A stretch of 64,000 bases of DNA from assembly GCA_902777385.1 (NCBI GenBank), contig CACYTP010000008.1, positions 1 to 64,000 on the forward strand. The letters are read 5' to 3'. The DNA comes from an uncultured bacterium. GTDB taxonomy: Bacteria; Cyanobacteriota; Vampirovibrionia; Gastranaerophilales; Gastranaerophilaceae. Under the pieces are notes generated by a model. The model made no database searches. It was not told where the DNA came from and saw nothing but the letters and a program-made list of their open reading frames with translations. Both the position numbers and the translations under genes were made by a program. Below are positions 1 to 64,000 of this stretch, piece after piece (position 1 is the first letter of the stretch; every line of letters starts with the position of its first letter).

Positions 1-51
1 TAGTGCAAAAATTATGACAAAAGTGCAAGAATAGTCCGGTAAATCTCTACA

Positions 52-231
52 CTATAAACTTGCCTCTATTGCCCTAAAATTAGGCAAATCCACAATAAAA
101 CTCCCATCACAACTGTCCTGAAAACCTATAACCATCCATCCATAATATGCATCGTATGGCGAAGATGACCAGTGATAACCGGATTGTGGCAAAGTAGGGT
201 TACTTGCTTTTTTACTAACAATACTAGAAAA
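52..231 (-). pseudogene. C-terminal remnant of a DUF1566/FISUMP-like exported protein
   Basis: Read on the minus strand, an open stretch of 59 codons ends in TAG at 54-52 and is preceded by an in-frame TAA at 234-232 with no start codon. It contains the motif YHWSSSPYDAYYGW and ends DLPNFRAIEASL. The WSSSPYDA-type motif is typical of the C-terminal domain of DUF1566/Lcl-like and FISUMP surface proteins, and the intact gene at 17683-18264 has a comparable ending. Only about 20 bp separate the stop from the terminator hairpin of the tRNA, so the 5' part has been lost rather than frameshifted. I infer a decayed gene; it could instead be a misassembled edge. Confidence 0.5.
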
Positions 232-250
232 TTAAAGCCCACCCCATAAC

Positions 251-289
251 ATTAAAAGAGGACAAGAAAAAATCTTGTCCTCTTTTAAT
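251..289 (-). terminator. intrinsic terminator of tRNA-Leu
   Basis: A perfect 17-bp inverted repeat (251-267 with 273-289) surrounds a five-A loop. On the minus strand it starts two bases after the 3' end of tRNA-Leu and its distal arm is T-rich at the end, as expected for a rho-independent terminator. Confidence 0.75.
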
Positions 290-290
290 T

Positions 291-370
291 GTCGATGGGG
301 GGACTTGAACCCCCACGGATTTCTCCACACGCCCCTCAAACGTGCACGTCTACCATTCCGCCACATCGAC
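291..370 (-). tRNA. tRNA-Leu (anticodon GAG)
   Basis: The minus strand folds into a complete class II tRNA: acceptor arms GTCGATG and CATCGAC, a D-arm beginning GGCGGAATGG, anticodon stem CACGT/GCGTG around the loop TTGAGGG (anticodon GAG, reading CUC/CUU), a short variable arm GGA-GAAA-TCC and a T-arm GGGGG-TTCAAGT-CCCCC. The gene is 80 nt without an encoded CCA. The three-pair variable stem is short for leucine but this anticodon has no other assignment. Confidence 0.93.
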
Positions 371-483
371 ATTTTATTATTTTTCTCCGGCAGTGTGCCA
401 CATTGACATTTCTAACTTCAGAATATCACAAAAATAGATTTGAGCAAATATTAAAAAATAAAATATACTCTCTATTTTAATAT

Positions 484-1275
484 TTAAAACCAATTACAAA
501 AATCCTTATCACAAAGCACTTTATTTAAATCAGCCATTGTAGCAGTTCGTGTCATCTCGTAAGTTACAGGCGTTATTGATATTTTATTATTCCGTACTGC
601 GGCAATATCGGTATTAGCACCCTCCGGTTCAGAAATTAATTCACCTGCCATCCAATAATATACCTTACCTCTTGGATCAACACGCTTCTCATAATTATCA
701 GTAAACATCTTTCGCCCAAGCTCTGTTATTGCAACACCTGCAATATCATCTACATCAAGTGAAGGTACATTTACGTTCAATATAGTTTTTGAAGGAAATT
801 TGAAATCCTTTAAATGCTTCAACATCTCATTTATAAATTTTCCCGTATGCTGAAAATCCTCATATTCACATTGCATACTTGCTAAGGATACTGCAATACT
901 CGGAATCCCCATCATTGCACCTTCCATTGCACAACTTACCGTTCCCGAATACAATATATCTGCACCTAAATTCGGTCCGTGGTTTATACCTGATATTACT
1001 AAATCAGGTTTTTCATCCTCTGACAAAATTGCACTTATACCAATCTTAACACAATCCCCCGGAGTACCTGTCGTTACCCATGTGCGTTTTGCACCGCTTA
1101 TAGATTCTAACTCCTCAACCCTTAACGGAGTGTGCAACGTCAATGAATGTCCGGCTGCAGACCGCTCTCTGTCAGGGGCAACAACATATACTTCATGGTC
1201 TTCCGATAACGATTTCGTTAATACTCTTATACCATTTGCTGCTATACCATCATCATTTGAAATTAATATTTTCAT
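484..1275 (-). CDS. surE: 5'/3'-nucleotidase SurE
   Basis: This 263-residue cytoplasmic enzyme matches the SurE family over its full length. It dephosphorylates nucleoside 5'- and 3'-monophosphates and is usually tied to stress survival. The N-terminus MKILISNDDGI carries the two metal-binding aspartates, followed by the conserved SAAGHSLT and the ISGINHGPNLG loop with the catalytic-site asparagine, then YSGTVSCAMEG. It is followed on the same strand by tRNA-Leu about 110 bp downstream. A purine-rich AAAGGA stretch lies ahead of the ATG. The length is normal for the family and nothing is missing. Confidence 0.95.
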   Translation of the reverse strand: MKILISNDDGIAANGIRVLTKSLSEDHEVYVVAPDRERSAAGHSLTLHTPLRVEELESISGAKRTWVTTGTPGDCVKIGISAILSEDEKPDLVISGINHGPNLGADILYSGTVSCAMEGAMMGIPSIAVSLASMQCEYEDFQHTGKFINEMLKHLKDFKFPSKTILNVNVPSLDVDDIAGVAITELGRKMFTDNYEKRVDPRGKVYYWMAGELISEPEGANTDIAAVRNNKISITPVTYEMTRTATMADLNKVLCDKDFCNWF

Positions 1276-1453
1276 ATTTCATCCTTCCTTTAGAAAACGA
1301 CTGCTATCCGATAATCCTATTCTAATACTATTTCAGCTATTTTCCAACCCTTATTTATTTGTATGTTAAGTATTGTAACAAATGCAAAATTTAGCGAAAA
1401 AATATAGCAATTTTATATACTATAAATTTTTTATATATATGAACACGAGGAAA

Positions 1454-1571
1454 GCTTAAATTTGAGGAATCAGACAAAAATTTAAGCACACACACTACAC
1501 TTCACACTATTTGAGGAATGAATGAAAGTTTATTCCAAAGCTCTCCGTAAAAAGAGGGCTTTTTGTTTTTA
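1454..1571 (+). ncRNA. candidate small RNA in the surE-CorC gap
   Basis: Between two minus-strand genes the plus strand has a perfect 10-bp hairpin (1454-1463 with 1478-1487), a C/A-rich unpaired segment (about 1488-1508), and then a terminator at 1537-1571. The word TTTGAGGAAT occurs twice, once running into the first hairpin loop and once after the C/A-rich segment. TATAAA-like sequence lies near 1421-1432 upstream. No ORF of note is present. The hairpin, single-stranded CA-rich linker and terminator recall the layout of cyanobacterial Yfr1, but the Yfr1 core is not matched exactly, so I do not assign it. Confidence 0.4.
1537..1571 (+). terminator. orphan intrinsic terminator
   Basis: AAAGCTCTC (1537-1545) pairs with GAGGGCTTT (1554-1562) with one G-T pair and is followed on the plus strand by a T-rich run to 1570. 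The minus-strand side has no T-run, so it does not serve the CorC gene, and no annotated plus-strand gene lies upstream. Confidence 0.75.
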
Positions 1572-2921
1572 AGAGTTTTCATCCTCGGAAGAAACGTCTT
1601 TATCCGTATGAAGTTTTACTATTTTTACTTTTGTAACCCTTGCTCCATCAATTTCATTAACAATAAATTGAAAATTTTTAAATTCAACCTCGTCATTAAC
1701 CTGAGCTATACGGCCAAGAAGCTTCACAACCAAGCCGCCAATAGTATCAACATCCTCTTCTTCAATATCGTTATCGAAATCAAAATACTCAGAAAATTCA
1801 TCCAGACGCATCATTGCATTAGCCTCATATACATCCTCAGAAATTTCTTTTATATCGGATTCTTCCTCAACGTCAAATTCATCCTGAACATCACCTACAA
1901 TCTCTTCTAAAACATCCTCCAACGTTATTAAGCCTGAAGTTCCGCCGAATTCATCAATAACGATTGCCATCTGTTGACCTTTATTCTTCTTAAATTCTAT
2001 TACCAAATTATCCATAGTTATTGTTTCAGGAACTAACATTACATCTCTCAGGATATTCTTTATAGGACAAACTTCATCCTTTATAGAAAGTGAATATAAA
2101 TCTTTTACATGCACAATTCCAACGATATGATCTATGTCATCATCATATACAGGATAACGAGTATATTGAGATTCCGCAGCCAGCTTATTCAAATCCTCCA
2201 ATGACATATCTATCGGGATACAAACCATATCAGTTCTTGGCAGCATAACCTGCTTTGCAGTCAAATCCGAGAACTTAAACATGTTATGGAGCATATCTTT
2301 TTCTGTTTCATTCAATACTCCGCCATTATAACTTGCATCAACAAGCATATCCAACTCTTCCATAGAATGTACGGACGATTTTTGTGCCCGTGGAATATTT
2401 AAGATTTTCAAAACTACATTTCCAAATCCATTCAATAGCCAAATAAACGGAGCAAAAATAAAGCTTATGCCGTACATTGGTCTTGCAACCCATAATGCTG
2501 TCTTTTCGGTATATTCTAATGCAATTGATTTTGGAATAAGCTCCCCTAAAACGACATGCAAGAAAGTAATTAAACAAAACGCTACAGTAACAGAAATAGT
2601 ATGAGTTGCTATAGTTTTTGATATTCCCGGCAAAAATACGAACACAGGTTCAATAATTCGTGCTAACGTAGCCTCACCAACCCATCCTAAACCGATGCTT
2701 GAAATTGTAACACCTAATTGAACTGCAGCTATAAATTTATCTAAATCTTCTATTGCTTTTAAAGCTAACTTTGCGTTTGAATTACCTTCCTTTACCAATT
2801 GTTCAACTCTGGTTTTTCTTACTTTTACCATTGCGAATTCGGAAGCAACAAAAAAGCCGTTTGAAAACAATAATAGTACAATAACCGATAAATTAAATAT
2901 CAATCTTATATAACTGTCCAT
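1569..2921 (-). CDS. CNNM/CorC (HlyC) family membrane transporter-like protein
   Basis: This 450-residue inner-membrane protein has the CNNM (DUF21) transmembrane domain over roughly residues 8-200, with several hydrophobic helices and the stretch ELIPKSIALEYTEK. A CBS pair follows at roughly 215-340, with MLPRTDMVCIPIDMS and the GIVHVKDLY and EFGGTSGLITLEDVLEEIVG motifs, and a CorC_HlyC domain at about 360-440. Family members are linked to magnesium/cobalt efflux or tolerance, and some are mis-named hemolysins. Its stop lies inside the T-run of the opposing orphan terminator. The substrate cannot be told from sequence. Confidence 0.88.
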   Translation of the reverse strand: MDSYIRLIFNLSVIVLLLFSNGFFVASEFAMVKVRKTRVEQLVKEGNSNAKLALKAIEDLDKFIAAVQLGVTISSIGLGWVGEATLARIIEPVFVFLPGISKTIATHTISVTVAFCLITFLHVVLGELIPKSIALEYTEKTALWVARPMYGISFIFAPFIWLLNGFGNVVLKILNIPRAQKSSVHSMEELDMLVDASYNGGVLNETEKDMLHNMFKFSDLTAKQVMLPRTDMVCIPIDMSLEDLNKLAAESQYTRYPVYDDDIDHIVGIVHVKDLYSLSIKDEVCPIKNILRDVMLVPETITMDNLVIEFKKNKGQQMAIVIDEFGGTSGLITLEDVLEEIVGDVQDEFDVEEESDIKEISEDVYEANAMMRLDEFSEYFDFDNDIEEEDVDTIGGLVVKLLGRIAQVNDEVEFKNFQFIVNEIDGARVTKVKIVKLHTDKDVSSEDENS

Positions 2922-2992
2922 TAAATATCTTTATTTCCTCATTTATATTATTAGTCAAATTGTAATGTCTCTTTAGGCAAAAAGCAACCTGC

Positions 2993-3799
2993 TTAATGCG
3001 AATCTGTTTCTCTTATTTGCGTATATATCATAGGGGAGAAACCTTTTGTAGTAACTATATCAATAATTTTATACGGATTTGATACAGCTAATAATGAAGG
3101 TGTACTTATGTGATATATACCATTTTCCATTTGTTCTTTATTTGTATGATAATGTCCTGAAATAATAGCTATTACATTATCATGTTTTTTTAATACTTCA
3201 TAATAGTTTTCAGGCTGATATACTCTGTGAGTTTTTGACTCAAATGGTGTTAAAATTGGGAAATGCTGGAAGATTACAACCTTATGACGCTTATTTTTAG
3301 TCAACTGTTTATCCAACCATTCCAAAGTTTTTGGGCGATAATATCCGCCGGGGCCGGGTATTGTTTCCTTTGCACCATCTAAACCAATAAAGACGAATTC
3401 ACCTTTTTTAAATACAAAGTTCGGCTTATTTTGACGTGAAAAAAATTTATATTTTCTCACAATCTCATAATACCTTTGTTTTGAAACTCCGTTAGACTTA
3501 AAAACATCATGATTACCAAGAACAATATAGTAAGGAACATTTAACTTCTTAACAATTTTCATAAATGTATTAAGATTAACTTCACTTGAATAATCAATAT
3601 TATCACCGGTAAAAACTACAAAAGAGATATTTTGTTGATTATTTATATCCTCAACCGTTGATTTTAAAACATCTGCAGTATATTTATTGTTAACAGTGAA
3701 ATGGGCATCCGTTACCTGCACAAATTTAATTTCACCTGCAATGGCAGAAGATATACCGCAAAAAATAAACATTATTAAAACTAATATTTTTTTCAACAT
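2993..3799 (-). CDS. exported calcineurin-like metallophosphoesterase
   Basis: This 268-residue protein starts with a signal peptide (hydrophobic residues 5-20, then AIAGE), so it probably acts in the periplasm or at the surface. It has all the metallophosphoesterase motifs: TDAHF (D-x-H), GDNID, GNHD, HFP and GHYHTNK, which bind the two metals. The spacing and length suit the icc/3',5'-cyclic phosphodiesterase-like branch, but family members act on many phosphoesters and the substrate is open. It lies 71 bp upstream of the CorC gene on the same strand and may be cotranscribed with it. It diverges from the S4 gene across 74 bp. Confidence 0.82.
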   Translation of the reverse strand: MLKKILVLIMFIFCGISSAIAGEIKFVQVTDAHFTVNNKYTADVLKSTVEDINNQQNISFVVFTGDNIDYSSEVNLNTFMKIVKKLNVPYYIVLGNHDVFKSNGVSKQRYYEIVRKYKFFSRQNKPNFVFKKGEFVFIGLDGAKETIPGPGGYYRPKTLEWLDKQLTKNKRHKVVIFQHFPILTPFESKTHRVYQPENYYEVLKKHDNVIAIISGHYHTNKEQMENGIYHISTPSLLAVSNPYKIIDIVTTKGFSPMIYTQIRETDSH

Positions 3800-3873
3800 G
3801 ATTTCCCTACTTTTTATAATATTATATCATGGATATTAAACTTATGATAAAATGTAAATAACAGAGGTATATT

Positions 3874-4119
3874 ATGAGATTAGACAAATTTTTGAAAGTA
3901 TCAAGATTAATCAAAAGGAGAACCGTCGCCAACGAAGTATCAGACATGGGCAGAGTTCTTGTGAATGACAACCCTGCAAAGCCTGCAAAACAGCTTAAAG
4001 AAAACGATATTATAACAATTGAGTACGCAAACAGAAAAGTCAAAGCAAAAATTCTAAAAATACCGTCAGGGAATGTCAGTATTCAAGAAGCTTCAACTCT
4101 TTATGAAATTATTGAATAA
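3874..4119 (+). CDS. S4-domain RNA-binding protein, RqcP (YabO)-like
   Basis: This 81-residue protein is essentially one S4 RNA-binding domain. It starts MRLDKFLKVSRLIKRR and continues with the GRVLVNDNPAKPAKQLKEND core. This pattern and size match RqcP/YabO, the small S4 protein that works with RqcH in ribosome-associated quality control by stabilising peptidyl-tRNA on stalled 50S subunits. Hsp15-like heat-shock proteins share the fold but are longer. An AGAGG ribosome site precedes the ATG. The gene is monocistronic and has its own terminator; no rqcH is seen in the window. Confidence 0.8.
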   Translation: MRLDKFLKVSRLIKRRTVANEVSDMGRVLVNDNPAKPAKQLKENDIITIEYANRKVKAKILKIPSGNVSIQEASTLYEIIE

Positions 4120-4147
4120 AAAAGGCTCGCTTATAACGAGCCTTTTT
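4119..4147. terminator. bidirectional terminator between the S4 gene and the permease
   Basis: An 11-bp perfect stem (4119-4129 with 4137-4147) around a 7-nt loop has A-tracts on one side and T-tracts on the other, so it can stop both the plus-strand S4 gene and the convergent minus-strand permease. Confidence 0.85.
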
Positions 4148-4165
4148 AATATTGATTTTTAAAAT

Positions 4166-5494
4166 TTATCTCAAATATCTCAGATACAAATATACTGAAC
4201 TTAAAGTTAATGCTATTACTGTAACTATAGCACCATACTTTAAAAATCTCATAAATGAAATTGCATGACCTTTTGAAGCAGCAGTTTCACTAACAAGAAC
4301 ATTTGCGGCAGCACCTATAATGGTAAAGTTACCGCCCAAACAAGCACCTAACGCTAATGCCCACCACATAGGGTTATGACCGGCTCCATGGTATGGTATT
4401 GTATGCTGTACCTGATCAATTAATGGTGCCATTGTAGCTGTATAAGGAATATTATCAATTATACCCGATAAAATACCTGAACCCCACAGAATCAGCATAG
4501 TAGCAAACTTTAAACTGCCATGTGTCAATGCTATCATCTTATTAGCTAAAAATGCGATACCGCCGTTTGCTTCAAATCCGCCAATTATGATAAACAAACC
4601 AATAAAGAAGAAAATAGTTAGCCATTCAACATCTTTATAAATTTCTTTTGGCTTTTCAAACAATAATAAAACACTTGCTCCTGCGACAGCAAAAACATAA
4701 GCAGGAATGCCCGTCATATCATGTGTCATAAAACCTAATATAACAAAGAATAAGACTACTAAAGATCTAATCATCAAATTTTTATCGGTTATAGTCTTTG
4801 AATTATCAAGATTTGCAATATGTTCCATTTTTTCAGGCGTAGCTTTTAATTGTTTTTTAAACATCAAAATAAGAACTCCTATTGCAGCCAAGAATATTAC
4901 CGCTACAATAAATGACAATTCTTGTAAGAAAGCCATAAAGCTCAAACCTGCCTTTGCTCCAATAATAATATTTGGCGGATCTCCAATAAGGGTAGCCGTA
5001 CCACCAATATTAGAAGCCAAGACTTCAGTAATTAAAAACGGTATCGGATCCATATCGAATTCTTTTGCAATAACAAATGTAACAGGCATGATTAATACAA
5101 CTGTTGTTACATTATCCAAAAATGCTGAAGCTACAGCCGTAAATGCTGCCAGTGCAAACAGCACCATTTTCGGATGTCCTTTCGTAAGTTTAAGCAACTG
5201 AATTGCAATCCATTTAAATACACCGCTTTTACTTGCGATATGAACAATAATCATCATCCCTATCAGCAAAAAGATAACATCAAAAGCAATATATTCAAAC
5301 ACTGAACGAACATACTCGCCGGTCTGCTGATTGACATAGCCTTTAAAAGGCAGTAATCCCAATAACATCGTCAATGAAGCCCCGACTAAAGCTACAACAG
5401 ACTTTGGGATTTTTTCCGTTGCAATAAAAATATACGCAATTAACAATATTGATCCTGAAATCAACATACCATGCGTGGATATAAATTCTAACAT
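4166..5494 (-). CDS. ArsB/NhaD-family ion permease
   Basis: This 442-residue inner-membrane protein has about eleven hydrophobic segments. It carries the ion-transporter-superfamily signatures FLDNVTTVVLIMPVTF and IGGTATLIGDPPNIIIGA in the first half, and a matching IIDNIPYTATMAPL with LGACLGGNFTIIGAAANV in the second half. This inverted-repeat pair is typical of ArsB/NhaD permeases, which cover sodium/proton antiport, arsenite efflux and some dicarboxylate/sodium symport. No ars genes are nearby, so arsenite is not specially supported. A GGAGGAAT ribosome site precedes the ATG, and the gene stands alone. Confidence 0.85.
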   Translation of the reverse strand: MLEFISTHGMLISGSILLIAYIFIATEKIPKSVVALVGASLTMLLGLLPFKGYVNQQTGEYVRSVFEYIAFDVIFLLIGMMIIVHIASKSGVFKWIAIQLLKLTKGHPKMVLFALAAFTAVASAFLDNVTTVVLIMPVTFVIAKEFDMDPIPFLITEVLASNIGGTATLIGDPPNIIIGAKAGLSFMAFLQELSFIVAVIFLAAIGVLILMFKKQLKATPEKMEHIANLDNSKTITDKNLMIRSLVVLFFVILGFMTHDMTGIPAYVFAVAGASVLLLFEKPKEIYKDVEWLTIFFFIGLFIIIGGFEANGGIAFLANKMIALTHGSLKFATMLILWGSGILSGIIDNIPYTATMAPLIDQVQHTIPYHGAGHNPMWWALALGACLGGNFTIIGAAANVLVSETAASKGHAISFMRFLKYGAIVTVIALTLSSVYLYLRYLR

Positions 5495-5658
5495 TTTATT
5501 CCTCCTGTTTATATCAAGAGTAACATAAAAATAAATTAGTGTAAAAAATACACATAAAAAATTTACAAACTGTACAAGTGACTAATTGAAAACAAAACAC
5601 ATTAACCGTTAAATATAATTAATCTTTTTCATACTTCCAGCTATTCTTAATTCCAACC

Positions 5659-5687
5659 GAGGCAAACATAGTTTGCCTCTTTTTTTT
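5659..5687 (+). terminator. orphan intrinsic terminator
   Basis: A perfect 9-bp stem, GAGGCAAAC with GTTTGCCTC, closes a 3-nt loop and is followed by eight T on the plus strand. No plus-strand gene lies upstream within 1.5 kb and the minus side has no T-run. It may end an unannotated plus-strand transcript from the 5495-5658 gap, which also holds a small GTGTA/TACAC hairpin near 5540. Confidence 0.75.
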
Positions 5688-5706
5688 AAAAAATTTATAC
5701 AAATAA

Positions 5707-6735
5707 TTATTTCCAAGGATAATTTTTTGGAAAGGCCCAGCCGTTAGATAACAAAAGTGCAGCACACATCATACCGGAACTTTTACAATTATCTAACTGT
5801 TGCGTACCTGTTTTTTCAAATCCATAAGGTAAAATCCTGCCGTCAGGCAAAAATTCAAAATAATATATGTCTTTACCTATCACATTTGGATTTTTGTATG
5901 AACCATTTACATCAATAATAAAGCGACGTTTATCTCTACCATCCCATTCCCAATTTGAACCATAAGCAAATTCAACACAAGCACCATCTTTAAGTTGCCA
6001 AGTATAATTATTTGCAGTCATAGTCATTATATAGCGAGCCTGAGACGCAGAATTATTTGAATATTTATAATTATAATCCTCATCAGTATCAAAACAAAAT
6101 CTACTAGAAGGATCAGCCCTGTGCCAATCAACGGGAATATATTTTGCAAATTCAGGTCCAAAAAGGCTTGAATCAAGGTAAGCCTTATGATCCCACTGTT
6201 TATGCACAAACGGCATTTGGACAGGATCAACATTATCATATTCCGCCTTCATAAGTTGTACAGCCTGGTTTAAAACAGCATATTCTTTTTTCAATTGAGA
6301 TAAAAGTACTTGTTTTTGGTGATTTTGAATCAATGTCGGTAACGTCATCGCAGCAACAACACCTATAATACCAAGGGTTATTAAAACTTCTGCGAGGGTA
6401 AACGCAGCTTTACTATCTCTACACACTTTGTCATGCCGAACTTGTTTCGGCATCTGACCCATGGTACTTGCTACGACTTTCTCTTTTTGAGTGTTACCTA
6501 AAGTTTTACTGTGGCTAGATCCCGAAACAAGTTCGGGATGACATAAAGTAATATCCCGTAATGAACTGTTTACTGGGCACTGTTCACTAATAACCAAACT
6601 GTCATATTTATCAGACCATAAATCGCTACAACCCTTACTGTGAGAGGTTATCCCCCCCCCCCCCAAGTTGAAATACTGCCATAATAACAACCTCCGCTGT
6701 TTTCTGTCTACATTATCATTATAAACTATTTTCAA
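5707..6735 (-). CDS. type IV pilin-like protein with disrupted, possibly phase-variable 5' end
   Basis: The 342-codon frame has a prepilin N-terminal helix FTLAEVLITLGIIGVVAAM at about residue 112, with the conserved Glu at position 5 after the presumed cleavage site, and a soluble C-terminal domain (KQWDHKAYLD, DVNGSYKNPNVIGKD). Prepilins normally have a leader of about 10-30 residues, so the first 110 residues are abnormal: they cover a poly-G tract and a REPIN-like repeat. A promoter at 6746-6718 would start transcription below the 6735 ATG. The likelier start is the ATG at 6682, 8 nt after GGAGG. That start is in frame with the pilin only if the G tract is 12 or 15 long; as given (13) it yields a 15-residue peptide. 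Confidence 0.75.
   Translation of the reverse strand: MKIVYNDNVDRKQRRLLLWQYFNLGGGGITSHSKGCSDLWSDKYDSLVISEQCPVNSSLRDITLCHPELVSGSSHSKTLGNTQKEKVVASTMGQMPKQVRHDKVCRDSKAAFTLAEVLITLGIIGVVAAMTLPTLIQNHQKQVLLSQLKKEYAVLNQAVQLMKAEYDNVDPVQMPFVHKQWDHKAYLDSSLFGPEFAKYIPVDWHRADPSSRFCFDTDEDYNYKYSNNSASQARYIMTMTANNYTWQLKDGACVEFAYGSNWEWDGRDKRRFIIDVNGSYKNPNVIGKDIYYFEFLPDGRILPYGFEKTGTQQLDNCKSSGMMCAALLLSNGWAFPKNYPWK
6429..6543. repeat. REPIN-like pair of inverted palindromic repeats
   Basis: Two 27-bp units (6429-6455 and 6517-6543) lie in inverted orientation around a 61-bp spacer. Each is itself a hairpin (ATGCCGAA with TTCGGCAT in the first, ATCCCGAA with TTCGGGAT in the second). The two differ at only two positions, and these are compensatory within the stems. 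Translated in the pilin frame they give the strings HPELVSGS and KQVRHDK, which recur in predicted proteins of many bacteria where such repeats sit inside ORFs. No transposase for them is in the window. Confidence 0.75.
6652..6664. repeat. 13-base homopolymer (poly-C plus strand, poly-G coding strand)
   Basis: Thirteen consecutive C on the plus strand, striking in such AT-rich DNA, lie just inside the best-supported start of the pilin-like gene. Tracts of this kind slip during replication and also cause sequencing errors. Confidence 0.9.
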
Positions 6736-6746
6736 AATTTGTTCAA
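6718..6746 (-). promoter_or_regulatory. sigma70-type promoter of the pilin-like gene
   Basis: On the minus strand TTGAAC (6746-6741), a 17-bp spacer and TATAAT (6723-6718) form a near-consensus promoter. The predicted start near 6711 lies downstream of the 6735 ATG and upstream of the GGAGG site at 6695-6691. Confidence 0.7.
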
Positions 6747-6800
6747 GGCTGCTATAAAAAATATGTAATAAAATATGAATTTTTATTATATAATTTCAGT

Positions 6801-8153
6801 ATGAACTTACTGGAAGAATTTGATACAATTACCGCAATAGCAACACCGCTCGGAACAGGCGGAGTCGGAGTTATTCGCATTTCAGGAGATAAATCCTTTG
6901 ATATTATAGACAAAATTTATAATAAACATAACCTTGAAGCAGGCAGGATTTCTCACGGCTGGATTAAAGACGGAAATAACAAAATTGACGAAGTTATAGT
7001 ATTACCGTTCAAAAAACCAAACAGCTACACAGGCGAAGATGTTATTGAAATACATTGTCACGGCGGAATAAATATTGTAAGAAGCATTCTGGAACTGACT
7101 TTAAATAACGGTGCGAGGATGGCAGAACGTGGCGAATTTACAAAAAGAGCATTTTTAAATAAGAAAATAGACTTATCCCAAGCAGAAGCCGTGGCAGACT
7201 TAATCCACGCAAAAACAAAAAACTTTGCAATTCAATCAGCAAAAAATCTATCAGGCGTACTTGGCAAAGAAGTTGAAGGGATAAAAGAAGAAATATTTGA
7301 AACATTATCAAGAATTGTCGCAGGAATAGATTTTCCGGAAGACGTATCCGAACCTGAATATGATTACCTGATTGAAAAATTTGAAAATTCATTATCAAGG
7401 ATTAACAAAATTCTCTCTTGCGTAAAAAGTTCAGACATCCTTAGGCAGGGAATAAAAATAGCTATTGTCGGAAAACCGAACGTAGGCAAATCATCTCTGT
7501 TCAATACTCTGTTGAACATTGAACGAGCAATAGTAACCGATATTGCAGGTACAACAAGAGATGTTATAAAAGAAAATCTCGACTGGGATATTCCGATAAC
7601 ATTAATAGATACAGCAGGAATAAGAGATGGAAACGAAGTTGGGAAAGTTGAAGAAATTGGGATTGAATATTCCAAACAATCTGCTCAAGATGCAGACTTA
7701 GTGCTTTTTGTATATGATACGGCATCAAAATTTACAGAAGAAGATTCTGATATATATGAATTTATAAAAGATAAAAAACACATAATTATAGGAAACAAAG
7801 CTGATTTAACCGAATATAGCAATACTTTGCCGTTTGATAATTCGGAGATAATTAGGATTTCAACAACTGACAATACAGGTATTGAAAGCTTAAAAGAAAA
7901 AATTAAAAATACCGTAAGCAAATTTTCCACAGATGATACCGAGTTTATAACAAACAAACGCCAACAGGAATGCCTTGTAAAATGCAAAGAAAGTCTTGAA
8001 AGAGCATTGGAGGCTGCAAAAATAGAAGAATTGCAGGATATGATTTCTATTGATGTTAAAGCCGCACTACTTGCGTTAGATGAAATTACGGGCGAAGTTA
8101 TTACTGATGAAATCTTGGATAATATATTTACAAACTTCTGTATAGGTAAATAA
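6801..8153 (+). CDS. mnmE: tRNA modification GTPase MnmE
   Basis: This 450-residue protein is a full-length MnmE/TrmE. With MnmG it installs the carboxymethylaminomethyl group on wobble U34 of certain tRNAs. It has the N-terminal folate-binding domain (DTITAIATPLGTGGVGVIRISG), helical segments, an inserted Ras-like G domain near residue 220 (GKPNVGKSSLFN, DIAGTTRD, DTAGIRD, NKAD) and the C-terminal FCIGK carrying the essential cysteine. A TATAAT ends only 6 nt before the ATG and there is no ribosome site, so the message may be leaderless. mnmG is not in the window. Confidence 0.96.
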   Translation: MNLLEEFDTITAIATPLGTGGVGVIRISGDKSFDIIDKIYNKHNLEAGRISHGWIKDGNNKIDEVIVLPFKKPNSYTGEDVIEIHCHGGINIVRSILELTLNNGARMAERGEFTKRAFLNKKIDLSQAEAVADLIHAKTKNFAIQSAKNLSGVLGKEVEGIKEEIFETLSRIVAGIDFPEDVSEPEYDYLIEKFENSLSRINKILSCVKSSDILRQGIKIAIVGKPNVGKSSLFNTLLNIERAIVTDIAGTTRDVIKENLDWDIPITLIDTAGIRDGNEVGKVEEIGIEYSKQSAQDADLVLFVYDTASKFTEEDSDIYEFIKDKKHIIIGNKADLTEYSNTLPFDNSEIIRISTTDNTGIESLKEKIKNTVSKFSTDDTEFITNKRQQECLVKCKESLERALEAAKIEELQDMISIDVKAALLALDEITGEVITDEILDNIFTNFCIGK

Positions 8154-8158
8154 GTCAG

Positions 8159-8959
8159 CTAAGCTTCTTTTACGCCATAAGGAACGGTTACTAAATTATT
8201 TTTAATCCAATATCCGTCTGATTGTTTAAATTCGTCATTAATAATATAGAATGTAGAGCCTGAACCTGACATTACTGAGTTTGTATAATCACGCTTGATA
8301 TATTGAAGTTCTTTATAATCATCAATTACAGCCCATTCAAGATCATTAACGTACTTATCTCTGTCAGAAGAGGCTGCCGCAAGTTTAGCAGAAAATTTTG
8401 TATAAGCTTCTTTAGCACTAATACCAAGGCTTACAGGCTTTATTAATGATATCATTTCTTTTTTGAACGGCATAGGTTCAAGGATTTCACCTCTGCCTCT
8501 TGTCATACAAGTTCCGCCCTCAAGACAAAAATTCAAGTCAGAACCGAGTTTTGCACATAAACTATGCAAATAAGTCTTACTCAAAGGTTCGTTAAATAAT
8601 TTATTTAACCCATACAAAGTACCTGCAGCATCGGTACTGCCGCCTGCTAATCCTGCTGCAACGGGAATATTTTTTTCGATATTTATATTGACCTTATATT
8701 CATCAGAAATATCAATATGAGAAAAAAACAATTTTGCCGCTTTATAAACAAGATTACTGCTATCGTATGGAATATCGTTACAATTACCATCCAGATGTAT
8801 ATTTAATCCTTCATCAGGAGTAATATTAACAGTTAAATAATCATACAAAGAAATAGTTTGCATAATACTTTCAATATCATGAAACCCATCAGGACGCTTT
8901 CCTGTAACTTTTAGCGACAAGTTAATCTTTGCAGGACACTGAACTTTTATACTATACAT
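8159..8959 (-). CDS. ispE: 4-diphosphocytidyl-2-C-methyl-D-erythritol kinase
   Basis: This 266-residue GHMP kinase phosphorylates CDP-methylerythritol in the MEP route to isoprenoids. It begins CPAKINLSLKVTGKRPDGFHDIESIMQ, typical of IspE, and has the glycine-rich ATP loop PVAAGLAGGSTDAAGTL and a C-terminal SVMSGSGSTFY. Its start overlaps the end of rsmA by 8 bp, so the two are translationally coupled; the rsmA-ispE pairing is common in bacteria. It converges on mnmE with only 5 bp between the stops. Confidence 0.95.
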   Translation of the reverse strand: MYSIKVQCPAKINLSLKVTGKRPDGFHDIESIMQTISLYDYLTVNITPDEGLNIHLDGNCNDIPYDSSNLVYKAAKLFFSHIDISDEYKVNINIEKNIPVAAGLAGGSTDAAGTLYGLNKLFNEPLSKTYLHSLCAKLGSDLNFCLEGGTCMTRGRGEILEPMPFKKEMISLIKPVSLGISAKEAYTKFSAKLAAASSDRDKYVNDLEWAVIDDYKELQYIKRDYTNSVMSGSGSTFYIINDEFKQSDGYWIKNNLVTVPYGVKEA

Positions 8960-9791
8960 TTTTTATCAACTCCTCTGACAATTTACCAAACATATCAATA
9001 GATAAATTTTCGCCTCTGATATTTTCATCCAAATTTAAATTTGACATAGATTTAAGTATATTATCTTTTGAAAAACCACCGCTCAAAAGGCAATTTTTAA
9101 GATTTTTCCGTCGTTGTGCAAATGCCGCTTTGACTGTCTTTCTAAAATGGGAATAATCACTAAGTTCTAGTAACGGTTTTTCACGGACTTTTAAATACAC
9201 AAGAGCAGAATTAACCTTTGGAGCAGGGAAAAATGAGCGTCTGACGACAAGTTCTTTTATTTCAACTTCAGCCCAAAACTGAGATAATATTGTTAACAGC
9301 CCATACTGCTTTGCAGGCGAATTTTCGGTAGCGACCATTCTCCTTGCGACCTCTTCTTGAACCATTAAAAGAATATCCTTAATTTGATTTCTGTTAGAAT
9401 TATTTAAATCGTCTATTTCACCCAGAAGGTGTGCAATGATAGGACTTGTAATATAATACGGGATATTTGCAACAACTTTAACCGGCTCGGAACACAAATC
9501 CGAAAATTGAGTTTTTAAAATATCCTTATGAATTATTGTTAAATTCGGAGCATCCAACTTTTGTAACTCTTTAACCGCATCTTCATCCAACTCAACAGCT
9601 ATTACTTTTTTTGCTTTTTTAACAAGCTGCTCCGTAACAAAACCAACCCCCGGTCCTATTTCAACGACTGTATCTTCAGAAGTTACACCAGAATACTCCA
9701 ATATATTTTGGATAACTTCACCGTTAACCAAAAAGTTCTGTCCAAGGCGTTTTTTAGTTTTAAAATATCTTGCACGTTCAAAGTAATTCAT
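8952..9791 (-). CDS. rsmA: 16S rRNA (adenine1518-N6/adenine1519-N6)-dimethyltransferase
   Basis: This 279-residue SAM-dependent methyltransferase (KsgA/RsmA) dimethylates two adjacent adenines in helix 45 of 16S rRNA during 30S maturation. The start has the family KKRLGQNFLVN, followed by the SAM-binding EIGPGVGFVTEQL, the catalytic NIPYYITSPI and the C-terminal helical part with AFAQRRKNLKN. It is first in the rsmA-ispE pair. The -10 element of its promoter ends 7 nt before the ATG, leaving almost no leader, with only AGG as a weak ribosome site. Confidence 0.96.
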   Translation of the reverse strand: MNYFERARYFKTKKRLGQNFLVNGEVIQNILEYSGVTSEDTVVEIGPGVGFVTEQLVKKAKKVIAVELDEDAVKELQKLDAPNLTIIHKDILKTQFSDLCSEPVKVVANIPYYITSPIIAHLLGEIDDLNNSNRNQIKDILLMVQEEVARRMVATENSPAKQYGLLTILSQFWAEVEIKELVVRRSFFPAPKVNSALVYLKVREKPLLELSDYSHFRKTVKAAFAQRRKNLKNCLLSGGFSKDNILKSMSNLNLDENIRGENLSIDMFGKLSEELIKNV

Positions 9792-9798
9792 ATTACCT

Positions 9799-9828
9799 AT
9801 TATAATATCACAAGCAGGACAATGTTAA
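9799..9828 (-). promoter_or_regulatory. promoter of rsmA-ispE
   Basis: The minus strand has TTAACA (9828-9823), an 18-bp spacer and TATAAT (9804-9799). The ATG begins at 9791, so the predicted start of transcription is at or within a few bases of the start codon. Confidence 0.5.
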
Positions 9829-9883
9829 AAATAAATTCTTTTGTTAAAGTAAATTAGTGATATAATAAACTTACGGAGGTCCT

Positions 9884-11215
9884 GTGAATAACACATTAAC
9901 AAGAAACGAAAATCGTTTGACAATTGAAGATATTAAAAATCTTTATACTTCAGGTATTAAAGCCTCAAATGATATGAAGATTGGTATTGAGTACGAACGA
10001 TTACCAATAGAGACTAAAACAGGACAAGCAGCAAGCTACTATTCTCAAAACGGTATTTGCGAATTTTTAAGGGAATTTGCAAAAGAAGAAAACTGGGATT
10101 ACATCACGGATAATCTTGAAATAATCGGGCTTAAACAAGGTCATAACACTATTACACTTGAACCCGGTTCACAGACGGAATTTAGCCTTGAACCTCAAAA
10201 AAACATAAGAGATTTAGAATTAAATATAAATAAACTTGACGAGCAATTAAAACCGATTTTTCAAAAATTCGGCATAAGTTTTCTTAATTATGGAGTATCT
10301 CCTGTTACAACTTATAAAAATATTAAACTTATTCCTAAAAAGCGTTATCACATTATGGCACAATACTTGTGGGGAATTTTATCGGATGTAATGATGAGAG
10401 AAACAGCAGGAATTCAGGGAACATTTGATTTTACATCAGAAGATGACGCTATTAAAAAATTTAAAATAGCTAATATGCTCTCACCATTTATGACGGCACT
10501 TTTTGCAAACTCACCGATTAGAGGAGGAGTTGACACAGGCTATAAATCTTTCAGAGCATTAAGCTGGTTAAATACTGATAACGACAGATGCGGTTTTTAC
10601 TACAATTTTGATAACGATTACGGCTTTGAAAAATACATAAATTTCGTATTAAACGCTCCTATGCTATTCATATCAAGAAACGAAAATAATATCGTAATAA
10701 ATGGCGGAATAAACTTCAAAGAATTCTTAGGAAACGGCTTTGATAATATACAACCCGACATTGACGATTACAAACTTCACGCAAACCTGTGCTTTCCTGA
10801 GGTAAGATTAAGAAATTTCATTGAAGTCAGAAATCACGACTGCGGTAAAAAAGAATATATTTACGCAATGCTCGCAATCTACAAAGGAATTTTATACAAT
10901 TCAGACGCAACTGAAAAAATTGAAGAATTATTTAAAAATACAAGTTATAAGGACTTTGCAGAACTTAGATATGCAGTTCCGAGATTAGCGACAAAAAGCA
11001 AATTCAAAAATCACACAGTTAATGATTACATTAAAAATATAATTAAAATTGCGGAAGCAGGCTTAACCGAAAATAAAAACGGCGAAGAAAAATATTTAGA
11101 ACCAATCAAACAGCTTGCGGCTGATGGAATTTGTCCTGCGGATATTATTCTTAAAAACTGGTACGGACAATGGAATAAAGACATTTCAAAATTATTAGAT
11201 TACATTACAAAATAA
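9884..11215 (+). CDS. glutamate-cysteine ligase, plant/cyanobacterial GCS2 type
   Basis: This 443-residue enzyme likely makes gamma-glutamylcysteine, the first step of glutathione or related thiol synthesis. The GTG start is chosen because GGAGG lies 4 nt upstream. Family signatures include KIGIEYERLPI near the N-terminus, GHNTITLEPGSQTEFSLEP, and the central MMRETAGIQGTFDF and ANSPIRGG. This is the GCS2/EgtA-type ATP-grasp-like carboxylate-amine ligase fold found in cyanobacteria, plants and proteobacteria. No gshB is adjacent. The gene is monocistronic with its own terminator. Ergothioneine-type EgtA activity is a less likely alternative. Confidence 0.82.
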   Translation: MNNTLTRNENRLTIEDIKNLYTSGIKASNDMKIGIEYERLPIETKTGQAASYYSQNGICEFLREFAKEENWDYITDNLEIIGLKQGHNTITLEPGSQTEFSLEPQKNIRDLELNINKLDEQLKPIFQKFGISFLNYGVSPVTTYKNIKLIPKKRYHIMAQYLWGILSDVMMRETAGIQGTFDFTSEDDAIKKFKIANMLSPFMTALFANSPIRGGVDTGYKSFRALSWLNTDNDRCGFYYNFDNDYGFEKYINFVLNAPMLFISRNENNIVINGGINFKEFLGNGFDNIQPDIDDYKLHANLCFPEVRLRNFIEVRNHDCGKKEYIYAMLAIYKGILYNSDATEKIEELFKNTSYKDFAELRYAVPRLATKSKFKNHTVNDYIKNIIKIAEAGLTENKNGEEKYLEPIKQLAADGICPADIILKNWYGQWNKDISKLLDYITK

Positions 11216-11237
11216 AAGCCCTCCGAAGAGGGCTTTT
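11214..11237. terminator. bidirectional terminator after the ligase gene
   Basis: A 10-bp perfect stem (11214-11223 with 11228-11237) closes a CGAA tetraloop; the 5' arm overlaps the stop codon. T-runs occur on both strands, so it can also serve the convergent gene that ends at 11250. Confidence 0.88.
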
Positions 11238-11249
11238 TAAATATTTGAA

Positions 11250-12632
11250 TTATCTGGATTTTACAAGTTCCTGAGCTTTTTCTCTTGATGAAGCAGAACC
11301 GATGTATTCTCCTTCACAAGTTCTGACAGTTACCGTACGAGAACCCAGTTTCATATCTTTGCCGCCTGATTTAGTTTTCATTCTTGCAACTCTTCTTGCG
11401 ATTTCTTTTTCATCAGCCAGACAAATCTTTGTACCGTCTTTTAAAGTAATTTCTTTTCTTAATACTTTAGTCTTCCAGTTATCACCCTTTTGAAGAGAAG
11501 TTTCGTCGTGTCCTGGTTTCAATAATTCTGTTAATTCTCTAATTTGTTTAGAATTTAACGGTTTACCTGTATTACAATCGTTATAAAGATTTGCATAGTG
11601 CCAATAACCGCCATAAGGGATAGTTTTGACAGCAACACCTTCATCATAAGTATAACAATCTTCCGGAGTAGTACATTCAGGTTCTACAGTTGGTTCAACA
11701 GTAGGTTCTACAGTTGGTTCTACAGTAGGCTCAACAGTAGGTTCAGCCGTTGGTTCGGCAGCAGGAGGCGGAGCCTGATGATACAAGTTAGCTGCATCCT
11801 GACGTTTATTAGTTTTGCCGTCTTTATCCTTTAGCAGCAATCCTAACCCAACTAAGCCTGCAGCACCAACCAATCCCCCTAAACGAGATACCGCAGTAGA
11901 TGTAGCTGTATAAGTTTTACAACCAACATCAACAGCTGCTGTTGCAGTTGCTGCAGATGCACCGAATACAATTGCAGCTAATGCTGCAGTACCTGCAAGT
12001 GTTCTGTACAACCCTGTATTATCTCTTCTGTAGTCAATACCTGCAGCTTTAATTGCATTTTTTTCAGCCGAAGCAGAAATTGTACGTCTTTCTGCGGCTT
12101 CACGTCTTTCTGTTAATTGCAATTTATTATCAGTACCAACATCTTTTCCGAATTCATTTTTAAATTTATCAGAATCGAATACTTCATTACCGTTTTCGTC
12201 TTTAGTGAAAAATAAATCCTTGTTGCCGTTAATGTGATTTAAAACTTCTTTATCTTTAATAAGATTAAAAGTATATAAATTATAAGTTCCGTCTTTTTTA
12301 GCCTGAGCTACAGCTTCATTATATGATTTTTCATCAATAAAAGTCTTTGTAGTCTGAGCTTTTTTCTGAGAAATTTCATTTTCTAACTGCTGTTTAGATG
12401 CTTCAACAGCTTCTTTATATGTAAATAGGCTGTTACCGTTTTCGTCTTTCATACCTAACAAATATGCAGCAAGTTCTTCCTGACGAGCAGTTCTTGCACT
12501 TTTGTTACTAAGAAAATCCTGAATTTTTTGAGCTTCCTCTTTTGAAGCTGTAGTATAATCACTTTCTTTCATAAACTGAACATTGTGATTTTGTACAACG
12601 TACTTAGCAATGGTATCTACGTTCAATCCCAT
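11250..12632 (-). CDS. hypothetical protein with EPTV repeats and central membrane segments
   Basis: I do not recognise this 460-residue protein. The N-terminal 200 residues (MGLNVDTIAKYVVQ start) are charged and helical. Two hydrophobic, Ala/Gly-rich stretches at about 210-235 and 250-267 could be membrane segments. A Pro-rich linker of seven EPTV/EPTA units follows near 292-320, then a Cys-containing C-terminal domain (TTPEDCYTYDEG, GYWHYANLYNDCN) rich in Lys/Arg towards the end. The arrangement suggests a membrane-anchored protein with an extended stalk and an exposed domain, which is inference. A GGGGAAAGGAAAGGGGAA stretch before the ATG provides the ribosome site. Confidence 0.75.
   Translation of the reverse strand: MGLNVDTIAKYVVQNHNVQFMKESDYTTASKEEAQKIQDFLSNKSARTARQEELAAYLLGMKDENGNSLFTYKEAVEASKQQLENEISQKKAQTTKTFIDEKSYNEAVAQAKKDGTYNLYTFNLIKDKEVLNHINGNKDLFFTKDENGNEVFDSDKFKNEFGKDVGTDNKLQLTERREAAERRTISASAEKNAIKAAGIDYRRDNTGLYRTLAGTAALAAIVFGASAATATAAVDVGCKTYTATSTAVSRLGGLVGAAGLVGLGLLLKDKDGKTNKRQDAANLYHQAPPPAAEPTAEPTVEPTVEPTVEPTVEPTVEPECTTPEDCYTYDEGVAVKTIPYGGYWHYANLYNDCNTGKPLNSKQIRELTELLKPGHDETSLQKGDNWKTKVLRKEITLKDGTKICLADEKEIARRVARMKTKSGGKDMKLGSRTVTVRTCEGEYIGSASSREKAQELVKSR
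11680..11763. repeat. 12-bp tandem repeat, seven units, encoding EPTV/EPTA
   Basis: Seven consecutive 12-bp units of the form GGTTCnACAGTn lie inside the hypothetical gene; the last two have diverged. The array is in frame, so unit gain or loss would change linker length without breaking the frame. Confidence 0.85.
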
Positions 12633-12785
12633 AATTCCCCTTTCCTTTCCCCGTGAAAGTATTTTAATTTTCCCTGTACATTAATAAACTATTTTTGAGT
12701 TCAAAAATTGCCTCAACTATCACGACAAGTTTAAATCAGATATCTCTAAATAGTTTTATTATGGGGTTTTTAGAGAATATTTATA

Positions 12786-13838
12786 TTAGTTACATTTCTT
12801 AATAATTGAAAGTAATACCTTTTTTAAGCGTAAAATTTTTGCATCGTCAGTACCAATTCCGCACAATAACATAGTAGAAATTTTGTTTGTCTTTTCGTCT
12901 TCGATTTTGTATTTATCAAACAACAATTCAGATAAATCATAACCGGACAACCCGTTGATTTTAATCAATAATTTTGTTATATCATCACCACCAAAATCAC
13001 AGCCTTTACAAACTTCTTTTAAATTCAACAAAGAATCAATAAGATGTTCTATTTTTGCTCTGCCTTTTACTGAATTGAGAAACCTTATATTAGCCTCTAT
13101 AGAAGCTAACAAAGGATAAGACGGGGACGTGGTATTAATCATTGCAAGAGATGAGTCTACATCAAGGCATGTATTAGTATGTAACAAGGCGGTAGGATTT
13201 AATCCGCCTGCAGTTTTATGCAGAGATTGAACCGTAAAATCAGCAATTTTTACGGCACTTTGAGGTAATCTGTCTGAAAACGGATATAACGCACCATGTG
13301 CTTCATCTACAATTAAATAGGCATTATAATTCTCACAAAGAGATTTCAATGCGGCGACATCGGCAACATACCCCTCATAAGTCGGGGATGTAACAATAAC
13401 AGCTTTAATATTTTGATTTTTTAATAAAGGTTCAATATCATTACATGACGCAGCAATATTTACTCCAAATTCATTACTTATCTTTGTTTTATAATAAACA
13501 GGAATAGCTCCGGCAAGCTTTACGGCATTCAAATGACACGGATGTGCATTATCCGTAATCAAAACATTATCCCCATTTTTTGCACAAGCCAAAACTGATG
13601 CGATAACTCCACTTGAAGAACCGTTTGTCAAGAACTTGGTTTTTACTGTTCCATACACATTGGAAGCATAATGTTCAGCTTCTTGCAACGCTTTTTCAGG
13701 ATTATGTGCCTCAGTTTCAGAAATATCCAGCTTGTATAAATTACGGAGTTTACTGAATATAAACAACCTTTGAGAATGCGAGGGCGTAGTGAACAGAGTT
13801 GTTCTGCAACTCTTTTTTAATAAAGCAACTAAACCCAC
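12786..13838 (-). CDS. shortened Orn/Lys/Arg decarboxylase-like PLP enzyme
   Basis: This 350-residue protein matches the major PLP domain of the Orn/Lys/Arg decarboxylase family. It has the TTPSHSQ start, HNPEKALQEAE, the SSSGVIASVLA loop, the cofactor-pairing VDEAHGALYPF (Asp178, His181) and the Schiff-base lysine in SLHKTAGG (Lys208). It stops at about residue 350, without the roughly 100-residue C-terminal domain of the usual 450-490 residue enzymes. The substrate (arginine, lysine or ornithine, or another) is therefore uncertain, as is full activity. It follows the PilZ gene by 6 bp and is probably cotranscribed with it. Confidence 0.75.
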   Translation of the reverse strand: MGLVALLKKSCRTTLFTTPSHSQRLFIFSKLRNLYKLDISETEAHNPEKALQEAEHYASNVYGTVKTKFLTNGSSSGVIASVLACAKNGDNVLITDNAHPCHLNAVKLAGAIPVYYKTKISNEFGVNIAASCNDIEPLLKNQNIKAVIVTSPTYEGYVADVAALKSLCENYNAYLIVDEAHGALYPFSDRLPQSAVKIADFTVQSLHKTAGGLNPTALLHTNTCLDVDSSLAMINTTSPSYPLLASIEANIRFLNSVKGRAKIEHLIDSLLNLKEVCKGCDFGGDDITKLLIKINGLSGYDLSELLFDKYKIEDEKTNKISTMLLCGIGTDDAKILRLKKVLLSIIKKCN

Positions 13839-13844
13839 AACAAC

Positions 13845-14438
13845 CTACTTATTATTTATTTCAATACTTCTCTTTGTACAGTATTGAATAAGTGTCATAC
13901 GATCATGATTATTGTTAAATACAAACCTGCCCGAATGATAATAATATCCGTCATCACTTCGTTCAACTCTTATCGGACTATATTTGCAAACTATCGACAT
14001 AGCATCCGTTAACGGTAATGTAATATCATACAAACCCTCAATATCGATATTTTCAGTGGTTTTAAACTTCATACCGCCTGCAGATATATCAAGAGTAGTG
14101 ATTGAATGAGACTTTTCAGCTTGTGAAAGAGTTAAATCATAAATAAATTTTATACGGGTAAACCTTCTTCTCTGAAGAAATTTATGTTTTGCAGGATTTG
14201 CTATTTCCAAAGTATTATTATCGGAAATTTGCTTTGCATAAGATTCAAAATATAAAGTTCCATGTTTTGAATCAGTATAAAATTCGCAATAGGTATTTTT
14301 TAAAACCCCATCGGCAGGATAATCCAACTTTAAAGTAAAACCGTCTTCATTAACATCTGTAACAGTTCCTTTATTCGCAAATTTAAAGTCTGCCGGAATA
14401 ATCGTTACACGCTGTTCTTTTTCTATTAACTCTCTCAT
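13845..14438 (-). CDS. PilZ-domain protein (cyclic-di-GMP responsive)
   Basis: This 197-residue protein has an N-terminal YcgR-like domain (about 1-85) and a C-terminal PilZ domain. The c-di-GMP contact motifs are present: RRRFTR near residue 92 (the RxxxR motif) and DISAGGMKF (the D/N-x-S-x-x-G motif). Such proteins link c-di-GMP level to motility, pili or polysaccharide output, which fits a genome with pilin-like and exopolysaccharide genes. It is the first gene of a likely two-gene unit with the decarboxylase-like gene. The effector it acts on is unknown. Confidence 0.85.
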   Translation of the reverse strand: MRELIEKEQRVTIIPADFKFANKGTVTDVNEDGFTLKLDYPADGVLKNTYCEFYTDSKHGTLYFESYAKQISDNNTLEIANPAKHKFLQRRRFTRIKFIYDLTLSQAEKSHSITTLDISAGGMKFKTTENIDIEGLYDITLPLTDAMSIVCKYSPIRVERSDDGYYYHSGRFVFNNNHDRMTLIQYCTKRSIEINNK

Positions 14439-14740
14439 ATTTCAAATCCTTATAACTACTCTATGAAATGATTATATATTATTATTCAGAATAAAGCAAT
14501 ATATTAACAAAGTTCGGGAACTAACCGTAAAGAAATGCTCTCATAAAATATGAGAGCAAAATTGAGCAATCAGAAGAGTTGAGGATTTACATTCTTATAG
14601 TACAAATTTTCTGAGGAATAAACATTACCAAAAATATTAATCTTTAAAAATTATCTTATCCTTTGGTATAACTAATTGTTTGCACTAAAAAGGCAGGTAA
14701 ATAAAAATTCACCTGCCTTTTAATTATACTAAAATCAAGT
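14439..14740. other. 302-bp gap between the PilZ gene and secY
   Basis: No convincing ORF is present. A perfect 9-bp hairpin with an AAA loop (14537-14557, arms GCTCTCATA/TATGAGAGC) lies about 100 bp upstream of the PilZ gene, and the secY terminator lies at its far end. The PilZ-decarboxylase promoter must be in here, but I could not pick a convincing one. Confidence 0.6.
14688..14721. terminator. terminator of the rpsE-secY unit
   Basis: An 11-bp perfect stem (14688-14698 with 14711-14721) has T-runs on both sides. On the minus strand it follows the secY stop by about 20 bp and closes the ribosomal-protein operon. Confidence 0.85.
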
Positions 14741-16075
14741 TTACTCTTTCAAGAATGATTCATAATTTCTAGCTAACAAGTGGGTACGAACCTGATTAAT
14801 CAAATCAAGAGCAACACCGACCATGATGATTAAGGAAGTAGCACCGATACCCTGAATTGTTTTTATGTTAGTAACATAACTTGCAAATGAAGGAATCAAT
14901 GCAACAATACCTAATCCTAAAGCTCCGATAAAAGTCGTTTTTGTTAAAATTTTATCCAAAGCTTCGGCAGTCGGTTTACCAGGTTTTATACCCGGAATTG
15001 ATGAACCGTATTTTTTCAGATTAGTTGCAATATCTTTTGGCTGCATATTCGGCATAATTGACGCATAAAAGAAAGTTAATGCAACAATTAATAAGAAATA
15101 CAACACATAATATGTAATTCCGTCAGGACTCATTATATGAGTTAAACGAACAACAAAATCCTGTACAGCAGGGTTTTTGAAATTAGCCTGACCGACAAGA
15201 CTAAGTACAGTTGACGGGAACAACAAAATTGCAATAGCAAAAATTATCGGCATAACCCCGCCCGGATTAAGTTTGAACGGAATATACGAATTCATACCAC
15301 CGTAAACTTTGTTACCAACCTGACGTTTTGGATTAATTATAATAACTTTCCTTACTGCTTCGTGCATTACAACAATTAAAACCATTGTAATTAAGAATAT
15401 CAGCAGGAATGCTACCAAACCAATCTGCATTGCTGTGTTGTGTGCAACAACCTGATATGTTCTTGAGGCATAAACAGGAATACCGGATATAATACCGATA
15501 AAGATGATTAAAGAACCGCCGTTACCGATACCTCTTTCGGTAATCAATTCGGAAATCCACATTACAAGGACAGAACCTGCTGTTAATACCAATATAGAAC
15601 TGATATAAAACATTGTATGAGGTACTGTAGCTATAATAGATCCCGGAAGATGTCTTAAAAACATCATGAAAACTAATGACTGGAAAATAGCAAGTACAAC
15701 CGTAAACAAACGAGTGTACTGTGCCAATTTTCGTCTTCCTGCTTCACCTTCTTCTTTCTGCAATTTTTCCAATGACGGAATAACAACAGATACAAGCTGA
15801 ACAATAATTGATGCGGTGATGTAAGGTCCTATACCCAATGCAAAAATTGATACACTACCTAAAGCACCGCCCGTAAATAAGTCCAAAAATCCGATTATAT
15901 TGTTGCCTGCTGCAATATTTGAGAACACAGCGTTATTAATACCATACAAAGGTAACTGTGCACCAAATCTAAATGCAGCTATCATCAACAAAGTAAATAT
16001 GATTTTTTGCTTTAGTCCCGATGCATTCCACATGGACATTAAATCATCGGTACTCGGCATTCTAACTTGTGCCAT
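14741..16075 (-). CDS. secY: protein translocase subunit SecY
   Basis: This 444-residue inner-membrane protein is the channel subunit of the Sec translocon. It has about ten transmembrane segments and the family strings FGAQLPLYGI, GIGPYITASIIVQL (plug/TM2), ERGIGNGGSLIIF, and PTAEALDKILTKTTFIGA in the TM9 region. Its ATG overlaps the rplO stop by one base, so the two are translationally coupled, and a strong terminator follows. adk, map and infA, which usually come after secY in the spc operon, are absent; the next gene is the PilZ gene. Confidence 0.97.
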   Translation of the reverse strand: MAQVRMPSTDDLMSMWNASGLKQKIIFTLLMIAAFRFGAQLPLYGINNAVFSNIAAGNNIIGFLDLFTGGALGSVSIFALGIGPYITASIIVQLVSVVIPSLEKLQKEEGEAGRRKLAQYTRLFTVVLAIFQSLVFMMFLRHLPGSIIATVPHTMFYISSILVLTAGSVLVMWISELITERGIGNGGSLIIFIGIISGIPVYASRTYQVVAHNTAMQIGLVAFLLIFLITMVLIVVMHEAVRKVIIINPKRQVGNKVYGGMNSYIPFKLNPGGVMPIIFAIAILLFPSTVLSLVGQANFKNPAVQDFVVRLTHIMSPDGITYYVLYFLLIVALTFFYASIMPNMQPKDIATNLKKYGSSIPGIKPGKPTAEALDKILTKTTFIGALGLGIVALIPSFASYVTNIKTIQGIGATSLIIMVGVALDLINQVRTHLLARNYESFLKE

Positions 16076-16527
16076 TATACTAACTCAACCTTTCCTCCTG
16101 CAGCTTCAATTTTAGCTTTAGCTGACGGAGTAACGTAGCTTGCTTTAACAGTAAGTGCAGATTTAATTTCACCATTACCAAGAATTCTTAAGCCATCAGC
16201 TGAAGGATGAGCTTTTCTAGCTTCCTTTAATGCTTCAAGACTAATTTCTTTTAAACCTAAAGCTTCAAGTCTACCAACATTTATAGCTTCATAGTTAAGT
16301 TTATTAATAATTTGGAAGCCTTTTAATTTAGGAAGTCTTCTGTATGCAGGCATCTGACCGCCTTCAAACCCTCTTTTAGCTGCACTTCCTGAGCGTTGTC
16401 CTTCACCGTTATGACCACGGCAAGAAGTTTTACCACGTCCTGATGAACGACCTCTGCCTACTCTTTTTGTTTTATGAGTAGAACCTTCGGCAGGTCTTAA
16501 ATCTTCTAATGTAATTGTATTTGCCAT
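16075..16527 (-). CDS. rplO: 50S ribosomal protein L15
   Basis: This 150-residue protein of the large subunit has the L15 N-terminus TITLEDLRPAEGSTHKTKR, the Gly/Arg-rich RVGRGRSSGRGKTSCRG and the GGQMPAYRRLPKLKGF motif. The start at 16527 (MANTITLED) is preferred over an ATG 15 nt upstream because GAGGAA lies at the right distance and L15 proteins begin at this point. It sits between rpmD and secY in the canonical order. Confidence 0.96.
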   Translation of the reverse strand: MANTITLEDLRPAEGSTHKTKRVGRGRSSGRGKTSCRGHNGEGQRSGSAAKRGFEGGQMPAYRRLPKLKGFQIINKLNYEAINVGRLEALGLKEISLEALKEARKAHPSADGLRILGNGEIKSALTVKASYVTPSAKAKIEAAGGKVELV

Positions 16528-16599
16528 TTTATTTTTCCTCATTTCTAATTTTAATTAATATTTATAAATGTTTCCATTCCCTTGCTATACAAATGGGAA

Positions 16600-16794
16600 T
16601 TAGTCGACTACTTTTACAAGGTGAGGTACTTTATTTACCATACCCATAATAGTTGGTGAGTCGTAATGTTCAACGATTTGATCTTTCTTTGTAAGACCCA
16701 AACCTCTTACAACTCTTTTCTGAGCTTCAGAAGCACCGATTAAACTTCCTGTAAGCTTAATTTTTATTTGTTTATTATCGTTTTTCTTAGCCAT
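16600..16794 (-). CDS. rpmD: 50S ribosomal protein L30
   Basis: This 64-residue protein carries the L30 core IKIKLTGSLIGASEAQKRVVRGLGL, followed by TPTIMGMVNKVPHLVKV-like residues typical of the family (seen here as SPTIMGMVNKVPHLVKVVD). Length and position between rpsE and rplO are normal. Confidence 0.95.
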   Translation of the reverse strand: MAKKNDNKQIKIKLTGSLIGASEAQKRVVRGLGLTKKDQIVEHYDSPTIMGMVNKVPHLVKVVD

Positions 16795-16821
16795 TTTTAT
16801 TTTCCTTTTCTAATAATTAAA

Positions 16822-17460
16822 TTAATTCAACAATTCAGCCATTGTTAAGCCGCGTCTTTTAGCAACATCTGAGAACGGAGTAAGCTTTTTCAAAGCGTCC
16901 AAAGTTGCATTAGCAGCGTTCAACGGAGATTTTGAACCTAAAGATTTTGACAAGATATTTTCAATACCTGCAAGTTCAAGAACTGAACGAACAGCACCAC
17001 CTGCGATAATACCTGTACCTTCTGAAGCAGGTCTTAACATTACTGCACCGGCACCTGATCTTCCTGTAATAGGGTGAGGAATTGTGGTCTTGAAAATAGG
17101 AACTGTAATAAGATTTTTTCTTCCGTCAGCAATTGCTTTTTGAATAGCAATGATAACTTCGGATGCCTTAGCACATCCTACACCTACTTGTCCTTTTTGG
17201 TTGCCGACAATAACAATTGCACGGAAGCTTAATTTTTTACCGCCTTTAACAACTTTTGTTACACGGCTGATTTGAACAACTCTTTCAGTCCATTCTGACT
17301 GAGGTTTTTCTTCAACACTTTCTATTTTTTGTTTTTTACCTCTGCCTCTTTTCTTGGCAGGTTTTTCTTCAACTACAGCTTCTTCTGCAGCAACTTCTTC
17401 TTTAACTTCTTCAGCAGCTTCAGTTTCAACTGTTAATTCTTCTTTTTGTTCTTCTGACAT
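16822..17460 (-). CDS. rpsE: 30S ribosomal protein S5
   Basis: This 212-residue S5 has an acidic and then basic N-terminal extension of about 60 residues (Glu/Ala-rich, then [13 protein letters not shown]) ahead of the normal S5 body. The body has the [22 protein letters not shown] start, [10 protein letters not shown] and [20 protein letters not shown]. The start at 17460 (MSEEQK) is chosen over 17505 because AAAGG lies upstream and the extra 15 residues are unlike S5. The gene opens its own transcription unit; rplR, which usually precedes it, is not adjacent. Confidence 0.95.
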
Positions 17461-17587
17461 TGTAAATTTTACCTTTCGTTTAATTTTAATAACTACTTTT
17501 AACAATGCATACTCGGAAAAATTCCGCTTATCCTGTTATTAAATAAATTGAATACGCCAAAATAAACGCTATTTAAAGCTATTTGAA

Positions 17588-17617
17588 ATCGTATTCGGGT
17601 TTTAACTTTTCTGACAA
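17588..17617 (-). promoter_or_regulatory. candidate promoter of the rpsE-secY unit
   Basis: On the minus strand TTGTCA (17617-17612), an 18-bp spacer and TACGAT (17593-17588) form a fair promoter. It leaves a leader of about 120 nt, which holds direct repeats of GCTATTT and a 7-bp inverted repeat (17550-17556 with 17590-17596) that could be part of a leader structure. Confidence 0.4.
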
Positions 17618-17682
17618 GAAAAATATATAACAAAAATATAACAAAAGCAAGTCCATTGTTACATTTTTTATTATTTATAATT

Positions 17683-18264
17683 TTAACCTTTTTTATTTAG
17701 ATAAGTTACGCATCTGACACCCAAAGATTTGTTGTTGTCATCGTAGTCGCCTACTCTGCCCGAATAAAAATTAACACCGTAATGCTGATTATTAACGGAT
17801 TTATCTCTTAGCCAAAAACTACCGTTTTTATACTGCGAAGCCAGCGGAAATTTTATTTTTGATTCCGCACAATAGTTTACAATACTCTTTGCAGGAACAG
17901 TACATGAATTTTCACCGCAATCGTGCTTAAAATAGTTTTTCCCTCTGGGAACATCCTGATTTGAAGCAAAAGTTCTTTGACAGTTTTCGGATGCAATCCA
18001 AATTTTCCAAGCATCCTCCAATGTCGGTAAATACATGCCTCTTTTGCTGCACAATGATGAAGCCTCATAATAATTAACTCTCAATCCGGCATCTTCTGCA
18101 AGACAAATTCTATCATTAACATGAACACAATTACCTGAATTTGTATGCAACGGAAGTCCTTTTGCAAAATTCCAACAAACATCTGACTTATAAACAAACA
18201 CAAAGATTGCAAGGACAATCAGTAAAGAACAAAGCAAAATAAATTGTTTTTTAACTTCTTCCAA
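17683..18264 (-). CDS. membrane-anchored DUF1566/Lcl-like Cys-rich exported protein
   Basis: This 193-residue protein has one N-terminal membrane helix (residues 8-25) followed by an exported domain with about ten cysteines, which are probably paired. Motifs EASSLCSKRGMYLPTLEDAW and SFWLRDKSVNNQHYGVNF resemble DUF1566/Lcl-type C-terminal domains of surface proteins in pilin-rich genomes. It ends with SLGVRCV, the usual terminal pattern. The role is unknown, plausibly at the cell surface. It is divergent from the gene at 18349 and unrelated to the ribosomal operon after it. The scrap at 52-231 looks like a relative. Confidence 0.7.
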   Translation of the reverse strand: MEEVKKQFILLCSLLIVLAIFVFVYKSDVCWNFAKGLPLHTNSGNCVHVNDRICLAEDAGLRVNYYEASSLCSKRGMYLPTLEDAWKIWIASENCQRTFASNQDVPRGKNYFKHDCGENSCTVPAKSIVNYCAESKIKFPLASQYKNGSFWLRDKSVNNQHYGVNFYSGRVGDYDDNNKSLGVRCVTYLNKKG

Positions 18265-18348
18265 AATTACCTCCGTTAAGTAACCGCATTATACTTGCAT
18301 TTTTTAGAAAAATCAAATAGAATAACAATATAATAAGGAGAGTGTATC

Positions 18349-19029
18349 ATGAAACTTAGAATTTTAAGTATTATGTTAGCAATGTTTTTATTCGCACAAA
18401 TAGCAATATCTGCACCATTCAATGCTAATGCAAAAACAAAAAGAATTCCTGCAGGAACAGAGTTTTCACTGCAACTGCTTAATCCGATAACATCAGTAGC
18501 AGCTGAAGGTGCTGAATTTTCGGCAATACTTGTAACAGACCAAAAAGAAGATAACGATGTAATTCTTCCATCCGGTTCTCTTGTAAGAGGAACAGTAAAG
18601 AAAATAGTTGCATCAAAACGCATGTCAAAAGGTGCTGTTGTGTATCTTGATTTTGATCACGTTGTTACACCAAACGGCAGGCAATTGCCTCTTTCACTTT
18701 CCGTAATCGGTCGTTCCGATATGACTTATGACGGAGGTATAACAACAACAAAAGGATATAGTGATGCCGTAAAGCAGAATTGGACACAGACGAAAAAAAT
18801 TGCCAGAAATGCTATGGATTGGGGCATGGAATCAGGTGATTTCTGGAACGGATACGGCAAAATATTAACTGTTCCGGCCGGCGTAATCGGTGCAGGCTTC
18901 GGCAGCGGCGGATATTTTATTGGAGATAGTGTTGCCGATTTAGTAAGAAAAGGTGCTGATGTTAATATTGAAAAAGGTGCTAATTTAAAAGTAATTTTAG
19001 TTGATCCGATAGATGTACCTGTAATATAA
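18349..19029 (+). CDS. exported hypothetical protein
   Basis: This 226-residue protein has a clear signal peptide (hydrophobic 4-20, cleavage near ISAPFNANA). The mature part has a beta-rich stretch KRIPAGTEFSLQLLNPITSV followed by ILPSGSLVRGTVKKI, a pattern seen in TrbI/VirB10-like and related periplasmic beta domains, but too weak here to assign. A glycine-rich segment (PAGVIGAGFGSGGYFIG) follows, and a last strand ends VDPIDVPVI. An AAGGAG site precedes the ATG. It has its own terminator, so it is probably monocistronic. Function unknown. Confidence 0.7.
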   Translation: MKLRILSIMLAMFLFAQIAISAPFNANAKTKRIPAGTEFSLQLLNPITSVAAEGAEFSAILVTDQKEDNDVILPSGSLVRGTVKKIVASKRMSKGAVVYLDFDHVVTPNGRQLPLSLSVIGRSDMTYDGGITTTKGYSDAVKQNWTQTKKIARNAMDWGMESGDFWNGYGKILTVPAGVIGAGFGSGGYFIGDSVADLVRKGADVNIEKGANLKVILVDPIDVPVI

Positions 19030-19052
19030 AGGGAAAATTTATAAGTTATCAC

Positions 19053-19092
19053 AAAAAGTCCGGATTCACATATCGGTGTTTCCTGACTTTTT
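19053..19092 (+). terminator. terminator of the exported-protein gene
   Basis: AAAAAGTCCGGA (19053-19064) pairs with TCCTGACTTTTT (19081-19092) with a single mismatch around a 16-nt loop, between the stop at 19029 and glmS. Confidence 0.75.
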
Positions 19093-19204
19093 GTATTTAG
19101 AGTAAATATAAATGTTAGCTTAAATAAAATTTTTATAAAGACAAAATATTTCATGATATAATTAAGAGAGAAGTTAAAACATTTAGATGGAGAGATTTTA
19201 AGGT

Positions 19205-21049
19205 ATGTGTGGAATTGTAGGATACATTGGAACCAGACAGGTTGTTGATATATTACTGAACGGATTGGAACAACTGGAATACAGAGGTTATGACTCCGCA
19301 GGTGTAGCTGTAATGGGCGAAAACAAAATTAATATATACAAGGCTGAAGGCAAGCTTGAAAATCTCAGTTCAGAATTGTTAATACATAAGGACGAATATA
19401 AAAATTCCACACTCGGTATAGGACACATACGCTGGGCTACGCATGGTGCACCAAATGTAATAAATGCCCACCCTCACACTTGTAATTGCGGAAGACTGGT
19501 AATTGTTCACAACGGCATAATTGAGAATTACAAGGAATTGAAAGCGGAATTAGAAAAAAAAGGAGCGAAATTCCGTTCACAAACCGATACAGAAGCAGTT
19601 GCACACTTAATTGCATACATATACAACGATACAAAAGATTTAACAGAAGCTGTCAGACTGGCGACAAAAAAAATTGAAGGAGCTTATGCTCTATGTGTAA
19701 TGCACAGCGATAAGAAAGACGAATTAGTTGCGACAAAGAGGAATGCACCTTTACTTGTAGGCGTCGGCGATGATGAATATTTTGTTGCATCAGATGTTCC
19801 TGCAATCATTCCATATACAAAACGAGCAATGTATCTGAATGATAATCAAATTGTTACACTTACTCGAAATGACATGACTTTAATTGATGCAGAAGGTAAA
19901 GAGTTACCGAAAAAAGTTGAAACATTACCTTGGGAGCCTGTTGCATTGAGTAAAATGGGCTACAAACATTTCATGCTGAAAGAAATTCACGAACAGCCTG
20001 ACGTAATCCGAAATGTACTTGTTGGTAAACTTCATTCTGCCCAAACCCCGATTAAGCTGGATGAGGTTAAATTAAACAAAGATACTCTGAAGAATTTGAA
20101 CAGAATACAAATTATTGCGTGCGGAACATCACTTCACGCAGCAATGATAGGGAAATACATTATCGAAGATTTTTGCGGTATATCGGTTGATATAGAAGCT
20201 TCAAGTGAATACATCTACCGAAAAACCGTAACAGATGAGCATACACTTGTAATAGGGGTTTCTCAATCAGGAGAAACTGCCGATACACTAACAGCAATAA
20301 AACAGGCAAAGGCAAAAGGTTCACACGTTTTAATTATAACGAACAGACCGGATAGTGCAATGGCAAGAGAAGCTGACAGCTTAATTCCTGTAAACGCAGG
20401 TATTGAAGTTTCAGTTGCTGCAACAAAATCTTATATAGCACAGCTTGTTTCATTCTATTTGCTTGCGATTTATATGGCAGAAATCAAGAATACTATGAGT
20501 TCAAAAGCTTTATATGAGATAAAATCTGAAATGATGCTTGTACCGCAAAAGATTGAACAAATTTTATCTCATAAGGAAACAATTAAACAATGTGCACAAC
20601 ATTACGCTAATACAAAAGACTTTATCTATGTTGCAAGAGGAATTAATTATCCTACTGCACTTGAAGGGGCATTAAAATTAAAGGAAATAAGCTATATTAA
20701 TGCAACCGGATATCCTGCCGGAGAACTTAAACACGGACCTATTGCAATGCTGGATGAATCTATGCCTGTACTTTCAATCCTAATGAAGGGCAGTGTATAT
20801 GAAAAATTACTTTCTAACAGCGAAGAGGCAAAAGCCAGAAATGCAAGAATGATTGCTCTTACAAACTCAAAAGATGAAAAATTAAAAGATTTATTTGAAT
20901 ATATTATTGAAGTTCCGGATATCCAAGAGCTATTGTCACCGCTAATTGCAATGATTCCTCTGCAATTAATAGCATATTACATTGCCGAATATCTCGGGAA
21001 AGATGTAGACCAACCAAGAAACCTTGCAAAATCGGTTACGGTGGAATAA
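19205..21049 (+). CDS. glmS: glutamine-fructose-6-phosphate aminotransferase (isomerizing)
   Basis: This 614-residue GlmS makes glucosamine-6-phosphate from fructose-6-phosphate and glutamine, the entry to peptidoglycan and LPS amino sugars. It has the class II glutaminase domain with the nucleophile Cys right after Met (MCGIVGYIG), RWATHGAPN and HNGIIENY, then two SIS domains (IACGTSLHAA, VSQSGETADT, then LKEISYINATGYPAGELKHGP), ending DQPRNLAKSVTVE. A TATAAT lies about 40 bp upstream. I see no glmS ribozyme in the short leader. Its stop overlaps the start of a 53-codon ORF. Confidence 0.97.
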   Translation: MCGIVGYIGTRQVVDILLNGLEQLEYRGYDSAGVAVMGENKINIYKAEGKLENLSSELLIHKDEYKNSTLGIGHIRWATHGAPNVINAHPHTCNCGRLVIVHNGIIENYKELKAELEKKGAKFRSQTDTEAVAHLIAYIYNDTKDLTEAVRLATKKIEGAYALCVMHSDKKDELVATKRNAPLLVGVGDDEYFVASDVPAIIPYTKRAMYLNDNQIVTLTRNDMTLIDAEGKELPKKVETLPWEPVALSKMGYKHFMLKEIHEQPDVIRNVLVGKLHSAQTPIKLDEVKLNKDTLKNLNRIQIIACGTSLHAAMIGKYIIEDFCGISVDIEASSEYIYRKTVTDEHTLVIGVSQSGETADTLTAIKQAKAKGSHVLIITNRPDSAMAREADSLIPVNAGIEVSVAATKSYIAQLVSFYLLAIYMAEIKNTMSSKALYEIKSEMMLVPQKIEQILSHKETIKQCAQHYANTKDFIYVARGINYPTALEGALKLKEISYINATGYPAGELKHGPIAMLDESMPVLSILMKGSVYEKLLSNSEEAKARNARMIALTNSKDEKLKDLFEYIIEVPDIQELLSPLIAMIPLQLIAYYIAEYLGKDVDQPRNLAKSVTVE

Positions 21050-21210
21050 TGATAGTAACAGAAAATATTGAACTTAATCTTATAAAACCGATAAATAATA
21101 GCAAAATTGAAAAAGCACTATCTGCAAAAGGGCTGGACATATTGCGTTGGGCTATTATTGAAATTCAGCAAGACAATGTGATATTAAGAGTTTCTTATAT
21201 TAATAATTAA
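21049..21210 (+). CDS. small hypothetical protein coupled to glmS
   Basis: A 53-codon ORF (starting MIVTENIELNL) begins at an ATG that shares its first base with the glmS TAA. This TAATG overlap implies translational coupling. The peptide is soluble, amphipathic and neutral in character, with a KALSAKGLDILRWAIIEI helix and a DNVILRVSYI strand, which looks like a real alpha/beta fold. I do not recognise a family. The coupling makes it credible, although it is short. Confidence 0.6.
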   Translation: MIVTENIELNLIKPINNSKIEKALSAKGLDILRWAIIEIQQDNVILRVSYINN

Positions 21211-21219
21211 GGAGAAATT

Positions 21220-21258
21220 ATGACGGATAGTATAGAAACTTTCAAGAAGAATTTTTAA
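21220..21258 (+). other. 12-codon ORF resembling the start of the next gene
   Basis: After a good GGAG site a mini-ORF reads MTDSIETFKKNF and stops. The next real gene begins MTEEINNFKNKVLEKL, and the DNA after the mini-ORF stop continues with SKVL in frame. It looks like a decayed duplicate of the start of that gene, or a leader peptide. Confidence 0.35.
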
Positions 21259-21294
21259 AGTAAAGTACTTTATAGAGGAGTCCGTTAAAGAAAT

Positions 21295-22296
21295 ATGACA
21301 GAAGAAATTAACAATTTTAAAAACAAGGTACTTGAAAAACTACATAATAGCAACTATTTAAACACCTTTGAAACTATCAACAAAGATAAACATAACTATT
21401 TAGAACTTATAAAAGCGGAAAAGATTAAATTCAATATCCTCTGTATTATAGTAGTAGTTATAATTACGCTATCTATGGTTCCTACTTTTTTGTTTTCTAA
21501 TGAAAATCTTATGATTATATCGTTTATTTTTCTTACAATACTAGTTCCCCTGATATTTTATGCCGATAAGAAAAAAATCCAGAAAATTGAAATGATTAAA
21601 AGAAATAAAAACAACAAATTTAAAAAAATATTCTATGACATCATAAATGAATGTTTTCCGGGTGAATTTTTGTGGTCAGAGAAATTCTATGAACATAAAT
21701 ACATAGAAGAATCTTGCGTTATTCCACAAAGATTTAAAGACAAATATTTTAAAAATAGTGATGATGACGTGTTTTGTGGAACTTATAAATCAGTCAAATT
21801 CAATATAGTAGAAACGCAATATTTACCAAACGACGGGGGTGAATATTGCACCTATTATACGGTTATAAAATTAGATTTAAATAAAACTTACAAAGGGCAT
21901 ACTGTAATTTTTGAACCTGAAGTAGATGAAATATTGCCTAATAATATTTTTACAACAAATCAATCTAATTTAAGTAAAATCACTCTTGAAGACATTGAAT
22001 TTAATAAAAGATTTAGAATATACTCTGATGATCAAATAAAAGTAAGATATATCTTCACCACTGCATTTATAGAAAGATTTAAAAAAGTAAAAAATATATT
22101 TAATACAGAACGGCTTAATTGTGCAATATATAAGAATTCAATATATTTTGGAATGGAAACAAACAATATTTTTGAATTTGATACTACTAAGGACAAAAAA
22201 CAAATACTGGTTGATATTAACAAAACAATGGATGAAATTACTTCACTAATCAAAGTAATTGATATATTAAGTCTTGATAATACAACATCTCTATAA
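21295..22296 (+). CDS. DUF3137-family membrane protein
   Basis: This 333-residue protein has a soluble N-terminus of about 45 residues, two adjacent membrane helices (about 46-66 and 70-90) and a large soluble C-terminal domain. The domain order and the FKKIFYDIINECFPGEFLW and YYTVIKLDLNKTYKGHTVIF stretches match DUF3137 proteins. These are found in many bacteria and some mobile-element settings, and their function is not established. Codon use is more AT-rich than that of glmS. Function not assigned. Confidence 0.6.
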   Translation: MTEEINNFKNKVLEKLHNSNYLNTFETINKDKHNYLELIKAEKIKFNILCIIVVVIITLSMVPTFLFSNENLMIISFIFLTILVPLIFYADKKKIQKIEMIKRNKNNKFKKIFYDIINECFPGEFLWSEKFYEHKYIEESCVIPQRFKDKYFKNSDDDVFCGTYKSVKFNIVETQYLPNDGGEYCTYYTVIKLDLNKTYKGHTVIFEPEVDEILPNNIFTTNQSNLSKITLEDIEFNKRFRIYSDDQIKVRYIFTTAFIERFKKVKNIFNTERLNCAIYKNSIYFGMETNNIFEFDTTKDKKQILVDINKTMDEITSLIKVIDILSLDNTTSL

Positions 22297-22361
22297 TGGT
22301 TCATTGAATATATTTACAATAAATGTTATAATATAAATACAGATTAGATAGAGTTTCTGCA

Positions 22362-23405
22362 ATGGCTATGAATAAAAAAGACGACAAGTTCAGCGAAGAG
22401 AATTATCTTCGCCTATATTATGACATTCCTTATGAAGGTTCTACTTCAGCAGGGAAGCCTTTACGCAGTTTAAGAAATATAACTTGCCCGTATAGAGGGA
22501 TAAAAATTATTCCGGGAACTGCACTAAAACCGTTTGAAAGAGGTCTTGTAAACTGTCATACGGCAGAAGATGCAGTTATATTATTGAGTGAATATTCAAA
22601 AAATCTGCTGCCTACAGAGCAATCTATATATGCAATATTAAAGGATTTTGCAAAGCTCAACCCCAACGATAATATTCAAAATTGCCTGCAAATGATACAC
22701 ACACATTGTCTAAAAAGGCTCAAACTTGAAGAATTTGAAGTTCTTGATAATGTTGATATGCTTTCACGAAAATTATCCCCAACTACTGCACTAAAGCTCA
22801 GAGAAATTACTACAAAATGCAGACAACTCATATTAAACGACAGTAAAAAAGATACCTTCAAACGTAAAACCTTTTTGTCATCGCTGGATGAAATTCAACC
22901 AAAAGACAATGAAATAGAGATTTTTGGAGATATAAAAAATAAAGCACTGTTTTTGCCCACATCCGGCAGCAGTAAAAATGCTTTTGTAGTCAAATACTCC
23001 TCAAGAACTCAAACAGAAACAATAAGAAGAATATTTATAGCATCAACAGGCTCAATAGAACATATAATTCCGCATTCGCTCGGGGGATTAAACACTATCG
23101 GAAACTTCCTCTGGACAACAGCAAGCGGGAACAGATACAGAGAAAATATGCCGCTTCTGTGGTACATAAAAAGATTTAACAAAATACCTACATATATGCA
23201 AATGTATATTGATGACGTAATAGAAGAAATACATAACGGAAAACTTGAAGGAAACGAAACCTACCCGTATAAAATCAAACAAAAAATGCTGGAAGCCTCT
23301 GAAGGCAGAGTTTTAATAAGTCTTGCCAAATACAAATACAATGAAGAAGAAGCCGCAGAAAGAGAAAAAGAATATCACTACAGATGGGAAAAATATAAAA
23401 AATAA
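22362..23405 (+). CDS. putative HNH-type nuclease domain protein
   Basis: This 347-residue protein carries EHIIPHSLGGLNTIGNFLW at about residue 230, followed by NRYRENM. That fits the beta-beta-alpha metal motif of HNH endonucleases (first His, GG turn, then N). The zinc-knuckle cysteines of many HNH proteins are absent; only CPYRGIKI near residue 44 has a Cys. The N-terminal 200 residues are helical and unassigned, and the C-terminus is highly charged (EEEAAEREKEYHYRWEKYKK). No methylase, phage or toxin partner lies beside it. Nuclease activity is inferred from the motif only. Confidence 0.55.
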   Translation: MAMNKKDDKFSEENYLRLYYDIPYEGSTSAGKPLRSLRNITCPYRGIKIIPGTALKPFERGLVNCHTAEDAVILLSEYSKNLLPTEQSIYAILKDFAKLNPNDNIQNCLQMIHTHCLKRLKLEEFEVLDNVDMLSRKLSPTTALKLREITTKCRQLILNDSKKDTFKRKTFLSSLDEIQPKDNEIEIFGDIKNKALFLPTSGSSKNAFVVKYSSRTQTETIRRIFIASTGSIEHIIPHSLGGLNTIGNFLWTTASGNRYRENMPLLWYIKRFNKIPTYMQMYIDDVIEEIHNGKLEGNETYPYKIKQKMLEASEGRVLISLAKYKYNEEEAAEREKEYHYRWEKYKK

Positions 23406-23555
23406 AAGCAACATCTAAGCTCTAAAATATGACAAATTGTAACCTTTCTTGACAAAAATTTACGTTGTGAAACATTTTGAACTTTTTGGCATGGTTCATG
23501 CTAGAGTAATTATACAAAGATTAAAACACATTGGAATAGTTAAGGAGATTAATGA

Positions 23556-24317
23556 ATGTCAGAATTTCTGAGCAAAGAAGAGATTAAACAATGGAGAAGC
23601 TCTTTAGAAAGGATTACTTTAGAGGAATATGCTGCCAGATTAGGGAAGAAAATAGCTGATGCAAAACCAACAAATGATTTAGCAGATATAGTTTTGCACG
23701 GGCAACCTGTCGTATCTACATCTCAGGATTGGGTACAATCAAAAACCGAACGAATTACGACTATTGCACAGCGTGCATTTGAAAGAGAACAAGAAATTGC
23801 ACCGTCACCATTTTCTATACAAAAATTAAAGCTTAGCTTGAGTGATGAATTTAGTGATGGCAATACAGATAAAAAATCTACTAATAAGACTACAAAAAAA
23901 GCTGACGCTAAAACTGCAAAAGCAAAAGTTTCTGCTGATATAACAGAAGAGAATGCAATTGCAAAACCTGCAACGAAGAAAACTACAGTAAAACCTGAGG
24001 TTAAAAAAGAGATTAAAGCTCCTAAAACACCAAAGGCTGTAAAAGCACATAAAGAAGTTCTTGAGGCAAAACCTACAGGGGATAAAGTAAGAGATGATGT
24101 AAGAATAGTATTTAAGAAAGCACTTACGGACAGAGAGCAGAAAGTGTTTGACTATTTTGCAGAACATCATAACGAAGTTGTATATGCTAAAGATTTAGCC
24201 GTATTACTTGATTTGCCAAGAGATTATGTATATAAATATATCAAAAATCTAAGAGCAAAAATCGAAGGTGAAAAATTAGAAAATGCGGATAAAGGCGGAT
24301 TTATCCTTCACGTTTAA
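23556..24317 (+). CDS. probable DNA-binding protein: winged helix with Lys/Ala-rich linker
   Basis: This 253-residue protein has three parts. Residues 1-95 are helical and unassigned (MSEFLSKEEIKQWRSSLERI). Residues about 100-180 form a low-complexity Lys/Ala/Thr/Pro region like histone H1 tails. Residues about 190-253 contain LTDREQKVFDYFAEHHNEVV and AKDLAVLLDLPRDYVYKYIK, a clear helix-turn-helix/winged helix. The basic linker plus winged helix suggests a nucleoid-associated or regulatory DNA-binding protein, which is inference. AAGGAG precedes the ATG, and a strong terminator follows, so it is monocistronic. Confidence 0.65.
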   Translation: MSEFLSKEEIKQWRSSLERITLEEYAARLGKKIADAKPTNDLADIVLHGQPVVSTSQDWVQSKTERITTIAQRAFEREQEIAPSPFSIQKLKLSLSDEFSDGNTDKKSTNKTTKKADAKTAKAKVSADITEENAIAKPATKKTTVKPEVKKEIKAPKTPKAVKAHKEVLEAKPTGDKVRDDVRIVFKKALTDREQKVFDYFAEHHNEVVYAKDLAVLLDLPRDYVYKYIKNLRAKIEGEKLENADKGGFILHV

Positions 24318-24342
24318 GCCGCATACCCACAGTTTTGGCTAT

Positions 24343-24379
24343 AAAAGATGATTTCAGTTCAAACTGAAATCATCTTTTT
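24343..24379 (+). terminator. terminator of the winged-helix gene
   Basis: A 17-bp perfect stem (24343-24359 with 24362-24378) with a T-run end follows the stop at 24317. Confidence 0.88.
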
Positions 24380-24546
24380 ATGTAAATAAATTATCCTGAT
24401 TTATAACCAAAAAGTAGAACAAGACACGGAAACATATACTTTTATCCTACTTAAAACAGATAAAAATAAGATATAAAAATATAACAGAAACGATTAATAG
24501 CAAAACCTTAGAACAAACGTTACCCTATATCTAAGGAGTTGCCATT

Positions 24547-25536
24547 ATGAAAAAATATCTAATTATTACACTAATATTATCAGGATTAAGTGCAAACGTA
24601 CTTGCTGCAAACAACGGATTCAACACCACAATCGGCAGAATAGAAGATTCACTCTATGGGTTTCAGTATAACGGAGAAAGCACATCGAGCAGACTTAACA
24701 GGCTTGAGAAAGAGGTTTACGGCAAAGTTTCAAACAACAAATCCGAAGCGGACAGAATTGCAAAACTAAGCAAAGATTTAGCCGCAAATGAAATGGGAAA
24801 CGAAATTCCGCCTGTAGAAGATACTTTTGCGGAAAACTCTGACTATATTGCAGAAGAGTTACAAGAAACGTCAGATATCAGCTATCCGACAATAGACGAA
24901 ATGGAGCAACAAGTATTTAAAGAAAAATATACAAAAGAAAACATTAAAAATCGTTTGGCAAAACTTGAACAAAAAACGTTTAGCAAAACCTATACCAATG
25001 ACGATCTGAATACAAGAGTAGAAAGGCTTAAAGCTGAATTAAAGCCAAAATCATTTATGGACAACCGAGTAGCCCAATCCTCAAACGTATTTTATGATGA
25101 TGATGTAGAACCGGTACAATCAAATTATCATCTTGATAAATATGTACCACCCGGAAGCTTCGACTACGAATACTACAATGACAGGCAAAATCAAAGGTTC
25201 AGCGACTATTACGAAGACGAAATTCGTGATAATTATTCATCATACGCACCTAAAAAAAATACCAAAAAGGCATCAATTTCAACAATAGAAAAAAAGTTAT
25301 ATCATCAATCTTTTAAAAATGATACAACAGAAAAGAGGTTATCAAGACTTGAAAATTCCATGTTCGGCACAGAATTTACAAGTGATGACACTCAAACCAG
25401 AATTGACAGAATTTCCAGTGCTTATCAGGCGGAAAAATCAGCAGGCAAATATGATTCAAATAAATTCAGTCAAAATCTTGCAACAGCAATGCAGATAGGA
25501 ACAATTATACTTATGGTGCTTGCTTGCATTTTATAA
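24547..25536 (+). CDS. exported repeat protein with RLxRLE modules and C-terminal anchor
   Basis: This 329-residue protein has a signal peptide (cleavage after VLAA, near residue 21) and a C-terminal hydrophobic helix (AMQIGTIILMVLACIL). Between them are at least four related segments of about 25-30 residues with the pattern (I/M)E..(V/L)(Y/F)...(Y/F)....(T/D)....RL.RLE, at about 30-60, 117-145, 145-170 and 243-290, separated by a disordered acidic Tyr-rich stretch (DYEYYNDRQNQRFSDYY). The repeats look helical. The topology suggests a surface or periplasmic structural protein. The family is not named by me. Confidence 0.7.
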   Translation: MKKYLIITLILSGLSANVLAANNGFNTTIGRIEDSLYGFQYNGESTSSRLNRLEKEVYGKVSNNKSEADRIAKLSKDLAANEMGNEIPPVEDTFAENSDYIAEELQETSDISYPTIDEMEQQVFKEKYTKENIKNRLAKLEQKTFSKTYTNDDLNTRVERLKAELKPKSFMDNRVAQSSNVFYDDDVEPVQSNYHLDKYVPPGSFDYEYYNDRQNQRFSDYYEDEIRDNYSSYAPKKNTKKASISTIEKKLYHQSFKNDTTEKRLSRLENSMFGTEFTSDDTQTRIDRISSAYQAEKSAGKYDSNKFSQNLATAMQIGTIILMVLACIL

Positions 25537-25572
25537 ATTTGACTTTTAAAAATAGTTCATTAATATTCTGAT

Positions 25573-25944
25573 ATGAATATATTTGAATTACTCGGAATTA
25601 AAAGAAAATGCCGCCACGAAAAAGTATCTCCCTGCGAAGATTTTGCATACTGTCCTGATTGCGGCGAACTCATAGAAAATCGTTGGTACATAACAAGATG
25701 TTCCTGTTGCGGCTTAAAAATTAAAGCAGTATTAAAAAACGGAGAAGTAATACCAGAAGAAAAATTCTGTCATAATTGCGGAAGTCACGAATACGAAATT
25801 GAACAGGTATCAAAAATAAATTGTATTGACATAAATTATGCAGTACTTGTAAAAACAGCAATAGAACCGCAAGTTGAGGACATTACGCAAAGCTGGACAA
25901 ACGTTGAACATTATGAAAACTTAAAATTACTTACGCATACATAA
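25573..25944 (+). CDS. zinc-ribbon protein
   Basis: This 123-residue protein carries several CxxC knuckles: CPDCGE, CSCCGL and CHNCGS, plus single Cys/His residues near the N-terminus (KCRHEK, SPCED). They can form one or two zinc ribbons. The C-terminal 40 residues lack cysteines and end next to the convergent spmB-like gene with a 14-bp overlap. No catalytic motif is seen, and a nucleic-acid or protein-binding role is only a guess. Confidence 0.65.
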   Translation: MNIFELLGIKRKCRHEKVSPCEDFAYCPDCGELIENRWYITRCSCCGLKIKAVLKNGEVIPEEKFCHNCGSHEYEIEQVSKINCIDINYAVLVKTAIEPQVEDITQSWTNVEHYENLKLLTHT

Positions 25945-26467
25945 TGTTGCAAACACAAACAGCCGCAATAATACCAACTAAATCTGCCAATATACCGACC
26001 AATAATGCGTATCTCAATTTTACTACCTTGACAGCACCAAAATATACTGCCAAAACATAAAAAGTTGTTTCACTGCTGCCAACCATAACAGCTGCGAGTG
26101 TAGTTGCATAATTATCAGGTCCGAGAGAATTTGCAATATCCGAAAATACCCCTAATGCCGCGGAACCGGACAGAGAGCGAACAATCATTATCGGAGTAAC
26201 ATCAACAGGAACGTTAAATTTAGACAATAATGGCATACAAAAAGCACCAAACGCCTCGATTATTCCTGACGCTCTTAACATTGATATTGCGACAATTATA
26301 GCTACAAGATACGGAATAATATTTACGGCAACCTTGAACCCGTCTTTTGCACCATCCGTAAACACTTCATATATAGGCACTTTTTTTATCAAACCCATTG
26401 TAAGGATTAACAACAAAACAACAGGTAATGCCCATAACGAAATAACATTCATAACAGAGTGAAACAT
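25931..26467 (-). CDS. spmB: SpmB-like nucleoside-recognition (Gate) domain membrane protein
   Basis: This 178-residue protein matches SpmB: PYLVAIIVAISMLRASG, a short soluble loop, VRSLSGSAALGVFSDI, and GSSETTFYVLAVYFGAV are characteristic strings. It has four to five membrane segments. SpmA and SpmB in spore formers contribute to spore-core dehydration, but the pair is common in non-spore-forming bacteria, where the role is unclear and a transport function is suspected from the Gate domain. Its start shares a base with the spmA stop. No sporulation genes are in the window. Confidence 0.85.
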   Translation of the reverse strand: MFHSVMNVISLWALPVVLLLILTMGLIKKVPIYEVFTDGAKDGFKVAVNIIPYLVAIIVAISMLRASGIIEAFGAFCMPLLSKFNVPVDVTPIMIVRSLSGSAALGVFSDIANSLGPDNYATTLAAVMVGSSETTFYVLAVYFGAVKVVKLRYALLVGILADLVGIIAAVCVCNIMYA

Positions 26468-27069
26468 TATTCTTCACCTCCGTTATCAATTTGCGGTTTC
26501 CATAACTTTTTAAACAATTTTGCAAACACTATTGCAGAAACAAATGCAATAGACGTAACCAAAAGAGTAGGTGCAATTATTGAAGTAGGATTTTTATACC
26601 CGATACTGACTAAAACAGCAATAACCGTAGCAGGTATAAGCTGAAATCCTGCCGTATTCATCGCTAAAAACATACACATAGAATCAGATGCACTGGATTT
26701 ATCTTTGTTATGTTTTTGCATTTCTTCCATAGCCTTTATACCAATCGGAGTTGCTGCATTAGACAGACCAAATGCGTTTGCCGTAAAGCTCATTGCAATA
26801 TCGCCGACAGCAGGAGAATCTTCCGGAATATCCGTAAACAATCTTTTAGTAATCGGCTTTATCAGTTTAGAAATAAATTCTATAAGTCCGCATTTTTCTG
26901 CAATTTTCATCATCCCAAGCCAAAAACCCATTATACCTATAAGAGAAAAAGCAACCTTAACGGATAATTCCGCACCGCTCAGAATTGCGTTAACAACGTC
27001 ATCCAGTTTGCCGTTAACAGCCCCTGCAACAATTGATATTACAATTAAAAAATAAAATATATAGTTCAT
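26467..27069 (-). CDS. spmA: SpmA-like nucleoside-recognition (Gate) domain membrane protein
   Basis: This 200-residue membrane protein matches SpmA, with the FSLIGIMGFWLGMMKIAEKCGLI, MSFTANAFGLSNAATPIGIKAM and MFLAMNTAGFQLIPATVIAV signatures. It is the first gene of a coupled spmA-spmB pair (one-base overlap at 26467). The pair probably forms one membrane complex. The functional name comes from Bacillus and should not be taken as evidence of sporulation here. Confidence 0.85.
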   Translation of the reverse strand: MNYIFYFLIVISIVAGAVNGKLDDVVNAILSGAELSVKVAFSLIGIMGFWLGMMKIAEKCGLIEFISKLIKPITKRLFTDIPEDSPAVGDIAMSFTANAFGLSNAATPIGIKAMEEMQKHNKDKSSASDSMCMFLAMNTAGFQLIPATVIAVLVSIGYKNPTSIIAPTLLVTSIAFVSAIVFAKLFKKLWKPQIDNGGEE

Positions 27070-27155
27070 AAGAAGATTTTAACATTTCGAGAATAATATT
27101 ACAAATCTCTTAATAATTCATTTATATCAATCGACAAAACTCTTGCAATATTATC

Positions 27156-27944
27156 TTATGGAAGCAACAACAAGCTCAGCCATATAAACAACATACCCGA
27201 GATAATACCAACCATTGACAAATGCCAGTTTCCGTACTCTTTTGCCAAAGGTAACAGCGTATCAAATGAAATATATATCATAATACCTGCAACAGCCGCC
27301 ATAGCAACACCAACCATAATTTGCGGCATAAAGAAATGTAATAAAAGCATACCAATAACAGCACCAATCGGCTCACTAATTCCAGATAATGCCGCATATA
27401 ATGTTGCATAACGCTTTTTGCCCGTAGAATGGTATATAGGTAAAGCAACCGCAATCCCTTCAGGAATATTATGTATTGCAATAGCTAACCCGACAGATAT
27501 TCCTAATGTCAAATCATGAGATGTAGTTAAAAATGTTGCCATACCTTCAGGGAAATTATGTACACAAATAGCAACTGCCATTAGAAAACCTGCTCTTTGC
27601 ATTCTTTTATCGGCACTCACAACATCAGGGTGCATAAGTTCTTTTTCATTAATATGATCAGGTATAAAATAATCTATTAAAACAGCAATCAATATGCCTA
27701 TAATAAAACCACCATACACAATCCAACTATGCTTAGCAGGAAACGTAACCGACAGCATCTTACTTGCCGCAGGAATAATATCAGAGAACGAAAGGAATAT
27801 CATAACCCCTGCTGAAAACCCCAACCCAACAGATAATGCCTTTAAATTATCTTTTTTAAAAACAAAAGCAAAAACAGAACCTATTGCAGTAGCTAAACCC
27901 GCAAATAGAGTAACTAACAAAGCTATAAAGTATGAATGGGGCAT
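27156..27944 (-). CDS. zupT: ZIP-family divalent metal transporter (ZupT-like)
   Basis: This 262-residue inner-membrane protein has eight hydrophobic segments and the two metal-site motifs of ZIP transporters: VHNFPEGMATF in TM4 and IHNIPEGIAVA in TM5. These give His, Asn, Pro and Glu ligands for zinc and other divalent ions such as iron or manganese. A short His/Asp-containing loop lies between TM3 and TM4 (PDHINEKELMHPDV). Length and motifs fit ZupT. It stands alone, and no Fur/Zur box was recognised near it. Confidence 0.88.
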   Translation of the reverse strand: MPHSYFIALLVTLFAGLATAIGSVFAFVFKKDNLKALSVGLGFSAGVMIFLSFSDIIPAASKMLSVTFPAKHSWIVYGGFIIGILIAVLIDYFIPDHINEKELMHPDVVSADKRMQRAGFLMAVAICVHNFPEGMATFLTTSHDLTLGISVGLAIAIHNIPEGIAVALPIYHSTGKKRYATLYAALSGISEPIGAVIGMLLLHFFMPQIMVGVAMAAVAGIMIYISFDTLLPLAKEYGNWHLSMVGIISGMLFIWLSLLLLP

Positions 27945-27998
27945 ATTTAAATCCTTTCAGCTTACATTATTATAATATCACAAACAAAAAATTAAAGA

Positions 27999-28826
27999 TT
28001 ATTCTTTTACCCCACCCTGCATAATATCATTTATAAAATACTTTTTACCTAACAAAAAAACTCCGATAACAGGAACAGTACAAATAACAGAGCAGGCAAG
28101 CAAATCCCCCCATAAAGTAATTTCTCGAAAACTGCCCTTAAAAATTGCCAATCCGACAGGCAATGTACGCATACTCTCTGAATTTGTAACAATCAATGGC
28201 CACATAAAACTGTTCCACGCTGAAACAAACGTAAATAAGCCAAGCGTAACTATAACCGGCAATGCCAAAGGCAAAACAACTTTAAAAAAGGACTGAATTA
28301 TATTGCATCCGTCAATTTTTGCAGCCTCCTCCAAATCTTTTGGATAATTCAAGAAATATTGACGCATCATAAATATCCCAAATCCGCCAAACATTCCCGG
28401 AAGAATTAACGCCGCATAAGTATCAATCAAATGTAACTCTCTCATTATAAAAAACAACGGTATTATATTGACCTGAGGCGGAATCAACATTGTGATAAGT
28501 ACTATTAAAAACAGCACATCACGTCCCTTGAACTTCATCCTTGCAAACGCATATCCTGCAAGAGCCGCAAATAAAACCTGTCCGATAGTAGTAAAAAAAG
28601 CGACAATCAGACTATTCAGGAAATATCTGGCAAGCGGAATCTGAGTAAATACGTTTTTATAATTATCTACAGTCAAATGTCCGTACACCAACTTTCCTGC
28701 CTGAGTAAAAATGTGGCTATTTTCAACAAATGATAAATTAACCATTACAAAAAACGGATATAGCATACTAATTGCAATCAGTATCAATATAAAATAACCA
28801 AAAATTGTTCTTAATCTTCTTGTCAT
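27999..28826 (-). CDS. carbohydrate ABC transporter permease (MalG-type), solitary
   Basis: This 275-residue permease has six membrane segments and the ATPase-contacting EAA loop EEAAKIDGCNIIQSFFKVVLPLALP, and belongs to the CUT1 group that imports oligosaccharides or glycerol phosphate. Typical strings are NSLIVAFFTTIGQVLFAALAGYAFARM and MRQYFLNYPKDLEEAAK. A working system needs a second permease, a binding protein and an ATPase; none is in the window, so partners must be encoded elsewhere. There is a short gap to the nuclease gene upstream. The start codon is supported by the MTRRLRT basic N-terminus. Confidence 0.85.
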   Translation of the reverse strand: MTRRLRTIFGYFILILIAISMLYPFFVMVNLSFVENSHIFTQAGKLVYGHLTVDNYKNVFTQIPLARYFLNSLIVAFFTTIGQVLFAALAGYAFARMKFKGRDVLFLIVLITMLIPPQVNIIPLFFIMRELHLIDTYAALILPGMFGGFGIFMMRQYFLNYPKDLEEAAKIDGCNIIQSFFKVVLPLALPVIVTLGLFTFVSAWNSFMWPLIVTNSESMRTLPVGLAIFKGSFREITLWGDLLACSVICTVPVIGVFLLGKKYFINDIMQGGVKE

Positions 28827-28872
28827 AAGAAAATATTATAATAATTAATATGCCAATGCAAGATAAAAGACA

Positions 28873-29508
28873 TTATTTAACATCTTCAGCTTCAATAAGT
28901 ATATTCGAAGCTTCAAAACCCTCCTCAGAATTCAACGGATAAGATTCCTTGCTATTAAAATTATAAAAAACCAAACTTAAATTTTTTGAAAGTTCAATAT
29001 TCTTTTTTATTAATTTTTTATTTTCATATTTTTTCAATTTTTTAGCCAAATTAGAGTAACTATACACAGTTGCAAGTCCTGCCTTTAGAATTTCCTCCTC
29101 ATAACTTTTACCATTATCATAACTTATTGACATTATAGGTCTGTCATAAGCATCAAATGCAACCTCAGCAGTAAAATTAGCATCAACAACTTTGTAAAGC
29201 AATTCCTTTTCTGCGAACTTCTTTCCTAAATATCCAAGCTTTAGGCAATCCTCTAACGATAAGTTAAATTTCTGCATCTGTTTTTCGATATGACTACCGT
29301 TATGAACCTCAAAAGCATCTATACCGTTTAGCCTTACTCGTTCATTTTTATCGGGAATACCGTTAGAATTAAAATCAAGATACACCGTATCACCATCCGA
29401 AACCTTAACAACCATATACGGTGTAGCCGCAACAGGTAAACAGACGGTAATCATCAAAGAAAAAATTAGAATTATCAGTTTGAAAATATTTTTGTTCATA
29501 AAATCCAT
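28873..29508 (-). CDS. exported staphylococcal-nuclease-like (SNase) protein
   Basis: This 211-residue protein has a signal peptide (residues 9-27, then ATPYMVVK). The SNase core has KVSDGDTVYL, then RVRLNGIDAFE containing the catalytic Arg, Asp and Glu equivalents, and AYDRPIMSI with the second Arg. Between the first two comes DFNSNGIPDKNER, an EF-hand/dockerin-like acidic loop likely to bind calcium, a feature of some exported members. It probably degrades nucleic acid outside the cell for nutrition or defence. The C-terminal 50 residues are Lys-rich and divergent. Confidence 0.78.
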   Translation of the reverse strand: MDFMNKNIFKLIILIFSLMITVCLPVAATPYMVVKVSDGDTVYLDFNSNGIPDKNERVRLNGIDAFEVHNGSHIEKQMQKFNLSLEDCLKLGYLGKKFAEKELLYKVVDANFTAEVAFDAYDRPIMSISYDNGKSYEEEILKAGLATVYSYSNLAKKLKKYENKKLIKKNIELSKNLSLVFYNFNSKESYPLNSEEGFEASNILIEAEDVK

Positions 29509-29519
29509 TAAAAAACTAA

Positions 29520-29550
29520 AAAAGTGACCGACTGTTAATCGGTCACTTTT
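29520..29550 (-). terminator. terminator of the 95-residue gene
   Basis: A perfect 12-bp stem (29520-29531 with 29539-29550) with flanking A/T tracts follows the stop at 29565 on the minus strand and separates it from the nuclease gene. Confidence 0.85.
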
Positions 29551-29564
29551 AATATGTTTTAATA

Positions 29565-29852
29565 TTATGCGATTAAATTTAATCCGCTACTTTCTTTTGC
29601 TTTTTCAGCAAATTGTTTGGCGTAAGATTTTTCCATCAATGATGCAATTTGATAATCCATTTGGCTTCTTAACATATCCATTTCAAGTTTGGAATCCATA
29701 GCATGAAGCATGCCCAAACTTGCACCTGAAAAAGCACCTGAACCAATACCGTGCATCATAGACTGCATCGCCATCTGAGTATTCAACATGCTGCTTTCCG
29801 CACGTTGTCTCATTTGCATTGCATTCATTCTTGCCATCATTGAAACTAACAT
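29565..29852 (-). CDS. small Met-rich hypothetical protein
   Basis: This 95-residue protein contains about sixteen methionines, mostly in heptad-like spacing (MARMNAMQMRQRAES, MAMQSMMHG), and a central Gly/Ser hinge (GIGSGAFSGASLG). Two amphipathic helices joined by the hinge are likely. There is no signal peptide. Met-rich helices occur in metal-binding and in membrane-associated proteins, but no metal motif is clear. The gene is monocistronic with a strong terminator, which argues that it is real and expressed. Family unknown. Confidence 0.6.
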   Translation of the reverse strand: MLVSMMARMNAMQMRQRAESSMLNTQMAMQSMMHGIGSGAFSGASLGMLHAMDSKLEMDMLRSQMDYQIASLMEKSYAKQFAEKAKESSGLNLIA

Positions 29853-30047
29853 ACTAACCTCAAAACATTTCTAACACATTTATAGTATAAACTATTTTTT
29901 AATATTCCGCAATCCAATAAAATAAAAAACTTTGTAAAGTTTTGTAAAATAATTTCAAAATAGTGAAATTCTTATGAAAAATAATACTTTATTATTATAT
30001 AAGAGATATAAAGCATATATCACATGGATTAAGATAAGGAGTAAAAT

Positions 30048-30239
30048 ATGTCCGGAGATGATTTAACAATAGGTCAGGTAAAAAGAAAAAGACCGGAATA
30101 TACAAATTACAATTTAGCTACACAGAAATCAAAAACCGGTCAGGTAAATTTTCATGTACCTACATTCCAGATTGGGAATTTATTAGGTTCAGGAAACGTA
30201 AGTAATCCACAGGTACGTTCAGCTGCAAATAACCTGTAG
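30048..30239 (+). CDS. small hypothetical protein
   Basis: This 63-residue ORF has a strong AAGGAG site 7 nt before the ATG. The N-terminus is basic (TIGQVKRKRPEYTNYN) and the C-terminus Gly/Asn/Ser-rich (IGNLLGSGNVSNPQ). No domain is recognised. The 195-bp AT-rich gap upstream is divergent from the Met-rich gene and supplies room for promoters of both. Reality rests on the ribosome site and codon pattern. Confidence 0.5.
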   Translation: MSGDDLTIGQVKRKRPEYTNYNLATQKSKTGQVNFHVPTFQIGNLLGSGNVSNPQVRSAANNL

Positions 30240-30265
30240 TTTTGCAACGAAATAATATTTGATGT

Positions 30266-30297
30266 AAAATAATCCTTGAGAATTCGAGGATTATTTT
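30266..30297 (+). promoter_or_regulatory. hairpin that encloses the coaX ribosome site
   Basis: A perfect 11-bp stem (30266-30276 with 30287-30297) ends exactly at the base before the coaX ATG. The 3' arm contains AGGA (30287-30290), the only ribosome-site-like sequence 7 nt before that ATG, so pairing would hide it. The same hairpin with its T-rich end could act as a terminator for the small gene upstream. Confidence 0.55.
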
Positions 30298-31059
30298 ATG
30301 TTGTTAACGGCTGATATAGGTAACACAAGTATTACACTTGGTATATTTGAAGAAGATGCACTGGTAGAACAATTCAGAATAGCATCAGACAAAGACTTGG
30401 AATTAGAAGAGTATGTAGTTCTTTTAAGAACACTTTTAAAAAAATTTGATATTAAAGATTGCATTATCTCATCTGTAGTGGAAGAGTTGACAGACAAGTT
30501 CAAGAAAGCAGTAATTTCTTCAATAGGGGTTCAACCATATATCCTTACCAAAGATTCTAAGACGGTAATAAGTTTAAAAGTTGATGAACCTAATGAAGTT
30601 GGAGCTGACAGAATTGCAAATGCAACAGGTGTTGCGGTATTATATAAACTTCCTGTTATTGCCATTGATTTTGGCACAGCTACCTCATTTGATATAGTAA
30701 ACAGCAATAGGGAATTTGTTGGCGGAGCAATAGCACCGGGGATTAATTTACAACTAAAAAGTTTGAACAATTTCACATCAAAATTACCTAGGATAGAGGC
30801 TGCGACATCACCAAGAGCAATAGGAGCAAATACTACGGACGCAATACTTGCAGGCGTAATAAGAGGTTGTGCGGGGATGATAGACGGATTGGTTGAACAA
30901 AGTGAAAAAGAACTTGGGGAAAAAGCGACTCTGATTGCAACAGGAGGTTATGCAACAATAGTATCCGACTACATGAAACGTCCTTTTGATTTTATCAATC
31001 CCACATTAACGCTTGAAGGATTAAGGTACTTATATTACCTCAACAATCCAAAGAAATAA
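30298..31059 (+). CDS. coaX: type III pantothenate kinase
   Basis: This 253-residue CoaX performs the first step of coenzyme A synthesis, phosphorylating pantothenate. It has the acetate/sugar-kinase-like phosphate loop ADIGNTSITLG, the pantothenate-binding PNEVGADRIANATG, the IDFGTATSFDIV motif with the catalytic Asp, and GGAIAPGINLQ. Length is normal. It converges with rex, with one base between the stops and no terminator in between. Translation may be held back by the hairpin over its ribosome site. Confidence 0.95.
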   Translation: MLLTADIGNTSITLGIFEEDALVEQFRIASDKDLELEEYVVLLRTLLKKFDIKDCIISSVVEELTDKFKKAVISSIGVQPYILTKDSKTVISLKVDEPNEVGADRIANATGVAVLYKLPVIAIDFGTATSFDIVNSNREFVGGAIAPGINLQLKSLNNFTSKLPRIEAATSPRAIGANTTDAILAGVIRGCAGMIDGLVEQSEKELGEKATLIATGGYATIVSDYMKRPFDFINPTLTLEGLRYLYYLNNPKK

Positions 31060-31060
31060 A

Positions 31061-31675
31061 TTATATATTATATGTAAACTGAAGGAAATTGCCCATCAAA
31101 TTTTCATTCCAAACCTGAACATCCTCCGGAACGGAAAGAACTGTTGGCGTAAAATTCCAAATATATTTTATATTTGCATTTACCAAAAAATCAGCCATCG
31201 CTTGTGCCTGTTGCCTTGGAACCGTTAAGATTGCAATATCTACATTGGATTTTGAAGACAGATTGGGTAACTTATTTATATCAAGAATCAGCTTATTGTT
31301 AACGGTTTTACCGATTTTTTCTTTTTGAATATCAAAAAGAGCAAGGATATTTAGCCCATAGTGTTGAAAATTGTCATACTTTGCAAGTGCCATACCCAGA
31401 TTGCCTGCACCGATAATAAATGCTTTTTTATTTTTTGAAAATCCAAGATTTTTTTCAATAGAGGTACGAAGTTCTCTGACGGAGTACCCGACACTGCTTT
31501 TTCCGGAATTATTCAGTACACTTATATCTTTTCTCACTTGAGAATCATCAATTTTTAAGAGGGAAGCAAGCTGCTTACTGGAAATATACTCCACTTGTTT
31601 TTCAATGTAATCGGTAAGAATACAATGATATAGAGTTAATCTGTTAATAACTTTATCTGAAATATGCTTATTCAT
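31061..31675 (-). CDS. rex: redox-sensing transcriptional repressor Rex
   Basis: This 204-residue protein has a winged-helix N-terminus (about 1-75, ISSKQLASLLKIDDSQVRKDI) and an NAD(H)-binding Rossmann domain with GAGNLGMALAKY. Rex dimers sense the NADH/NAD ratio and leave DNA when NADH is high; they typically control fermentation and respiration genes. The arrangement KDISVLNNSGKSSVGYSV is the family start of the recognition region. The ATG overlaps the stop of a 54-codon ORF (ATGA). A Rex-type operator lies over the promoter of this pair, which points to autoregulation. Confidence 0.92.
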   Translation of the reverse strand: MNKHISDKVINRLTLYHCILTDYIEKQVEYISSKQLASLLKIDDSQVRKDISVLNNSGKSSVGYSVRELRTSIEKNLGFSKNKKAFIIGAGNLGMALAKYDNFQHYGLNILALFDIQKEKIGKTVNNKLILDINKLPNLSSKSNVDIAILTVPRQQAQAMADFLVNANIKYIWNFTPTVLSVPEDVQVWNENLMGNFLQFTYNI

Positions 31676-31836
31676 TTATTAAATCCTGACTTATTACTGA
31701 AATCTTCGGGGTGATTAGAATTAGAAAGTTTAATTTCATAAAATTCATTTTTATCAATATTCACGCCCATATTATCAGTATTGAGCTTAAATTCTTTCTT
31801 TTTATTTTTAAGTATATTGTCAATAAAACTTTTCAT
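31672..31836 (-). CDS. small hypothetical protein upstream of rex
   Basis: This 54-codon ORF, starting MKSFIDNILKNKKKE, ends in a TGA that overlaps the rex ATG, so it is likely translated in one unit with rex. The peptide is basic at the start and acidic/polar later (DKNEFYEIKLSNSN). There is no ribosome site; a TATAAT inside the Rex operator ends 9 nt before the ATG, so the message would be almost leaderless. No family recognised. It could be a short regulatory ORF rather than a functional protein. Confidence 0.5.
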   Translation of the reverse strand: MKSFIDNILKNKKKEFKLNTDNMGVNIDKNEFYEIKLSNSNHPEDFSNKSGFNK

Positions 31837-31840
31837 CGTA

Positions 31841-31856
31841 TGTGAATTATATCACA
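31841..31856. promoter_or_regulatory. Rex operator overlapping the -10 element
   Basis: TGTGAATTATATCACA is an inverted repeat TGTGA-N6-TCACA close to the Rex consensus TTGTGAAnnnnTTCACAA. On the minus strand it contains TATAAT, so a bound repressor would block the promoter of the small-ORF-rex unit. Confidence 0.75.
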
Positions 31857-31881
31857 AAGTAAAAATAGAATAAAAAAGTGC

Positions 31882-31910
31882 TTGAAAATAAATCTTGTTC
31901 TTGTTAGTAT
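31882..31910 (+). promoter_or_regulatory. promoter of tRNA-Arg
   Basis: TTGAAA (31882-31887), a 17-bp spacer and TAGTAT (31905-31910) lie 19 bp upstream of the tRNA. Confidence 0.6.
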
Positions 31911-31928
31911 TGAGTAGTTAGGATATAC

Positions 31929-31999
<71 letters not shown>

Positions 32000-32002
<3 letters not shown>

Positions 32003-32173
32003 ATAAAAAGGATAGGGTTTATTCCTATCCTTTTTATTACGTTAGGAAGTATGAGAAGCTCCGTTTTGAAGTTTGAGAGGATTTTTTGCAGAGGGCGAAG
32101 CTATTTTCTTTGAAGCAAATGAATTTGCAAAAAGAAAATACATAGACCCGTTTAACGCAAAAAATCCGATACA
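32000..32173 (+). repeat. 174-bp direct repeat, copy A (at the tRNA-Arg 3' end)
   Basis: This segment starts with the last bases of tRNA-Arg and includes its terminator. It recurs at 33035-33208 with only two differences that I can find (a T/A change in the terminator arm and a T/C change further on). It is non-coding as far as I can see. Confidence 0.9.
32002..32038 (+). terminator. terminator of tRNA-Arg
   Basis: A perfect 15-bp stem (32002-32016 with 32024-32038) closes a 7-nt loop; the 3' arm holds TTTTTATT. Confidence 0.88.
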
Positions 32174-32349
32174 CGTCCTTTTAATTTGCTTTGGTTTGAG
32201 ATTTGAACGCCAAATGCGTAAGCATTTATCTGCGTTCGGAACGAGCGAGCAGAGTGCGGAGGCTTTTCTTTGAATAAATAAAATTTATGAAAAGAAAACC
32301 GAAGGCACGTTTTATGCGAGCGAAGTGATTAATCGCTTCCAGGGTAAAT
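32174..32349. other. non-coding stretch after repeat copy A
   Basis: No gene with a plausible start is seen. The DNA is less AT-rich than its flanks, with several GAGCGAA/GAACGAGCGAG-type words and a small AAATGC/GCATTT hairpin near 32212. It resembles tRNA-flanking repeat debris rather than a gene. Confidence 0.5.
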
Positions 32350-32381
32350 AAAAAAGGATTGGTCCGTTCCAATCCTTTTTT
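32350..32381. terminator. bidirectional terminator near the 156-residue gene
   Basis: A perfect 13-bp stem (32350-32362 with 32369-32381) has T-runs on both strands. It lies 53 bp beyond the stop of the minus-strand gene. A 17-bp near-palindrome, GTTAGGCA-G-TGCCTAAC, is beside it at 32391-32407. Confidence 0.8.
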
Positions 32382-32433
32382 ATAGTTTTTGTTAGGCAGT
32401 GCCTAACCTACAAACTTACACTCCAAAATAAAA

Positions 32434-32904
32434 CTAACCCAAATGCAAATTATCGAAATCAATATGTTTTAAAATCGGATGTTTTTCAGCTTCATTTTTA
32501 AAAGCAATATGATTAAAAAGCTCATTACCTTCTAAAAGAGCCTCCATAAAACCTTGTGTCGGTTTTTTATTTCTTTTTAAAAACTCATTTTCAATAATCA
32601 AATTTGGCATAGTTCTTTTTGAAATTTGTGCATGTTTATGCATATTGAAAAGTTTTACTATTGTATTAGTTATTAATTCTTCAGGCATTGCCAAAAGTTC
32701 TTCCATATATTTTTTAGGAATAACTGCTTTACCGTCATTAACCTCAATACTCTGTTCACTCATAACAATTGTATCGTGCGGATATTTTTGTGTTCTATTT
32801 CTTACACTTGTTATAACATTTTTTAATTTGTTGCTTTTTTCTATGCCTTGCAATTTCATAGATGCTTGAAAGTTAATTGAAGAATTGTTAATTGAATTGT
32901 TCAT
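32434..32904 (-). CDS. hypothetical protein with N-terminal FQA motif, between the repeats
   Basis: This 156-residue protein is not recognised. The N-terminus (MNNSINNSSINFQASMK) is polar with a short hydrophobic SINFQA, a form similar to the start of the neighbouring 987-residue protein. The rest is predicted helical and highly charged (EELLAMPEELITNTIVKLF, HKHAQISKR). No membrane segment or catalytic motif is visible. GAAAGG precedes the ATG. It is the only gene between the two 174-bp repeats, so it could be cargo of that duplicated unit. Confidence 0.6.
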   Translation of the reverse strand: MNNSINNSSINFQASMKLQGIEKSNKLKNVITSVRNRTQKYPHDTIVMSEQSIEVNDGKAVIPKKYMEELLAMPEELITNTIVKLFNMHKHAQISKRTMPNLIIENEFLKRNKKPTQGFMEALLEGNELFNHIAFKNEAEKHPILKHIDFDNLHLG

Positions 32905-33034
32905 TATATACTACCTTTCTGTAATGTTACTTTGCCAACATTAATTTAAAAACTTGTAAAAATATAATTTGCTAGTTTATTTTTATTTATGTCATTTTTT
33001 CCACCAACCAAGTTCTGAACTCGTCAACTCTGAG
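32905..33034. other. non-coding gap between the 156-residue gene and repeat copy B
   Basis: No gene is seen. It contains the ribosome site and presumed promoter of the minus-strand gene and ends at the boundary of copy B. Copies A and B are not related outward of this boundary. Confidence 0.5.
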
Positions 33035-33208
33035 GTAATAAAAAGGATAGGGTTTATTCCTATCCTTATTATTACGTTAGGAAGTATGAGAAGCTCCGTT
33101 TTGAAGTTCGAGAGGATTTTTTGCAGAGGGCGAAGCTATTTTCTTTGAAGCAAATGAATTTGCAAAAAGAAAATACATAGACCCGTTTAACGCAAAAAAT
33201 CCGATACA
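33035..33208 (+). repeat. 174-bp direct repeat, copy B
   Basis: This is the second copy of the tRNA-Arg-flanking segment, 1035 bp from copy A. Here no tRNA precedes it, and its terminator stem carries one mismatch. It ends 46 bp before the start of the 987-residue gene, whose TATAAT (33233-33238) lies just outside the repeat. Confidence 0.9.
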
Positions 33209-33254
33209 AATATTATAATCACAAAATTTTTGTATAATATATAGGTAGCAGGTT

Positions 33255-36218
33255 ATGGAAATTAACAGCAAAATTTTTGACACACAAAAATATAATACAA
33301 AATACCCTCTTTCATTTTGCGGTAATCCAATAAACAAGATTACGGAAGAATTAAGTGAAGAAGCAATAAAAAGGGCAAGTGATGCGGCAACTTCAATAGG
33401 CAAAGCCGGAATAGATATAGTTGCACAAAGGGCAAAAATAAAAACTATTAAACCTGAAGATATCACTTCAAGATTAGAAGCAGGGCTAAACAGGAAAGAA
33501 ATTTGCGAAGAATTTGGTATTTCTCCGTCGACATACAACAGACTGCTAATAAGATTTAATATAGTATCCGATTCAAAACAGACAATGCAGTTTACCCAGA
33601 ATTTGACTAAGGAGCAATTAGAAGAAATTCTTTCTCAAGATAAAACTCTTGATGAAATAGCAAAGGAACTTGGGGTATCAAAAGCAACTCTACACTACCA
33701 AAGGAAAAGATTAGGGATTGCCTCAGAATTAAGTGAACAAAAAAATAAAATCAAAACAATCACAAAAGAAGATATCTTAAAATATTTAAGCGAAAATAAA
33801 ACTCGTGCTGAAATTTGCGAAATTTTAAATATATCCGAAACAACATATACTAAATTATTGAACAAATATAATATAGTAACAGCACAAAAAATTGCAACAG
33901 AACACAGCAAAAGCATATCAAAAGAAAAATTAATTTCAATGCTGGATGCTAAAATACCAATAATGAAAATTTGCGAAGAATTAGGAATTTCATGGTCAAC
34001 ATTTAAAAAACTTACAACCGAATACGGAATACAAACAAAGCAAATGCAAACTCAGGCTCGAAATGCAACAATAACAATGGAGCAATTAACTCAACTTATA
34101 GAACAAGGGCTTTCAAGAGATGAAATATGTAAAAGATTAGGAATTAACCGACATACATACAATTCAAAATTAAACGAATTCGGCATAAAAAGCAGATTAT
34201 CGTTAAATAAAGAAAAAGTTGCATCAATTACACAAGAGCAGCTTGAACAATTAATGAGTAAAGCCAAAAGCGTAAAAGAAATATGCAAAGAGCTGGATAT
34301 TTCGACAGGAACATACAGCAGACTTTTACATAAATTTAATATACAAGGAAAACGTACTTCTAAAATCTCTGATGAAACTGCAAAACAATTCAAAGAATTA
34401 ATTGAACAGAACAAGTCTAAGGAAGAAATTTGCAACCAATTACATATCAACACTAATACTTATTTTATGATATGTCATGAACTCGGGATAAAAACAGCCG
34501 CAAAACAAATGGGAGAACACGCATCAACAATAGAAAAAGAAAATATTATAAGCTGCTTAAATCAGAATATGTCTGTCAACGAAATTCTTGAAACCTTAGG
34601 TATATCAAAAGCAGTATTAAGACGGCTATTAATAAAGTTTGATATAAAAACTTCGTGGAAAGCTGCAAGAGAAAAAGTAGCTAATGTAGATGAAGAAAAA
34701 CTTAAAAACCTAGTTGAGGAAGGGAAATCTCAAACGGAAATAACTGAGGCATTGAATATTTCAAAAGGGACATACATGAATCTTTTGAGAAAATTTAATA
34801 TTTCAACTTCCTACAAAGAATCCGGCAAAAAAATATCCGGCATAACAAAAGAGGCTATTACACAAAAATTGCTGGAAAACAAAAGTTACGCAGATATAGC
34901 CAAAGAATTTGGAATTGCTCCGAGCAGCGTATATAGGTTAATCTTAAAATACGATTTACCTTCCAAAGTGGGGAAAACGGCAGGACACAAAGAACTATGG
35001 GGGACACCTAAACCTTATGAAAAATATTCAATTTCGGAATTAAAAGAACGATTACTCGAAGTATTCCTAGAAAATCCAAACATTGCAAAGCAGAAAGATA
35101 TAGAATTTTTTACAGATTATATTTATGAAACAGATACTTTTACACCGGAATTACAAAACCAGGTAGTAGAATTCATAAGATTATTGGATTCTGCAGAAAG
35201 TAAAAGAATTTATGCAAAAGATATTATCAATCATCAGGTAATTGAAAAATTAGAACTCTCACTAGAACAAATTTCAAAAGATATAATTATCAAAGAGCAT
35301 TCAATGAACTATACAAACGAAATAGTTGAAACACTCTTAAATAAATTATATCAGGGAAACATGCCGGAACTGGCACAAATTTGCTTAAAATTTAAATCTA
35401 AATCAGTTAATGAATTTGATGAACAACTTGCACAAAAAATCACTTCAAGAATTAAAACAGTACTTGGAGAAGAAGGAAATATAAAAGCTGACAGATTGCG
35501 GCATCTCGTATATGAAATAATATATACGGAAAAATTACACTCAGCACCTGCTTCGGAAACTATAATAAAAGCTCAAAAATATGCTGCAAATAACAAGGGA
35601 GAAATAAGCCCATCAAAAGCAGGACAATATATCATTAATGCAGAAAGATTAGAAAACTATTTCAAAACAAGTGACAGCTCACCATACAACCAAGAATATT
35701 TCAAACTCATAAAAAATACTTTACTAAAAGACTCGAACGAGTCCGTAATTACACTTACAAAATTAGATAGCTGGTTCAATTCAGAATTTCCAAAAGACAA
35801 TCATTTAACAGAATTTCTCAAAATTTTTGACAAAGAAAATCCAATTGATAATTCAATAATTAAAAAATTTATACTTGATACCTACCAAAAAATCGACACT
35901 TGCACAGTATTCGAAACACAAAGTGGTGCAATTATAAGACCTAAAATATTATCATCAGTAAAAAAAGATATTATTGAAAAGTATAAATATCCAAATTGTA
36001 TAGAATATTTGGCAGCATTTGAAGACGGCATAAAAAGATTTGCTCCGCCAAAAGGTCAATCAGGAATAAAAATAGAAACAACAGGTCTTAAACGAATGAA
36101 AGTAAAAATCATAGGATACCCTGACAGATTATATTCTTCTAAAAAAGATTATGTTTTTGACAAGTACGATCCCGATCACAGGGCAAATTATAATCCGACA
36201 ACCAATAAGCATAACTAA
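33255..36218 (+). CDS. array of ten helix-turn-helix modules with a novel C-terminal region
   Basis: This 987-residue protein has a short N-terminus (NTKYPLSFCGNP, then a helical stretch to 60), an array at about 64-568, and a helical 420-residue C-terminal region with no motif I recognise. The array holds ten modules starting near 64, 116, 168, 220, 272, 324, 372, 425, 477 and 529, a period of 52 residues (156 bp). Each reads (T/S)I(T/S)(K/Q)E.L..L....(S/T)..EIC.ELGIS..TY..LL.KF.I, a homeodomain/resolvase-like helix-turn-helix, joined by a roughly 12-residue linker. Scaffold positions are conserved, whereas exposed residues of the third helix differ in each module. I infer sequence-specific binding to a long nucleic-acid site. 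No membrane or signal segment is seen. Confidence 0.8.
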   Translation: MEINSKIFDTQKYNTKYPLSFCGNPINKITEELSEEAIKRASDAATSIGKAGIDIVAQRAKIKTIKPEDITSRLEAGLNRKEICEEFGISPSTYNRLLIRFNIVSDSKQTMQFTQNLTKEQLEEILSQDKTLDEIAKELGVSKATLHYQRKRLGIASELSEQKNKIKTITKEDILKYLSENKTRAEICEILNISETTYTKLLNKYNIVTAQKIATEHSKSISKEKLISMLDAKIPIMKICEELGISWSTFKKLTTEYGIQTKQMQTQARNATITMEQLTQLIEQGLSRDEICKRLGINRHTYNSKLNEFGIKSRLSLNKEKVASITQEQLEQLMSKAKSVKEICKELDISTGTYSRLLHKFNIQGKRTSKISDETAKQFKELIEQNKSKEEICNQLHINTNTYFMICHELGIKTAAKQMGEHASTIEKENIISCLNQNMSVNEILETLGISKAVLRRLLIKFDIKTSWKAAREKVANVDEEKLKNLVEEGKSQTEITEALNISKGTYMNLLRKFNISTSYKESGKKISGITKEAITQKLLENKSYADIAKEFGIAPSSVYRLILKYDLPSKVGKTAGHKELWGTPKPYEKYSISELKERLLEVFLENPNIAKQKDIEFFTDYIYETDTFTPELQNQVVEFIRLLDSAESKRIYAKDIINHQVIEKLELSLEQISKDIIIKEHSMNYTNEIVETLLNKLYQGNMPELAQICLKFKSKSVNEFDEQLAQKITSRIKTVLGEEGNIKADRLRHLVYEIIYTEKLHSAPASETIIKAQKYAANNKGEISPSKAGQYIINAERLENYFKTSDSSPYNQEYFKLIKNTLLKDSNESVITLTKLDSWFNSEFPKDNHLTEFLKIFDKENPIDNSIIKKFILDTYQKIDTCTVFETQSGAIIRPKILSSVKKDIIEKYKYPNCIEYLAAFEDGIKRFAPPKGQSGIKIETTGLKRMKVKIIGYPDRLYSSKKDYVFDKYDPDHRANYNPTTNKHN

Positions 36219-36295
36219 CGGCTTGTTCACATATTAAAATTTTAAAAACAGACGTATATTAAATTTTTAAACAAATGCAACAAAAGTTAAAAATA

Positions 36296-36325
36296 TTGTA
36301 TTAGTAAATTTGTTTCTGCTACAAT
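36296..36325 (+). promoter_or_regulatory. candidate promoter of the dehydratase-like operon
   Basis: TTGTAT (36296-36301), an 18-bp spacer and TACAAT (36320-36325) lie about 65 bp upstream of the 36393 start. No ribosome site is seen close to that ATG. Confidence 0.5.
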
Positions 36326-36392
36326 AGTACCAGAAGTGGAGAAATATCTCTAAAAGAACTATTTAGCCGAGATATAGGTTTAATAACGAACT

Positions 36393-37496
36393 ATGGATAT
36401 TCGAAATACGATTGACAGCAACTCAAAAATAATTGGCATACCAAGAGCCATTTCGTATTACTATAATTACCCCTTTTATTATGGTTATTTTAAGGCACTT
36501 GGCTACGATATAGTTTTATCGGACAAAACCACTACAAAACTGATAAATGAGGGTTCTAAGCATGTAGTTTCCGATACATGCCTGCCGATTAAAGTTTTTG
36601 TAGGACACGTTGTAAATTTAATATCAAAAGGCTGCAACAAAATATTCATTCCTTCTTTACAATCGACTGCATATAAAGTTAATAATTGTACCAAAGTAAG
36701 AGGTTTACCTGAAATTATAAGAAATGTCATCGATAAACCTTTTACAATGATAGAACCAACCTTAGACAAAACAAATGATATTAGCTTTAAAGATTTCTGC
36801 TTTGATACAGCTAATCAGTTAGGAATCTATGATGAATCGCTAATTAATCAAGCAATTAAATCCGGCTGGTTAATGTATGATAATTTCAAACAAATGACGG
36901 TATCAGGGATTCCGTTTGAAGAAGCATTAGAAAATGCAATAAATAATAAAACAGCAAAGAAAACGATTGAAATTGTAAAGCCAATTTCCGTTGTAATTAT
37001 GGCTCACGGATATAACTTGTTTGATGAAAGAATATCAATGAGATTAATACCTAAACTTGAAAATATGGGAGTAAAAGTATATACAGGCTTGAATGTATCA
37101 AAACAGGATGCAATCGATTCCATTCAACAAATAGGTGAAATCCAATATTGGGCAAATGAACTTGATTTGACCGGAGCGGCCGCATATTACATGCTGAATG
37201 GCAAGATAGATGGTATTATTGCACTTTCTGCATTCGGATGCGGGCCTGATTCATTAATGGTAAAAGAAATGGAATATCACGCTGTAGAAAACAAACTTCC
37301 AATGATACATTTAAACATTGATGAGCATACCGGAGAAGCAGGATTTTTGACCAGAGTCGAAGCTTTTGTAGATATGTTATTACGCAAAAAACGCAGAAAA
37401 ATAGAGAAAAATAATATTAAATTATTTCAATCATCCAAAAGTGAAAATACAAAAGTTTCACAAGAACAAAAAGAACCATCTTTAACCATTGTATAA
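36393..37496 (+). CDS. 2-hydroxyacyl-CoA dehydratase/activase-related Fe-S protein (DUF2229-like)
   Basis: This 367-residue protein begins KIIGIPRAISYYYNYPFYYG and has the conserved VVSDTCLPIKVFVGHV, a pattern of the DUF2229 and HgdB-like parts of 2-hydroxyglutaryl-CoA dehydratase/activase-related proteins. Cysteines such as the one in SDTCLP are probable iron-sulfur ligands. The second half has FGCGPDSLMVKEMEY and LNIDEHTGEAGFLTRVEAFVD, which recur in the gene at 38562. It lacks the ATPase (BcrAD/BadFG) fold. It opens a three-gene unit with a PHP gene and a related protein. Whether it acts on a CoA ester at all is unknown. Confidence 0.72.
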   Translation: MDIRNTIDSNSKIIGIPRAISYYYNYPFYYGYFKALGYDIVLSDKTTTKLINEGSKHVVSDTCLPIKVFVGHVVNLISKGCNKIFIPSLQSTAYKVNNCTKVRGLPEIIRNVIDKPFTMIEPTLDKTNDISFKDFCFDTANQLGIYDESLINQAIKSGWLMYDNFKQMTVSGIPFEEALENAINNKTAKKTIEIVKPISVVIMAHGYNLFDERISMRLIPKLENMGVKVYTGLNVSKQDAIDSIQQIGEIQYWANELDLTGAAAYYMLNGKIDGIIALSAFGCGPDSLMVKEMEYHAVENKLPMIHLNIDEHTGEAGFLTRVEAFVDMLLRKKRRKIEKNNIKLFQSSKSENTKVSQEQKEPSLTIV

Positions 37497-37512
37497 AAAT
37501 TGGTGATTATTC

Positions 37513-38559
37513 ATGAATAACAATAATTATAAAAAATACAGATATAAAGGCAGTATTCATATTCATACTGCAATGTCTGACGGAACAGGCAATATCGAAA
37601 CTATTAGTAAAGCAGCTAAAAAAGCAGGGTTAACTTGGATTATTATTACTGATCACAACCATTTTGATACGGAAGAAGGTATTTATAACGGGGTATATGT
37701 TCTTAAAGGTGAAGAAATAACACCCGAAAATAATAATCACTATTTAGCACTTGGAATAAATGAGTTTATTCAGCCGAGTAATGATTTACAAACAAATGTA
37801 AATAATGTCAGAGCAAACGGAGGCTTTGGATTTGCTGCTCATCCGGACGAAAGCGAAAACAGAAAAAATACTTGGAAACCAATTGTTTGGGATAACAAAA
37901 ACGTAATACCGGACGGTATAGAAATTTGGAATTGGTTTTCAAACTGGGCAGATAATCTGAATGACAGAAACATTTTTAAACTTGCATATTCTTATTTATT
38001 CAGACATAAAATAACTACAAAACCATCCTCTGCAACTTTAGACTGGTGGGATAAATTAAATCTTAATACGCCTAAAATTATTCCGGCAATTGGCGGCGTT
38101 GATGCTCACGCACTAAAAATTTATAAATACGCTTTACCATTTACAATATTTCCGTATAAAACGTGTTTTAAAACTATAACAAACGTAATTAATTTAAATG
38201 AACCATTATCAAATGAATTTAATACAGCAAAGAAACAAATTTTAAATGCAATAATACAAGGTAATAATTTGATAATAAACAGAGAAATCTGTAAAGATAT
38301 TCCCGAAATAAATATAGTAAATAACAATACTGTCAAATCCATTGGAGAAGAAATTTCTCTGACTGACGACACATATTTAGAAATACAAGCTAATAGAATT
38401 GCAGATATAAAAGTTATTTGCGACGGGAAAGAATATATCAGCAATAAAACACAAAGATGCAGAATTCCTATCACTGAAACAGGTAAATATCGTATCGAGT
38501 TTTCATATTCAGGTAGAGAATATGCATATACAAATCCAATTAAGGTTAGAGAGGCATAA
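37513..38559 (+). CDS. PHP-domain metal-dependent phosphoesterase
   Basis: This 348-residue protein has a PHP fold with the metal-binding motifs GSIHIHTAMSDG, IITDHNHFD, AAHPDES and GGVDAHA in the right order. PHP proteins include histidinol phosphatase, DNA-polymerase-associated esterases and nucleotide or cyclic-phosphate hydrolases. The CehA/McbA-like branch is the nearest by layout. The C-terminal 100 residues form a separate beta-rich domain (SIGEEISLTDDTYLEIQANRIADI). It sits between two related Fe-S proteins with spacings of 16 and 2 bp, so all three are likely one operon. Substrate unknown. Confidence 0.78.
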   Translation: MNNNNYKKYRYKGSIHIHTAMSDGTGNIETISKAAKKAGLTWIIITDHNHFDTEEGIYNGVYVLKGEEITPENNNHYLALGINEFIQPSNDLQTNVNNVRANGGFGFAAHPDESENRKNTWKPIVWDNKNVIPDGIEIWNWFSNWADNLNDRNIFKLAYSYLFRHKITTKPSSATLDWWDKLNLNTPKIIPAIGGVDAHALKIYKYALPFTIFPYKTCFKTITNVINLNEPLSNEFNTAKKQILNAIIQGNNLIINREICKDIPEINIVNNNTVKSIGEEISLTDDTYLEIQANRIADIKVICDGKEYISNKTQRCRIPITETGKYRIEFSYSGREYAYTNPIKVREA

Positions 38560-38561
38560 AA

Positions 38562-39728
38562 TTGGCAAAAAAACAAGAAGGCAACCGAACAATATCACAA
38601 TTAGACAAAACAATACCTACCAGTCAAAGGGTAATCGCTTGGCCTCGTATGGGTAATATTGACCTTTCTATGGAAGCTCTTGTTTCCGCCATTGGTGCAA
38701 AAATAGTAATGCCGCCGCCTAATAATAAAGAAGCTCTGGAAATAGGAGTAAAAAACAGTATTGAAGGCATTTGTTTACCTTATAAATTAAATCTTGCCAA
38801 TTATATAATGGCATTAGAAAAAGGTGCAAATACACTAATGATGTTTCAGGCACCCGGTTCATGCAGGTTTGGCAACTATACAAAAATGGCACAAAAAACT
38901 CTGAAAGATATGGGATATGAGTTTGACATGTGTGTATTCGATATGTACCAAAGTAAAATGAAACAAACATTAAAAGCATTTTGGCATGTCTCACACTGTT
39001 GGAATCCTTATCGATATTATAAAGGTTTTAGTACAGGATTTAATAAAGCTTTTGCAATAGATACAGCAGAACGTTTAATGTTCTATATAAGACCAAGAGA
39101 ACTAAATAAAGGCGATGCAGAAAGATGCTACAAAAAGTGGTACAAAATTATCCATGACACCACATCTTTATTTGGTTGTAAAAAATTAAAGAAACAAGTT
39201 ATTGAAGATTTCAGAAAAATTCCTATTGATGAAAATAAAATGGTTCCAAAAGTTTATTTATTAGGAGAATTCTTCGTTCTGCTCGATCCTTACACTAATA
39301 AAGAAATCGAAAAAACCTTAGGAGAATTAGGAGTAGAAGTTGAACGTCAAATATTCTTTTCAGATTGGCTTGAACATGTTCTACAACCATCATTCCTGTA
39401 TAAAAAAGAATCTCACAGAGAACGCTGTGTGAGATATGCAGAAAAATACATGAAAAGAGCTATCGGCGGAGAAACTATTGAAACAATAGGGGATACCGTA
39501 TATGCTGCTCAAAATGGTATTGACGGAGTTATACACATAATGCCGTTTTCTTGCATGCCGGAAATAGTTTCTCAGAACATTCTTACAAAAGTCAGCAAAG
39601 AGGAGGATATACCTGTAATGACGTTAGTTCTTGATGAACAAACAGGTAAAGCAGGCTATCAAACCAGAATTGAAGCTTTTGTTGATTTAGTTAAACGAAA
39701 AAAAATGAAAAATATGCAAAATACATAA
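38562..39728 (+). CDS. 2-hydroxyacyl-CoA dehydratase-like Fe-S protein
   Basis: This 388-residue protein uses a TTG start after a GAGAGG site, 2 bp from the PHP stop. It has VIAWPRMGNIDLSMEALVSAIG, GICLPYKLNLANY and the cysteine motif APGSCRFGNYT typical of HgdB/BadE-like and activase-associated proteins, and ends with LVLDEQTGKAGYQTRIEAFVD, matching the 36393 product. In known systems such subunits hold a [4Fe-4S] cluster and receive an electron from an ATP-dependent activase. No activase gene is in the window. Together with its partner it looks like a split version of the C-terminal part of the giant activase proteins. Confidence 0.72.
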   Translation: MAKKQEGNRTISQLDKTIPTSQRVIAWPRMGNIDLSMEALVSAIGAKIVMPPPNNKEALEIGVKNSIEGICLPYKLNLANYIMALEKGANTLMMFQAPGSCRFGNYTKMAQKTLKDMGYEFDMCVFDMYQSKMKQTLKAFWHVSHCWNPYRYYKGFSTGFNKAFAIDTAERLMFYIRPRELNKGDAERCYKKWYKIIHDTTSLFGCKKLKKQVIEDFRKIPIDENKMVPKVYLLGEFFVLLDPYTNKEIEKTLGELGVEVERQIFFSDWLEHVLQPSFLYKKESHRERCVRYAEKYMKRAIGGETIETIGDTVYAAQNGIDGVIHIMPFSCMPEIVSQNILTKVSKEEDIPVMTLVLDEQTGKAGYQTRIEAFVDLVKRKKMKNMQNT

Positions 39729-39937
39729 ATTTGCATTTCTGTTAGTATTTTTAGTGTTACTTCAACTTCTGCAATACCGAAACTTTTTATGCAGTAAATT
39801 CTTACATTTTAATTCTTATCGAATAATTATACTGATGATTAAAAAATTTCCTTTAACTACAAAAATTGTATATTTTTTTGTACTTATAGTCAATTCAAAT
39901 ACATCTATGAGTGAGAGAGAATAAAAATGAGGTGTGT

Positions 39938-40258
39938 ATGTCACAAATTAAAAAATTGCTTGGGAAAAGAATTAAAGAAATTCGCATTTCAAGAAATTTA
40001 ACTCAGGAAGGGCTTTCAGAATTAACTAACATTGGAGTTTCCAGTATTAGTAAAATAGAAAGCGGAATATACCACCCCACGGATGAAAATCTGGAAAAAA
40101 TAGCAAAAGCATTGTGTGTTGAACCATATAAACTATATATGTACAATCACAATGATAATATATCAAATATTAGGACTAAGGTTATTTCTATTGTTGAAAA
40201 TGCCGATGAAAAAAACTTGAAATTAATTTATCGTATTTTAACAAGCATTATAGACTAA
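39938..40258 (+). CDS. XRE-family helix-turn-helix regulator
   Basis: This 106-residue regulator has a Cro/C1-type HTH at about 10-65 (LGKRIKEIRISRNLTQEGLSELTNIGVSSISKIESG) and a short C-terminal tail. The start at 39938 (MSQIKK) is chosen because GAGGTG lies 3 nt upstream, while the upstream ATG at 39911 has no site. It lies 34 bp ahead of the radical SAM gene at the beginning of the polysaccharide region and may control it. The target is unknown. Confidence 0.85.
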   Translation: MSQIKKLLGKRIKEIRISRNLTQEGLSELTNIGVSSISKIESGIYHPTDENLEKIAKALCVEPYKLYMYNHNDNISNIRTKVISIVENADEKNLKLIYRILTSIID

Positions 40259-40291
40259 ATTACATATATTAAAGGAAGTGAGCGAAAGATA

Positions 40292-41347
40292 ATGACAAAA
40301 CAATCAAGAAACGTAATGACGTTTGAACGACTGAAATATTACAGACATCTGTTTGGAGGAGCATTGGAATGTATACAAAGCAGATTGTCGAAAAACCCTA
40401 AACCACTATGTTTTTCATTAATGGTTACAAGTGCTTGCAACTGCGATTGCGACTTTTGTTACTGGAAGTCTAAAAAGGGTCAGGATGATATGCCTAAAGA
40501 AGAAATCATCAGACTTTTGACAGAAGCAGGACAGATTGGTTATATGGATAGTATTCTTTGGGGCGGGGAACCACTTTTAAGACAAGATTTTACGGAAATA
40601 TGTAAAGCTTCGCACGATGCAGGCTTATATACAAAGATAGCTACAAACGGCTGGTTCTTGGAAACAAATCCGGGGTTTGCCCAATATACAGATTTATCTT
40701 TTATTTCTTTAGACGCTATCGGGAAAGCTCATGATGATATTCGTCACATGCCGGGTATATGCGATAAGGTTATGAATGGTATTGAGTACCACAAAATTCA
40801 TTCTCCTAAAATGAGGATATATATTTGTTGTACGGTTTCAACTCAAACCAGTTTTGAACAAATAAAAGAAGTTGCTCAATACTGCAAAGATGCTGATATT
40901 CTTCTGTACTTTACGGTTAATAAAGCAGCGTCAAGACCGGAGGAAGCAACAAATGTTGTTGAAACCGAACTTGAAAATGAACAACTATCTGAAATGTTTA
41001 TAAAGATTAAAGAACTGAAAAAACAAGGATACCCTATAAGAAATTCATACTATTTTATGGATTATATTATTGAAAAGAAAAATTACTACGAATGTCATTG
41101 GCCTAGAATAGCAACCGTAATTTATTCAAATGGAGAAATGCTGCGTTGCTATGACAGAAAACCATTTATTGATGTTAAAGGCAGACCACTAAAAGAGGTT
41201 ATATCTGACCCTGTATTTGTCGAAACAGTTAATAAATGTAAAGACTGCAAGTTGGCTTGTGTTGGCAACTATGCACTTGATGCTTCAGGCTTGTGGAGAT
41301 TAGAGTGGCCTGCAATTAAATCTCTTATGGAAATTGCTATTACATAG
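40292..41347 (+). CDS. radical SAM/SPASM-type enzyme
   Basis: This 351-residue protein has the radical SAM cluster motif in SACNCDCDFCYW (Cys49, 53, 56), the GGEPLL SAM loop (seen as LWGGEPLLRQDF) and a C-terminal cysteine-containing SPASM-like end (CYDRKPF, KCKDCKLACVGNY). Such enzymes modify peptides, cofactors or carbohydrates. Its position in front of the polysaccharide export gene suggests a role in surface glycan or lipid modification, which is inference. An AAGGAAGTG site lies ahead of the ATG. The substrate cannot be read from sequence. Confidence 0.8.
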   Translation: MTKQSRNVMTFERLKYYRHLFGGALECIQSRLSKNPKPLCFSLMVTSACNCDCDFCYWKSKKGQDDMPKEEIIRLLTEAGQIGYMDSILWGGEPLLRQDFTEICKASHDAGLYTKIATNGWFLETNPGFAQYTDLSFISLDAIGKAHDDIRHMPGICDKVMNGIEYHKIHSPKMRIYICCTVSTQTSFEQIKEVAQYCKDADILLYFTVNKAASRPEEATNVVETELENEQLSEMFIKIKELKKQGYPIRNSYYFMDYIIEKKNYYECHWPRIATVIYSNGEMLRCYDRKPFIDVKGRPLKEVISDPVFVETVNKCKDCKLACVGNYALDASGLWRLEWPAIKSLMEIAIT

Positions 41348-41383
41348 ATTATAATATTTTATAGACACAAAGGAACAATTGGT

Positions 41384-43828
41384 ATGAAAAAAATAATTAC
41401 AGTATTAATGCTTGTTGCATTTACATTTGAGCAAACCCTTTTATACGCTGCAGCAGCACAACCTTATGAACAGGAAGCCATATATATTGAGAAAAAGGAT
41501 GTTTTTGAAGACAACAATCAATCGTTGGCACCTGAATCCACCAAATTTAGTGATTTAAGCCCAATTGAACGCTTATACAATGACTCTGAAGCCGGTGATT
41601 TAAAAAAACCTATAAAACAAGTCGGGTATAATCATTTCACTACCCCGACCGGCAGCGGTTCAAGTCATGCCGGTAAATTTGACGACAACTATAAATTAAG
41701 CATTGGAGAAAAGGTAAATGCAAACTTATACGGAGATTCTGTAGATGTAATGGCAATAACAGGCTCTAACTTGTTAAGTCCGGTTGTTCAAGCTGAAGTA
41801 GATTCCAAGGGAAATCTTTTTATACCCGGAATAGGTGTTGTTCCTGCTGAAAATAAAACAATAAAAGAAGTTGAAGCTTCAATGAATAGTAAGGCTAATG
41901 CAAAATATAAAAGTTTGAAAATTAAACTTAATGTTGCGTCAGGTCAGGATTTTTCAGTATTTGTATATGGTCAGGTTAACAAACCGGGCAAAGTCTATGT
42001 AAATAACAACTCTTCAATAATGGAAGCTTTAGGTGCTGCCGGAGGAGTAAAAAAGACAGGTACATTAAGAAAGATAAGCTATACAACAGGTAAAAAGAAC
42101 AGAGAAGTCGATTTATATAAAACACTTTTTGAAGGAAATGACAATGATATAATTTTAAGACCAAATGATAAAATTTTTGTAGGCGGCATAGGAAATGTTG
42201 TTGCAATCAAAAACGGTGTAGCAACTCCCGGTATATACGAAATCAAAGACCACGAATCGCTAAAAGATCTTGCGAATTATGCCGGAGGACTTCTTCCGGG
42301 TACTCAAACAACAGAAGTAACTCTTACAAGTTTAGATACGAAAACACTTCAAAGAGCTGCAAAAAATGTCAGTTGGGCTGAAGCAAACAAAACAAAACTT
42401 ACAAGCGGCGATAGTGTTGAATTCCGTGACTTATACAACGTTGCCGAAAATACCGTTGTAATTCAAGGTAATATCAAACATCCTGCAACTTATACATATA
42501 GACCAGGGATGAGATTATCTGATATTTTAAAAGACGAAAGCGAATTATTAGAAGAAACATTTATAACACAAGCCGTTATAAGGAGAATATCAGGTAAAAA
42601 TAACACTATTGAAACAATACCTATTTTCTTAAAAGAATTCTTCGCAGGGATGAATAATCCGATATTACAACCAAGAGATGTTATAAGCATATACAAAAAT
42701 ACCAACTCGCAATTCGTTGATGTTTATGGTGCTATAAGTATGCCAAAACATATTGTATATACAGAAGGAATGCGATTAGATGATGTTTTAACAGAAGTTC
42801 AATTCGTTGATTCAAAAATAAGTGAACAACAAAATGATAATAACAGTAATGATAAAGAAGCTAAGGTGCAAAATGTTTCTATAGAAACACAAAATGGCAC
42901 AACTACAGCATTAATTGGGAACGCTAGTACCGATGATAGGATAATATCCGCAGAAAATATCGCTTGCGAAATTACTCATTCAAACGGCAAAACACAAGTA
43001 TATTATTTGTATGACATAATGATTTCATCTAACAAAATTAAAACAATAACTCTGTCACCTAACGACAAAGTATTCTTTAGGACGTTAAGAGATAATGAAT
43101 TTATAAAAAATGTCAAAGTTTCAGGATTCGTTAATCGTCCGGGAGTATTCAAGTTTGTTGAAGGCAAAAGATTAAAAGACTTAATTTTAATGGCAGAGGG
43201 TCTTACAGCCGATGCAGATTTGAGAGGTATTGTCTACACACGCAAATCGATTAAAAACAAACAAATCAATTTGGCAAGAAAAAATGCAGACCGAGATATA
43301 AAACTTATTGAAGGAAGAATGGCAAGTGCCTATAAAACAGATGACAAAGAATTGGCAGCTCGTGCTGATATGATATCTATGATTAAGGATGAAGAAAATA
43401 GCCTTGGTCAAAAATACGATGGGCAAATTGCATTGAACATAAAAACACAAAACATAAACAATATTAGAAGTATAGATAATATTACAGTACAAGATGGAGA
43501 CGAAATATATATTCCAAGGATGTCCAACCATGTAAGTGTCCTTGGAGAAGTATATAATGAACAGTCCTTTATGTACAAAGGCAAAAAAGCAGGAAAGTAT
43601 ATAAAAGAAGTTGGCGGCTATACCCCGAATGGCAATCGTTTCAGGAAATATAAGGTTGGCGTTAATGGCAGAGCAGAAAAGATAAGATTATTTACTAAAA
43701 TTGAGCCTGGAGATACCATTATTGTTCCGAGAAAAGTAGCGGGTAATGACTGGTATTCACCGCTATTAAATGTACTCTCAGCACTTGCACATTTAGCAAT
43801 AATGGCTGTAGCTGTTACTAAATGGTAG
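41384..43828 (+). CDS. polysaccharide export protein, Wza-like with multiple SLBB domains
   Basis: This 814-residue exported protein has a signal peptide (1-22, ending LLYAAAAQ), a Poly_export-type domain near 105-190 (LSIGEKVNANLYGD, VDSKGNLFIPGIG), then repeated SLBB beta-grasp domains (starting VFVYGQVNKPGKVYVNN, VVIQGNIKHPATYTYRPG, VDVYGAISMPKHIVY, VKVSGFVNRPGVFKFVEG, VSVLGEVYNEQSF), and a C-terminal hydrophobic helix. It is about twice the size of E. coli Wza, as in cyanobacterial and Gram-negative long forms. It would form the outer-membrane channel for the polymer made by the genes that follow. No lipobox was noticed. Confidence 0.88.
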   Translation: MKKIITVLMLVAFTFEQTLLYAAAAQPYEQEAIYIEKKDVFEDNNQSLAPESTKFSDLSPIERLYNDSEAGDLKKPIKQVGYNHFTTPTGSGSSHAGKFDDNYKLSIGEKVNANLYGDSVDVMAITGSNLLSPVVQAEVDSKGNLFIPGIGVVPAENKTIKEVEASMNSKANAKYKSLKIKLNVASGQDFSVFVYGQVNKPGKVYVNNNSSIMEALGAAGGVKKTGTLRKISYTTGKKNREVDLYKTLFEGNDNDIILRPNDKIFVGGIGNVVAIKNGVATPGIYEIKDHESLKDLANYAGGLLPGTQTTEVTLTSLDTKTLQRAAKNVSWAEANKTKLTSGDSVEFRDLYNVAENTVVIQGNIKHPATYTYRPGMRLSDILKDESELLEETFITQAVIRRISGKNNTIETIPIFLKEFFAGMNNPILQPRDVISIYKNTNSQFVDVYGAISMPKHIVYTEGMRLDDVLTEVQFVDSKISEQQNDNNSNDKEAKVQNVSIETQNGTTTALIGNASTDDRIISAENIACEITHSNGKTQVYYLYDIMISSNKIKTITLSPNDKVFFRTLRDNEFIKNVKVSGFVNRPGVFKFVEGKRLKDLILMAEGLTADADLRGIVYTRKSIKNKQINLARKNADRDIKLIEGRMASAYKTDDKELAARADMISMIKDEENSLGQKYDGQIALNIKTQNINNIRSIDNITVQDGDEIYIPRMSNHVSVLGEVYNEQSFMYKGKKAGKYIKEVGGYTPNGNRFRKYKVGVNGRAEKIRLFTKIEPGDTIIVPRKVAGNDWYSPLLNVLSALAHLAIMAVAVTKW

Positions 43829-43857
43829 AAATTACCAAAATAAAGTAGGAAACCAAT

Positions 43858-44577
43858 ATGACTATATATGTATTCGACATGGATGGGACTTTGACTCCGG
43901 CACGTTTGCCTATGACAGAAGAATTTAGAATTAAATTTTTACCTTGGCTAAAGGCACATACGGCATATATTGCCACCGGTTCAGATTATGCCAAAGTTGG
44001 AGAGCAATTACCACAAGATGTCATTGATAATTTTGATGGAATTTACGGTTCGATGGGCAATACTTTATTCCAAAAAGGTAAACTTATTTATAAAAAAGAA
44101 ATAGATTATGATGAAAATTTATTAAATGATTTGGAAGATTTCAGAAAGAGTACGAAATACCCGAACAGACTTTTTGGGAATTACATAGAAAAAAGAATTG
44201 GTATGATAAATTTCAGCGTCATAGGGCGTGAATGTACTTATGAAGAACGTGAAAAATATACCGAGTGGGATAATAAAAATTGTGAAAGGAAACAAATACA
44301 GGCAATATTATCAAAAAAATATTCTCAATATGATTTTGAATTGGGTGGGAATATTTCAATCGACATTATTCCGAAAGGCTGTGGCAAAGGGCAAATTGCT
44401 CATAGTTTAAGAGAAAAATTCCCAAATGAAAAGATTGTTTTTATGGGGGACAGAACATTTCCGGGTGGAAATGATTATGCACTTGCCCATGAACTGCTAA
44501 AAATGGATAACACACAGCTAGTTCAAGTAGAAAACCCTGACGAAGTATTGCAACACCTATTATGCGAGGCTCAATAA
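43858..44577 (+). CDS. phosphomannomutase, eukaryotic (HAD) type
   Basis: This 239-residue HAD-IIB protein starts with the nucleophile motif FDMDGTLTPARLPM and has TGSDYAKVGEQL, INFSVIGRECTYEERE and FMGDRTFPGGNDY. These are the signatures of PMM1/PMM2-type phosphomannomutases, which interconvert mannose-6-phosphate and mannose-1-phosphate. Bacteria usually use the unrelated ManB/AlgC type, so this choice is notable. Its stop overlaps the manC start (TAATG), fitting consecutive steps to GDP-mannose. Confidence 0.82.
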   Translation: MTIYVFDMDGTLTPARLPMTEEFRIKFLPWLKAHTAYIATGSDYAKVGEQLPQDVIDNFDGIYGSMGNTLFQKGKLIYKKEIDYDENLLNDLEDFRKSTKYPNRLFGNYIEKRIGMINFSVIGRECTYEEREKYTEWDNKNCERKQIQAILSKKYSQYDFELGGNISIDIIPKGCGKGQIAHSLREKFPNEKIVFMGDRTFPGGNDYALAHELLKMDNTQLVQVENPDEVLQHLLCEAQ

Positions 44578-45965
44578 TGAAAAGTATCATTTTAGCAGGA
44601 GGAAGCGGAAGCAGACTTTGGCCATTATCCAGAGATGAATATCCAAAACAGTTATTATCTTTTGATGAGAAAGAGAGTTTATTACAAAAAACATTTAATA
44701 GGCTCTGTACTTTTTCAAAGCCTTCTGAAATAGTTACAATTACTAACGTAAAACATTATCAGAATATAAAATTACAGTTAAATAAAATTGATAAGGGTAA
44801 TGTAGTTATAGGGGAGCCTTTGGGTAAAAATACGGCTCCTGCGATAGCCTCAACACTTGAATATTTTAGGCAAAACTCCGCTGATGATGATATTGTTTTG
44901 ATTGTTCCTTCAGACCATCTGATAAAGAATATTGAAGATTTTAATAAAACTGTCGAACAGGGGAAAATTTTGGCAGGACTTGGTTATGTTGTAACTTTTG
45001 GCATAAAACCCAGATATCCGGAAACAGGATATGGATATATAAAAATTGACAAATCTTTGACCACAGGATTTAAAGTCGAAAAGTTTGTGGAGAAACCGGA
45101 TATTGAAACTGCCAAGAAATATCTTGCAAGTGGTGAATATTTCTGGAACGGTGGAATTTTTATGGGTAAAATTTCTACATTTTTATCTGAATTTAAAAAA
45201 TATGCTACTGATACATATAACAATTTGTCAGAATTAGATTTTTCAAGTGACTCTAAAATAAAATATTCGGTGTATGAAAAAATGCCATCTATATCAATTG
45301 ATTATGCAGTAATGGAAAAATCGGATAAAATTGCATTGGTTGAATTGTTATCTGATTGGAATGATTTGGGTTCTTGGCAATCAATTTATAATGTCAAAGA
45401 TAAAGACGAGAACGGAAATGTAATAACCGGGAAAGTTGTGACTGATAATGTAAAAAACTCACTTATATATTCTCAAAAAGAAGTAGTAGCTGTTTCCGGC
45501 TTAGAAAATATTATTTTAGTTGAAACAGAAGATGCAATAATGGCTTGTAAAATGGATGAGTCACAGAGTGTAAAGAAACTGTATGAAAAACTAAAAGCAA
45601 TAGAAAGTGATACAACAAAACTCCATAAAACCGTATTTAGACCCTGGGGATATTATACCTGTATGAATCAAGGCGAAGGTTATTTGACTAAAACTATATG
45701 CGTTTTACCAAAACAAAAACTTTCTGTTCAATCACATAATCACCGTTCAGAACATTGGGTAGTTCTTGAAGGTGAAGCTCTGGTTTTACTTGACGGAAAA
45801 GAATATAATATAAAGTCAGGTGAAAGTATAGATATACCCATTCAGGCAAAACATTCTTTACAAAACCCTTATGACAAAGAACTAAAGATTCTTGAAGTTC
45901 AAAAAGGAAATTATATTTCAGAAGACGATATTATCAGATACGAAGATTGTTATGGAAGAGCATAG
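44577..45965 (+). CDS. manC: mannose-1-phosphate guanylyltransferase (ManC), with cupin domain
   Basis: This 462-residue protein makes GDP-mannose. It has the nucleotidyltransferase signature ILAGGSGSRLWPLSRDEYPKQ, then GEPLGKNTAPAI, FVEKPD and the DWNDLGSWQ region. A C-terminal type II mannose-6-phosphate isomerase cupin has QSHNHRSEHWVVLEGEALV. The start at 44577 is preferred over 44562, because it overlaps the preceding stop and gives the standard N-terminus MKSIILAGG. The product feeds Gmd and probably a mannosyltransferase in this cluster. The full bifunctional architecture is present. Confidence 0.94.
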   Translation: MKSIILAGGSGSRLWPLSRDEYPKQLLSFDEKESLLQKTFNRLCTFSKPSEIVTITNVKHYQNIKLQLNKIDKGNVVIGEPLGKNTAPAIASTLEYFRQNSADDDIVLIVPSDHLIKNIEDFNKTVEQGKILAGLGYVVTFGIKPRYPETGYGYIKIDKSLTTGFKVEKFVEKPDIETAKKYLASGEYFWNGGIFMGKISTFLSEFKKYATDTYNNLSELDFSSDSKIKYSVYEKMPSISIDYAVMEKSDKIALVELLSDWNDLGSWQSIYNVKDKDENGNVITGKVVTDNVKNSLIYSQKEVVAVSGLENIILVETEDAIMACKMDESQSVKKLYEKLKAIESDTTKLHKTVFRPWGYYTCMNQGEGYLTKTICVLPKQKLSVQSHNHRSEHWVVLEGEALVLLDGKEYNIKSGESIDIPIQAKHSLQNPYDKELKILEVQKGNYISEDDIIRYEDCYGRA

Positions 45966-46173
45966 CAGTTATTTAACTAAGAATTATTGTTTATTTTATA
46001 ATTTTAAAAAATCTCACTAAAAACTTTCAATGATTTGCAGGTTATCTGTGCAAAAATTATATTTATATGATTGAAAAATAACGCCAGTTTTGATTTTAAT
46101 GTAAAAAATATTAATATTATTATTTTAATTTAGCCGTTTTCATGGTAAAAAATTTACATAATGAGGAGCTAAA

Positions 46174-47511
46174 ATGAAAAGTTTATCTAAATCAACCAAA
46201 ATAATGTTTTTATTTGATTTTATAGTTTTATTTATTTCAACATACTACTGGGCAAATTTCTTTGATTACACAACTAAAGCAATCGCTTTATTATGTATTC
46301 TAACTGTTTTTACCGGTTTAATCATTTTATATTTGAAAGGCAGTTATAAGATACGAGAATTTAATATTACAGTAAAAAATGCATACCTCTTATTTGAAGG
46401 GGTTGTTATGACGCATGTCCTTCCTGCAATATATTTACTGATATATGCAGCGTCATTAAAATCTACAATTAATTTTTTAGCATTGAATATTTTAACAATA
46501 TTTATCTTGCTCAGAATAGGCAGAGCTTTAGATCATTTTTACCTGTTCAAAGTAAAAAAAGACAAAAATATCTTAATTCTTGGAACTGATAAAAGAGCAA
46601 GAGTCGTTGCGGATGAAATAAATGGAAAGTTTGCTCTCAGAATGAACGTCGCAGGATTTGTTCAGGTTGGTGAATCAGAAGAAGAATATATACAAGATAA
46701 TAATGTTCCGATATATAAAAATGTCACCGATTTAAGTCAGATAATTGTCAATAATAGCATTGATATCGTTGTAATTGCACAACCAACGGAATTAATAGTA
46801 ACTGTACCCCAGGATATACTGATATATAAAATGCCTGATTTTTATGAAATGGCTACGGGTAAATACTATATTGATGAAAAGACTATTACCGAATTATATT
46901 ATCAGTTTGCAACACAACGTTCATATTTGTATGATTTTTGCAAAAGAGCTTATGATATAATTGCCGCAACAATTATTTTGCTAGTGACGTTGCCTGTTAC
47001 CGCATATATTGCAATAAGAGTAAAAATGACTGACGGGGCAAGTCCGTTTTTTACACAAACAAGAGTCGGTAAAGGTGGAAAGACATTTGAATGTTACAAA
47101 CTTAGGACAATGTATGTTAATGATTATGTACCTAAAAATGCAGAAATGCTTAATGATGGTGCAGACAGAACTATTCCGTTTTGCAAATGGATAAGAAAAG
47201 CAAAATTGGATGAAATTCCTCAAATGGTTAATATACTAAAGGGAGAAATGTCAATTGTCGGTCCTCGTGCCGAATGGGAAAAATTTGTCAATATTTACAC
47301 AAAAGATTTACCGTTTTACGAATGTCGTATGTGGGTAAAAACAGGCTGGACAGGTTGGGCTCATGTCAGTATGCCTGCTGCGTATTCACTTGATGAAGAA
47401 CGAGAAAGACTTGAATATGACCTTTATTATATTAAACACAGAAATGTGTTATGGGAAATAGCTATTCTGGTAAAGGCAATATTTTTAGCAATTGGGGGAA
47501 GACATTTGTAA
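46174..47511 (+). CDS. initiating undecaprenyl-phosphate sugar-1-phosphate transferase (WbaP/exopolysaccharide type)
   Basis: This 445-residue protein has four to five N-terminal membrane segments (about 8-120), a CoA-binding-like Rossmann insert (ILILGTDKRARVVADEI), a further membrane helix at about 265, and the C-terminal sugar transferase domain with TQTRVGKGGKTFECYKLRTM, KAKLDEIPQMVNILKGEMSIVGPR and EWEKF. It starts polymer assembly by moving a sugar-phosphate to undecaprenyl phosphate. GAGGAGC precedes the ATG. A 208-bp AT-rich gap upstream may hold a second promoter for the cluster. The sugar is not predictable. Confidence 0.92.
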   Translation: MKSLSKSTKIMFLFDFIVLFISTYYWANFFDYTTKAIALLCILTVFTGLIILYLKGSYKIREFNITVKNAYLLFEGVVMTHVLPAIYLLIYAASLKSTINFLALNILTIFILLRIGRALDHFYLFKVKKDKNILILGTDKRARVVADEINGKFALRMNVAGFVQVGESEEEYIQDNNVPIYKNVTDLSQIIVNNSIDIVVIAQPTELIVTVPQDILIYKMPDFYEMATGKYYIDEKTITELYYQFATQRSYLYDFCKRAYDIIAATIILLVTLPVTAYIAIRVKMTDGASPFFTQTRVGKGGKTFECYKLRTMYVNDYVPKNAEMLNDGADRTIPFCKWIRKAKLDEIPQMVNILKGEMSIVGPRAEWEKFVNIYTKDLPFYECRMWVKTGWTGWAHVSMPAAYSLDEERERLEYDLYYIKHRNVLWEIAILVKAIFLAIGGRHL

Positions 47512-47551
47512 TAACAATAAATATAGAAAATCAAATTATAAGGAGAAAATT

Positions 47552-48595
47552 ATGGCAAAAACAGCGATGATAACCGGAATCACTGGTCAGGACGGCGGAT
47601 ATTTAGCAAAATTCTTACTAGAAAAAGGTTACAGAGTAATAGGTTTATACCGCAGAGGAGCAACTGACACCTTTTCAAAATTAAAAGAGCACGGGATTTA
47701 TGATAAGATTGAACTTCTTGATTTTGAATTATTAGAATTTTCAAACATCTGCAGATTATTAAAGAATTACCAGCCTGATGAATTTTATAATCTTGCTGCA
47801 CAGAGCTTTGTAGCTGCATCTTGGGCAGAACCGATTTATACGGCACAGGCAGATGGGATGGGTGTTGTTTATATACTGGAAGCGATAAGAGAATTTTCTC
47901 CAAAAACCAGATTCTATCAGGCATCAACAAGTGAAATGTTTGGTAAAGTTCAGGAAATTCCTCAAAAAGAAACGACTCCGTTCTATCCGCGTTCACCTTA
48001 CGGATGTGCAAAATTGATGGCTCACTGGATGACAACAAATTACAGAGAAAGTTTTGACATTTTTGCCTGTTCTGGTATCTTGTTCAACCACGAATCTCCT
48101 ATGAGAGGAAAAGAATTTGTTACAAGAAAAATTACTGATCATTTAGCAAGATTGTCTCTTGGTTTAACAAATGAAGCATTGGAACTCGGAAATCTTGATG
48201 CAAAACGTGACTGGGGCTTTGCAGGTGATTACGTTGAAGGTATGTGGTTAATGCTTCAACAGGATAAGGCTGATACCTATGTATTATCTACAGGTGAAAC
48301 ACATCCTATAAGAGATTTTGCAACTCTTGCCGGGAAATACGCAGGATTTAACATTGAATGGCAAGGTGAAGGCGTAAATGAAACAGGTATAGACAAAAAG
48401 ACAGGAAAAACTATTGTAAAAGTTAACCCTAAATTCTTCCGACCTGCCGAAGTTGAACTTTTAATAGGGGATCCTTCAAAAGCACACAAAGTCTTAGGAT
48501 GGGAAAGAAAAGTTTCCTACGAAGGCTTATGCAAAATGATGGTAGAAAAAGATATCGAAAGATATAAAAAATCTAAGGAGCTTTCACTGGTATAA
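47552..48595 (+). CDS. gmd: GDP-mannose 4,6-dehydratase
   Basis: This 347-residue SDR enzyme converts GDP-mannose to GDP-4-keto-6-deoxymannose. It has the NADP loop TGITGQDGGYLAKFLLEKGY, the Gmd-specific YNLAAQSFVAASW, the catalytic YPRSPYGCAKLMAHW and NHESPMRGKEFVTRK. The start at 47552 is chosen because AAGGAG lies 8 nt upstream; the longer frame from 47492 overlaps the preceding gene without a site. The usual next enzyme (GDP-fucose synthase or GDP-rhamnose reductase) is not in the window, so the final sugar is open. Confidence 0.95.
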   Translation: MAKTAMITGITGQDGGYLAKFLLEKGYRVIGLYRRGATDTFSKLKEHGIYDKIELLDFELLEFSNICRLLKNYQPDEFYNLAAQSFVAASWAEPIYTAQADGMGVVYILEAIREFSPKTRFYQASTSEMFGKVQEIPQKETTPFYPRSPYGCAKLMAHWMTTNYRESFDIFACSGILFNHESPMRGKEFVTRKITDHLARLSLGLTNEALELGNLDAKRDWGFAGDYVEGMWLMLQQDKADTYVLSTGETHPIRDFATLAGKYAGFNIEWQGEGVNETGIDKKTGKTIVKVNPKFFRPAEVELLIGDPSKAHKVLGWERKVSYEGLCKMMVEKDIERYKKSKELSLV

Positions 48596-48597
48596 CT

Positions 48598-49704
48598 ATG
48601 GAAAATAAGAAAATAAAAGTTACGCATGTATTTAAGACCGCCTATCCTACGATAGGCGGTATTGAAAGTGTAATAAGTCAAATTAATGAGCTTATACCTA
48701 ATGAAGAATTTGAAAAGGAAGTTATCTGCTGTTCTAATACAGATAAGTCCTCTACAGAAAACGGCGTCAGATACAATCGTTGCCGTTATTTGTTTCAATT
48801 CGCTTCAAACAATATTTCACTTTCTTTTATCTGGCAGCTACATAAAGTCAATACGGATGTTTTGCACTACCAAATGCCATGCATTTTTGCGGTAATAGCA
48901 CATTTCATAGCTCGTCCGAAATATAAAAATTTATATATATCGTACCAGAGTGATATTACAGTATATCCTAATTTAATGAAATTTTTCTGGGGAATATATC
49001 GCAAATTTATGAGCAAAGCGGATAAAATTCATGTATTATCACCTGGTCATATTTCCGGCTCCAAGTTTTTACAACAATATAAAGATAAATGTGTAATAAT
49101 CCCTTTCGGAATACCTTTAGAATACAAAATAGATGACAAAAAAGTGCAGGAATTAAAAGATAAATACAGAGGCAAAAAGATATTATTTTCTCTCGGACGA
49201 CATGTAAGCTATAAGGGTTTTATATATGCACTTGAAGCTATGAAAAACATTGATAATGCAGTATATTTACTAGGCGGAAGCGGAAAATTAACCGAAACCT
49301 TCAAAGAATTTATAAAAGAAAATAAATTAGAGGATAAGGTTGTGTTGGTCGGCAGAATACCTGATGAGGAAATAGATAATTATTTTGAAGCTTGTGATAT
49401 TTTTCTGTTTCCATCCGTTGGTAAAACAGAGTGCTTTGGTATTGTTCAGGCACAAGCTATGCAACATTCAAAACCTGTAATTAACACATGGCTAAATAAC
49501 GGTGTAAATTACGTTTCAGTCGACAAAGAAACAGGGCTTACCGTTGAACCGGAGAATGTAGAACAATTGACACAAGCAATAAAAGAGCTTGTCAATAATG
49601 AAGAACTTCGTCTTGAATACGGCAAAAAGGCACGAAAGAGATTAGAAGATTTGTTTGATATTGAAAAAGTAAAAAAAGGCTATCAGGAGTTCTATAATGC
49701 TTAA
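48598..49704 (+). CDS. GT4-family glycosyltransferase
   Basis: This 368-residue GT-B enzyme has the acceptor-domain start FKTAYPTIGGIESVI and the GT4 donor domain with FSLGRHVSYKGF, YLLGGSGKL and the EX7E-like region in FPSVGKTECFGIVQAQAMQ. It likely adds one sugar, possibly from GDP-mannose or its derivative, during repeat-unit assembly on the cytoplasmic side. It begins 2 bp after gmd and overlaps the polymerase gene by 8 bp, so it is inside one transcription unit. A 10-bp perfect hairpin is embedded near its 5' end. Confidence 0.88.
   Translation: MENKKIKVTHVFKTAYPTIGGIESVISQINELIPNEEFEKEVICCSNTDKSSTENGVRYNRCRYLFQFASNNISLSFIWQLHKVNTDVLHYQMPCIFAVIAHFIARPKYKNLYISYQSDITVYPNLMKFFWGIYRKFMSKADKIHVLSPGHISGSKFLQQYKDKCVIIPFGIPLEYKIDDKKVQELKDKYRGKKILFSLGRHVSYKGFIYALEAMKNIDNAVYLLGGSGKLTETFKEFIKENKLEDKVVLVGRIPDEEIDNYFEACDIFLFPSVGKTECFGIVQAQAMQHSKPVINTWLNNGVNYVSVDKETGLTVEPENVEQLTQAIKELVNNEELRLEYGKKARKRLEDLFDIEKVKKGYQEFYNA
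48637..48660. repeat. perfect 10-bp inverted repeat inside the GT4 gene
   Basis: ACCGCCTATC (48637-48646) and GATAGGCGGT (48651-48660) are separated by 4 nt and lie over the codons for the conserved PTIGGI region, about 40 nt after the start codon. It is unusually stable for this AT-rich DNA. Confidence 0.85.
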
Positions 49705-51166
49705 TGTAAAAAAACTTCTGTTTTTACCGATAATTCTTTTATTTTTACCTGCATTTGCTCTTAACATGACTTTTTTAGGCGGTGCATACGCAGTTTATCC
49801 ATACTTTTTTCTGGCTTTGTATGCTGCCTTGATAATTGTATTTGCACTAAATTTAGATACATTTACAAAAAAAATTTTAAAAGTCATAAAAAGCACTCCG
49901 CTCAAAATCTATCTTTTATATGTATTAATCAGTATTTTAAGTACTTTTGTTTTATCTCTTGTAGGAGTTGCATCTTTACTAAATACCATAAGGTATATAT
50001 TGGTGCATTACATACTCTGTATTTTTCCGGTATTTCTGTATTTTATATTCATAATTGATAAATATATTACTTATGACAATTTTATAAAAATATTTGTAAG
50101 ATTATTTTATGTAATGCTTATACTCGGACTTATTGCTTATGTCGGAAGATTTTTTAATATTGAACTTATAAATTCTATTTTTGATTTCTTTGCAAATGTA
50201 AGAATGATAAAATTTACAAATATCGGATACGGAGGAATAGCTTCAGGATATGAAGCATACGGACTTCCAAGACTTGACGGATTATTTGAAGAGCCAAGTT
50301 TCTATGCGAGATTCATGTATGTATTTCTACCTTTAATATACAGCGTTACACTCTCAAAAATAAGACTTTATAGAAATCATCATGTAAACAATTTTGTAAA
50401 AGCAACCATTATTCCTTTGGCCTGGCTGAATCTTATCTTAACTCAGTCTCCGATTTATTTGATTTTATTCTTTTTTATTACCCTGGCGTATTTCTATAAA
50501 AATATAATCTCGTTTATTAAACATCATATAATAATCTTCACCTCATTTTCAATATTTCTTATTTTAATGATTTCTATATTTTATTTAAGTTTTGATCTCA
50601 GAGATACATATTTGGCACGAATTATAAATACGGTAACATCGGCCTCATTTGATGATTTTATTATGGGCGAGCAGTCTTTGGGCGGGAGAATAGTATGTTT
50701 TATAAATTTATTCATTATTTTCTTAAAACATCCTTTCACTGGAGTAGGTCTCGGAAATCTGTCAAATATAATGTTCCAGCAGTTATTATCTTCACCTGTT
50801 GTTTTAACACCGGAAATTACCCAAAATATGCTGACAGCTATCCAAACCAAACAAAAATTCATATTTAATTCAAATCTGCTATTTGCGGATTTGGCACAAT
50901 ACGGATTTATAATTTTTGGTATTTTTATCTGGTTTAATGCCAAAATAAAAATGACTTTGAATAAATTGAAATTCTGTAATCTTACCTACAACGAACAAAT
51001 ATATCTTAAAGGACTTAACTGGTGCTGGCTAGCTTTGGTTATAGGTTATTGCTATCAGTTCTACATGACACTTTTTGAGCCTTTAATAATAAATGTGTTA
51101 CTTATTACTTTTATATATAGAGTTCAACTCAGGAGGAAATATGAAACGAATAATATTTACGGGTGA
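49697..51166 (+). CDS. Wzy-like O-antigen/exopolysaccharide polymerase
   Basis: This 489-residue protein has about ten to twelve hydrophobic segments and a large external loop between TM9 and TM10 that holds ITQNMLTAIQTKQKF. An RLDGLFEEPSFYARF stretch and HPFTGVGLGNLSN are typical of O-antigen ligase/Wzy-type polymerases. It would join repeat units at the periplasmic face after flipping by the Wzx protein downstream. Wzy and WaaL ligases look alike; the cluster context favours polymerase. Confidence 0.78.
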   Translation: MLNVKKLLFLPIILLFLPAFALNMTFLGGAYAVYPYFFLALYAALIIVFALNLDTFTKKILKVIKSTPLKIYLLYVLISILSTFVLSLVGVASLLNTIRYILVHYILCIFPVFLYFIFIIDKYITYDNFIKIFVRLFYVMLILGLIAYVGRFFNIELINSIFDFFANVRMIKFTNIGYGGIASGYEAYGLPRLDGLFEEPSFYARFMYVFLPLIYSVTLSKIRLYRNHHVNNFVKATIIPLAWLNLILTQSPIYLILFFFITLAYFYKNIISFIKHHIIIFTSFSIFLILMISIFYLSFDLRDTYLARIINTVTSASFDDFIMGEQSLGGRIVCFINLFIIFLKHPFTGVGLGNLSNIMFQQLLSSPVVLTPEITQNMLTAIQTKQKFIFNSNLLFADLAQYGFIIFGIFIWFNAKIKMTLNKLKFCNLTYNEQIYLKGLNWCWLALVIGYCYQFYMTLFEPLIINVLLITFIYRVQLRRKYETNNIYG

Positions 51167-52292
51167 TTTTTTATATAATACCGAAAAACACAACAGAAGG
51201 TATTTTTTCTGGTTTTTTAAAATACTAAAACCTATTATAGCAAGTGTCCTTGGAAATAATGTTAAAATGCTGTTTGAGATTGTAAATGAAAACGGAGAAA
51301 AATTTTCAAGAGAACATTTTTACGAACTTGCAGGTCAGACAAACTTAAAAGAATGCTACAATCAGTATGATGTAAGTGCTTTCAATGATGAACAAGTTGA
51401 TTATGTAAAAAATTTCTTTGACGAAAATACTATTGTTTTAGGTAGCGAAATGTATACACCTTTGTCTGATTTTTTAACAAGCCTTGGATGTAAAGTTTTT
51501 GATTTTGCCTTCCATTCATACAAATTATTTGATGACTTGGCATTTGCTGTTTACACAAATGACAAAAATGTTTATGAGCAAATGTGCAAATATCAGGTTC
51601 CGCAGGAACAATTTTATTATTATGCAAATTACTGGAAAGTATTTATGGAATACAATAATATGATTCCTGACGACAGGCTTGAAGATAATTCTGTTCTTTT
51701 TATTGGTCAAACGCTTACGGACAAATCGGTTGAAAAAGACGGAAAATTTTTAAATATTGAGCACTTTGAAAAAGAAATTGAAGAACTAAAAAAGCAGTAT
51801 TCAAAGGTTTACTATATTCCGCATCCATACCTTTATAAAAACTGTAAAGAGCATTTGGAATATGTAAAGAAAAATCCAAACATCGAATTGCTTAACGATG
51901 TATCTACATATAGTGTTTTGGCATCAGACAAGATTAAAAAAGTTATGGGTATTTCAACCTCAATGTTATATGAGGCAAAATATTTCGACAAGGAAGTACA
52001 GTATTTATTTAAGCCGCTCTTTAATATAGATGTTCCTTTTGAACAGCACTCGTATGTAAGTATTTTTGAAGATTATTGGAATCCGAAATTCTGGGCTGAT
52101 ATACTGGCCCCTGTTTGCGAGGTAAAAGAAAACGTAAAAGACGCAAATTACTTCAAAGGTGAATCCAACAAAATGCGAAACATAAGAGATATGTACTGGG
52201 GATATGCAAGTTTGGATCCGCTAAAGAGAATACCTAATTTTCAGGAAGCCATTAAAAGACTGTATGTAAGATATATAGCAAGGAAATTATAA
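51141..52292 (+). CDS. putative surface-glycan glycosyltransferase (polysialyltransferase-like fold suspected)
   Basis: This 383-residue protein starts at the ATG at 51141 after AGGAGG, overlapping the polymerase gene by 26 bp. It has no membrane segment. Strings such as FHSYKLFDDLAFAVY, VLFIGQTLTDKS and YYIPHPYLYKN resemble the pattern around the acceptor and donor sites of GT52/polysialyltransferase-like GT-B enzymes in capsule clusters, but the match is loose. The last 40 residues are basic. Assignment to a glycosyltransferase rests on context plus these hints, and the sugar is unknown. Confidence 0.5.
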   Translation: MKRIIFTGDFLYNTEKHNRRYFFWFFKILKPIIASVLGNNVKMLFEIVNENGEKFSREHFYELAGQTNLKECYNQYDVSAFNDEQVDYVKNFFDENTIVLGSEMYTPLSDFLTSLGCKVFDFAFHSYKLFDDLAFAVYTNDKNVYEQMCKYQVPQEQFYYYANYWKVFMEYNNMIPDDRLEDNSVLFIGQTLTDKSVEKDGKFLNIEHFEKEIEELKKQYSKVYYIPHPYLYKNCKEHLEYVKKNPNIELLNDVSTYSVLASDKIKKVMGISTSMLYEAKYFDKEVQYLFKPLFNIDVPFEQHSYVSIFEDYWNPKFWADILAPVCEVKENVKDANYFKGESNKMRNIRDMYWGYASLDPLKRIPNFQEAIKRLYVRYIARKL

Positions 52293-52318
52293 CTTAAAGG
52301 GAAAAATACATTAGACCA

Positions 52319-53584
52319 ATGATTCTAGAAAAAATAAAAAAACTATCATCAGAAAAGAAAAATTTTTTCAAAAATTTTACGGCAATGGGTATAATCCAAA
52401 TTTTGAACTACGTTATACCTTTCGTAACATTGCCGTATCTTGCTCGTGTTTTAGCTGTAGATAAATTTGGTTTAATCTTTTTTGCTCAGGCTGTAATGGA
52501 TTATTTTTCCAGATTTGTAGATTTTGGATTTAACCAGTCGGGAGTCAGAGAACTGGCAATAGAAAGAGAAGATGAGCAGAAAGTTTCTCAAATTTATACT
52601 TCGGTACTTTTTGCAAGAATATTGCTTTTAATTGTCAGTTTCATCGTTTTATCCTGTGTAATTTTTGGATTTGAGAAATTTAGGCAGGACTGGATAGTTT
52701 ACTATTTCACATTTTTGACTGTACTTGGCAATGTACTTCTTTCAACTTGGTTTTTCCAGGGAATGGAAAAGATGAAGTTCATTACATACCTAAACGTTTT
52801 GACAAGAATAATTTCTGTTGTATGTATATTTGTATTCATAAAAAGTCAGGGTGATTATTATCTTGTTCCGTTATTTAATTCTCTGGGTATCCTTGTTGCC
52901 GGTGGAGTCAGCGTATGGTTAGCAATTAATCAGTTTAAGGTAAAGCTGTATCTGCCTAAAGTTAAAGAAGTTTTGTTGAAATTAAAAGACAGTAGTGAAT
53001 ATTTCCTCGGAAATGTTTCTATTGCACTTTATCAGAGTGCAAATGCTTTTGTGCTAGGTCTATGCGTATCTACCACTATGGTTGCATACTATGTTTCAGC
53101 TCAGAAAATTTATCTGGCAATATATTTTATGTATATACCGTTTTACAACGCATTTTTCCCTTATATGTCAAAAAATAAAGACATCCGATTTTGGAAGAAA
53201 GTATTTAAAATACTGGTATTAGCAAGTCTGCTGCTGTCAATATTCATGTTCGTATTTGCAAAACCGGTCATAAGTACATTTTACGGATCTCAATTGATTG
53301 AAAGTTACAAAGTTTTGAGAATCTTTGCAATAATTGTTCCGTTCCATATAATGGCAGGAACTATGGCTTTTCCGTTACTTGGAGCCTTCGGTTATACAAA
53401 AGAAACGAATCAGTGTTGGATTATTGCCGGAATCATGCATATTATTGCACTTGGTATATTATATTTAACAAATTTGTTAAATATCTATACAGTAGCGGGA
53501 ATGTATGCATTCTCTCACATATTTATGTTTTTCCACAGAGTTTACTATGTAAGAAAATACAAGATTTTGGAACAGAAAGGGTAA
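52319..53584 (+). CDS. Wzx-type oligosaccharide flippase
   Basis: This 421-residue protein of the MOP superfamily has about twelve hydrophobic segments and the Wzx N-terminal pattern NFTAMGIIQILNYVIPFVTLPYLARVL, then AQAVMDYFSRFVDFGFNQSGVREL. It moves undecaprenyl-diphosphate-linked repeat units across the inner membrane. Length is normal. It lies between a putative transferase and an FrhB-like gene, with 3 bp to the latter. Confidence 0.9.
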   Translation: MILEKIKKLSSEKKNFFKNFTAMGIIQILNYVIPFVTLPYLARVLAVDKFGLIFFAQAVMDYFSRFVDFGFNQSGVRELAIEREDEQKVSQIYTSVLFARILLLIVSFIVLSCVIFGFEKFRQDWIVYYFTFLTVLGNVLLSTWFFQGMEKMKFITYLNVLTRIISVVCIFVFIKSQGDYYLVPLFNSLGILVAGGVSVWLAINQFKVKLYLPKVKEVLLKLKDSSEYFLGNVSIALYQSANAFVLGLCVSTTMVAYYVSAQKIYLAIYFMYIPFYNAFFPYMSKNKDIRFWKKVFKILVLASLLLSIFMFVFAKPVISTFYGSQLIESYKVLRIFAIIVPFHIMAGTMAFPLLGAFGYTKETNQCWIIAGIMHIIALGILYLTNLLNIYTVAGMYAFSHIFMFFHRVYYVRKYKILEQKG

Positions 53585-53587
53585 ATA

Positions 53588-54844
53588 ATGGTTTCAACTA
53601 TTGAAAGTACTGTAAAAAATAATTTATGTATAAATTGTGGACTCTGCAAAACCGTCTGTAAATTTGATGCAATAAAAATGACTCGTAATGAATATGGAGA
53701 AATTAATCCCGTTATTGATTATGAAAAATGCAAAAACTGTGGTCAGTGTCTGAAGGCTTGTCCGATGGATAAACCAAAACTTGAGGCAATTGCACAAGAT
53801 TTGTCTAAGATGGAAAATCCGCACAGACACGGACTTGAAGATTCCAAATATTATCTTGCGTGGGACAAAAATGATGAACAGAGATTAAAATGCTGTTCCG
53901 GTGGTGCTGTTACAAAAATTGCATCTTACCTGTTTTCGCAGGGTAAAATTGACGGGATGATACACTCCGAAAGGCTTTGGGGACATAAAGGAGATTTGCA
54001 CTACGGTGCAAGACTTTCAACTACACTTGAAGAAATTAAAGAACATGTAAGTTCTTCATATCAACCGATAGATTTTTCTGAAGTTTTATCAAAATTAGAA
54101 AAAGGCAAGACCTATTTTATGACAGGAACACCATGCGTCATAAGAGGAATAAAAAATTTATTGCAATCAAATAAAGACTTTAAAGACATAAAAATTATAA
54201 CCTGTGCCTTGATTTGTTCTCATAACACAAATTCAAAATTTGTTGATTTTTTAACGGAGACCAACAAATTGTCAGATAACGAACCTTGGCAAGTTGATAT
54301 GAGAGCAAAAGACAATACGATGTCTGATGCAAACAATTTTAAAAACTATGTGTATACAAAAGACGGCAAAACACTTATGAATAAAAACCGTTTTAAAAGC
54401 GGTTGGACTAAATTTTGGAGATTTTACTATTTTGCGATGAACAGTTGTCTTTATTGCCCTGATTTTTGGGGTGTTGATGCTGACATTTCAGTAAAAGATG
54501 CTTGGGGGAAATGGGCAGGTGAAGATGCAAAAGGACAATCTATTCTCGTTATAAGAAACAACGAGATTTTAAATGATTTCTTTAACTCGGGACTTGAATA
54601 CGAAGAACTTGACTGGGAAACAATGAAAGATCATCAAAAAGCAACTCCTGTTTACAAACAATCAAATGCTATCTATAAATTTACACAAAAACCTTACTCT
54701 AAAAAGAACCGTAAATCAAGATTTTTCAGATACTATATAAATTCAAAATGTTCAAAATTTCTATATAAACATGTCGGTGCTACAATAACATATTATCTGA
54801 TGAAAATTATAAATACACTGACTTATGTGCTGGAGGTAATATAA
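53588..54844 (+). CDS. FrhB-like (F420 hydrogenase beta-type) Fe-S protein of the polysaccharide cluster
   Basis: This 418-residue protein begins with two 4Fe-4S ferredoxin motifs (Cys14, 17, 20, 24 and Cys48, 51, 54, 58), followed by the FrhB/FdhB N- and C-terminal domains (KCCSGGAVTKIASYL, GTPCVIRGIKNLLQ, CPDFWGVDADISVKDAWG). Proteins of this kind often sit next to polysaccharide pyruvyltransferases in exopolysaccharide clusters, exactly as here, where the role is unproven but a redox or sugar-modification function is assumed. It is not evidence for F420 metabolism. Confidence 0.85.
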   Translation: MVSTIESTVKNNLCINCGLCKTVCKFDAIKMTRNEYGEINPVIDYEKCKNCGQCLKACPMDKPKLEAIAQDLSKMENPHRHGLEDSKYYLAWDKNDEQRLKCCSGGAVTKIASYLFSQGKIDGMIHSERLWGHKGDLHYGARLSTTLEEIKEHVSSSYQPIDFSEVLSKLEKGKTYFMTGTPCVIRGIKNLLQSNKDFKDIKIITCALICSHNTNSKFVDFLTETNKLSDNEPWQVDMRAKDNTMSDANNFKNYVYTKDGKTLMNKNRFKSGWTKFWRFYYFAMNSCLYCPDFWGVDADISVKDAWGKWAGEDAKGQSILVIRNNEILNDFFNSGLEYEELDWETMKDHQKATPVYKQSNAIYKFTQKPYSKKNRKSRFFRYYINSKCSKFLYKHVGATITYYLMKIINTLTYVLEVI

Positions 54845-54845
54845 A

Positions 54846-56114
54846 ATGGATAAAAGCAGAAATATATTAGTTGCCGGAGGATACGGATATACAAATCTTG
54901 GGGATGAAGCACAGTGTGAAACCACATTGGAGCTGCTAACAAACAGATACCCTGATTATCAAATTATAAATTTGACACCAAATGTAAACCATTCAAAAGA
55001 TATGCATCCGAAATTTTTTCATGAGAGTGCATCAAGAGTGGCAATATATAATCAGAGCAGACCTTTCGATATATATTCTTTCGGACTTTCCGTCTTTAAA
55101 CTGTGGCGTATACCGGCCTTTATATTAAAATCGGTCTGGGTGCTTTTAAATGCATACCTTGTCAAGTTTGATTTGCCGACATTCCTTTTAAATCCGAGAA
55201 CTGTTAAATATATGGAAATGCTGAAAGAAGCGAGTTTGTTTTATTTCAGCGGTGGCGGTTATCTGACAGGAAAGACTCTGTCAAGATTATGGGACGCAAT
55301 AGTTATATGCCGTCTTTGCAAAATCTTTGATACTCCCGTTGTTATGAGCGGTCAGACAATAGGGGTATGGAGTGGAAAATATAATGAAATTCTTGCAAAA
55401 TGGGGTTTTAAATCAGTTAAAGTTATTACCGTAAGAGATGAAGAATTTTCTTTAAAGGATTTAGATAAGATTGGATTAAAAGGTGAAAATTGCTTCGCTA
55501 CTCACGATGATGCCCTTCACAGCAAAAAATCAGATAAGAAACAAATAGATTCTGATAATTATATAACCCTGAATTTTCATTATTGGGGTATGAAAGGGAA
55601 GCAAAAAGAACTTTATATTGATAAAATAAATAAAATAGTAAATCATTTCCTTGATAATACAAGTTACGACATTGTCCTTATCGCAATGACTAAGACAGAT
55701 ACAAATTCATTTGAAGATTATCTGAAAAAATACCCGAATGACAGAATTAAGCCATTCACATTTAATCTCGATTTTAGCATAATTCGCAGAGTAATCGCTG
55801 ACTCAAAGATGTGTATAACAATGAAACATCATCCTATAATTTTTGCAATGGGCGAAGATGTACCGGTAATAAGTTTGGCATTTTCTGATTATTATGTCCA
55901 TAAAAATGTCGGAGCTTTGGCACAATACGGACAGGAAAAATATTCTGTTAATCTTGAAAACAATGATTATTTTGATAAATTTCTGGAATTATATAAAGAT
56001 ATAGAAGATCACAGAACTGATATTATATCATTGCTCCAAAATAAAAAAGCAAATCTTGACGAGAGAAAAGAAAGATTTTTACAAAAGGTTGATAAAATCT
56101 TAAAAGGATGTTAA
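54846..56114 (+). CDS. polysaccharide pyruvyltransferase family protein
   Basis: This 422-residue protein has the family signature GGYGYTNLGDEAQCE at the N-terminus, then FSGGGYLTGKTLSRLWD, SGQTIGVWSG and a C-terminal MKHHPIIFAMGEDVPVISLAFSDYY. It resembles CsaB/WcaK-type enzymes that add a ketal-linked pyruvate to a sugar using PEP. It follows the FrhB-like gene with one base between the frames. A pyruvate group would add negative charge to the polymer. Confidence 0.87.
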   Translation: MDKSRNILVAGGYGYTNLGDEAQCETTLELLTNRYPDYQIINLTPNVNHSKDMHPKFFHESASRVAIYNQSRPFDIYSFGLSVFKLWRIPAFILKSVWVLLNAYLVKFDLPTFLLNPRTVKYMEMLKEASLFYFSGGGYLTGKTLSRLWDAIVICRLCKIFDTPVVMSGQTIGVWSGKYNEILAKWGFKSVKVITVRDEEFSLKDLDKIGLKGENCFATHDDALHSKKSDKKQIDSDNYITLNFHYWGMKGKQKELYIDKINKIVNHFLDNTSYDIVLIAMTKTDTNSFEDYLKKYPNDRIKPFTFNLDFSIIRRVIADSKMCITMKHHPIIFAMGEDVPVISLAFSDYYVHKNVGALAQYGQEKYSVNLENNDYFDKFLELYKDIEDHRTDIISLLQNKKANLDERKERFLQKVDKILKGC

Positions 56115-56150
56115 TTAAATATATAGGAAGATTGTTATAAAGGAGAAATT

Positions 56151-57500
56151 ATGAATCAAAATTTAAACTACAATGAATATAATGAGCAGGAAGAAGAACT
56201 GAATACCAATATTAAAAATATTATTTTGGCATTATGGAACCGAAGATTCCTTATGGTAAAAACTTTTATAATTACATTACTTATATTTATTGTTTTGCTT
56301 TTTATTCTTCCTAAACAGTGGAAAGTTCAGGCTGATTTATATATAAACAAATCGAATAATTCAAATTTAATGGATATAAACCCTTATGCGATAGAAGAAG
56401 GCGGAAATATGTATGGTTTGCTCGGTGCAAATAATTCTCTGACGAATGAACTTGAAATCATCCAATCTCCGAGGGTAATAGACAAAGTAGTAAGAGAAAA
56501 TAATTTGAAATACGAAAAAATATTTAATATAATCCCTACACGTAAAGTCGGGGAATATTGGACTACAGAAAAATTCCTGAAAAAAGATGTGAAATTTGAA
56601 AACATAAAAGGTACAAACATAATATCAATTTCCTTCAGGTGCAAATACCCTGAAAAATCTTACAACATTGTACAATCTATTGTTAAAAATTACATAGCCT
56701 TACATAAAGAAATAAACAACGATAAATCGAAGTCCGATAAAGCAATTATCGAATCCGAATACAACAAAGCTAAAACTGATTTAAGTAAACAATTAAAAAG
56801 TACTGTGGGTATTCCTGCCACATCTTTGACTGGTTCGGGTAATCTGACTGCAATGAGTGCCTTTTCACGTTCAGCTCAAAATGCTCTGGCGAATTTAGAA
56901 AGTAAGTTTAAAGAAGGAGAGCAAGCCAGAATTAATGTAAGTGAAAGTGCTGCAAAAGTATCTCAACTGGCAACAAAACTCGAATGGGCAAATCTTGTTG
57001 AAGAAATGTCAGATTCATCAAAGGTTATTTTATTAAGATCACCTTATCCTTTGAGAGCTTGGGAATATGATTTTCCTAAACCGTTTACCTTTATTATTTT
57101 AGGTATTGTTTTCGGAATAATTACTGCAATATGCAGTGCCATATATAAAGAGTTTTTTGATGACAAACTTACCTATGCAATGCTAGGGAAAAATATTATC
57201 TATGATTTAAAAAAAGAATATACGAAATTTTCAGCAGCATTATTATTATCACCTAAGGAAAAACTTTCAATTGTTATGTTTGAAGAAATACCAGACAACA
57301 TCTTAGACAAGCTAAGAAAAATAAATAATGTAGAATTTATAAAAGCTGAAATCACACCAGAATTTGGGCAAGCATTAGCAAATTCAGGTAATATAGTATT
57401 GGTGGTAAGCATAGCCAAAACACCTGCTGAAACTTATAAGCTGATAAAGAATAAAATCAGCGATATGAACAAAAACATAATATTTGAAGTTCTGGTATAA
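56151..57500 (+). CDS. Wzz/GumC-like chain-length determinant protein without kinase motif
   Basis: This 449-residue protein has two membrane helices (about 35-55 and 307-328) around a periplasmic coiled-coil domain, and a Wzz-type N-terminus (LALWNRRFLMVKTFIITLLI). The PxxP-like region is RSPYPLRAWEYDFPKPF before TM2. It continues for about 120 residues into the cytoplasm, with strands such as LSIVMFEEIPDNIL and NIVLVVSIAKTPAETYKL that resemble a BY-kinase core, but no Walker A is present. It probably sets polymer length, with a non-catalytic tail. Confidence 0.8.
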   Translation: MNQNLNYNEYNEQEEELNTNIKNIILALWNRRFLMVKTFIITLLIFIVLLFILPKQWKVQADLYINKSNNSNLMDINPYAIEEGGNMYGLLGANNSLTNELEIIQSPRVIDKVVRENNLKYEKIFNIIPTRKVGEYWTTEKFLKKDVKFENIKGTNIISISFRCKYPEKSYNIVQSIVKNYIALHKEINNDKSKSDKAIIESEYNKAKTDLSKQLKSTVGIPATSLTGSGNLTAMSAFSRSAQNALANLESKFKEGEQARINVSESAAKVSQLATKLEWANLVEEMSDSSKVILLRSPYPLRAWEYDFPKPFTFIILGIVFGIITAICSAIYKEFFDDKLTYAMLGKNIIYDLKKEYTKFSAALLLSPKEKLSIVMFEEIPDNILDKLRKINNVEFIKAEITPEFGQALANSGNIVLVVSIAKTPAETYKLIKNKISDMNKNIIFEVLV

Positions 57501-57530
57501 TAAAATAAACATTTTCAGAAATACAAATAA

Positions 57531-57559
57531 TTGAAATAATCTGCTTAGATTGCTATAAT
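57531..57559 (+). promoter_or_regulatory. strong promoter before kdsD
   Basis: TTGAAA (57531-57536), a 17-bp spacer and the perfect TATAAT (57554-57559) form a near-consensus sigma70 promoter; predicted start of transcription is about 57566. Confidence 0.75.
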
Positions 57560-57610
57560 GGCGTCAGAAGATAATATATTATACAATCAGGGGTAAGATT
57601 GGAGTGTAAT

Positions 57611-58617
57611 ATGATTACAACAACAAATTCTATATCAAATGATAATATAAATATAAGCAAATTATCAAATAGAGATATAGTTTCTGCGAAACATACAATA
57701 GATATTGAAATTGATGCACTTAGAGTGATGGAAAGTGAATTAGATTCATCACTTACTTCTGCACTTGATATTATGCAATCAGCTAAAGGTCGGGTAATCC
57801 TAACCGGGATGGGAAAATCAGGACACATTGCAAAAAAAATAGCAGCATCTTTAGCTTCAACCGGTACACCGTCATTTTTTGTTCATCCTGCTGAAGCAAG
57901 CCACAGTGATTTGGGTATGATTACCAATAATGATGTAATCATTGCAATATCCAACAGTGGGGAGTCAAAAGAATTGATTGATATCTTAAATTATTCTAAA
58001 CGATTCGGCATAAAATTAATTGCAATAACCAAAAATCCGGAGAGTTCGCTCGGAAAAGCCGGCGATGTCGTATTAAAACTACCATCAGCTAAAGAAGCTT
58101 GTCCTTTGGATTAGCTCCTACATCATCGACTACGGCAACTCTTGTTTTGGGTGATATATTAACTGTTTCTATGATTGAAAGAAATGGTTTTTCAAAAGAA
58201 CAATTTAATCAACGCCATCCTGGTGGCAAATTAGGTTCTATCCTGCAAAAAGTATCAGATTTAATGCATAAAGGCAAAGAAATGCCAATTTTACCTGAAA
58301 ATATCGGAATGCAGGAAGCGTTATTAGAAATGACATCAAAACGCCTTGGATGCGTAGGATTTGTCAACAGCAACGGGGAATTAACAGGCATTCTTACAGA
58401 TGGAGACCTGAGAAGATGTTTATCAAATGATATTCTTACTAAAAAAGCAATTGATGTTATGACGAAAAATCCTAAAGTTATTTCACCTGATGTTATTGCG
58501 ACAGAAGCCGTTAAACTTATGCATGACAAGAAAATTACGAATATTTTTGCCGTAGAAAACGGAAAGCCTGTCGGTGTAATTCATATTCACGACTGCCTTA
58601 ACAGTGGTATCATATAA
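57611..58617 (+). pseudogene. kdsD: arabinose-5-phosphate isomerase, interrupted by a one-base frameshift
   Basis: The gene encodes a KdsD/KpsF-type enzyme that makes arabinose-5-phosphate, the precursor of Kdo in lipid A core or capsule. The SIS domain (GRVILTGMGKSGHIAKKIAAS, SNSGESKELIDI) ends at KEACPLD and a TAG at about 58114. The matching continuation GLAPTSSTTATLVLGD and two CBS domains lie in another frame from 58099. One base added after TGTCCTTT restores KEACPLGLAPT, the usual sequence, and a 335-codon protein. It is either a recent mutation or a sequence error. The start at 57611 has GGAG upstream. Confidence 0.85.
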
Positions 58618-58741
58618 ATATTACGGTAATTCCAAATAATATAATATTAATCTTATGTGGATAAATTCAGGCATTATTTTCCACTTGTAGTCTTGCGGAA
58701 CACTAAAAAACATGCTAAACTTATAAATAACAAAGGATTAT

Positions 58742-59533
58742 ATGATGATAGCATTCAAACATATAGATGGGGGAGGTACCCACCACCATTATAACAAAAG
58801 TTTCAAGGGTTTTACCCTTGCTGAGGTTTTGATAACACTTGGTATTATCGGGGTTGTTGCGGCTATGACATTACCTACACTGATTTCCAACTACCAAAAG
58901 CGTGTCTATGTAAACCAGCTTAAAAAGGCTTCTTCTGTACTATCTAACGGGTTCAAACTTATGATGGCTCATGATGGAGTAACGGAATTAAAAGATACAT
59001 ACGCATTTAGTGGGATAACGGGTACAGTAACTTATCTGATAGGAGAGCCTACGCAGTCTTGTACCGTTGGTAACACGCTCGAAAATATCAATACTGATGA
59101 TTGTCGTAGTATTAGAGAAGGATTTTCGGATGCATTTTCAGCTGTTCGGTTCACTTCGTGTGATGGAGTACAAATGAAATACTTGAATGGAGACAATTAT
59201 CATGTAAGGTCCACAGATACAACATGTATAGAGTTTGCCGATGGTTCGGTGATTTTTAGTGGTGTTTTTAATGTATCTCCTTATTCATCAGTACTTCCTT
59301 ATCAGGCTCAATTTTGGATTGATATAAACGGACCTAAAAATCCAAATACTATTGGCAGAGATATTTTTGATTTTTATGTTGGTGCAAATGGCACAGCAAG
59401 AGGAAGAGGATCTAATTCTGATAATGAAAATAAATCTTGGCGTTCTGATAATAGTGACCATAACTGTGTTATATATGGCCGTGGCTTAGGTTGTGCAGGT
59501 AGAGTCCTTGAAGAAGATGCAATGAACTATTAG
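58742..59533 (+). CDS. type IV pilin-like protein
   Basis: This 263-residue protein has a leader of about 27 residues (AFKHIDGGGTHHHYNKSFKG), then the prepilin helix FTLAEVLITLGIIGVVAAM with Glu at position 5 after the expected cleavage, and SNYQKRVYVNQLKKASSVL. The C-terminal domain has several cysteines (SCTVGN, DDCRSI, CVIYGRGLGCAGRV) that suggest disulfides, and WIDINGPKNPNTIGRD, shared with the pilin gene at 5707. AAAGGA precedes the ATG pair. It is exported and processed by a prepilin peptidase encoded elsewhere. Confidence 0.88.
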   Translation: MMIAFKHIDGGGTHHHYNKSFKGFTLAEVLITLGIIGVVAAMTLPTLISNYQKRVYVNQLKKASSVLSNGFKLMMAHDGVTELKDTYAFSGITGTVTYLIGEPTQSCTVGNTLENINTDDCRSIREGFSDAFSAVRFTSCDGVQMKYLNGDNYHVRSTDTTCIEFADGSVIFSGVFNVSPYSSVLPYQAQFWIDINGPKNPNTIGRDIFDFYVGANGTARGRGSNSDNENKSWRSDNSDHNCVIYGRGLGCAGRVLEEDAMNY

Positions 59534-59968
59534 TGCAGAAAACGGCGAACAGGGAGCAATAAAGGCTCTGTCGGGGTTATAGACAATTCGCTTATGATTT
59601 AAACAGGGCTTTCAGGTAATTGAAACCTGACAAAACGGATTCAATTATCCGTGTTCAAAGTTTTTGTGAAAAACGCCTTCCATCTAGTAAAATCAAGATT
59701 TCAGGTACATATTTTCAATTATCTGATTTTAAATTTGTCCTACCGAACTATGATAGATTAAAATTAGATATATAAGAAATTATATATACATGAAAAATTT
59801 TTTTATATATGATATTATTAAGGAAATTGGTGTGCGTAATATGAGAATTCACCATCAGAAAATAATTTTTGAAAGGTGAAATTATCCCAATAGCAGACAA
59901 AAAGAGATTTCGTCCGATATAAATTAAACATTTACTAATAAATATTAATATAGAAAGGGAATATAAAA
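59534..59968 (+). other. 435-bp gap with a possible structured RNA
   Basis: No gene is seen. Three hairpins follow each other: 59549-59571 (with a GG bulge), 59612-59630 (TCAGGT/ACCTGA) and 59635-59652 (ACGGAT/ATCCGT). The loops of the second and third, AATTGA and TCAATT, are exactly complementary and could kiss. A partial echo of the same words (TTTCAGGTA, then TTCAATTATCTG) lies at about 59699-59727. The rest is very AT-rich and leads to the radical SAM gene, preceded by GAAAGGGA. Confidence 0.45.
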
Positions 59969-61486
59969 ATGAGAGTAAAAGAACAAAAAGCGATGTGGCA
60001 ATCGAACTCAATGGGTGCCTTCGACGGTATAAAATTAAAGTTCAACAATTTTATAATTGACCAAACTATTAACTATTTAGGAACGAATTTTAGCAAACAA
60101 AAACTTGTTAATCTTGCGAAAATATTTGAAAAAATTGCAGGGTCTAAAGGTGGTATAAATCACGCAAGAAGAATGCAATGGCTATTTTCATCAGAACATC
60201 CTCACCTTTACTGGTGGAAAAAGATTTTAACCGAATTACATCCTAATTGCAGAAATAAATGGATAAAAAATTTCTTTGTTAATGGCTACTATGGAGATAA
60301 CTTAAGAAAACGCTCAGAATTTAATGCTAAAAACGGTTTCTTCCCTCCTACGGTATTATTGGCAAGTATCACTAAGAACTGCAACTTCCATTGTAAAGGA
60401 TGCTGGGCACATGAGTATGATGTTAGAGAAGATTTAACAAAAGAAAAATGGAGACAAATATTCACAGAAGCTCGTGATGAGATGGGTATTCACATATTCC
60501 CTATAGTCGGAGGAGAACCGTTCTGTCGTAAAGAATTCTTAGAACTTTGTGAAGAATTTAACGATTGTACATTTATAACATTTACAAACGGCTCTTTAAT
60601 TACAGAAAAAACTGTAAAAGAATTGCAGCGTTTAGGTAACGTTCAACCAATGTTTTCTATAAGCGGATTAAAAGAGAATACTGATGCTGTTCGTGGCGAA
60701 GGTACTTTTGATATGGTTATGGGCAAAATGGATATGCTGCGAGAAGCAGGTATCTTCTTTGGAGCTTCAGTTGTTGCAACAAGCCAAAACTGTGATGAAG
60801 TTACATCTGACGAATTTATGAAAATGTTGTCCGACAAAGGTTGCTTATGGACTTGGTTTTTCCATTATGTTCCTGTCGGGGACAGTCCGGATATCAGTAT
60901 GACACCTAATGCAGATCAAAGACGACAAATTCTAAAAGCAGTTTATAATGCCAGAAATACCCTTCCTATGATGACAGTTGATTTCTGGGGTGACGGACCT
61001 GAAATGATGGGATGTATTGCAGGAGGAAGACAATATGTTCACGTTAATCCAAAAGGTGACGTTGAACCTTGCACATTCGTTCACTTAGCTACTCATAATG
61101 TTAACAACTGTACTCTAACAGAAGCTCTTGCTTCACCATTTATGAAAGCTATCAGAGACGGTATCCCGTATGAGGACGGCAATATGCTTAGACCTTGTAT
61201 GATTGTTGACAGACCTGAGGTTTTAAGAAAATATTATGAGGAATTTAAGCCTTATGAAACGCACAAAGACGCTGCTGCATATCTGACAGATCCTAAGATT
61301 ACCTCTGAAATTGACAGATACTCTAAAGAAGTAAAAGATATTCTTGATGACGATTGGAGAAACAATTTATGGATGACAATATTCCCGCTTGAAGGTGAAT
61401 ATTATGTCGATAGAGATCATTTCTGTTCTACAGAAAAACCTGAACACTCATGTGACGGTAAATGTGCAGGATGCGGATGCCATTAA
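59969..61486 (+). CDS. radical SAM protein
   Basis: This 505-residue protein has a helical N-terminal region (1-125), the radical SAM motif at Cys138, 142 and 145 (TKNCNFHCKGCWAHEY), the SAM loop VGGEPFCRKEF, and a later half with a cysteine motif (GRQYVHVNPKGDVEPCTF). The C-terminus is very Cys-rich (SCDGKCAGCGCH) and may bind metal. It is directly followed by PAP2 and lipid-kinase genes. A role in lipid or isoprenoid modification is plausible but inferred from neighbours only. The reaction is not recognisable. Confidence 0.78.
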   Translation: MRVKEQKAMWQSNSMGAFDGIKLKFNNFIIDQTINYLGTNFSKQKLVNLAKIFEKIAGSKGGINHARRMQWLFSSEHPHLYWWKKILTELHPNCRNKWIKNFFVNGYYGDNLRKRSEFNAKNGFFPPTVLLASITKNCNFHCKGCWAHEYDVREDLTKEKWRQIFTEARDEMGIHIFPIVGGEPFCRKEFLELCEEFNDCTFITFTNGSLITEKTVKELQRLGNVQPMFSISGLKENTDAVRGEGTFDMVMGKMDMLREAGIFFGASVVATSQNCDEVTSDEFMKMLSDKGCLWTWFFHYVPVGDSPDISMTPNADQRRQILKAVYNARNTLPMMTVDFWGDGPEMMGCIAGGRQYVHVNPKGDVEPCTFVHLATHNVNNCTLTEALASPFMKAIRDGIPYEDGNMLRPCMIVDRPEVLRKYYEEFKPYETHKDAAAYLTDPKITSEIDRYSKEVKDILDDDWRNNLWMTIFPLEGEYYVDRDHFCSTEKPEHSCDGKCAGCGCH

Positions 61487-61487
61487 T

Positions 61488-62099
61488 ATGAAAAAAATAA
61501 TATTCTTTATTATATTATTCTTAATTTATACAGCTGTAATATGTTTTTGTCCTGTTGTAACGCAATGGGACAGGAACGTTATAGCGGCTGTTCAGGATTA
61601 TTTAAAAGACTTACCTGTATGGATTCCAATGCTGTTAGACTCTAAATTATATGCAACATTTATTGTTTTGCCTCTGCTAATAGGATTTGTATATTTTTTC
61701 AAAAATCTTTTACTTTGGGATATTATAATATTTTCATCTTCACCATTGATTGCATACATTATGAATAGTGTTTTAAAAATCATAGTTCAAAGACCAAGAC
61801 CGCCTATTGATTTACAAATTGCGGTTCATCCTGACAGTTTCAGTTTCGTATCAAATCATACTTTTATAACCTGCAGCTTATGGGGGTTAGTTATTTATTA
61901 TTTAATAAAATATTGTTCTAATAAATTTTTAAAATATACAGGCATCTGTTTTGGAATTCTATGGATGGCTTTTGTCGGATTTAGCAGGATTTGGATTGGG
62001 GTACATAATCCGACTGACGTGTTTGGCGGCTACTTTTTAGCGATAATTTTGTTAATGATTTATATAAAAATCATAAGAACAATCGGAGGGAAAATTTAA
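61488..62099 (+). CDS. PAP2-family membrane phosphatase
   Basis: This 203-residue protein has five to six membrane segments and the three PAP2 motifs: KIIVQRPRPP (C1), a variant SFVSNHTF in place of PSGH (C2), and SRIWIGVHNPTDVFGGY (C3 with the catalytic His). It probably removes phosphate from undecaprenyl diphosphate or phosphatidate-type lipids. The start at 61488 lies one base after the radical SAM stop; the longer frame from 61389 overlaps that gene. The stop touches the next ATG. Confidence 0.82.
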   Translation: MKKIIFFIILFLIYTAVICFCPVVTQWDRNVIAAVQDYLKDLPVWIPMLLDSKLYATFIVLPLLIGFVYFFKNLLLWDIIIFSSSPLIAYIMNSVLKIIVQRPRPPIDLQIAVHPDSFSFVSNHTFITCSLWGLVIYYLIKYCSNKFLKYTGICFGILWMAFVGFSRIWIGVHNPTDVFGGYFLAIILLMIYIKIIRTIGGKI

Positions 62100-62957
62100 A
62101 TGAATAATGTATTGGTTGTTTTCAACTATAATGCAGGACGAAAACAAGCCATCATATACAAAAAAAAACTCCATAAATTCTTATTAAAAGGTGGTTATAA
62201 CTTCAAATTTGTGTCTATTGATGAATTTATGACTAATGACTTTGAGGAATTTGACACAATTATTGCAGTAGGAGGAGACGGCACCGTTAATAAAGTTGCT
62301 CAAAGGGTTGCTTTTACTGATAAAACACTGGCAATTATTCCCAGCGGAACAGCGAATTTACTTGCCGCAAAACTTGGAATTCCTACTAATTTGAAAAAGG
62401 CACTAAAAATCATACACAATGGTAATATAAAAAGAATTGACGCATTAACAATAAATGATAAACAATGCGTTTTGAGATGCGGTCTTGGCTATGATTCAGA
62501 TATAATATGTAAAACACCTCAATCCTTAAAAAACAGATTTGGATATTTAGCTTACTTTATTGCCGGAATAATTTTTGCATTGAGGCTTACACCTAAAACT
62601 TACGAAATAACCGGTAATGGTAAAACTAAAACAATTAAGGCTACTTGTATAATCGTAAGCAATGCTAGCAACATGTATAGAAATATTATTTCATTGTCTA
62701 ATAATTCAAAAGTAAATGATGGATATTTTGATGTGTTTATTCTTAAAGCAAAAAATCCGATTACATTCTTTTACGAATTTTTACGAATAATTTTAGGAAT
62801 AAGAAGAAACAACCTGAGAGCAAAATATTTTAAAGCAAAATCATTAACGATAAAAAATTCTTGGACATCTTGTCATATAGATGGGGAAAAAACTAAACTT
62901 AAAAGTGATATTGAAATTAATATCATTCCTCAAGCAATAAAAGTATTTTCTAAATAA
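62100..62957 (+). CDS. diacylglycerol kinase-like lipid kinase (YegS/DgkB family)
   Basis: This 285-residue protein has the DAGK catalytic N-terminus with the phosphate loop VGGDGTVNKVAQR and the following PSGTANLLA, and the C-terminal beta domain with CHIDGEKTKL and DGYFDVFILKA. Family members phosphorylate diacylglycerol, phosphatidylglycerol or sphingoid bases. It begins directly at the PAP2 stop, so a kinase/phosphatase pair acts on the same lipid pool. Confidence 0.82.
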   Translation: MNNVLVVFNYNAGRKQAIIYKKKLHKFLLKGGYNFKFVSIDEFMTNDFEEFDTIIAVGGDGTVNKVAQRVAFTDKTLAIIPSGTANLLAAKLGIPTNLKKALKIIHNGNIKRIDALTINDKQCVLRCGLGYDSDIICKTPQSLKNRFGYLAYFIAGIIFALRLTPKTYEITGNGKTKTIKATCIIVSNASNMYRNIISLSNNSKVNDGYFDVFILKAKNPITFFYEFLRIILGIRRNNLRAKYFKAKSLTIKNSWTSCHIDGEKTKLKSDIEINIIPQAIKVFSK

Positions 62958-63034
62958 GTTAAAACTTTTCAAAATGATGAAATATAATTTGCTGTATAGG
63001 GATTAATTCTGTTTTTTATGATAGCATTAATGTA

Positions 63035-64000
63035 ATGCAAATAAAGAAATACTATATTATTTTAGCTATTATTATACTATTTGGAGGAGTTGTCAGATTA
63101 ATTAATTTAGACAAGTCCGGCGGACTTTGGTATGACGAAATTACAATTTATTCTATAGCTTCTCAAAATACTTTACATGATATGCTAACCATAGACACGC
63201 ATAGATTTTTATTGTTTCCGCTATATTATATAATATACCATTTTTGGTTAATTTTATTTGGAAATTCAGATTTTACGATAAGATTAATGTCCTATTTTTT
63301 CGATATTTTAAGTATTTTTTGTGCATTTTTTGCAGGTAAAGAATTGGGGAAAATCTGCAACATCGACAAATACAAAACAGGATTAATATATACAAGCTTA
63401 TACTGTATTAATTCTTTAATTATATACTATGCTCAGGAAGCTAAATTTTACTCATTATCACTACTACTTGTTAATATAATACTGCTGTTCTGGTTAAAAT
63501 ATATACAAAATCAAAACCCAAAGAATTTTTTATTACTATGCTTATCTAATTTAGCATTATCCCTTGTATATACTTCCCAAATTTTATTTATATTATTGCT
63601 ATACATAACAACTGTTATCTACTTTTTTAAATCAAAAATTAAAATTCCTATAAATCAAATTTTAATATTCCCGTCAGTATTACTACCTGTTATTATATTT
63701 TGCACAATTATTCCAAAATATTTTTCAGGGAATTTTGATGCGGTATCCGTCGATTGGTCATTTATATTATTGATTTTACAAAATTTTTTCAGCCCGATGC
63801 TAAACAGTCTTCAAAATAATATACTTAATTACCAAAATATATTTTTTACAAACATTCTTAACATCCCATTTTTAATACTTGTTATATTTCCTGTTACATA
63901 CATGCTATACTCAATATTTAAATCCCTTAAACAAAGTCCGCTGTTAAGTTATTTATTAGGATTTGGTATAAGCTATTTAATGGCACACCTGCTACTTTCA
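63035..64000 (+). CDS. GT39/ArnT-like membrane glycosyltransferase, partial (cut by window end)
   Basis: An ATG at 63035 opens a frame that runs to the window end (322 codons). The product has at least eight hydrophobic segments. The first external loop has GGLWYDEITIY, where the Asp-Glu pair is the catalytic signature of GT-C enzymes such as protein mannosyltransferases and ArnT, followed by FRLxR-like RFLLFPLYYIIY and DFTIRLMSYFFD. It would move a sugar from a polyprenyl-phosphate donor to lipid or glycan outside. No clear ribosome site precedes the start. Confidence 0.72.
   Translation, partial: MQIKKYYIILAIIILFGGVVRLINLDKSGGLWYDEITIYSIASQNTLHDMLTIDTHRFLLFPLYYIIYHFWLILFGNSDFTIRLMSYFFDILSIFCAFFAGKELGKICNIDKYKTGLIYTSLYCINSLIIYYAQEAKFYSLSLLLVNIILLFWLKYIQNQNPKNFLLLCLSNLALSLVYTSQILFILLLYITTVIYFFKSKIKIPINQILIFPSVLLPVIIFCTIIPKYFSGNFDAVSVDWSFILLILQNFFSPMLNSLQNNILNYQNIFFTNILNIPFLILVIFPVTYMLYSIFKSLKQSPLLSYLLGFGISYLMAHLLLS

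What the first reader, a model, noticed from the sequence alone, without database searches (positions are those of the whole stretch)
33255..36218. Ten-module helix-turn-helix array with conserved scaffold and variable contact positions
Seen: ten repeats at a 52-residue period (starts near 64, 116, 168, 220, 272, 324, 372, 425, 477, 529), each a full trihelical HTH with E-I-C/A, L-G-I-S and (K/R)-(F/Y)-x-I scaffold positions. In the third helix the first exposed residues after the turn read PS, KA, ET, WS, RH, TG, TN, KA, KG and PS, and the next exposed pair NR, HY, TK, KK, NS, SR, FM, RR, MN and YR. Known: arrays such as TALE and PPR proteins show a fixed scaffold with variable contact residues. 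Inference: this is a modular reader of a long DNA (or RNA) site, fused to a 420-residue region of unknown fold. The even linkers argue that all modules are used together. I know of no described family of this kind in this lineage.
Basis: partly seen in the sequence, partly recalled or inferred. Interest (0 to 1): 0.88.

Follow-up and report, generated by a model that had tools for sequence, protein, structure and literature searches.

The report
Ten-module helix-turn-helix DNA-reader protein
A gut bacterium of the Gastranaerophilales encodes a protein with ten DNA-binding units in a row, one of a patchily distributed family of 5- to 11-unit arrays; it probably grips a long stretch of DNA the way the archaeal CRISPR-repeat-binding protein Cbp1 does with three units, but its target and job are untested.

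Summary
The 987-aa ORF holds ten helix-turn-helix (HTH) modules (aa 64-580); the quoted contact residues match exactly. Relatives exist only in the family Gastranaerophilaceae among the genomes searched: stand-alone arrays of 9, 7 or 5 modules, and fused proteins of 9-11 modules plus a C-terminal domain. That domain also ends a separate ~790-aa family and has no recognised fold. Modelled modules have three HTH helices plus a linking helix; the best Foldseek PDB hit, a weak one, is a Cbp1-type CRISPR-repeat-binding protein. The TALE comparison is only partly right: modules are about 30% identical, and contact positions are no better conserved between orthologues than other assumed-exposed positions. 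They are, however, significantly more module-specific, as expected if each module reads its own bases, and the stand-alone arrays are under purifying selection (dN/dS mostly 0.08-0.19). Best explanation: a colinear, long-footprint DNA-binding protein acting on the cell's own genome, not on CRISPR (Cas1 is absent). A side result may matter more: many array genes carry a lineage-specific N-terminal tag (FxG) and a promoter-like element (TAGCAAA...GTTTT...ATG) that mark a wider, apparently undescribed gene set.

The parts
33255..36218 (+). fused HTH-array protein, 987 aa (type B)
33255..33443 (+). N-terminal segment aa 1-63: disordered start with the 'LSFCG' (FxG) tag at aa 19-23, then a small-residue amphipathic segment (aa 35-60) aligned in the fused relatives
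33444..33599 (+). HTH module 1 (helix-3 contact residues PS/NR)
33600..33755 (+). HTH module 2 (KA/HY)
33756..33911 (+). HTH module 3 (ET/TK)
33912..34067 (+). HTH module 4 (WS/KK); modelled
34068..34223 (+). HTH module 5 (RH/NS); modelled
34224..34367 (+). HTH module 6 (TG/SR), shorter linker; modelled
34368..34526 (+). HTH module 7 (TN/FM)
34527..34682 (+). HTH module 8 (KA/RR)
34683..34838 (+). HTH module 9 (KG/MN)
34839..34994 (+). HTH module 10 (PS/YR)
34995..36215 (+). C-terminal lineage-specific domain aa 581-987, helical, no recognised fold; shared with ~790-aa proteins
35952..36170 (+). best-conserved end of the C-terminal domain (aa 900-972): two helices then four short strands, invariant K/R residues, near-invariant H at the end in relatives

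Best explanation
A sequence-specific double-stranded-DNA-binding protein that lies along a long site with its HTH modules in order, each contributing a few base contacts from its third helix, as shown for the three HTHs of archaeal Cbp1. At roughly 8 bp per HTH, as inferred from Cbp1 on its CRISPR repeat, ten modules would cover about 80 bp. It would act in its own cell as a regulator or local chromatin-type protein, with the C-terminal domain as a lineage-specific partner or effector part. Shown here: the HTH modules, positional orthology of the stand-alone arrays across genera, module-specific contact columns, and purifying selection on the stand-alone arrays. Inferred: DNA as ligand, colinear reading, footprint, location and role.
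For: HTH_23 E 5e-41 and a below-cut-off match to the CRISPR-repeat-binding Cbp1 model, E 8e-22. Three-module model, mean pLDDT 84, with HTH helices; top Foldseek PDB hit 2lvs, CRISPR-repeat-binding protein, E 0.21; 2lvs also appears by sequence, E 0.019. Array charge +17, C-terminal region neutral. Nine-module arrays keep module order across genera. Contact columns are more module-specific than other exposed columns. dN/dS mostly 0.08-0.19 in stand-alone arrays. Colinear HTH binding is shown experimentally for Cbp1 (PMC10883916).
Against: No binding data. Contact positions are not more conserved between orthologues than other assumed-exposed positions. The window's ten modules show no clear positional correspondence to any relative found, so its own target cannot be inferred. 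Genes are patchy (26 of 383 family genomes at E 1e-15) and one copy is broken by 8 stops (G026), so the protein is dispensable. No shared neighbour genes were seen.
Confidence: 0.57

Rival explanations
1. A nucleoid-type or architectural protein that binds DNA with little sequence preference, many weak HTHs adding up to avidity.
For: Modest charge spread over all modules; contact residues drift as fast as other surface residues between orthologues; no conserved neighbours.
Against: Contact columns are more module-specific than other exposed columns (81 of 20,349 column sets reach it); patchy distribution is unusual for a general nucleoid protein.
Confidence: 0.2
2. A binding scaffold whose HTH modules contact protein or RNA rather than DNA.
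Against: Most of the strongest sequence and fold neighbours are DNA binders.
Confidence: 0.1
3. A TALE-like exported protein: the FxG N-terminal tag is a sorting signal and the array reads DNA in another cell.
For: The tag and promoter-like element are shared with a set of unrelated proteins, among them a 5'-nucleotidase/phosphoesterase-like protein, a class usually outside the cytoplasm (the location is own knowledge).
Against: No secretion route, nuclear signal or host link was shown; the tag may have another meaning; the window gene itself lacks the promoter-like element; fused and stand-alone arrays are rare and patchy.
Confidence: 0.07
4. A degenerating relic of transposase-type HTHs without present function.
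For: Family matches include IS3, IS630 and IS481 transposase HTHs; one array in G026 is a pseudogene; the gene sits at a break in synteny.
Against: dN/dS mostly 0.08-0.19 in stand-alone arrays; intact frames in 8 or more genera.
Confidence: 0.06

Closest known systems
Cbp1 / Cbp2, CRISPR DNA repeat-binding proteins of Sulfolobales and relatives (NF040595; PDB 2lvs)
   Same: Tandem HTH modules from domain duplication; nearest NCBIfam model and top Foldseek PDB hit; three HTHs bind colinearly along a DNA site (PMC10883916).
   Different: Three (Cbp2: two) modules against 5-11; match below the curated cut-off; no Cas1 in the host genome; extra C-terminal domain and FxG tag; bacterial.
TAL effectors and other DNA-binding tandem-repeat proteins (STAR, MOON, pTERF; PMC11417379)
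   Same: A tandem array with variable positions that may read DNA.
   Different: HTH modules of 52 aa, about 30% identical, against near-identical 34-residue TALE repeats; the words HTH and helix-turn-helix do not occur in the main text of that survey.
HTH_23 / homeodomain-like HTH domains of transposases and resolvases
   Same: Fold of each module.
   Different: Those proteins normally carry one or two such domains; here there are ten.
Six-HTH protein of Euzebya pacifica plasmid pEDY32-46I (WP_216826637.1)
   Same: A 300-aa tandem HTH array with a period near 46 aa.
   Different: Actinobacterial, 22.8% identical, probably an independent array; no C-terminal domain or FxG tag.

Membership tests
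Cbp1 (NF040595) | score above the curated model cut-off (140 bits) | tested here: not met
   77.6 bits, E 8e-22
Cbp1 (NF040595) | three (Cbp2: two) HTH domains | tested here: not met
   ten modules
Cbp1 (NF040595) | CRISPR-Cas in the host | tested here: not met
   Cas1 (PF01867) absent in the own genome and in 25 of 26 genomes tested, most of them array bearers; CRISPR repeats as such were not searched genome-wide
Cbp1 (NF040595) | colinear binding of HTHs along a DNA repeat | not testable with these tools
   needs binding assays
TAL effectors | 33-35-aa near-identical repeats with a variable di-residue | tested here: not met
   52-aa period, mean 30% identity
TAL effectors | export by a secretion system into host cells | not testable with these tools
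   an FxG tag is present but its meaning is unknown
HTH_23 (PF13384) modules | match above the gathering score | tested here: met
   137.9 bits against 24.6, 8 stretches
HTH_23 (PF13384) modules | three-helix HTH fold | tested here: met
   model of modules 4-6, mean pLDDT 84.4, helices 4-12/17-24/28-37 in the first unit and alike in the others; only 3 rows in the alignment, pTM 0.47
PPR proteins | 35-aa helix-turn-helix hairpin repeats | tested here: not met
   52-aa period, HTH_23-type modules

The most novel reading that the evidence does not exclude
The arrays are exported or specially sorted modular DNA readers of a lineage-specific gene set (FxG N-terminal tag plus TAGCAAA...GTTTT...ATG element), that is, a bacterial HTH-based counterpart of TAL effectors in an animal-gut lineage.
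Probability: 0.06. Interest if true: 0.93.

Novelty: new variant of a known kind. Interest (0 to 1): 0.62.

Why it matters
Long natural HTH arrays with module-specific contact residues would be a new scaffold for reading long DNA sites and a way to learn how HTHs combine along DNA. The shared tag and promoter-like element point to a gene set, in a poorly known gut lineage, for which my searches of the held papers found no description.

Tried and rejected
TALE-type rule (only contact residues vary): rejected by column statistics. CRISPR role as for Cbp1: Cas1 absent. Phage origin: no match in phage records or viral contigs. Fold of the C-terminal domain: Foldseek on PDB and BFVD and VIA-align gave nothing above background, best E 0.12-0.2, Z 7.1 to designed helical proteins, and the whole 418-aa model may hide a small end domain; Pfam, PHROGs, PADLOC and PDB profile searches of the domain or its tail gave only weak scattered hits. 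A RelE/barnase-like reading of the tail came only from its helix/strand order and conserved K, R and H and was not tested. Array target: no long block shared upstream of the stand-alone arrays beyond the common promoter-like element. Positional orthology of the window's modules with other fused arrays: not significant for L064 (p 0.08) and patchy for L065. The first genome-contig query failed because the alignment was too diverse.

Full report
Observation. The ORF at 33255-36218 (+) encodes 987 aa. A module HMM finds ten modules at the stated starts, 65-79 bits each (the HMM was built from these modules), and Pfam HTH_23 matches with E 5e-41. Modules are on average 30% identical in protein and 46% in DNA, so the array is old. 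GC (31% array, 30% C-terminal region, 33% window) gives no sign of foreign origin.

Relatives. In the order, 69 of 286 genomes match the full protein, but the matches are of different kinds. Type A are stand-alone arrays with 9 modules (twelve proteins), 7 (three) or 5 (two). Type B are fused proteins: the window's (10 modules), L064 (10), L063 (9) and L065 (11, cut by a contig end); L066 is an array orthologous to that of L063 but without the C-terminal domain. Type C are ~770-820-aa proteins that share only the C-terminal ~400 aa; named records are mostly Candidatus Gastranaerophilales. A search with the type A profile finds arrays in 26 of 383 genomes of the family at E 1e-15 and, in a 386-genome sample of the phylum at E 1e-12, only inside this family. 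No match was found in phage records or viral contigs; one 6-module array in an actinobacterial plasmid looks independent.

Structure. AlphaFold2 on modules 4-6 (only three rows) gives mean pLDDT 84, pTM 0.47: three HTH helices per module and a fourth helix that links to the next. The top Foldseek PDB hit is 2lvs, a CRISPR-repeat-binding protein of the Cbp1 type, though weak (E 0.21; VIA Z 4.8, rmsd 7.5 over 83 residues). The relative orientation of the modules is therefore not established. I had no coordinates, so exposure was judged from column position and helix assignment, not computed. The C-terminal domain (25 rows, pLDDT 77) is helical with a better-predicted end of two helices and four short strands; no known fold emerged.

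Do the contact positions carry information? Across 17 type A arrays, contact columns 28, 29, 32, 33 and 36 have the same orthologue identity as 16 other columns taken as exposed (0.312 for both) but lower identity between different modules (0.119 against 0.185). Their orthologue/non-orthologue ratio is 2.6 against 1.7; the bootstrap CI of the difference is 0.43-1.70, and 81 of 20,349 five-column sets reach the contact set's value (3 of 4,368 within helices 1-3). This fits module-specific readers. It does not fit the TALE scheme in which all else is constant. The column classes were chosen from general knowledge of HTH-DNA contacts. dN/dS is mostly 0.08-0.19 in stand-alone arrays, with dS saturated in many pairs. 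This purifying selection was measured on type A arrays, not on the window protein, whose modules have no clear positional orthologues.

Mechanism. In Cbp1 the three HTHs line up along the CRISPR repeat in order (PMC10883916). By analogy, ten modules would lie along a site of about 80 bp. Cas1 is absent from the own genome and from 25 of 26 genomes tested, so a CRISPR role is unlikely. I give 0.57 to a specific long-footprint DNA binder acting in its own cell.

Surroundings. The downstream genes (36393 to about 41250) are syntenic in G005 and G012, but similarity stops at about 36390, so the array sits at a break. Upstream lie tRNA-Arg, a 174-bp repeat present twice at 99% identity (32000-32173, 33035-33208) and a small FxG-tagged gene between the copies.

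FxG tag and promoter-like element. Most of the array proteins, the type C proteins and many unrelated ORFs begin with a short polar N-terminus and a (I/V/P)-x-F-x-(G/A/S) motif (73 of 739 ORFs against 12 after shuffling, in loci enriched for these families). Most type A genes, and several type C and other tagged genes, carry TAGCAAA or a variant, an A/T-rich stretch and GTTTT or a variant shortly before the ATG. Searching for this element first gave matches in 38 of 60 family genomes and 116 of 192 order genomes with no match of the reversed control pattern, and only one match among 22 genomes outside the family. Of 36 ORFs found behind it, 25 have the tag by a loose rule that 28% of background ORFs also meet (Fisher p 1.7e-6); several of the rest have an FG variant. 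The window's array gene lacks the element; a variant lies 70 nt before the ORF at 32434-32904 (-).

Verdict. A real family of multi-HTH proteins that extends the known tandem-HTH kind (Cbp1) to 5-11 modules with added parts: a new variant of a known kind. The exported-reader reading is not excluded but has no direct support.

Noticed in passing
family-wide; e.g. L069 5766 (+), L074 1597 (+), L072 5799 (+); a variant 70 nt before the ORF at window 32434-32904 (-): Promoter-like element TAGCAAA-(A/T-rich)-GTTTT ending just before the ATG, found in 116 of 192 genomes of the order (all but one in family f1) with no reversed-pattern control match; genes behind it are enriched for the FxG tag.
   Followed up: partly
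N-termini of the array proteins, type C proteins and others, e.g. window 33309-33323: Lineage-specific N-terminal tag (M-x-I, polar stretch, then (I/V/P)-x-F-x-(G/A/S)) on many unrelated proteins, including phosphoesterase/5'-nucleotidase-like, acyltransferase-like and a weak Ntox44-like protein; possibly a sorting signal.
   Followed up: partly
window 32000-32173 and 33035-33208: 174-bp direct repeat, 99% identical, starting at the 3' end of tRNA-Arg and again just before the array gene, flanking a 156-aa ORF; related copies are dispersed in several genomes of the genus.
   Followed up: partly
L095 603-4627, L098 642-4627, L101 584-4627: Clusters of three consecutive FxG-tagged genes in type C loci (about 263, 257 and 775 aa).
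   Followed up: no
G026 contig 18 (L048): Array gene broken by 8 in-frame stops, with the promoter-like element matched nearby at contig position 2142-2180: probably a pseudogene.
   Followed up: no
L107 2441-3340: Six-module HTH array (period about 46 aa) on a Euzebya plasmid, with a GIY-YIG nuclease gene about 2 kb away.
   Followed up: no
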